Position numbers and translations under genes: made by a program. From positions 1-24,202 of the IMG/VR virus record IMGVR_UViG_3300042502_000635: DNA of 24,202 bases; one strand, written 5' to 3'. Under the pieces are notes generated by a model. That model ran no database searches. It saw only the letters and a program-made list of their open reading frames with translations, and was not told where the DNA came from. Positions 1-24,202 of the stretch are shown piece after piece (positions within the stretch are counted from its first letter, which is position 1; each line of letters opens with the position of its first letter). The DNA comes from a virus.

Positions 1-136
1 CCCAAATGCTTCCCAGCCTGCCATCGGTATCCAGGCTACCGGCAGGCAGTGCGCGTTCAACTGCATTCCAGAATGCAATATGATGCGGCAGATCGAAATT
101 GGTGTGTTTGACAAATGATCGAATGGATCGTGTCAT
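1..136 (-). CDS. 5' part of an unrecognised gene after the holin candidate; possible lysis gene
   Basis: Only the first 45 codons are in the window. The protein begins MTRSIRSFVKHTNFDLPHHI and continues with an aromatic and acidic stretch (FWNAVERALPAG, then LDTDGRLGSIW) to the edge. The ATG at 136 overlaps the TGA of the upstream membrane protein as ATGA, so the two are probably translationally coupled. No catalytic motif of a known lysozyme, amidase or peptidase is visible in this fragment. Position directly after a holin-like gene makes an endolysin a reasonable guess, but that is inference from gene order only. The leader before the ATG (CCAGCC) is the same as before the upstream gene. 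Confidence 0.6.
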   Translation of the reverse strand, partial: MTRSIRSFVKHTNFDLPHHIAFWNAVERALPAGSLDTDGRLGSIW

Positions 137-450
137 GGCTGGTTGTCGTCGCGGAGATCAGGGTTTAGCGTCCAGTAGCCTTCCTTGTATTTATCTGCTT
201 TTTCTTTTTCTTTGCCAGCAGTGCCGACAATGTAGCCTAGCACTACGCCAGCACTTAGCGGGCCACCGGCTCCCATGCCTGCGATTGCGAGCCCCTTGTC
301 CCAGCACTGGTCAACTTCTCCGCCGGCAGCACGGCACTCGCTGATGTACTGGCGCCCTGAGACAGCGAGCGCAACTAGCACTGCCGCCGCACTGATAAGT
401 CCGATGATTGCTTTTACGTCAGTGTTAATTTTGGAGTTGGCTTGTGTCAT
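133..450 (-). CDS. small membrane protein with two hydrophobic segments, holin candidate
   Basis: A protein of 105 residues with two hydrophobic stretches, about residues 14-33 (IIGLISAAAVLVALAVSG) and 53-76 (glycine and alanine rich, GLAIAGMG to LGYIVG), separated by a short loop with two cysteines (SECRAAGGEVDQCW). The tail is charged and hydrophilic (KEKEKADKYKEG to DDNQP). Small size, two membrane segments and a charged C-terminus fit phage holins, which open the inner membrane at the end of infection. The gene lies at the end of the tail-fibre block and overlaps the next gene by ATGA, a usual place for a lysis cassette. No specific holin family is recognised, and a superinfection or other small membrane protein remains possible. 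Confidence 0.6.
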   Translation of the reverse strand: MTQANSKINTDVKAIIGLISAAAVLVALAVSGRQYISECRAAGGEVDQCWDKGLAIAGMGAGGPLSAGVVLGYIVGTAGKEKEKADKYKEGYWTLNPDLRDDNQP

Positions 451-477
451 GGCTGGGTCAAGGGGGATGGTGGCGGG

Positions 478-1419
478 TCAGACTGTTGGGGCGGCTGACT
501 TGTAGGGGTGACCTGCAACCAGCCTGTCCTGCAGGTCCCATCCCGCCACCGGGCCGGCGGCGTAGCCTTCCGCCCGCAGGATCGTGTCTTGGGTAGTACC
601 AGGCGGCAAAATGCTAAGCATGGATACCTCCCCGACCAGCGGGAATGCATTGTTGCCGGCTGCCCCGATCTGCAACGGAAATGTAGCGTTTGCCGTAGAG
701 GCGGTATTTGTGGCTATATTGTTTTTGATTTCCGTACCGTTGACCCTCAGTATTGACCTATCTGCTGGAAGTAGCGCAGCGGGGTTGGATGTATGGACAA
801 GGATTGTCGCTGTATTTGCTGGGTGCGCACCGTTCCCTGATAAATTCTGGGCTGTAGGGAAGCCAGAGGCCCCGCGCACGATTTGAGCAGATATCACATC
901 GTTCCTGCCGCTCGTGTCGTTATAAACTATGGCAGCCCCGTGATTTGCTGTTAGAAGGGCACTGTTCCCCAATAAAGCATAGACTGCGTTGGGATCTGCA
1001 ACTATCCCAGCTCTCCACACGGCAACAACCGTCGAACCTGCGCCGGCTGCTGTGTGGAGAAAATTGAATACCTGTACCAGGCCAGCAAAAGTCAGCCATT
1101 GTGAGCCGCTAAAGGTAAGGCTCGCTTTACCATTTAGCGCATTTGGTGTGATTGTTGGCCGACTCCCGGCGGCGCCGTCAAATACCCGGCCGTTGTTCTT
1201 AAAATCTCGTATCTGACTTACCGCTCCCGATGTGATCGTGATTGTGCTCGCCTCGTTCGGCAGCAGCAGTAACTCGGTGGGAGTGTCCGCGAGGGTCCAT
1301 AGCACGCTATCTGGCCTTCTTCGATACGGGCCAATCACAGGAAACCTCCTTTTGTTTGGTCGGTTAAACGTAGCAGGCTGCCATGGCGGCGGTAGCAGCC
1401 ATCCATTAGGCGACACCAT
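478..1419 (-). CDS. LamG/concanavalin A-like lectin-domain tail protein
   Basis: 313 residues. After a proline- and arginine-rich start (MVSPNGWLLPPPWQ), residues of about 40-300 look like a concanavalin A-like jelly-roll domain: a strand with SQIRDFKNNGR, then RPTITPNALNGKASLTFSG with SGSQWLTF, and near the C-terminus AEGYAAGPVAGWDLQDRL followed by HPY. The last part resembles the 'EGYLA.KW.....L...HPY' ending seen in many LamG-like domains of phage and marine bacterial proteins. Such domains bind carbohydrate, so a receptor-binding or virion-decoration role at the tail tip is likely. The ATG overlaps the end of the upstream gene by 14 bases. It is the last protein of the fibre block before the holin candidate. 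Domain call is from pattern recognition, not a search. Confidence 0.7.
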   Translation of the reverse strand: MVSPNGWLLPPPWQPATFNRPNKRRFPVIGPYRRRPDSVLWTLADTPTELLLLPNEASTITITSGAVSQIRDFKNNGRVFDGAAGSRPTITPNALNGKASLTFSGSQWLTFAGLVQVFNFLHTAAGAGSTVVAVWRAGIVADPNAVYALLGNSALLTANHGAAIVYNDTSGRNDVISAQIVRGASGFPTAQNLSGNGAHPANTATILVHTSNPAALLPADRSILRVNGTEIKNNIATNTASTANATFPLQIGAAGNNAFPLVGEVSMLSILPPGTTQDTILRAEGYAAGPVAGWDLQDRLVAGHPYKSAAPTV

Positions 1420-2098
1420 CGACCCAACCGCTTTCGTCGGCTGTCAGCATTCGGGCAAAGTCGATACTGTTGGGCGAGGTAATGACCTGTCCGCTTGCAT
1501 TTAGCTCAAGATCGCCGTTTTCGTCAACCTGTAGCGCGTCAATTTCCCGGTTTAACTCTTCCAGTCTAACCCTGTTGCTTATCAATGCCGCCTCTATTCT
1601 CTGATCTTTTTCGAGTATCTCCGCATAAAACTCTGGCGTTCCGATCTCAGGATTACTTGACCCTGAAGAATTAAGCGCTTTTTGCGCGATAGAAAGCACT
1701 TTGTCGTAGCTAGGGTCTTGCGGCCAAACCCTATTTTGCGCTTGGTTGAAATGCTCCAAGGCGTTATTTTTAAGATCAGCTTTTGGGAGCAGGTGAAGTG
1801 TCTGGACCGTTTTGAAAATTCCCTGGGGGTGACCTGTTGGAGGATTTGGGACAAACCGCTCCAGGACTTGCTCGGTTCTGACGTAGAACTTTTGAGCGTC
1901 ATACTCTACGCCGGTAAATGGCACTACTTCAAAATACTCATACGGCTGCTTGTGTACGAAACCATCGCCAGCGGGCCACTTGACTCCGCTTGTGTTGCGC
2001 ACGACGCCACTAAGCTCTGCGGCTACAAACCTTTTGATGCTGTCTCCGGTAAGATTGTCGAACTCGACGCCGGTAGTTGGATTGGTGAGGATTTCCAT
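1406..2098 (-). CDS. tail-fibre-block protein of unknown function
   Basis: 230 residues from the ATG at 2098 (MEILTNPTTG). A TTG at 2104 in the same frame overlaps the TGA of the upstream gene and would add two residues; both are plausible. The N-terminal half is a mixed aromatic and charged region (PYEYFEVVPFTGVEYDAQ). Residues of about 150-200 are predicted helical and coiled-coil-like (FYAEILEKDQRIEAALISN, then RVRLEELNREIDALQ), followed by a short acidic tail. I do not recognise a family. Its place between fibre-type proteins suggests a structural or fibre-assembly role. Confidence 0.7.
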   Translation of the reverse strand: MEILTNPTTGVEFDNLTGDSIKRFVAAELSGVVRNTSGVKWPAGDGFVHKQPYEYFEVVPFTGVEYDAQKFYVRTEQVLERFVPNPPTGHPQGIFKTVQTLHLLPKADLKNNALEHFNQAQNRVWPQDPSYDKVLSIAQKALNSSGSSNPEIGTPEFYAEILEKDQRIEAALISNRVRLEELNREIDALQVDENGDLELNASGQVITSPNSIDFARMLTADESGWVDGVA

Positions 2099-2100
2099 GA

Positions 2101-2775
2101 TCAAGGATACTCAAGAATGAAGGTCAAGGTGTGGCCGGATGATCCTGTGCCATGTGATATATAGTCAAAGCCCAGGAAATCTCCAGGAGACCCAGAGATT
2201 GTGCCCCCATTGATACTGGCCGTTGCGTTCACAGTATGAACCGCTGGCGCAAGAGATACTGTGTTGCCGGCAGTGGCGAGGATGTTCGTCTTGGTGCCGA
2301 GGGATGTAGTGCCAGCGCCTGTGCGTATATACGGCCTCGCATCGCTTGCGCTTGCGGTAGCCATTGCAGTAGGCGCGCAGTTCCACCAAACGCCCAGCAC
2401 GGTAAAGGCTCGATCTAGTCGAACCTCGTCTTTTTGGTTACCAGTCGCAATTCCAGTTTCGCCTATATTTGAACCTCTTAACTTGACGATCTCGCCTGGT
2501 ACTAGTTTGCCATCCTTGAGCACTAAGCCTCCGCTAACCGCTCCTTCTTCTACGTTACCAACTCCCGCTGTAGTGCGAAGCAGGAGGCGGCCTGTAGCGA
2601 GAGTCAGTCCAGAGTCGGCAATAGCGCCGCCCCCTACCCGGTGCATCGTTCCGTCGGCGGCCTTAAGGTAAAGCCGCTTGTTGGTCGCGTCCCATGCTGG
2701 CTCGGCCTGCTGAAAGTCGGCAGCAGCCGGAACTCCGCTCCCTACGCGAAGTTTGATTAGATGCTGCCGTGGCAC
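2101..2775 (-). CDS. short tail-fibre-like protein, GTG start
   Basis: 224 residues. The start codon is GTG at 2775, overlapping the upstream stop as TAGTG, and there is no ATG nearby. The N-terminal 45 residues (LIKLRVGSGVPAAADFQQAEP then WDATNKRLYLKAADGTMHRVG) match in layout the start of the upstream neighbour: a basic strand, a 'glutamate-proline' turn and a displayed short strand. This small fibre start is familiar from cyanophage fibre proteins. The rest is threonine, glycine and alanine rich, beta-strand-like repeat material (for example LLLRTTAGVGNVEEGAVSGG) with a C-terminal part that probably forms a compact beta domain (SGHTLTFILEYP). Probable trimeric fibre or tip protein; receptor unknown. 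Confidence 0.7.
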   Translation of the reverse strand: MPRQHLIKLRVGSGVPAAADFQQAEPAWDATNKRLYLKAADGTMHRVGGGAIADSGLTLATGRLLLRTTAGVGNVEEGAVSGGLVLKDGKLVPGEIVKLRGSNIGETGIATGNQKDEVRLDRAFTVLGVWWNCAPTAMATASASDARPYIRTGAGTTSLGTKTNILATAGNTVSLAPAVHTVNATASINGGTISGSPGDFLGFDYISHGTGSSGHTLTFILEYP

Positions 2776-3230
2776 TAGAACGTACCCCCGTCCACAGTTT
2801 CAACGGCAATAGTCACAAAACCGTTGCCTGGATCCTTTACCCAGCTTAAAGAACTGTTTAGGCGGATTATGCCATTAGTGCCGTCCGTGCCCCAAATGTA
2901 GCCGGACGTACCGCCGCTCACTACAGCAACTTTTTCGTCGCTGGCCCCAAGTGGAATGTTTAGCGCAGACTTAAAGGCGTCGAAGGTCATCTTCTTTTCC
3001 TTCTGCGCTGCGTTTTCGCTCGCATCATGGATAAGAATTAGGTCTTCGGCGCTACTGACAGCGGCAAGCGTGGCCAGATCGTCAATCGCGGGCACTACCG
3101 GCAGTTTTGCGGTAGCGCTAATGGCCACATGCAGGGTGCCGCGATCAGTTGTAACAAGAGGCTCGCCTGCCAACATGCCCGTAGTGGGCAAATTGGCTTT
3201 AATGCCTCGCTTAAGTTGAAGACGCGCCAT
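2775..3230 (-). CDS. short tail-fibre-like protein with GEP-type N-terminal domain
   Basis: 151 residues starting MARLQLKRGIKANLPTTGML and continuing AGEPLVTTDRGTLHVA, a fibre N-terminal pattern common in cyanophage proteins (basic strand, 'L..GEP..TTD.G.L'). Residues of about 48-85 have a 'DLATLAAVSSAEDLILIHDAS' type linker. The C-terminus ends VDGGTF, nearly the same as the upstream gene product (LDGGTFF), suggesting related fibre ends. The ATG overlaps the upstream TAA as TAATG. Probably one subunit of a multi-protein fibre built with the products of the two neighbours. Confidence 0.75.
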   Translation of the reverse strand: MARLQLKRGIKANLPTTGMLAGEPLVTTDRGTLHVAISATAKLPVVPAIDDLATLAAVSSAEDLILIHDASENAAQKEKKMTFDAFKSALNIPLGASDEKVAVVSGGTSGYIWGTDGTNGIIRLNSSLSWVKDPGNGFVTIAVETVDGGTF

Positions 3231-3631
3231 TAGAAAAAGGTTCCCCCGTCAAGTGTGCCGGCCCAGCCAGCCGCGCCATTAGCATAGTCGTTTTTCATCA
3301 AAATGTCGCCAGGGCTCCCCCCGACCGGCAGCGCCCCCGCCGATACCAGGCTTGCAACGTCCTGAACGGTTGCGTCTACGGTCGTCATCGTAGCGGCAGT
3401 GCCGGTTCCTGCTCCTGCGCCAACCGCCACAAAGATTAAGCCGATTGTATTTGCGGTAGCACCGATTAGCGTAAAGTCCGTGGTTCCGAGGCTCGCAATC
3501 TTGTACGGCTGGCCAAAAACAAACGCACCGGCCGACACGATTGCGCCTTCCTGATCCATCGGGATTCGCTCAGTGCCGCTAAGCGGCAACGTTGCATTCG
3601 GCCGTCCTGAGATCGTGGTAGATTGTGTCAT
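3230..3631 (-). CDS. short tail-fibre-like protein with TDF/IGA glycine-rich domain
   Basis: 133 residues. Residues of about 5-32 read like a fibre entry motif (ISGRPNATLPLSGTERIPMD). They are followed at about 36-80 by FGQPYKIASLGTTDFTLIGA and then ATANTIGLIFVAVGAGAGTG, a small beta-rich module found in many cyanophage and marine phage fibre or structural proteins. The end (GWAGTLDGGTFF) resembles the end of the next gene. Start overlaps the upstream TGA as ATGA, and stop overlaps the next start as TAATG, so the three fibre genes form a tightly coupled set. Exact role in the fibre is not known. Confidence 0.75.
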   Translation of the reverse strand: MTQSTTISGRPNATLPLSGTERIPMDQEGAIVSAGAFVFGQPYKIASLGTTDFTLIGATANTIGLIFVAVGAGAGTGTAATMTTVDATVQDVASLVSAGALPVGGSPGDILMKNDYANGAAGWAGTLDGGTFF

Positions 3632-4086
3632 TTTGCTCTTTCGCTATATTGTGGCGCTGGCGGCTCTGGCTCATAATGAGTGCCACGTTGACCAGCTTGA
3701 TAGGTAAGCACCAGTCCCAGTACAGTGGCCAGTGTTCCGGCGATCCATTTTGCCGCATCAACGGCACCGCTCGCTTGCGACTGCCTGGCCAATACGCTGT
3801 TGTCAACTGCGCTTGTTCGTTCGGCAATTTTCTTTATCTCTTCTGTCAAAACGGTAACCGACTTGTCCATTCTGTTAACATGCTCTTTCAATTCTTCTCT
3901 GTCCTGCTTCCGTATTTCTTGATTTGTCGTATGCTCGCTTGACACTACGCCGGCAAGTTGCTGGACGGTCACCTCAAGCCGAACCAGGCCGCTCTCTAAC
4001 TTGCCAATTCGCTCCTGCTGTCCGCCGAACACTCGTAAGCCTGACCGTGCCCGCATACCATAGGGCCGATTGCCGGCCGCCGTCAA
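3628..4086 (-). CDS. coiled-coil protein with C-terminal membrane segment, XhlA/holin-accessory-like
   Basis: Up to 152 residues. The first start in frame is TTG at 4086, two bases after the upstream TGA; an ATG at 4056 (MRARSGLRV) would give 142 residues and is a real alternative. Residues of about 25-95 form a long amphipathic, charged helix with heptad character (QQERIGKLESGLVRLEVTVQ, KQDREELKEHVNRMDKSVTV). One hydrophobic segment follows at about 111-130 (AAKWIAGTLATVLGLVLTYQ), then a short proline-rich tail. This layout, coiled coil then single membrane anchor, is that of XhlA/hemolysin-type holin partners, but many phage proteins of unknown role share it. Nearby genes are tail proteins, so a tail-associated membrane role is also possible. 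Confidence 0.65.
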   Translation of the reverse strand: MTAAGNRPYGMRARSGLRVFGGQQERIGKLESGLVRLEVTVQQLAGVVSSEHTTNQEIRKQDREELKEHVNRMDKSVTVLTEEIKKIAERTSAVDNSVLARQSQASGAVDAAKWIAGTLATVLGLVLTYQAGQRGTHYEPEPPAPQYSERAK

Positions 4087-4089
4087 GGA

Positions 4090-4566
4090 TCAAGCACGCT
4101 GCAGGGCCAGCGCTCCATCACCGCCCCAGAAGGCTTTAGCGATAATCGGTTGCTCGGGATCAGTGCAATCTAGGCTTACATCACCGATAACGATTGTGCC
4201 AGCTAATTGGATAATGCCTGAAACAGTTGTCCTGAAAACATCGTAGTCAGGAGGCAGCCTGTACGATTGCAGGATAAGTCGAAGTTCAGCCTTCAAGTCA
4301 TCGTCTGTGTTGCTATATGCAAAATTAAGCATTTGCCATGCGCTTTGCGCAGTGGCTGTATCGTCGGAGAATTGTAGCTTAAAGCTAAAGTCGCCAGTCC
4401 AATCAGCTAGGCCGCCGGTACGCCTTTCGGCTTCGTCTGCTTGCGTTGTGCGAGATAGCATGTCACGCTTCATGCTTGCGGTCCATGAAAATATGTTGGC
4501 GACATACTTTATGCCGCCGCCAAGATCAATTTGCGCTGCTCCATCGGAGCCAACAAGAACGGACAT
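4090..4566 (-). CDS. second tail-tube-like structural protein
   Basis: 158 residues. The middle part (WTASMKRDMLSRTTQADEAE to LADWTGDFSFKLQFSDDTAT) follows the pattern of tail tube proteins: a polar strand, a loop with a tryptophan-glycine turn, then a strand and a helix starting with an aspartate run. The major tail protein of this window has a similar stretch (residues about 165-215, GFADGSGTLTLRLTEDRAAF). I infer a tube-fold protein, perhaps a tip collar or a fibre adaptor, as its gene lies in the tail-tip/fibre region and not beside the tube gene. A GGAG lies 11 bases before the ATG, and a possible promoter lies in the 85-base gap upstream, so it may start its own transcript. Similarity is weak and by eye only. 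Confidence 0.65.
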   Translation of the reverse strand: MSVLVGSDGAAQIDLGGGIKYVANIFSWTASMKRDMLSRTTQADEAERRTGGLADWTGDFSFKLQFSDDTATAQSAWQMLNFAYSNTDDDLKAELRLILQSYRLPPDYDVFRTTVSGIIQLAGTIVIGDVSLDCTDPEQPIIAKAFWGGDGALALQRA

Positions 4567-4609
4567 GGTTAAGTAGCTCCAGTGAAAGGTGAAGGGTTGC
4601 CCCGTGTGG

Positions 4610-4637
4610 ACTGTAGCGCAAGGGCTGACTTTGGCAA
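4610..4637 (-). promoter_or_regulatory. possible promoter for the fibre-block genes
   Basis: In the 85-base gap between the genes ending at 4652 and starting at 4566, the minus strand reads TTGCCA (4637-4632), a 16-base spacer, then TACAGT (4615-4610). Both boxes match four of six sigma-70 consensus bases. The -10 box is part of TGCGCTACAGT (4620-4610), an 11-base string that recurs exactly at 21319-21329 before the small plus-strand gene. The start codon is 44 bases downstream. The rest of the gap is a T-rich stretch near 4638-4650 without a clear hairpin. Confidence 0.35.
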
Positions 4638-4651
4638 AAAATACAAAAGCG

Positions 4652-5635
4652 CTAGGCTATTGGAGACAGCACCATGTTTACAGTAAGAAAGCCTTTTTCA
4701 AGCAGGAATGAACTTTCGCTTGGAAAGTAATACCATTCGCTGTCAAGATCAATTAGCATGTCGGTAACTGCGCCTTGCTGGGTGGCGGCTGTTGTATTCA
4801 ACTTAAAGCCTGGAACAAGAACATCAACAACATTTGTTGGAACTATTACCGGAGATTTTTCATTCCAAGTAGCGGCCACAACGTAACTGACGTTTGCGCC
4901 AAGCTCCGGGCCATTAACAATGTCAAACCAGCAGTAATAAGGCGCCACGGTCGGGGTGGGGTCTGCAACGCAAGCGGCTGACGTTGGGAAGTCTTGCTGC
5001 CAAATGAGCACAGGAGCGTAGTAGTCGGTAACATCCCATATCCCAACTGAGTGATCCTGGGTAGACGGCTGGTTGACGCCGGACTGCCTTGGCTTGTAGA
5101 TTCCTATGCGCGTAAGCTGTCGGTCAAAGTCTGTGCTAAAATAATAACCCAAAACGTAAGGCCCATCGAATAACTCTTCTTCGCGTGGAGCCGCATTAAG
5201 GCCAAACACTGGTTCGTCAGGTTCTACCGGATTTTCGATCGAAGGCCCTATCTCAAGATTTAATTCGTGGATCAGCTCAATCGTAACAGTGAAGCGGCCA
5301 TTCTTTACTGATTGCATGACTGGCTCTTTTTCGATCGCCCACCTTATGCCCGTAAGCCTTTTCCTAAAATCTACATTGTCTACGCCTCCTGCTGTCTCTG
5401 CCGGCAGTTGGTCAAGCGGCCACATCCCGCAGCCGGTGGCCTTCCATGGCAACAAAAGCGCAAGCGCTTCTGCGTTGGTCATGTTTTCATAGGTTAGCCT
5501 CCACCTAGATTCACTAGGCAGCGAACCAAGAACGTCCGGGTATGATACGGATCGAAAGTTGGCGGCAATGACAGGGTAGCCAGGCAGTATCAGCTCCCAG
5601 TCGCTTGGAGTGTACGCCGGCAGCGTAAGCGTCAT
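4652..5635 (-). CDS. tail-tip protein: paralogue of the upstream gene with an added DUF4082-like domain
   Basis: 327 residues. Residues 1-150 correspond to the whole of the upstream 142-residue protein: a WRLTYENMTNAEALALLLPW helix matches MELAWENITYAQAEQLCAVW there, with a preceding proline-rich loop and a following beta region ending in a glycine-arginine strand (NGRFTVTIELI / AGRCSVRIPIK). From about residue 178 a separate domain follows: YVLGYYFSTDFDRQLTRIGI, then DHSVGIWDVTD, WQQDFP, and GANVSYVVAATWN. This layout resembles DUF4082, a beta-sandwich found on secreted and virion proteins. The ATG overlaps the upstream TGA by four bases. Likely a tail-tip or fibre-attachment protein exposed on the virion; a sugar- or surface-binding role is inference. 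Confidence 0.7.
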   Translation of the reverse strand: MTLTLPAYTPSDWELILPGYPVIAANFRSVSYPDVLGSLPSESRWRLTYENMTNAEALALLLPWKATGCGMWPLDQLPAETAGGVDNVDFRKRLTGIRWAIEKEPVMQSVKNGRFTVTIELIHELNLEIGPSIENPVEPDEPVFGLNAAPREEELFDGPYVLGYYFSTDFDRQLTRIGIYKPRQSGVNQPSTQDHSVGIWDVTDYYAPVLIWQQDFPTSAACVADPTPTVAPYYCWFDIVNGPELGANVSYVVAATWNEKSPVIVPTNVVDVLVPGFKLNTTAATQQGAVTDMLIDLDSEWYYFPSESSFLLEKGFLTVNMVLSPIA

Positions 5636-6060
5636 GTTGTGTAAATAGCTGCAGCCCTTAGTTTAATCGGTATCCTAACACTACAGCGCCCTGCCTTAAC
5701 GGCTTGAACCCGTGGCGGTCCCGCAAAATGCCAACTTGAGCCAGGAAACGGCAGTGTCAGCATGGCCTTAAGCCCTCCGCTAGTACCGGCTAGAATTTCT
5801 TGCGTCAGCGGTATTGACGGGGCCTGAGAAAGCGAGCCATAAATTCCATAGTTATCATCCCACACCGCGCAAAGCTGCTCGGCCTGCGCGTAAGTGATAT
5901 TTTCCCACGCAAGCTCCATTCTGTCGCCTGACGGCTTATTGCATAGCCCCCAGCGAACTATGCGCCCATTGCGCATCTTCATGCGCTTTTGCGGCCACTG
6001 GCCCATCGTAAACGTTCTGGTCGTTGGCACAATTCCTGGCAATGCGTTAATGATATTCAT
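5632..6060 (-). CDS. tail-tip protein, short paralogue of the next gene
   Basis: 142 residues, start MNIINALPGIVPTTRTFTMG. It contains the helix MELAWENITYAQAEQLCAVW (about residues 48-67), a short glycine/proline loop region, and a C-terminal strand pair with AGRCSVRIPIKLRAA. The same plan makes up the first 150 residues of the next gene, so the two are probably a tandem duplication. Start and stop overlap the neighbours by four bases each. The gene follows the large tail-tip protein, so its product likely belongs to the distal tail. The specific role is unknown. Confidence 0.7.
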   Translation of the reverse strand: MNIINALPGIVPTTRTFTMGQWPQKRMKMRNGRIVRWGLCNKPSGDRMELAWENITYAQAEQLCAVWDDNYGIYGSLSQAPSIPLTQEILAGTSGGLKAMLTLPFPGSSWHFAGPPRVQAVKAGRCSVRIPIKLRAAAIYTT

Positions 6061-9000
6061 AGCTCAATCACCCAATTTGCGTCAGTCTGATATGTTGTCC
6101 AGTTTACCCCAAGCAGGCTGAAGCCGTTTACGTCGGTGGGATGATGGAACGCATCAATAGTGATAACTCCTTCGCCGTCAATGTTCACTTTTTTTATCTC
6201 ATAAACACGCGGCTTGACCGAGTTGCTTCTTATGGCAAAAAAGCGGCTTACAGGAGAAGCCTTGCCATTGAGTACAGTAATTTGCTGCTCCTGCGGGTCG
6301 CTTTCCATGTCCCAAGTTATTGCGTTATAAGTTGCGTTACCCGCCGGCATCAGCCATGGGCGAGTCGAAATAATTGTTCCGTCTTGTTGTACAAAGCCCT
6401 GAAAGGAAGTAGCATAGCTGATGGCGTCAAAATCCATGATAAAGAAACTGCCAGAGCGGAGCTGGGCCGCTAGTACGTCTGGCGTCGTCTTGAAACTAAT
6501 CTGGTGATCGTGGATCGTTACAAATCGAATGTAGTAGCAGGCTGCGTCGATTGCTTGCTTGTAATTCGTACACCACTTTGAAAGGTCAAGCGTTTTGACT
6601 GGCGCATTAACATTAGTGCTTGCCATCCGCACCATTGCCACGCGCTCCCTAGCAAACAGTGGAGCCTCCGCGCCGGTTGACTCTTCTCGCCATTTAACTT
6701 GCACAATAAATGGCTGTCTTGTCATGTAGTCGATACTATTCAGTCTAAAAGAACCCTCTTCAATGTTGCCATTGTTGAATTGAGCTTTAATATCAAGTGG
6801 CTCATCAAACTCGATTGCTTTCCTGAGGTAATAAACACCACCTAGTCGCACCACTTTAAGCAAGTGCGCTAAAGCTGTTTCCGACGCCCAGTCAAGAATG
6901 TTTAGCGGTTCATCTTCTACTGCATCGTAAAAATACTCTCTGTCCTGGCACCATTGCGCTGCTTCCTGGAAGCTGGGTCTATCGACTTGCGCTAGTTGCG
7001 TGCGAGGCAAAGCGCCAATGCCGGGGCTTGTCATCAATTCGCGAAACCAGTCCGGGAAGAGATGGCTTGGTCCTTTGCTGTCATTGTTTAGCAGCCTTGG
7101 CATTTCATAGCCATTGTTACAAAAGCCGCTGAAAGATGCAAGGCTGCTGATTTCCAGCGAAGCCATTATATTCAGTCCTACCGGGCAAAGCGATTCGTAG
7201 GAGGGAACGGCGTCAAGGTCATCATAATAATTGACTTGCGCAATTTCGTGCTCTGGCGCATTGCCGACCGATGATTGCACATTGTCATACGGGAACGCTT
7301 CCGCGAATCTTGCGTAACCGTCAAACATCGAACTGTAATCCCAGTCAGACCAGCCATAGCCAATGTTTTGCGATGGCTCAAGTTGCGATATTTTGCGATG
7401 GCTTTCTTCTGTTGGGTTGATGACGTATCCAGTCGTGGTAACAGTGACCCCTCCCGCCGTAGTGCTCACTTCTCCGCTACTATTTGTGTCGAGAACCACG
7501 ATCCTGTTAAAGCTGTCCTTGCGAATTTCCCAGCTTGTTATGGGCACTAGCCTGCGTTCCCACCTTTTGTAAGACGGAAAATTAGTGCGCAAATAGTTGT
7601 AAACCTCTTCTCCTGTTATGCCGGCAATAGCAAACACTTCGGGAAACTGCGTCCAACTGGCTCCGCGACTGTCGCTGTACTCCAGCACGAATGCGCTATA
7701 CCTAAGAGTCTTGAGCGTGACTTCGCTGCCGCTGCTAGTGTAGATCGAAACAGACAGTACTCCGTTGGCGTCGTTGCCGGTCTGATTCCAGCCAGCCTTT
7801 GCATTGATGTTTTGTATTGTGGGCGATTCTCTAAAGCCCGTCATTCCGTTTACGGTTATACCAACCCTAGACTTAATAAGTATTTCGCTTACCTTGAAAG
7901 CTCTTACGGCGCCGACCGATGCTACCGCCATGCGAAAAACTTGCGATGCCATTGAACACGTTTTGTACCTTTCCTCGGTGCCGTTGCCTGCAGCTGATAT
8001 GTTATCAGCAGGCCAGTGTTCGCCGGGAAGGATTATGTTCCCCGTCTGCGTCAAAAGTGGCGGCGGGTTCAAGAAGCCCGGCCCGATAAAGTTCGCGGTG
8101 CCAGCTTTTACGACCCTGAACACATACGACACAGTATTGCCGTTTCCCGCCGGCTCTTGTTCTGCATCGCTAACAAAAATCGTTTCATTGGGATCTGCGG
8201 AGTTCCTTTCCTCCAGGATGGCCCAGCAAGTTCCGATCCTGTAAAGCTCGTTGGGGATAAGTGCAGAGTCAGCAGCGTTTTGCAGTGCCGCAACGGAAGA
8301 CGCTATGCCGCTCATCGACTCTTCAAAGGCGGAATTGTTATCGTTGATTCGTGAGTTTGATTGGTCTACTTTAATTACTGTGTCAGCATCGGAGCTGCTG
8401 TGTAAAACGTAAAGTAAATAATCACCGATACTAACACTTTGCTCTATAATGCCAAAGTCAGAGCTGACTACATTCGCGCCATTGCGTTGGCGCAGGCCGC
8501 TGCGTGTTGACCAAACAATTTTGCCTTTGTGTAACTCGACAAGCGCTGCCGCGTCGTCATCGGTCCGCACCTTGTCGCTACTGCTAATCCTAGCCACAAT
8601 AGTAGGCTGGATAGTTACCGTAGGCCGTCGCATCATTGCATTGGGGCACCAGCCATGAAGGCCAAATGCCCTGCTCGTCGATGGCGTTTCAGCCATGCAA
8701 AATGCCCGCTTGTACTGATTGCCGCCAGTACCAACCGCAAAAACATCTTGCCCGCCGTAGTTGGTGAAATTGCCAATATCAGTGCTCGCCTGCCTGCCGG
8801 CAACCAAATTAGCGCTAGTTATCCTGCCACCAGTCGGCGAATAGTAGATGCTGTATCTGGCCGAGTTGGTAATTGCGGCACCAGTGTAGGTGTAAGCGCC
8901 AAGCGTGTTGTTACCAAGTGCCCAGCCGGCGGGATCCCAGGCATCGGCTGCCATGTTTGCAGAACCAGCCAGGAATATAAGCCTCGCCATTTGCGAGCCT

Positions 9001-9416
9001 TTCCATGCTAGGATCTGCGACCAGATAAGCGGCATCGCTACGCGCACACCACCTAAACCGTTTTCACGTTTAGCGATAACGATTGGCACGAACTGCCCGA
9101 TTCGTGCTGGTTCCTGGATTGAATCAAACCCAAAACGCGGCGATGACCGCTGGTTGCTTGTAATTGGTGAGCCAGTTTTTCTGGTGGCAACAATTCTGGA
9201 TTGCTGCTGACGCGGGAATAGCAGGGACGACAGTAATGTAAGGCCAACGGAAATTGCCAGGTTTACGAGTACCGGCACAAGTGGACCGCATACCGGGCCT
9301 TCCGCTGGCTTCTCTATTGACGCCTTAAGCGTAATCGCCTTCCATTGTTGATACACTTCTTCTGAGACGCCAAGGATCTCAGCGAGACGCTTTTCGTAGG
9401 GAAGAAGTGGGATCAT
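6057..9416 (-). CDS. large tail-tip protein (gpJ-like host-recognition/central hub)
   Basis: 1119 residues from the ATG at 9416, which overlaps the upstream TGA as ATGA; a further start at 9446 would add ten residues but lies deeper in the upstream gene. Residues of about 53-73 are hydrophobic (PVLVNLAISVGLTLLSSLLF), as in the gpI/gpJ-type N-terminal region. Then comes RFGFDSIQEPARIGQFVPIV, an N-terminal pattern of tail-tip proteins. The middle is long and beta-rich with aromatic and glycine residues. The C-terminal half (from about residue 770, NYYDDLDAVPSYESLCPVGL onward) has a helical region and then a domain like the gpJ hub and fibronectin part. It is the largest protein after the tape measure and follows the order tape measure, gpL-like, gpK-like, this gene, as in lambda-like tails, so a hub/host-attachment role is well supported. 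Fine domain limits are uncertain. Confidence 0.8.
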   Translation of the reverse strand: MIPLLPYEKRLAEILGVSEEVYQQWKAITLKASIEKPAEGPVCGPLVPVLVNLAISVGLTLLSSLLFPRQQQSRIVATRKTGSPITSNQRSSPRFGFDSIQEPARIGQFVPIVIAKRENGLGGVRVAMPLIWSQILAWKGSQMARLIFLAGSANMAADAWDPAGWALGNNTLGAYTYTGAAITNSARYSIYYSPTGGRITSANLVAGRQASTDIGNFTNYGGQDVFAVGTGGNQYKRAFCMAETPSTSRAFGLHGWCPNAMMRRPTVTIQPTIVARISSSDKVRTDDDAAALVELHKGKIVWSTRSGLRQRNGANVVSSDFGIIEQSVSIGDYLLYVLHSSSDADTVIKVDQSNSRINDNNSAFEESMSGIASSVAALQNAADSALIPNELYRIGTCWAILEERNSADPNETIFVSDAEQEPAGNGNTVSYVFRVVKAGTANFIGPGFLNPPPLLTQTGNIILPGEHWPADNISAAGNGTEERYKTCSMASQVFRMAVASVGAVRAFKVSEILIKSRVGITVNGMTGFRESPTIQNINAKAGWNQTGNDANGVLSVSIYTSSGSEVTLKTLRYSAFVLEYSDSRGASWTQFPEVFAIAGITGEEVYNYLRTNFPSYKRWERRLVPITSWEIRKDSFNRIVVLDTNSSGEVSTTAGGVTVTTTGYVINPTEESHRKISQLEPSQNIGYGWSDWDYSSMFDGYARFAEAFPYDNVQSSVGNAPEHEIAQVNYYDDLDAVPSYESLCPVGLNIMASLEISSLASFSGFCNNGYEMPRLLNNDSKGPSHLFPDWFRELMTSPGIGALPRTQLAQVDRPSFQEAAQWCQDREYFYDAVEDEPLNILDWASETALAHLLKVVRLGGVYYLRKAIEFDEPLDIKAQFNNGNIEEGSFRLNSIDYMTRQPFIVQVKWREESTGAEAPLFARERVAMVRMASTNVNAPVKTLDLSKWCTNYKQAIDAACYYIRFVTIHDHQISFKTTPDVLAAQLRSGSFFIMDFDAISYATSFQGFVQQDGTIISTRPWLMPAGNATYNAITWDMESDPQEQQITVLNGKASPVSRFFAIRSNSVKPRVYEIKKVNIDGEGVITIDAFHHPTDVNGFSLLGVNWTTYQTDANWVIEL

Positions 9417-9796
9417 CGTAAGCGATAAAGATTCATCTTGCCGCAAGCAGCAAGCGGGCCGACAATTAGGCGCCCGTAATGACGCACGGTGATCAGTGTA
9501 CGCTCATCCGGCAGTACGCCAACTCCAAAGCTGTCGTCTCCCCGGTCGAAGCGGATCAGTGCGCCGGCCTCAGGCTTCTCGATCGGTTCAGTCAAGCCGT
9601 GCCAGTCCCGTCGCAGGTCGTCCCAGGCGCCGCTGTGAGCAGCCGCGTACCAGCCCTTCATCAGTTCTGCCGGCCAGGGCAGGCCAAGCTCCTCGCGGGT
9701 CGCCTGAGCGGTCCTGAAGCAGCAGGCAGCTCGACCCTGCCGGGGATCCGCGCCAAGCCCCCAAGGCAGGCCAGACCATTTACGCCAGAATGTCAA
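9413..9796 (-). CDS. NlpC/P60-like tail-tip assembly protein (gpK-like), probably catalytically degraded
   Basis: 127 residues from a TTG at 9796 that overlaps the upstream TGA as TTGA; no ATG is near. Residues of about 14-40 (LGADPRQGRAACCFRTAQAT, then REELGL) hold the cysteine expected at the start of the first helix of an NlpC/P60 peptidase, and residues of about 75-115 (PEAGALIRFDRGDDSFGVGV, then LPDERTLITVRHYG) look like the following strands, where the family has 'HVG'. Here that position reads FGV, so the catalytic histidine is missing. The family is a cell-wall peptidase in many phages and also a tail-assembly factor (lambda gpK). Its place between a gpL-like and a gpJ-like gene supports the tail-assembly role. 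The family call is by motif only. Confidence 0.6.
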   Translation of the reverse strand: MTFWRKWSGLPWGLGADPRQGRAACCFRTAQATREELGLPWPAELMKGWYAAAHSGAWDDLRRDWHGLTEPIEKPEAGALIRFDRGDDSFGVGVLPDERTLITVRHYGRLIVGPLAACGKMNLYRLR

Positions 9797-10326
9797 AACG
9801 TTATGCCTCCAGAGGATGGCAATGGCCCGACTTGAGCCGCCGTGAGTCTACGGGTTGGCGCGGTGCCGGTGACAAAATTCAAAGGATTCGTAAGCCTTAA
9901 CGTCACGACGGGAAAGTTATCGTCGCCGTCCTCCTGGTCCGGGATCGCATCAGTGTAGCCATAAGCATCGCAAACGCAAATGGTTGAACTTAGAAAATTT
10001 AGCTCAGTCCATATTGGGTAACTGCCTGCGCTGTCTGGCGGCGTGCCGACAAGCAGGACGGTCGAAATCTTGATAAGGTTTAGGTCTTCGGACGCTTGCG
10101 CTAGCTTTGCAGTTGTAATCATGTTGCCAGGCGCGATTAGCTCAAAATCGCCACTTTCGTTGCCATCAGTTGAAATATCGCCTGCAATGCTGTACGGGCT
10201 GAACTGATACTGTAAGCCGTTAAAGGTTCTCGTTTCTCCAATAAAGTAAGGTTGATACCGTTGCGGCACTTGAAATGAAGCGCCGGAAGGAGTCAGGAAC
10301 TCAATGTAATGGGTAGCGTAAAGCAT
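9793..10326 (-). CDS. distal tail protein, gpL/DUF1833-like
   Basis: 177 residues. Starts at the ATG at 10326, overlapping the tape measure TAA as TAATG. The C-terminal part (FPVVTLRLTNPLNFVTGTAP to RRLTAAQVGPLP) has the 'R..L.NPL....AP.R.LTA.QVG.LP' ending that I associate with minor tail protein L / DUF1833-like proteins. The N-terminal half is beta-rich (MLYATHYIEFLTPSGASFQV). Two cysteines (STICVCDAYGY) could bind a metal or iron-sulfur group as in lambda gpL, but only two are seen here. In lambda gpL is part of the distal tail cap below the tape measure; gene order here is the same. Confidence 0.6.
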   Translation of the reverse strand: MLYATHYIEFLTPSGASFQVPQRYQPYFIGETRTFNGLQYQFSPYSIAGDISTDGNESGDFELIAPGNMITTAKLAQASEDLNLIKISTVLLVGTPPDSAGSYPIWTELNFLSSTICVCDAYGYTDAIPDQEDGDDNFPVVTLRLTNPLNFVTGTAPTRRLTAAQVGPLPSSGGITF

Positions 10327-13300
10327 TAGATGTTCACAAAGTCACGGACTTCTTTATTGTTTCTCATGGAAGCAAGCGTTCTGGCTTGCGCTTGCTTAAG
10401 TAGCAGAGCATTGTTTCTGCGCATTTGCTCCTCTGTAACCATGCGCTCGCCTTGCCGTTCGGTCACAGTGTAATCCAATTCCAGCGGATCAGCTTGCCCG
10501 CCGGATTGGCCTAATGCAGCGGCTTTTTCCATGTCACTGCGTGGCACTACCCTGCCGGTAACGCCAGGGAAGAAAAACTCTGGTTCTTTTTCGCCAACGA
10601 CATAACCTTTGCCGGCTTGTGCCGTGCCACCGTTAGCAAGAAAGCCGCCGAATGCAATATCCGTTATGTTGCTTGACAGTGCGTTGCCGAACAAATTTGG
10701 CGCGGCGCCGGAAACCGCCGAACCCAACACACCGGACAGCGCCGAGCCCCCGCCCAGGGCACTGGAGAAGGCCATTTGAGCGGCGACCGTCTGTAGCGCC
10801 ATGCCGAATGCTGCAACCTGGCCAGAGGCCACCATGGAGGCGGCACCCAGCGCCTGCGGACCGGCCGCCTCCGCGCCGGCACCAAGCATCTTGACGAGTG
10901 GCCCTTGCTGGCCGCCAAGCAATCCGCCGAGTTGACGTTGCATCAAATTGCCGAGCTGCTGTTGCGCGGAGTCTGCAAAGCTGCCAGCGATACTATTGAG
11001 CATGTCGCGGCCTACGTCCTGGATGCTTCTAGCCCCGCTTACAATATCGACCAGACCATTTGTCAATGCGCCAGAGATTGCATCGGATACACTGACAATA
11101 TCTTTTTCAAGATTAGCCCAGACGAGTCGTTGATCTTCAAGCCGCTTAGTATTATCGGCCATTTGATTCGCTTTGCCAACATCGCCGGAAAGTCTCAACT
11201 CCTCCTCAAAAGCACGCGCTTCCGCCCCGATGCGGCCAGCACGCAAGCCAGCGCCAACGAGCCGAGTCTCGCGCACAATCTCCCCGGACCTTTGGTTAAA
11301 TGCTTCTTGCCGTGCGACTTCGGCCCTGTCTTCCGCTACCTGGAGCAAGTCTTTTTCGTAGCCAATTCTCTCCCTAAGCCCCCTTGTTATAGAATCGTAC
11401 TCTTCTTTCTGTAATTTGCCTTTTTGCAGCAGTTCATTAGCAAAACCCAGGCTTTGCTGCTCAAGCCTATTTAATTCTTCAGCAGCAAAAGCTGTGCGAG
11501 TTCTTTCTACTGCTCTGCTTTGATCGTTGTCACTTAAAGATTTGCCGAGTTCGGCAATTTTAGATTCAAGCGCAAGTTCCTTGGTGGCATCTTCCAGTCG
11601 ATCGCGCACTTCCCTGGTGCTCGACAACTGAAGTAGTAGGCGACCATTTTCTACTTGCTCTAATTTGTTGGCAAGTTGCACGCTCTGCAGTAGCTCGCTG
11701 TTCTGCTTGCGCAGCTCTGTTGCGAGCGGCTTAATGTCAGGCATCGCCATCGGCGCTGGCGATGCTGGCAGTTGCGGCGATGCCGGCAGGGTCGGCGGTG
11801 CCAGCGGCGCAGGAGCGTAAGTCGGCAGCCGTTTTTGCGCGATTGCAGGCCCAGCGGTATCCTCAAACCCGCCTTGCTTGCTAAGCAGCGAAATAAATTG
11901 ATCGCCAATACCGGGGCGGGCAGAGGATTGCCGCCGGTCAAACATGCTGTCCGTCGTAGCGGGCGCAGACGGCTGCAATGCCGGCCCTGTTACGCCGGGG
12001 AGCAGCATTGCCGGCCCTGACCTTCTCTGGGAAGAAGTGGCTGGCATTGGTGGCCTGGCACGCCTGCCGCTCATTGCAGAGCGCAATCTTTCCGTTGGGT
12101 CAAGCAGTTCGCCGCCAGCGCCGCGCCTGCGCTTCCACAGCTCATAGTGCAAGTGGCTGTTGTCGCCCCAGTCCGATATGGTTCCAATTTGCTGGCCGGC
12201 TTTGACACGCTGACCGGGGGCGATACCAGAGAGCGGCTTAATGTGGCCGTAAACGCCAAGCTGCCCGCTGAGATAGCGAAGCATGACCGCATCGCCAGCT
12301 CTGGGGTTGCCGTCCCTGCTGAATCCTTTGATTATTCCTTCGACAACCGCATCTTCAATGGCATGGATGGTCGTGCCAACGTCAACGCCAATATCCTGCC
12401 CTTGGTGGCCACGGCCAGCGCCAAGTCCCTGATTCCAGTTAGGCGCCCGCCCGCTGCTTTGTGCCCCGAGTGGATTTGCTAAGCCGGCCATACCGACTGC
12501 AGTTGGCCCGGTGCCGCTAAGCACCCTTCCTGCGTCTGCTGGCAATGCCGCCCCCAACGCAGCAGCGGCCTCCATCTTGATTCGCAGTATTTCCTGCTCG
12601 CTACCAATCGCGTACTCATAGCGATCCTTGACGCGGCTGTAGATGTAATCTTCCGCCTTGATGCGATAGTCTTCTATTCGCCTTGACGACTCAAATCTGA
12701 ACTTCTCCTGATCACGCTTGTAGTCCTCTACGGTTCTCGCAATGGAGGCAACTTTGTCCGAGACTTGCAAAATGTACTGCTGCAGGCTTCGCTCGTTGGC
12801 CGCAATTTGCAGCTTTGCTGTTTTTTCCTTGGCTTGCAATTCGGACTCGCCTTGATCCCTCGCTTGCAAGTATTCCCTGACTTGAGCGATAAAGTCACCG
12901 GCCCTGCCTCCAATGGCGTCAGCTCGCCGGTCAAGACCAAGGCCAAATGAATTGATGGCAAGCTGTGCGCGAGCGCGTGTATTGTCTGCTTCTAGGGTGG
13001 CAGCTTGCTGCCTCATGTCAAAGATTTTGTTTTCTACGTCAAGGCGTAAATCTGACTTTTGTTTTTCAATGTCAACGCCTTGGCGGCGCATTTGAAAAAT
13101 CTTATCTTCATTGTCGCGCCGCCAATCTTCTGCATCGCGCACAAGGCTGGCGTATTCCCTGTTTCCGGCCTTGAGTGTCTGGTTTAACGCTATGGATGCG
13201 TCAATATCCGCAAGCACTTCCGATGGCTTACGTGGTCTGGTGGATTTAGGTGCAGCGCCGGACCCTGAACCGCCAGGGGATCTGCCGAACAGGTCCGCAA

Positions 13301-15383
13301 TAAGACTAGCGGCCTCGGCAACTACCGGAATCAGTGATACCCCGAGTTGCAATGAAAGCGCCGCCCAGGAATCAGAAAGCTGCTTTTGGGCTTCGTTTAA
13401 TTTTTCTATCTGCGCAACTGAGCCAGGGCCAAGCCTGGATTCAACTTCCTTGAGCGCTACCGCTTGTGCATCGTAGCCACGACCAACTTTTTCTAGCTGA
13501 GCAATTTGCACCTTTTGGCTATCGCGCACACGGAAGCCAGCATCCTCCAATCCCTTAATCGAGTCTGACGCGCTGCCTAGCGCATCGCCAAGGCTCCCTA
13601 GTTTGCCAATGGTCGTATCAACGACTTGGCCTATTGCAGTGCCGACGAGGGAAAGGCCGAAACCAAAGTTGCCTCCGACTGCGCCGCCAGCAAGGCCTCC
13701 GACTGCGCCGCCAGCCGATGCACCAAGGCCCTGGCCGAACAGAGCGGGAAATGCACCGCCAATCAGCGCATCACCAATCGCACTGCGCAAGTCACCCTGG
13801 AAAAAGCCCTTTTGATTGCCTTGCTGGCGTTGCTGCTCGCGTTGCGCCTTTTGGATTCTCTGAAACTCTCCAATACCAATCGGGTTGCCGGGACCAGCAA
13901 GAGAAGCGTACTGATTGAACATGCCCTGCCGCCCGCCTTGCCCGCCCATCGGAATAGCGCCCGTGCGCTTAACTGGCCCGCCGATGCGGGTGGGAGCATT
14001 AACACCGATGCCAAGATCGGCTTGCCGCTTTTCCTCAGCTAAAAATTTTTCTCTAAAACGCCTGCTCCTTTCACGATCAGAAACTGTTTTTCGGTCTTCC
14101 ATTTCGCTTAACGCTTTCTGCCAGCTAGACCTTGTATTTAGGTCACGGACAGCAGAGCGCTGCTCCGCTTGCCGCTCTCTGACGCGATTCTGCAACCTTT
14201 GATCAAAGTCTTTTCCGGCTTCTTTGCTGCTTGCCTTGAACAGGTCCGACTCTCGCTTTGCGCGTTCTTTTGATTCACGCAGCCTATCGTTAAATGTTCT
14301 GTCATTTAGCGATACTTCGGTTGCGAGTCCTTTGTCAACTGCGCCTCCCGCCGCTCTCGCAGCAGTGTCGATACGCCTTCGCGCTGTTCTTTGCGCTCTT
14401 TGCTGAGCGGACAACTCTCGCGCTGCTCCATTAAGCTCGCGCTCATACCTGCCAATCGACGCATTCATGCGCCTTGTGGCCTCACGCGAGCCTGCAATAT
14501 CGCCAAGATTGCTTGCGGAGATTACTTCTGTAGCCTGAGAACGCAACCCTCTAATCCTGCCGGGGTTTGCCCCTTGCATCCTGGAGAGATCGGTGATTCT
14601 TTCCTGCCCGCGTCTTCCGGCTTCAAATGCAATAGATCGCCCAGCGCGGCCACGATTAAGCTCATTCTGCTGGCGCAACAAACCAGCCATTTCCGTAGCG
14701 ATTCGTTGCATCAGTTGCAGGTTCTCCCTGCCGCCGGCAGTAGCGAGATCCCATGCGCCACGAACATTACGCGCCTGCTGCTGTAGCTCCTGGCTTAGCC
14801 CCGCCCCGCCGCCGCCTCGCGCAAATTCGCGCTGCCTACCCTGGAATAAGTTGGTAAGATAATTGCCACGGCTTGCACTGCCGATGCCTTGCATCGTTTG
14901 CCGATTGCGAAGCTCTTGGTCATTGCGCCTTTCCCCGGTACGCTCTTGGATGTTAGCGGCGCGATTTATAGCCCTGGCATACCTGCCTTCAGCCGCAGCT
15001 ATTAGGCGTCGATTTTGCTGCTCCTCTCTAAGGTTTCTGCTTGCCGCCCTGGCGCGATCTGTGGCATCTGTGTAGAGCTGGTTCGCCAGCCTGCGCTGCG
15101 CCATTGTGCCGCCGCCTGCCGCATACTTGCCGGCGGGATCGCGGCGCTGTGCTGCGCTCGCTCGCGCCCTTCCGGCGCCGCGCATATCACCGATTGCCCG
15201 CCCAAGGCCACGGGAAGCTGCAGCAACATTACGACTAGCCGATTCGCCGGCTTGCCTTACATTTGCCTCGGCACCTTCCAGGCCATTGATTAGCCGATTT
15301 GTCCTCTCAAGTTCTGTATTAAGCTGCCGAATCTGGCCAAGACCTTCTATGCCGACTCGGATTAGCCCTGTATAATCAGCCAT
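10326..15383 (-). CDS. tape measure protein with internal M23 metallopeptidase domain
   Basis: 1685 residues. The N-terminal 470 residues are arginine-, glutamine- and glutamate-rich helical coiled-coil-like sequence. Residues of about 530-610 are glycine- and alanine-rich and hydrophobic (SAIGDALIGGAFPALFGQGL), probably the part inserted in the membrane at DNA entry. At about 985-1100 lies a complete M23 (LytM-like) domain: GHQGQD with His at about 993 and Asp four later, YGHI, and SHLHYEL with the HxH pair at about 1077-1079, so the zinc ligands are present. A proline-alanine linker (LPASPQLPASP) follows, then more helices. The C-terminus has the tape-measure ending NGGTAQAGKGYVVGEKEPEF, then FPGV. 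This protein sets tail length; at 0.15 nm per residue the upper bound is about 250 nm. The M23 domain likely cuts cell-wall peptides during infection. It lies 42 bases after the chaperone gene. Confidence 0.95.
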   Translation of the reverse strand: MADYTGLIRVGIEGLGQIRQLNTELERTNRLINGLEGAEANVRQAGESASRNVAAASRGLGRAIGDMRGAGRARASAAQRRDPAGKYAAGGGTMAQRRLANQLYTDATDRARAASRNLREEQQNRRLIAAAEGRYARAINRAANIQERTGERRNDQELRNRQTMQGIGSASRGNYLTNLFQGRQREFARGGGGAGLSQELQQQARNVRGAWDLATAGGRENLQLMQRIATEMAGLLRQQNELNRGRAGRSIAFEAGRRGQERITDLSRMQGANPGRIRGLRSQATEVISASNLGDIAGSREATRRMNASIGRYERELNGAARELSAQQRAQRTARRRIDTAARAAGGAVDKGLATEVSLNDRTFNDRLRESKERAKRESDLFKASSKEAGKDFDQRLQNRVRERQAEQRSAVRDLNTRSSWQKALSEMEDRKTVSDRERSRRFREKFLAEEKRQADLGIGVNAPTRIGGPVKRTGAIPMGGQGGRQGMFNQYASLAGPGNPIGIGEFQRIQKAQREQQRQQGNQKGFFQGDLRSAIGDALIGGAFPALFGQGLGASAGGAVGGLAGGAVGGNFGFGLSLVGTAIGQVVDTTIGKLGSLGDALGSASDSIKGLEDAGFRVRDSQKVQIAQLEKVGRGYDAQAVALKEVESRLGPGSVAQIEKLNEAQKQLSDSWAALSLQLGVSLIPVVAEAASLIADLFGRSPGGSGSGAAPKSTRPRKPSEVLADIDASIALNQTLKAGNREYASLVRDAEDWRRDNEDKIFQMRRQGVDIEKQKSDLRLDVENKIFDMRQQAATLEADNTRARAQLAINSFGLGLDRRADAIGGRAGDFIAQVREYLQARDQGESELQAKEKTAKLQIAANERSLQQYILQVSDKVASIARTVEDYKRDQEKFRFESSRRIEDYRIKAEDYIYSRVKDRYEYAIGSEQEILRIKMEAAAALGAALPADAGRVLSGTGPTAVGMAGLANPLGAQSSGRAPNWNQGLGAGRGHQGQDIGVDVGTTIHAIEDAVVEGIIKGFSRDGNPRAGDAVMLRYLSGQLGVYGHIKPLSGIAPGQRVKAGQQIGTISDWGDNSHLHYELWKRRRGAGGELLDPTERLRSAMSGRRARPPMPATSSQRRSGPAMLLPGVTGPALQPSAPATTDSMFDRRQSSARPGIGDQFISLLSKQGGFEDTAGPAIAQKRLPTYAPAPLAPPTLPASPQLPASPAPMAMPDIKPLATELRKQNSELLQSVQLANKLEQVENGRLLLQLSSTREVRDRLEDATKELALESKIAELGKSLSDNDQSRAVERTRTAFAAEELNRLEQQSLGFANELLQKGKLQKEEYDSITRGLRERIGYEKDLLQVAEDRAEVARQEAFNQRSGEIVRETRLVGAGLRAGRIGAEARAFEEELRLSGDVGKANQMADNTKRLEDQRLVWANLEKDIVSVSDAISGALTNGLVDIVSGARSIQDVGRDMLNSIAGSFADSAQQQLGNLMQRQLGGLLGGQQGPLVKMLGAGAEAAGPQALGAASMVASGQVAAFGMALQTVAAQMAFSSALGGGSALSGVLGSAVSGAAPNLFGNALSSNITDIAFGGFLANGGTAQAGKGYVVGEKEPEFFFPGVTGRVVPRSDMEKAAALGQSGGQADPLELDYTVTERQGERMVTEEQMRRNNALLLKQAQARTLASMRNNKEVRDFVNI
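13671..13715. repeat. imperfect tandem repeat, 24-base unit, in the tape measure gene
   Basis: Two identical 21-base copies lie at 13671-13691 and 13695-13715, separated by three bases, giving a 24-base period. They encode the glycine/alanine/valine repeat GGAVGGLAGGAVGG in the hydrophobic part of the tape measure (about residues 557-571). The frame is kept, so a repeat change would alter length by eight residues. Confidence 0.8.
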
Positions 15384-15425
15384 TCCCGCCCCGGCACCAG
15401 CGACCCCACCTTAGCGCCTCTCGGT

Positions 15426-15644
15426 TCAGCGAACAGGCGGAGCCCCTGGTTTCGGGATTTGATCGGCCAGGATCTCAAAATATGCAGCGAGCATAATTAT
15501 GTCATCCTGAGTTGCATTGTTTTTGAGCTGAGAAGGTGTCATTCCCAGCTCTTTGCACAATGCAAGCCGAAGCATCAAAGCGGGATCAGTCTTGATCGCC
15601 TCCTTGATTGCTTTTGGAGTCCTGGCCCGCCAGCACGCCTCCAT
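15426..15644 (-). CDS. tail assembly chaperone T-domain, likely made by frameshift as G-T fusion
   Basis: This reading frame overlaps the end of the upstream chaperone gene by 59 bases and its ATG at 15644 has no Shine-Dalgarno site. The sequence ALMLRLALCKELGMTPSQLK, then NATQDDIIMLAAYFEILADQIP, is typical of the T region of phage G-T chaperones. It is therefore better read as the second half of a fusion than as a free gene. The frame is +1 (equal to -2) relative to the G frame, and is open from 15650. Slippage at the AAAA of 15615-15612 (G codon 112) would give a fusion of about 173 residues (15948 to 15426). Confidence 0.65.
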   Translation of the reverse strand: MEACWRARTPKAIKEAIKTDPALMLRLALCKELGMTPSQLKNNATQDDIIMLAAYFEILADQIPKPGAPPVR

Positions 15645-15948
15645 TGAAGATCAGTGCTTCCATCATGGTGGTTAAGTCTGCCTTTGCGTACTCATGGCGC
15701 ATTGTGCCTTTGTCAGCAACCAGGTCAAACATTTTCTCGCCATCCTCGTACTCAGCACGTAGCATCAGCACGCGCAAGCCGTAGGCGTTGGTGCCGTTGT
15801 CCCTGGCAACCGCTTCCCTAATCTTTTCGTCTTCCGCTTCAGTAAGCGGCATGAAGTACATATCGAACACAGCACCAGTGCTCAGCGTGATCTCCACTTT
15901 GCGGCGCTGGCGTGTCGCTTTAAGCAGTTCTTTGACGTTCTTGGCCAT
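15586..15948 (-). CDS. tail assembly chaperone, gpG-like
   Basis: 120 residues, MAKNVKELLKATRQRRKVEI, with a beta-rich start and then an acidic and helical middle (LTEAEDEKIREAVARDNG). The product ends at a TGA at 15586, and the T-like frame continues past it. Length, position between the major tail protein and the tape measure, and the following out-of-frame T domain fit gpG-type chaperones, which coat the tape measure until the tube is built. It sits right after a terminator and a good extended -10 promoter, so it may start its own transcript. No clear Shine-Dalgarno site precedes the ATG. Confidence 0.75.
   Translation of the reverse strand: MAKNVKELLKATRQRRKVEITLSTGAVFDMYFMPLTEAEDEKIREAVARDNGTNAYGLRVLMLRAEYEDGEKMFDLVADKGTMRHEYAKADLTTMMEALIFNGGVLAGQDSKSNQGGDQD
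15610..15618 (-). other. candidate +1 frameshift site in the chaperone pair
   Basis: On the minus strand the site reads TCC AAA AGC in the G frame (15618-15610). A lysine tRNA on AAA (15615-15613) can move one base forward onto AAA (15614-15612) with full pairing and then read GCA in the T frame. The overlap of the two frames is about 65 bases, and no common -1 heptamer of the A-AAA-AAG type is present in it. An AAGGAGG string lies just downstream (15605-15599), which is not the usual place for a stimulator. Confidence 0.45.
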
Positions 15949-15973
15949 GGGAGTTGTTCAGTGCAGCGATGGA

Positions 15974-16001
15974 ATCATAGCACTGGATCGGCGCATGAAA
16001 A
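15974..16001 (-). promoter_or_regulatory. extended -10 promoter for the tail chaperone/tape measure genes
   Basis: The minus strand reads TGC TATGAT (15982-15974), an extended -10 with five of six consensus bases, 16 bases after TTTTCA (16001-15996), which matches four of six -35 bases. The -35 lies in the U-tract of the terminator of the major tail protein. Predicted start is near 15967, leaving a short 5' leader to the ATG at 15948. The same GTGCTATG core is found behind the capsid terminator. Confidence 0.5.
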
Positions 16002-16021
16002 AAGCGGGACCGAAGCCCCGC
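15998..16021 (-). terminator. Rho-independent terminator after the major tail protein
   Basis: On the minus strand GCGGGGC (16021-16015), loop TTCG, GTCCCGC (16010-16004), then six T (16003-15998). The stem has seven pairs, one of them G-T, with a stable UUCG loop. It lies 21 bases after the stop of the major tail gene at 16043 and would set apart high expression of the tube protein from the downstream chaperone and tape measure genes. Confidence 0.9.
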
Positions 16022-16042
16022 CGTGTGATCATTTGCAAGCAA

Positions 16043-16876
16043 TCAGAAGCCGGTCAGGCCCATCAAGTTGCTAGGAGTATCGCTAATTCGATAGTTGACG
16101 GAAACCTCAGTTGGGCTATCGTCTTGACTGATTGCGCTACTGAAGCCAAGCAGGACAACAGGAAAACTGCAAGGCAGCGAAGCCGCATCGTCAACCGTGT
16201 TAGGGTTGCCAGTAGTAGCCACGGCATGGAAATACGCATTCAGCACGGCGCCGTGCTGATCGTTAAACATTGTGCCCTGAATAAGGCGGGTCGTAAACGC
16301 GGCACGATCTTCAGTAAGCCGCAGTGTCAAGGTGCCGCTACCGTCAGCAAAGCCAGCTTGGAATCTGCGGAATCGAGCAAGTTTGGGACCAAACAGTGAA
16401 CCGGGCTTGCAAGGGATAGAGGTAACGTCGATTTCGCCCCTGGTAAGCGTCAGATCGACAGACGGCACTTCGCACATGGCGTAAGCCATGGCAAAGGTCA
16501 TCTCGATGTGGTTCCCATCGCCCGGCGTGTTTGCGCCACCCGAGCCGCCGTTGCCGGTAAACGCAATCGCAGCGCCGCCAAGAGTGGCGGAAATAGTGCA
16601 AGTGCCAAGGGTAGGACGGGTTTTGATGTAATAAACCGTTCCGTCAGTGATTGCGGCATCAAGATTGGCAGTGCCCTTTTCCGTAAAAGTTACGGGGTCG
16701 TTGACGCGGAAATCAGAATTAGGAGGAATTGAAAGGACAGAAGTCGTGGCAGGACTGACCGGAGCAGGAAAATCGGTCTTGTCAAGCAAGCAGGCCAGAG
16801 TGCCCGGCGGCTTCATCGTGATCATGCCATCTTGGCCGGTCAGAACCGACACGGGGCCACAGTTGGTAACGGGCAT
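16043..16876 (-). CDS. major tail tube protein with inserted beta domain
   Basis: 277 residues. The start MPVTNCGPVSVLTGQDGMIT is followed at about residue 45-115 by a separate domain: FRVNDPVTFTEKGTANLDAA, then DGTVYYIKTRPTLG to ISATLGGAAIAFTGNGGSGG. This has the pattern of a small Ig-like or decoration domain of phage virion proteins ('YYV...TF.LS.T.GG.AI..TG.G'), so it may project from the tube. The rest is the tube part (SVDLTLTRGEIDVTSIPCKP, then TLTLRLTEDRAAF and VNYRISDTPSNLMG). Position after the neck genes and before the chaperones, and its own terminator, fit the major tail protein. A hairpin lies nine bases before the ATG. Confidence 0.8.
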   Translation of the reverse strand: MPVTNCGPVSVLTGQDGMITMKPPGTLACLLDKTDFPAPVSPATTSVLSIPPNSDFRVNDPVTFTEKGTANLDAAITDGTVYYIKTRPTLGTCTISATLGGAAIAFTGNGGSGGANTPGDGNHIEMTFAMAYAMCEVPSVDLTLTRGEIDVTSIPCKPGSLFGPKLARFRRFQAGFADGSGTLTLRLTEDRAAFTTRLIQGTMFNDQHGAVLNAYFHAVATTGNPNTVDDAASLPCSFPVVLLGFSSAISQDDSPTEVSVNYRISDTPSNLMGLTGF

Positions 16877-16884
16877 CAGGGATT

Positions 16885-16899
16885 CCGGCCCGTGGCCGG
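16885..16899 (-). other. hairpin in the leader of the major tail protein gene
   Basis: On the minus strand CCGGCC (16899-16894), loop ACG, GGCCGG (16890-16885). It ends nine bases before the start codon at 16876 and has no T-run, so it is not a terminator. Placed where a ribosome would load, it could affect translation or mRNA stability. GC-rich palindromes of this size also occur by chance. Confidence 0.4.
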
Positions 16900-16948
16900 C
16901 AATAGGGCTTCGGCGCTCAGTCTAGGGCAATCGTGCCCCCGTAGCCAA

Positions 16949-17380
16949 TCATGGCCTGCGGCGGGCCGTCAGGGGCATGGAGAAGCGCGTGAAATGGTGC
17001 GAGCGGTCCTGCAGTTGCGCCTGAGTTGGCCCAGTGACCGGCCCGACACGAGCGATGATCTCCTGTGTTGCCGGCGGCATGGGGCCATTCAATGCTGACA
17101 GCGCTTCGATGATTGGCGCCGCAATTTGCATCCCCCGACCAGGACCAATGCCTTTACGGGTAAAGATTTCGCATATAACCGAACCGCGAATGTGCCACTG
17201 AGCCTGGGCACCAATAACAGGCGCCTGTATCAGGCCAAAGTTGACACGCACAAAGCAGTATTCATCTAATGCTTCAAAATCTACCGCTGTTTGATTTTCG
17301 GCGTAAACCGGCACGGGAGCAGCGTTGTCAATGACAATGCGCTCATAGATGCCACGAATTTGCTGAAGTGGAGCCGCCAT
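16949..17380 (-). CDS. tail terminator protein (DUF4128/gpU-like)
   Basis: 143 residues, MAAPLQQIRGIYERIVIDNA. Features: an N-terminal helix, a strand with ENQTAVDFEALDEYCFVRVN, a 'WHIRGSVICEIFTRKGIGPG' strand and loop, then a helix (IAAPIIEALSALNG) and a final strand (HHFTRFSMPLTARRRP). This arrangement is that of tail terminator proteins, which cap the tube and join it to the head. It sits just before the major tail gene, as usual. Gap of eight bases to the upstream gene. Confidence 0.75.
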   Translation of the reverse strand: MAAPLQQIRGIYERIVIDNAAPVPVYAENQTAVDFEALDEYCFVRVNFGLIQAPVIGAQAQWHIRGSVICEIFTRKGIGPGRGMQIAAPIIEALSALNGPMPPATQEIIARVGPVTGPTQAQLQDRSHHFTRFSMPLTARRRP

Positions 17381-17388
17381 AGTAAAGT

Positions 17389-17991
17389 TCAGTTAAAACG
17401 TGGACGGTTGACGGGAACAAGAAAGCCAGCCTTGGCGCCCTTGTTGAAGGCAGCGGTAAACGCGCCCCCTTCCATGTAGGTAGTGTACCAGTCCAGCGGA
17501 GCAGTAGAGCGATTATTGCCGCGCCCCTGGTCAATCTTACCCCTAATGTCATCTTGCCGCTTTCCCTTTGCAACAACATTGCCCTTTGGTTCAAAGCCTG
17601 GATAGAAAAACTTGCCAGGGATAAGGTCCATCGCCTCTTGCGCGTAAGGCGAAGAGTTGCCAATGAACAACTCGACCTTGCCAGCGCTTATTGGCTTGGC
17701 TGCGGTAAACTGCCCCTTGGCATTTCGACCTTGCGCTTTAAGTTGCGGGATATTGAACAAGCTGTACTTACCTCCTTCGCCACCTGGCCGGCCTCTTTTG
17801 CCGTCCGCAGTTTCAACAAACCAGTTTCCCTTAAATTCTCCGCTCCAGTCTGGACTAGCAGCAGCCAGATCATTGACAACTTCCTTTGCGGCATTGCGCA
17901 AAGCGTTAATTGCAGCGTCTCTAACATCTTCGGCCATTTTTTCAATGCCGAATCCCTTGCCTTTCTTGACCGGCCTTTTGCGTCGTGCCAT
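17389..17991 (-). CDS. HK97 gp10-like neck/tail completion protein
   Basis: 200 residues. A basic start (MARRKRPVKKGKG) precedes a helix (DVRDAAINALRNAAKEVVND) and then SPDWSGEFKGNWFVETADG, which matches the 'TG.L..SW' region of HK97 gp10-like proteins. Further on, VELFIGNSSPYAQEAMDLIP corresponds to their 'Y...' strand and helix, and the C-terminus has DWYTTYMEGGAF. Role: part of the head-tail connector or tail completion set. The ATG overlaps the upstream TAA as TAATG. Confidence 0.7.
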   Translation of the reverse strand: MARRKRPVKKGKGFGIEKMAEDVRDAAINALRNAAKEVVNDLAAASPDWSGEFKGNWFVETADGKRGRPGGEGGKYSLFNIPQLKAQGRNAKGQFTAAKPISAGKVELFIGNSSPYAQEAMDLIPGKFFYPGFEPKGNVVAKGKRQDDIRGKIDQGRGNNRSTAPLDWYTTYMEGGAFTAAFNKGAKAGFLVPVNRPRFN

Positions 17992-18473
17992 TATTCTGCT
18001 CTTGCCGTGATCCTGGAAGCGTACATGGTAAATTTTTCTATTCCGCCTTCTATGCCTTGCGTGATGAACGGCTTGCCGTCAAGCGTAGCAATCACTTTGC
18101 CGTCTAATGAAGTTAGATAAACTGGCCCGACAGGCTTACCGTCACTGCCACTGCCGTAACTTGCGACTTCAGTTACCTTCCACTTGCGGCCAAGGTACTC
18201 CAGCCGATCGCTGGAAGTAATCGGCCAAGGCACCGTTTTGTGATCAACCCATGCCTCGACTTCATGCCCCTGCTGCACGCCATCGCGCTCCGCTTTCTTT
18301 GAGCGCATTACAGCGCCAGCAGCGTTAAATCTGGTTTCAATGCTAGGCACGTTTCCCGCTACTTCGTCATAAGCGCCAAAACTTACCTTGACGTAGACAA
18401 GTGACTGGCACCTGTACTCGCTTATCATTTCCTCGGCAAGTGGCTTTGCCCATACGTCTTGCGGAGCAGCCAT
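17991..18473 (-). CDS. head closure/head-tail joining protein
   Basis: 160 residues, MAAPQDVWAKPLAEEMISEY. It has a small beta-barrel-like layout: strand VYVKVSFGAYDEVAG, VMRSKKAERDGVQQGHEVEA, then SSDRLEYLGRKWKVTEVASY, which resembles head closure proteins ('D...Y.G..Y.V..V'). The C-terminal 50 residues (LDGKVIATLDGKPFITQGIE) are an extra part. Its ATG follows the upstream TAA directly. Order (adaptor, closure, gp10-like, tail terminator, tube) is the standard one. Confidence 0.65.
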   Translation of the reverse strand: MAAPQDVWAKPLAEEMISEYRCQSLVYVKVSFGAYDEVAGNVPSIETRFNAAGAVMRSKKAERDGVQQGHEVEAWVDHKTVPWPITSSDRLEYLGRKWKVTEVASYGSGSDGKPVGPVYLTSLDGKVIATLDGKPFITQGIEGGIEKFTMYASRITARAE

Positions 18474-19031
18474 TTACCCTCGGAACATTGGAATAATAGT
18501 CTGATTCTGCCGGTCAACCCAGCAACCGACTAAATCAATCAACCATGGATACAAGCGCAATACAGTTGGCGAATTACTGCCAACGCGCTTATCCCTTGGC
18601 AATACTTTTGCGACGAGACTGGGATCGAAAAATTCCCGCTCAAATACATCGAACTTTTCGCGCTTGACAGCTCGGGCTGGAAGTTGATTAGCAGCGCCAA
18701 AAACTGCTGTGCTATCATTGAATAGCACAAGCGCAAGCTCCGATGCGGCAGCGATATAACTTGCGGTCAGTGCTTTGCCGCAGCACGTTGCCTCGTCAGT
18801 ACACCACCGCAAAGTGCGCAACGCATCTTGGGCAGACTTAAGCGCCTGCCCCTTTTGCGTTGTAGTCAATGCCGCCCAGCCGTCCGCCTTTAGCGTGCCG
18901 GCCATGTAAGTGTCTACATCGGCTACCACGATCAGCGTAGGCGGCGTGCAGTTGCACGCTGGCTCGCTGCTGACTGCAGAATACGGATAGGGATTGGCCA
19001 GGCGATGCCACGGCCACCAACGCGTCTGCAT
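18474..19031 (-). CDS. head-tail adaptor (DnaT-like/gp6-like)
   Basis: 185 residues. From about residue 33, LIVVADVDTYMAGTLKADGW, then AALTTTQKGQALKSAQDALR, follows the start of the 'putative DnaT-like ssDNA-binding' family (Pfam DnaT_2), which in phages sits where the connector adaptor is expected. Further helices (YIAAASELALVLFN) and FDVFEREFFDP agree with it. The first 30 residues (WWPWHRLANPYPYSAV, then two cysteines) are an unusual extension; a GTG inside (before VADVD) is an alternative start, but the six-base gap to the upstream gene supports 19031. Confidence 0.65.
   Translation of the reverse strand: MQTRWWPWHRLANPYPYSAVSSEPACNCTPPTLIVVADVDTYMAGTLKADGWAALTTTQKGQALKSAQDALRTLRWCTDEATCCGKALTASYIAAASELALVLFNDSTAVFGAANQLPARAVKREKFDVFEREFFDPSLVAKVLPRDKRVGSNSPTVLRLYPWLIDLVGCWVDRQNQTIIPMFRG
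18708..18729. repeat. 8-base inverted repeat inside the adaptor gene
   Basis: TGTGCTAT (18708-18715), six bases, ATAGCACA (18722-18729). Each arm resembles the TGC-TAT core of the extended -10 promoters found at 15974 and 19363. It lies in coding sequence (LVLFNDSTAVFG), so codon constraint alone may explain it. Confidence 0.5.
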
Positions 19032-19037
19032 GGCGCC

Positions 19038-19232
19038 TCAGACCGCGACAACGCGCCAGGCGGTGCCGTTGTACCAGACCTTGGCGTTGGCGCTACCGCC
19101 GGCCACAGGCGCGGAGCCCACGGTGGGGGAAGTGAGTCCGGTCAAGACGCGCTCCATGCCCAGAACAGGCGAAGAGGGCAGGGTGGCGACGGTAAAGGTC
19201 TTGCCGAAATTGATCGTATTGAAGGTGGCCAT
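19038..19232 (-). CDS. small structural protein of unknown function, after the capsid gene
   Basis: 64 residues from the ATG at 19232 (MATFNTINFGKTFTVATLPS), beta-rich, ending KVWYNGTAWRVVAV. A start at 19292 would add 20 residues (MEHFSERRGYAGGRAPHRFP) unlike the rest, so the later ATG is preferred. 'VWYNGTAWRVV' is a pattern common at the ends of small phage virion and fibre proteins. The gene starts a new block after the capsid terminator and is followed after six bases by the adaptor. Decoration, head-fibre or neck roles are possible. Confidence 0.65.
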   Translation of the reverse strand: MATFNTINFGKTFTVATLPSSPVLGMERVLTGLTSPTVGSAPVAGGSANAKVWYNGTAWRVVAV

Positions 19233-19362
19233 CGGGAAGCGATGCGGGGCTCGGCCCCCAGCATAGCCCCTTCGCTCACTGAAATGCTCCATGCCGGTTC
19301 CTCAGGGTTTGCTGCAGCGCTGCCTGAACGACGCCTTGCGGCCAAAGCCGACACGGGAACAC

Positions 19363-19371
19363 AACATAGCA
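19363..19371 (-). promoter_or_regulatory. extended -10 element behind the capsid terminator
   Basis: TGC TATGTT on the minus strand (19371-19363), 25 bases after the terminator U-tract. Four of six -10 bases plus the TGn extension are present; no -35 is visible at the usual distance. It would restart transcription into the 64-residue protein and neck genes, with a leader of about 120 bases. It shares the GTGCTATG core with the element at 15974. Confidence 0.35.
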
Positions 19372-19395
19372 CAAAAGCCGCCCAGATCGGCCATA

Positions 19396-19429
19396 GAAAA
19401 GCCCCCAGGACTATCACATCCTGAGGGCT
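19396..19429 (-). terminator. Rho-independent terminator after the major capsid protein
   Basis: On the minus strand AGCCCTCAGGA (19429-19419), an eight-base loop, TCCTGGGGGCT (19410-19400), followed by TTTCT. The 11-pair stem has one G-T pair. It lies 59 bases after the capsid stop codon. Confidence 0.9.
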
Positions 19430-19446
19430 CGACAGGCAACCAGAGG

Positions 19447-19464
19447 GAGCCGCCCCCACGGCTC
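19447..19464 (-). other. stem-loop between capsid stop codon and terminator
   Basis: GAGCCG (19464-19459), loop of six (TGGGGG), CGGCTC (19452-19447) on the minus strand; no T-run, so it is not itself a terminator. With the terminator it forms a double-hairpin 3' end that could protect the capsid mRNA. Just before it, GATCTGACC occurs twice, 20 bases apart (near 19487-19495 and 19467-19475). Confidence 0.55.
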
Positions 19465-19487
19465 GGGTCAGATCATACCATCAAAGG

Positions 19488-20540
19488 TCAGATCGTGCCC
19501 CCATAGGGCGAATTGACAACCAGGCGCACAAGCGGAATCAAGCGCGGCTCAGTGTAAGCAAGCGCAAAGTTTGAGCCAGTTGCAAGCGCCGCGTTCGACG
19601 GGTTGTCAGTGGCAGCGCTCCAGCTCGTACCAGGAACGTGGAAACTGTGGTGGTAATCCACAATAATTCCGTCCTGCTTGGAAGGTGCATTGCGATCGGT
19701 TTCGATCTCAAGCGGAGTTTGATCGCCTTCCAAGATAACGCCTTCACCGCAAAGGTAAGTGACAAATTGCCGCTGCTGGCCGCTGGTGCCGATGATCGGC
19801 AACTGGTCATCTACGACAACATTGAGGTTGTAAGCGTTGCCAATCAGCAAGCGCTTGTTAATGCCCTTGCGGTCGGCATCGTAAGTAAGGAAACCCAACT
19901 CTTCAAGATACGCTTGAACAAGCGAGTGCATGAAGATGGTAGTAACCTGATCCTGCCGCTCGCCCAGTTTGTAGCGGGCTTCGATGACGTTCTGGGGAGT
20001 CAGGTAGTTGGCGATAGTGGCGCCAGTGGTGACAGCTTTGTTGAGGCTGTTGGTAGCATTAAGCGGTCCGCCAGTGCCAAGCAAGCCCTCCAACTGGGAG
20101 ATCATCTTGCGCGTCTTGAGCTTGTTGATACCAGGCTCAAGCATCGAACCAAGCGCAAGCAAGGGATCCTCGCCGCTTGCAAGCCGACTCAACTTGTCAA
20201 CGGCGTAAGCAAAGCCACGATGAGTAATAGTGGCGTACTGTGTACCGCTTAGGATCTTCTGGAAAGAAAAGTGCCCCTCGCCAGACTGCCCCCAGTCGTT
20301 GCCGGAAGTCATAATCTCTTCCACCGGATCAATCGGGCGGAAGAATGGCGCTTCAACGCGAACGCCGGTCGTGTTGACAAGCAGCTCGCTGCTTCTGGCA
20401 AGAATGCCAGATCGGACCATCAGAGATTTTTCGTAAATCTCTTGTTGCAAATAAGAAGCAAACTCGCCAGATGTAGCGAGTCTCGTAAGACTGGTAACGT
20501 CACCGGCAAAGGTGCCGCCCAAGTTGCCAAGGTAAGCCAC
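19488..20540 (-). CDS. major capsid protein, HK97 fold
   Basis: 350 residues from a GTG at 20540 (no ATG nearby; next methionine is about residue 41). It begins with an N-arm (AYLGNLGGTFAGDVTSLTRL) and the helix EFASYLQQEIYEKSLMVRSG. VRVEAPFFRPIDPVEEIM and SGTQYATITHRGFAYAVDKL follow, then a long helix region (ALGSMLEPGINKLKTRKMIS). The second half has EARYKLGERQDQVTTIFMHS, KRLLIGNAYNLNVVVDDQLP and the end AYTEPRLIPLVRLVVNSPYG. These fit a capsid protein with P-domain and A-domain parts. It follows a separate scaffold protein and has its own terminator, as expected for the most expressed protein. Gap to the scaffold gene is 77 bases. Confidence 0.9.
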   Translation of the reverse strand: MAYLGNLGGTFAGDVTSLTRLATSGEFASYLQQEIYEKSLMVRSGILARSSELLVNTTGVRVEAPFFRPIDPVEEIMTSGNDWGQSGEGHFSFQKILSGTQYATITHRGFAYAVDKLSRLASGEDPLLALGSMLEPGINKLKTRKMISQLEGLLGTGGPLNATNSLNKAVTTGATIANYLTPQNVIEARYKLGERQDQVTTIFMHSLVQAYLEELGFLTYDADRKGINKRLLIGNAYNLNVVVDDQLPIIGTSGQQRQFVTYLCGEGVILEGDQTPLEIETDRNAPSKQDGIIVDYHHSFHVPGTSWSAATDNPSNAALATGSNFALAYTEPRLIPLVRLVVNSPYGGTI

Positions 20541-20617
20541 TGAATAAAAAGCAAGGTTTGTGTTTGGTCAGCACGACCGCGCAGCAGCGATGCTTTTGCC
20601 AGTGGCTTGGCGCTGCC

Positions 20618-21301
20618 TTACCCCTGACTGCGAGCAGCAGCGCTCGCTTCGGCCTTCAGCTTAGCAGCCAATTCACGATCACTTGCCTCCAGGGCAATGC
20701 GATCTGTCACCCTGCCGCCAGGGAGGTACGGGTTACCGGCAGCAGCGGCAGGCTCACCCGTAGCCGGCCTTAAGCCCATGCCGCCACTGCCGCCCTTGGG
20801 CTTGAACAGGTAGGCGTGCTCAGGGTCTTTCCGCAGCCTGCCAGCAAGTTCCGCGACAGTGCCTTTTTGGCCCCCAACAGTAGCGGCGGTCTTGCCGTTG
20901 TCGTCAACAATTAACGAATTAAGTAAGCCCCAGGCATGAGTCGGATGATGTACCTCTGCAGCATTGAAGACGGCCAGGAAGTCAGCACGCAAACGATCCT
21001 GAACGCGCTCCTCCTCTATTTTAGCTTTTGCTGCCTTTTCCTCGTCCCGTTCCTTGCGCAGCGTTTCTTTTTCGTCTTCAGATTGCTTCAGTAGCTCTTG
21101 GTATCTCTGTTGATCTTCCAACTCTTTTCTCTTGCGAGCTGCCTCTTGATCCTCCAGCTCCTGAAGTCGATCGGCCTGCTTTCTCTTTTCAGTTAAAATT
21201 GCTTCCTTGTTGGCATCTAATGCGTTAAGTCGCTGCTTAAGCTCGTCTGCTTCGGCGGCCTTGGCCTGCAGTGCGGCGATTTCCTCTGGCGTGAGCGACA
21301 T
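20618..21301 (-). CDS. scaffold-like coiled-coil head assembly protein
   Basis: 227 residues. Residues 1-110 form one long charged coiled coil (ELKQRLNALDANKEAILTEK, then RKQADRLQELEDQEAARKRK). A less regular middle follows (FLAVFNAAEVHHPTHAWGLL, VAELAGRLRKDPEHAYLFKP), then glycine/alanine-rich linker and NPYLPGGRVTDRIALEASDR with a final helix. The C-terminal 'NP....GG..T......L.....ELAA.LKAEA' pattern is common in phage scaffold proteins, whose C-terminus binds the capsid protein. It lies directly before the capsid gene. The scaffold would leave or be cut before DNA packaging; no protease gene is seen nearby. Confidence 0.8.
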   Translation of the reverse strand: MSLTPEEIAALQAKAAEADELKQRLNALDANKEAILTEKRKQADRLQELEDQEAARKRKELEDQQRYQELLKQSEDEKETLRKERDEEKAAKAKIEEERVQDRLRADFLAVFNAAEVHHPTHAWGLLNSLIVDDNGKTAATVGGQKGTVAELAGRLRKDPEHAYLFKPKGGSGGMGLRPATGEPAAAAGNPYLPGGRVTDRIALEASDRELAAKLKAEASAAARSQG

Positions 21302-21318
21302 GATTGGAGCTTGGTGGA

Positions 21319-21329
21319 TGCGCTACAGT
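21319..21329 (+). promoter_or_regulatory. shared leader motif TGCGCTACAGT before the small plus-strand gene
   Basis: TGCGCTACAGT here is identical to 4620-4610 on the minus strand. GCTACAGT occurs also at 23195-23202 before the terminase. TACAGT could serve as a -10 box, but the nearest -35-like hexamer (TTGGAG, 21304-21309) is only 14 bases away, so a standard sigma-70 promoter is not well supported. The 55-base gap between divergent starts at 21301 and 21357 holds this site and little else. Confidence 0.35.
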
Positions 21330-21356
21330 GTAGCGTGTAACTGATCAAAAGCACCC

Positions 21357-21617
21357 ATGCCAACTCCAGACCCTAAAGCCACGGTCGCCGCACCAGCCAA
21401 GCCGCCTGCTGCGCCGGCGCCGCCTGTTGCACCGGACGACGAGCTGGATGACACTGAAGCCGCCCCCATGGTTGAAACCGTCAACATTAGCGGTCTGGTC
21501 ATGGAAAAGACCGTCGCGCCCAATGGCAAATGCGAAACCAGGGTTATCAAGCAGCCAATGATTGCGGCTGAACAAATTCGGGCGACCAGAACCTCTCAGC
21601 GTGAGCGCGGACACTGA
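21357..21617 (+). CDS. small acidic protein on the opposite strand, between portal and scaffold
   Basis: 86 residues: a proline- and alanine-rich start (MPTPDPKATVAAPAKPPAAP), an acidic patch (APDDELDDTEA), then a short folded-looking part (MVETVNISGLVMEKTVAPNG to TRVIKQPMIAAEQIRATRTS). No family recognised. The plus-strand reading is supported by a terminator in the same direction 18 bases after the stop, and by a leader like that of the terminase. The minus-strand frame across it (serine/glycine/alanine-rich) looks like a shadow. This is a solo gene in the moron style, or a small structural or host-takeover factor. Function unknown. Confidence 0.7.
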   Translation: MPTPDPKATVAAPAKPPAAPAPPVAPDDELDDTEAAPMVETVNISGLVMEKTVAPNGKCETRVIKQPMIAAEQIRATRTSQRERGH

Positions 21618-21635
21618 TTGCAGTGCTAGCACGAC

Positions 21636-21675
21636 AGCCCCCAGGTTGCCGGATCGCGCAGCTTGGGGGCTTTTT
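21636..21675 (+). terminator. Rho-independent terminator of the small plus-strand gene
   Basis: AGCCCCCA (21636-21643), a 20-base loop, TGGGGGCT (21664-21671), with a run of five T ending at 21675. Eight perfect pairs. On the minus strand the hairpin is not followed by T's, so it acts on plus-strand transcripts. It lies between that gene's stop and the end of the portal gene (21683). Confidence 0.85.
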
Positions 21676-21682
21676 AGTGTGC

Positions 21683-23143
21683 CTACGCACTGGCAAGCGG
21701 GCGCGTGCCGGCTTGATTTGCGTTTTGCATTTCCTGTTGCTTCATCATTGCCTCTTCCTTTGCTTTTTTGATTTTCTTGACAGCTTCGCCAAGATCCTTC
21801 AGGTCTACGTCTTCCGGTATCCACTCGCCTTGGAACAAAATGCGAAGCAGTAATTCTGTCGTAATCTGTCCCTTTTCCTCCAGATCACTTAGCACGCTTA
21901 CATCTTGGCCAAGCAAGCGGTAGAAGTCAAAGTCTTTATCGACCACAACTTTAGGCGGTTCAACGTTTCTGTATTCTGCGGCCATCCTAAAGGCTTCATT
22001 TAAGCCTGACTCAAGCTCCATCGCGGCAACCGCCAGCACGCAATTAGCCTGCTGATGGTCGATGCGTTTTGCATCGGCACTTTCTGCGACGAATTTTTGG
22101 CCCAGCAGCTTAGTAACGCCAAGATGCGAGATTTCGTTTTCTAGGCGATCCAGTAATTCCGCTTGCGCCGTAAAGGAACCCGCGTCACATTCGACCCAAT
22201 ACGCCTTGGAGCCGATGCTCATCTTAATGGCGTAGTTCTGGCCCGTAACACCTTCTGCGCCATCGTATTCTTCAAGCACTAGCAAGCCGATGGCGGCAAT
22301 GTGCAGCGAATGCAGTAAGTCGGCCAGTCGCCTGTAATGCGCAATGTTAAGGTGAGCCACGTCAGACAGTGGCGGAGAGGCACACAAGTAACCTTCTTTT
22401 TCCGTGTATATGTTCACGAGTGGAACATAGTTAAGCAAAAACTCTCCAAACTCACCCGTGCTTTTGTTTGCTTCCCTTATTTCGTAGGCCCCTGGCACGA
22501 TGACGCGAGCGATGGCGACATACTTCTCTCCGTAAGTGCCATCATTGACTTTGCGCTCCTCTTGATAGCGAAACATATCTAGCTTTGCGCCGGGGCTATC
22601 GCTTTCTCGCCGGCTGCCTAAATACTGCCACGGATCAACCGGCACAAAATAAGGGCGCAGCGGATCAATTTCGTCTACACCGGATACTGCAACCCGTCTT
22701 TCTGCGTCAACAATTATGGACGACATACCATAAGTCAGCGCAACCTCTAATCGTTTTTTAGCAAACTGATCCAAGGAAGTGCCGTCACCATCGACATTCT
22801 TCCTAAACTCGTTCTCCCAATATGGGTCGCCACCTTCCAGTCTGATACGCCTGCGAAGCACCATGCCAGCAGCATTGCTGATCAACCGCTTAACAAATGG
22901 CGCCAAAACAGATAAATTGACGCGAGCCTCCCACGGGTCATAATTACTACCATCTACCGAATTTTCCCTAGGCTCACGCGGCAAGTAAACTTCAGCGTTT
23001 GCATGTAAATACTCGGTGCCCATGGTAACGGCACGCATGATCTCCCATTTTTGGCGCATCTGCACTACTGTACTGTCCATGAAAAATGGACTTTCCTTGT
23101 CTGCATAATTTGGAAGTGATATTAGTGCCCTTGCAGTGTTCAT
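21683..23143 (-). CDS. portal protein, DUF4055 family
   Basis: 486 residues. The N-terminal region (MNTARALISLPNYADKESPF, then QMRQKWEIMRAVTMGTEYLH) leads to PWEARVNLSVLAPFVKRLIS. The middle has VALTYGMSSIIVDAERR and YFVPVDPWQYLGSR. Residues of about 265-375 show the DUF4055 signature parts: PLSDVAHLNIAHYRRLADLL, then HIAAIGLLVLEEYDG, and VECDAGSFTAQAELLDRLEN with a helix. The C-terminus is a lysine-rich helix (GEAVKKIKKAKEEAMMKQQE). The portal forms the ring through which DNA enters and leaves the capsid. Its start is 81 bases from the divergent terminase start. An AGGAG lies 17-21 bases upstream of the ATG, too far for a normal site. Confidence 0.9.
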   Translation of the reverse strand: MNTARALISLPNYADKESPFFMDSTVVQMRQKWEIMRAVTMGTEYLHANAEVYLPREPRENSVDGSNYDPWEARVNLSVLAPFVKRLISNAAGMVLRRRIRLEGGDPYWENEFRKNVDGDGTSLDQFAKKRLEVALTYGMSSIIVDAERRVAVSGVDEIDPLRPYFVPVDPWQYLGSRRESDSPGAKLDMFRYQEERKVNDGTYGEKYVAIARVIVPGAYEIREANKSTGEFGEFLLNYVPLVNIYTEKEGYLCASPPLSDVAHLNIAHYRRLADLLHSLHIAAIGLLVLEEYDGAEGVTGQNYAIKMSIGSKAYWVECDAGSFTAQAELLDRLENEISHLGVTKLLGQKFVAESADAKRIDHQQANCVLAVAAMELESGLNEAFRMAAEYRNVEPPKVVVDKDFDFYRLLGQDVSVLSDLEEKGQITTELLLRILFQGEWIPEDVDLKDLGEAVKKIKKAKEEAMMKQQEMQNANQAGTRPLASA

Positions 23144-23194
23144 CGCGGCAATGCGTTTGCTCCTAGTCTAGCCTGCCGGCTCCAAAAGGCATGA

Positions 23195-23202
23195 GCTACA
23201 GT
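23195..23202 (+). promoter_or_regulatory. GCTACAGT leader motif before the terminase, in the divergent gap
   Basis: The 81-base gap between portal (23143) and terminase (23225) holds GCTACAGT at 23195-23202. Around it the sequence ATG(A)GCTACAGT and then GTAAGATCAA resembles the leader at 21318-21350 (ATG(C)GCTACAGT, then GTAACTGATCAA). No good -35 box is visible. Two GCCGGC palindromes flank the area (23175-23180, 23219-23224). Confidence 0.35.
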
Positions 23203-23224
23203 CAGCCAGTAAGATCAAGCCGGC

Positions 23225-24202
23225 GTGACCGTAGCAACTGCCCCAACAGGATTACGCCAAAGCGGCGACTTCCTGGCCGGCAGGAATCAACTGTCCCTGC
23301 GGCCAATACAGGGGCGAATTTTTAACGATCGGCGCCGCTTTCGTGTTGTTCTTGCTGGCCGAAGAGGAGGCAAGACAGTGCTTGGCGGCGTTGAACTACT
23401 GCGCGGCGCAGCAGAGCGGAAAGGGGTTTACTATTACGTTGCCCCAACCTATCGAATGGCAAAAGATATCGCGTGGGATACTTACAAGGCTATCATTCCA
23501 GAGCGTTGGATAAGAAAGAAAAACGAATCCAATTTGCGCATTGACCTAATTAACGGTTCTGTCATTTATCTCAAGGGATCGGAAGACCCAGACGCATTGC
23601 GCGGGCCGGCATTAACAGGTGTTGTGCTTGACGAGTGCGCGTTTCAGCAAGAATACACATGGCGTTCTGTTATTCGCCCTGCACTGTCGGACCGTGGCGG
23701 TTGGGCGCTATTTACTACCACGCCATCGCCAGAGGGTACTGCCGGATGGTTCTATGAGCTAATTCTATTACTTAAAGATGCCGACCTTGCCGATCCTGGG
23801 CTTGATCGACTCGACCCGCAGCAGTGGACGCTTTATGAGTACACTTCCTTGCAAGGCGGCAACATTCCTATCGCTGAAATCGAAGAAGCAAAAAGAACAC
23901 TCGCTCCAGAGGTGTTTGAACGTGAATACGAGGCCAAGATTCTGTCCAACACGGGATTGGTCGTGTCCTGTTTTTCGATGCTTAACGTAGATTCAACTAT
24001 CGAAGACGATGAAGAACTGCCGCTTTATGTAGGCATGGACTTTAATAACGATCCGCTAACTGCTATCTGCGCTAACATTATCAAGGTAAACGGTAGAGCT
24101 GTAGAACTGCGCGTGTTTAATGAGCTTAACTTAAAAGGCGCTACAACGTGGGACATGGCTGAAGTGCTAATTGATTTATACGGCGAAAATCGTCGCATTG
24201 TT
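23225..24202 (+). CDS. terL: terminase large subunit (3' part beyond the window)
   Basis: 326 residues in the window; the stop is beyond the right edge. The frame is open from 23213, and the only usual start before the ATPase is GTG at 23225 (MTVATAPTGLRQSGDFLAGR). ATPase parts: RFRVVLAGRRGGKTVLGG with Walker A GRRGGKT at residues 45-51, Walker B VVLDE with Asp136-Glu137, and TTTP at 164-167 (coupling motif). The nuclease domain starts near LPLYVGMDFNNDPLTA with Asp272 as probable first metal ligand. TerL cuts phage DNA and pumps it through the portal. It is divergent from the portal gene, which is not the usual co-directional order. A small terminase is not seen; it may lie outside the window. 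Confidence 0.93.
   Translation, partial: MTVATAPTGLRQSGDFLAGRNQLSLRPIQGRIFNDRRRFRVVLAGRRGGKTVLGGVELLRGAAERKGVYYYVAPTYRMAKDIAWDTYKAIIPERWIRKKNESNLRIDLINGSVIYLKGSEDPDALRGPALTGVVLDECAFQQEYTWRSVIRPALSDRGGWALFTTTPSPEGTAGWFYELILLLKDADLADPGLDRLDPQQWTLYEYTSLQGGNIPIAEIEEAKRTLAPEVFEREYEAKILSNTGLVVSCFSMLNVDSTIEDDEELPLYVGMDFNNDPLTAICANIIKVNGRAVELRVFNELNLKGATTWDMAEVLIDLYGENRRIV

Follow-up and report, generated by a model that had tools for sequence, protein, structure and literature searches.

The 86-codon gene (ORF86) that runs against the portal and scaffold genes of an uncultured phage is, by its distribution among relatives, a core gene of one clade of uncultured phages. A near-perfect palindrome between ORF86 and the scaffold gene can with good reason be taken as a candidate symmetric bidirectional promoter. 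We give an even chance to the complete explanation, in which this clade core gene is transcribed from the palindrome acting as a bidirectional promoter and its product works in the same step as the scaffold. The window, meaning the whole stretch analyzed, was IMG/VR record IMGVR_UViG_3300042502_000635 (24,202 bases, positions 1 to 24,202). The structural genes, from the tail to the portal, were on the minus strand, and TerL was on the plus strand, head-to-head with the portal gene. The features of the locus are listed in Table 1. The palindrome, which was absent from the earlier note on this DNA, is the most informative feature near ORF86.

Table 1. Coordinates of ORF86, its neighbors, and the associated signals in the window.
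Feature	Position	Strand	Remarks
Portal gene	21683-23143	-	phrog_145 and DUF4055; convergent with ORF86
Head scaffolding protein gene	20618-21301	-	phrog_206; divergent from ORF86; inferred -10 part of the palindrome, 25 nt ahead of the start
ORF86, 86-aa antisense gene	21357-21617	+	Homologs, two agreeing structure models, and purifying selection on the plus frame
Intrinsic terminator of ORF86	21636-21675	+	Stem-loop 21636-21671 with a T-run behind it; predicted to act in one direction in the window and in both in some relatives
17-bp near-perfect palindrome GCGCTACAGTGTAGCGT	21320-21336	none	Read as overlapping divergent -10 elements
GCTACAGT, -10-like	23195-23202	+	Upstream of the divergent TerL; 8-mer identical to that of the palindrome
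Third GCTACAGT of the window	4610-4617	-	TTGCCA ahead, 17-bp spacing

The earlier note had described a solo plus-strand gene of 86 codons with its own terminator between the minus-strand portal and scaffold genes, and both the reading frame and the hairpin were confirmed. The plus frame was open in 32/32 distinct sequences and showed a pN/pS of 0.39 over the 47 conserved C-terminal codons. Minus-strand frames across ORF86 were rejected as the true genes of the block, because stops interrupted them in 9 to 31 of the 32 distinct sequences and their selection signal was no better. One opposite-strand frame had a comparable pN/pS (0.47), as expected from its overlap with the plus frame, and contained stops in 29/32. 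The conserved frame was the plus frame, which disposes of the possibility that relatives conserve only a minus-strand frame. This pattern of substitutions marks ORF86 as a real protein-coding gene under purifying selection.

The hairpin of the window, followed by TTTTAG on the plus strand, had a dG of −28.2 kcal/mol and a z value of −4.7, and was equaled by 0/200 shuffles. The same finder detected a terminator 3' of ORF86 in all but one of the 39 distinct homologous sequences (38/39), compared with 7 of 195 shuffles at dG ≤ −16. The stem sequences of these terminators differed among the homologous sequences. In 16 of the 39 relatives the hairpin might stop the portal transcript too. The 21618-21682 gap of the window held no terminator in the portal direction, so sense and antisense RNAs may overlap here. 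Own terminators were also present at the capsid gene MCP (within 19293-19487) and at the gene before 15949-16042; with such short units elsewhere in the phage, an own terminator is not special to ORF86. At 19293-19487 and 15949-16042 the minus strand showed intrinsic terminators, each followed by a GCTAnnnT element, and these predicted signals divide the cluster of structural genes into several short units of transcription.

Every portal relative at an identity of at least about 70% with an intact portal-scaffold interval had ORF86 at this position and in this direction. The portal search gave 61 loci, and an ORF86 homolog was present at the same place and on the opposite strand in 51/51 loci with an intact portal-scaffold interval. 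The ORF86 profile search gave 71 loci, and ORF86 again lay between portal and scaffold in each one that was examined, so patchiness among close relatives was not observed by either search. The newly found profile loci that were examined had the order capsid, scaffold, ORF86 reversed, portal, and TerL reversed. ORF86 identity fell to ~45% at the edges of the family. Among the best 80 of 581 matches of a portal-profile search, sister phages were found at 40–48% portal identity and none between these and the clade. The 63 sister loci drawn from these matches showed no significant match to the ORF86 profile. TerL, portal, scaffold, and capsid, wherever present in a sister locus, ran in one direction, and the scaffold ORF began 6–44 nt after the portal stop in most loci measured. 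The block, whose presence or absence in related phages the earlier note had considered informative, is kept throughout the clade and missing from all 63 sister loci. As ORF86 is universal in the clade and absent from the sisters, ORF86 and the reversed TerL represent shared derived features, and its absence from the sister loci makes a single gain of ORF86, at the root of the window clade, probable. Compared with the co-directional sister genes, the head-to-head arrangement of TerL and portal appears as a second rearrangement of this clade.

A minority of sister loci carried other, portal-sense inserts at the junction, which were collagen-like in L210 and L223 and Lys/Ala-rich in L222, L224, and L227-L230. 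As these inserts are unrelated, the portal-scaffold junction tolerates insertions and acts as an insertion site. The small Lys/Ala-rich genes resemble ORF86 in slot, in size, in a low-complexity tail, and in a short hairpin-like motif around DG, but they lie on the portal strand. The DG-turn motif was alike by eye, but they were rejected as ORF86 homologs, since hhalign gave a probability of 0.3%.

The earlier note had further proposed that ORF86 is a moron, a kind of gene that often serves the host-phage contest, or that an antisense unit here could dampen portal and scaffold transcripts. Such damping may occur. Part of the moron proposal held, as ORF86 is a real gene, its terminator is conserved, a promoter-like element lies upstream of it, and sister phages lack it at the same junction. 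A moron of the usual kind, which would be patchy, accessory, and foreign in composition, was not supported, because the gene is universal and syntenic within the clade and the composition of its conserved part is not foreign. The conserved part had 53.3% GC, compared with 53.7% for the window, and high GC was limited to the Pro/Ala-coding tail. As for an own promoter, only a conserved −10-like element common to the scaffold gene was found. No positive evidence was obtained for a role in the host-phage contest, and PADLOC gave no match. Universal, syntenic presence marks ORF86 as a core gene rather than a recent moron of patchy occurrence, and it is fairly described as an old, fixed insertion that turned into one. 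Like the morons of phage late operons, which are extra genes equipped with a promoter and a terminator, it is a lone gene among structural genes, with a terminator of its own and a promoter-like element, and sisters lack it. It differs from them in being kept clade-wide at one position, in a conserved part that is not foreign, in a putative promoter shared with the scaffold, and in its antisense direction.

The palindrome lies midway between the starts of the scaffold gene (21301) and ORF86 (21357). It contains TACAGT (+, 21324-21329) and TACACT (−, 21332-21327), which overlap by three bases, so candidate TAnnnT −10 elements of both strands overlap in one short sequence, as in known bidirectional promoters. 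The palindrome was found in 123/123 locus copies with both genes (36 distinct contexts), and its center was 19–27 nt from the scaffold start in these copies. Its variation was almost confined to the positions free in TAnAnT, giving a core TAyAsTGTA with two variable positions, and T-A-n-A-n-T was kept in every variant seen. Each genome had one copy, and for this reason the palindrome was rejected as an operator or recombination site repeated across the genome. Dyads of such quality with 7-bp arms are expected by chance ~1.5 times per 24 kb; significance could not be drawn from a single sequence, and only conservation and position give the palindrome meaning. The promoter reading is supported by the distribution of GCTACAGT, by the TTGCCA spaced at 17 bp from the 4610 (−) copy together with its apparent counterpart in G002, and by the GCTAnnnT elements of sister phages. 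GCTACAGT occurred in 3 copies in 24.2 kb (0.14 expected), all intergenic and upstream of gene starts. In relative G002, TTGACA-17-TATAGT was observed at the apparently corresponding intergenic site to the 4610 (−) copy of the window. In the 23144-23224 interval, portal and TerL each showed a −10-like element, GCTACAGT (+) and GCTAGACT (−). A consensus two-hexamer sigma70 promoter with a −35 was found in the region in neither direction, and the palindrome may therefore depend on an activator, or serve as an operator instead.

In bacteria, −10 symmetry is an established source of bidirectional promoters, whose starts lie 7–25 bp apart (PMC12825309, PMC10268837); in E. coli, spacings of 18, 10, and 23 bp are common within this accepted range. 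The palindrome resembles the promoters described by Warman, Grainger and colleagues (PMC12825309, PMC10268837) in its overlapping opposite-strand −10 elements. Divergent starts are inferred at ~21336 (+) and ~21320 (−), ~16 bp apart, a spacing that falls within 7–25 bp. The palindrome differs from them in having an extended near-perfect dyad of 15–17 bp, in its conservation across a phage clade, in its place between two protein-coding genes, and in a spacing other than the common 18 bp.

At the portal-scaffold junctions of sister phages, GCTAnnnT was present in 20 of 56 cases (3% expected), and in nearly every one of these the distance to a downstream start codon was exactly 25 nt. The corresponding distance from the −10 to the scaffold start in the window clade was mostly 23–25 nt. 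Because sisters without ORF86 carry this element 25 nt upstream of the scaffold, the −10 element of the scaffold gene is probably ancestral and was probably made symmetric in the window clade.

ORF86 consists of a Pro/Ala-rich disordered tail (residues 1–37) and a β-β-β-α domain of three strands and one helix (residues 38–83). Two structure predictions from two alignments gave this same arrangement, with a pLDDT of 83–89 for the β-β-β-α domain. A coiled-coil-like stretch was observed in the tail or linker of some subclades. The protein had been called acidic, which is correct for the whole chain (pI 5.3) but not for the conserved domain, whose charge in the window copy is +2.6; the overall acidity comes only from the variable tail. 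The domain charge is not conserved and ranged from −2 to +3 among homologs. The statement that no family could be recognized stands, as neither profiles nor folds gave a convincing match: none was found by sequence in Pfam, PHROGs, or PADLOC, and none at E ≤ 0.001 by fold in BFVD or PDB, while VIA gave a best Z of 3.2; family membership is still conceivable. The fold searches recognized no DNA-binding fold. Homologs were found neither in bacterial genomes nor in deposited phages, and S-2L, S-H1, KBS-S-2A, MED4-117, PS-1, Me-ZS1, and AG-345-A17 lacked one.

In the proposed mechanism, ORF86 would have been acquired between the portal stop and the ancestral scaffold promoter, which then would have become fully symmetric. 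A host-type RNA polymerase would engage the palindrome in either direction. In one direction it would produce the mRNA of scaffold and capsid, and in the other a short mRNA of ORF86 that ends at its own terminator. With such a symmetric promoter, the capsid genes would be spared by an antisense insertion, and ORF86 expression would be tied to that of the scaffold. The product may act in the same step as the scaffold, either as a virion protein or as a small accessory of assembly, with the folded domain binding a partner and the Pro/Ala tail (coiled-coil-like in some subclades) as a tether. A role in head assembly is weakly suggested by the locked synteny and the putative promoter common to the scaffold; from these hints, a capsid-assembly accessory or virion protein would be the most likely function, with an autoregulator as the main rival. 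A stronger version is tentative and rather doubtful, namely that making the ancestral scaffold promoter mirror-symmetric let the clade gain a new antisense gene whose insertion spares the capsid genes, and which is co-expressed with the scaffold, became essential for head assembly, and represents a new protein family.

The autoregulator would be a small dimeric protein that binds the palindrome to repress or activate the two divergent genes, a switch timing scaffold and capsid expression. The near-perfect 17-bp dyad immediately upstream in every relative, once per genome, would suit such a protein, as would the basic folded domain of the window copy and the coiled-coil-like linker of some subclades. 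However, the domain charge of the homologs spans both signs, and the dyad is nearly invariant while the protein drops to ~45% identity. The variable dyad positions fit −10 degeneracy, other transcription units carry GCTACAGT without the dyad, and the fold searches pointed to no DNA-binding protein. We therefore regard this switch as unlikely.

We consider it similarly improbable that ORF86 is an old moron, that is, a host-directed or counter-defense gene, equipped with signals of its own, whose fixation came early in the clade. Gain at one node, absence from sister phages, an own terminator with a promoter-like element, and the lack of a known family agree with such an origin, but the gene holds a fixed position without patchiness in the clade, the GC of its conserved domain matches that of the window, known defense-related profiles gave no match, and its putative promoter is in common with a structural gene. 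Much less probable still is a unit acting mainly as antisense RNA, which would pair with portal-to-scaffold read-through RNA and separate the expression of the two genes, the protein being secondary. The window has no terminator stopping portal transcripts before the ORF86 block and would so allow overlapping RNAs, but in 16/39 relatives the hairpin could remove this overlap, and the plus frame is open everywhere under amino-acid-level selection.

Under the reading of the palindrome as a bidirectional promoter, single-base changes in the 17-bp element should alter two transcripts together. Reuse of promoter symmetry would offer new genes a route into a phage structural operon without cutting its expression, and the states before and after can both be compared, in sister phages without the insertion and in the window clade with it. 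ORF86 also represents a protein family without known assignment that is kept across a whole group of phages, which are uncultured and mostly of freshwater type.

By portal, the named phage most similar to the window was cyanophage S-2L (34%), and most of the nearest portals came from cyanophages. By capsid, the closest was the marine single-cell contig AG-345-A17, followed by S-2L (33%). Because of this resemblance, which is distant only, the host is probably a picocyanobacterium. S-2L and related cyanosiphoviruses differ from the window in lacking ORF86 and in the gene order around the portal, and a Prim-Pol of the S-2L type was not found in the long relatives. Relative to the window, the portals of L021, L023, L029, and L035 carried an alternative extension of ~100 residues at the C terminus. 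In L042 and L126, the divergent region between portal and TerL contained ~520 extra bases resembling an HNH-type homing endonuclease gene. A second TerL-like stretch (residues 29–167, 35–42%) was observed ~1.5–2 kb downstream of TerL in L096 (4846-5253), L131 (9218-9616), and L136 (9270-9596), and may be a partial paralog or a related ATPase.
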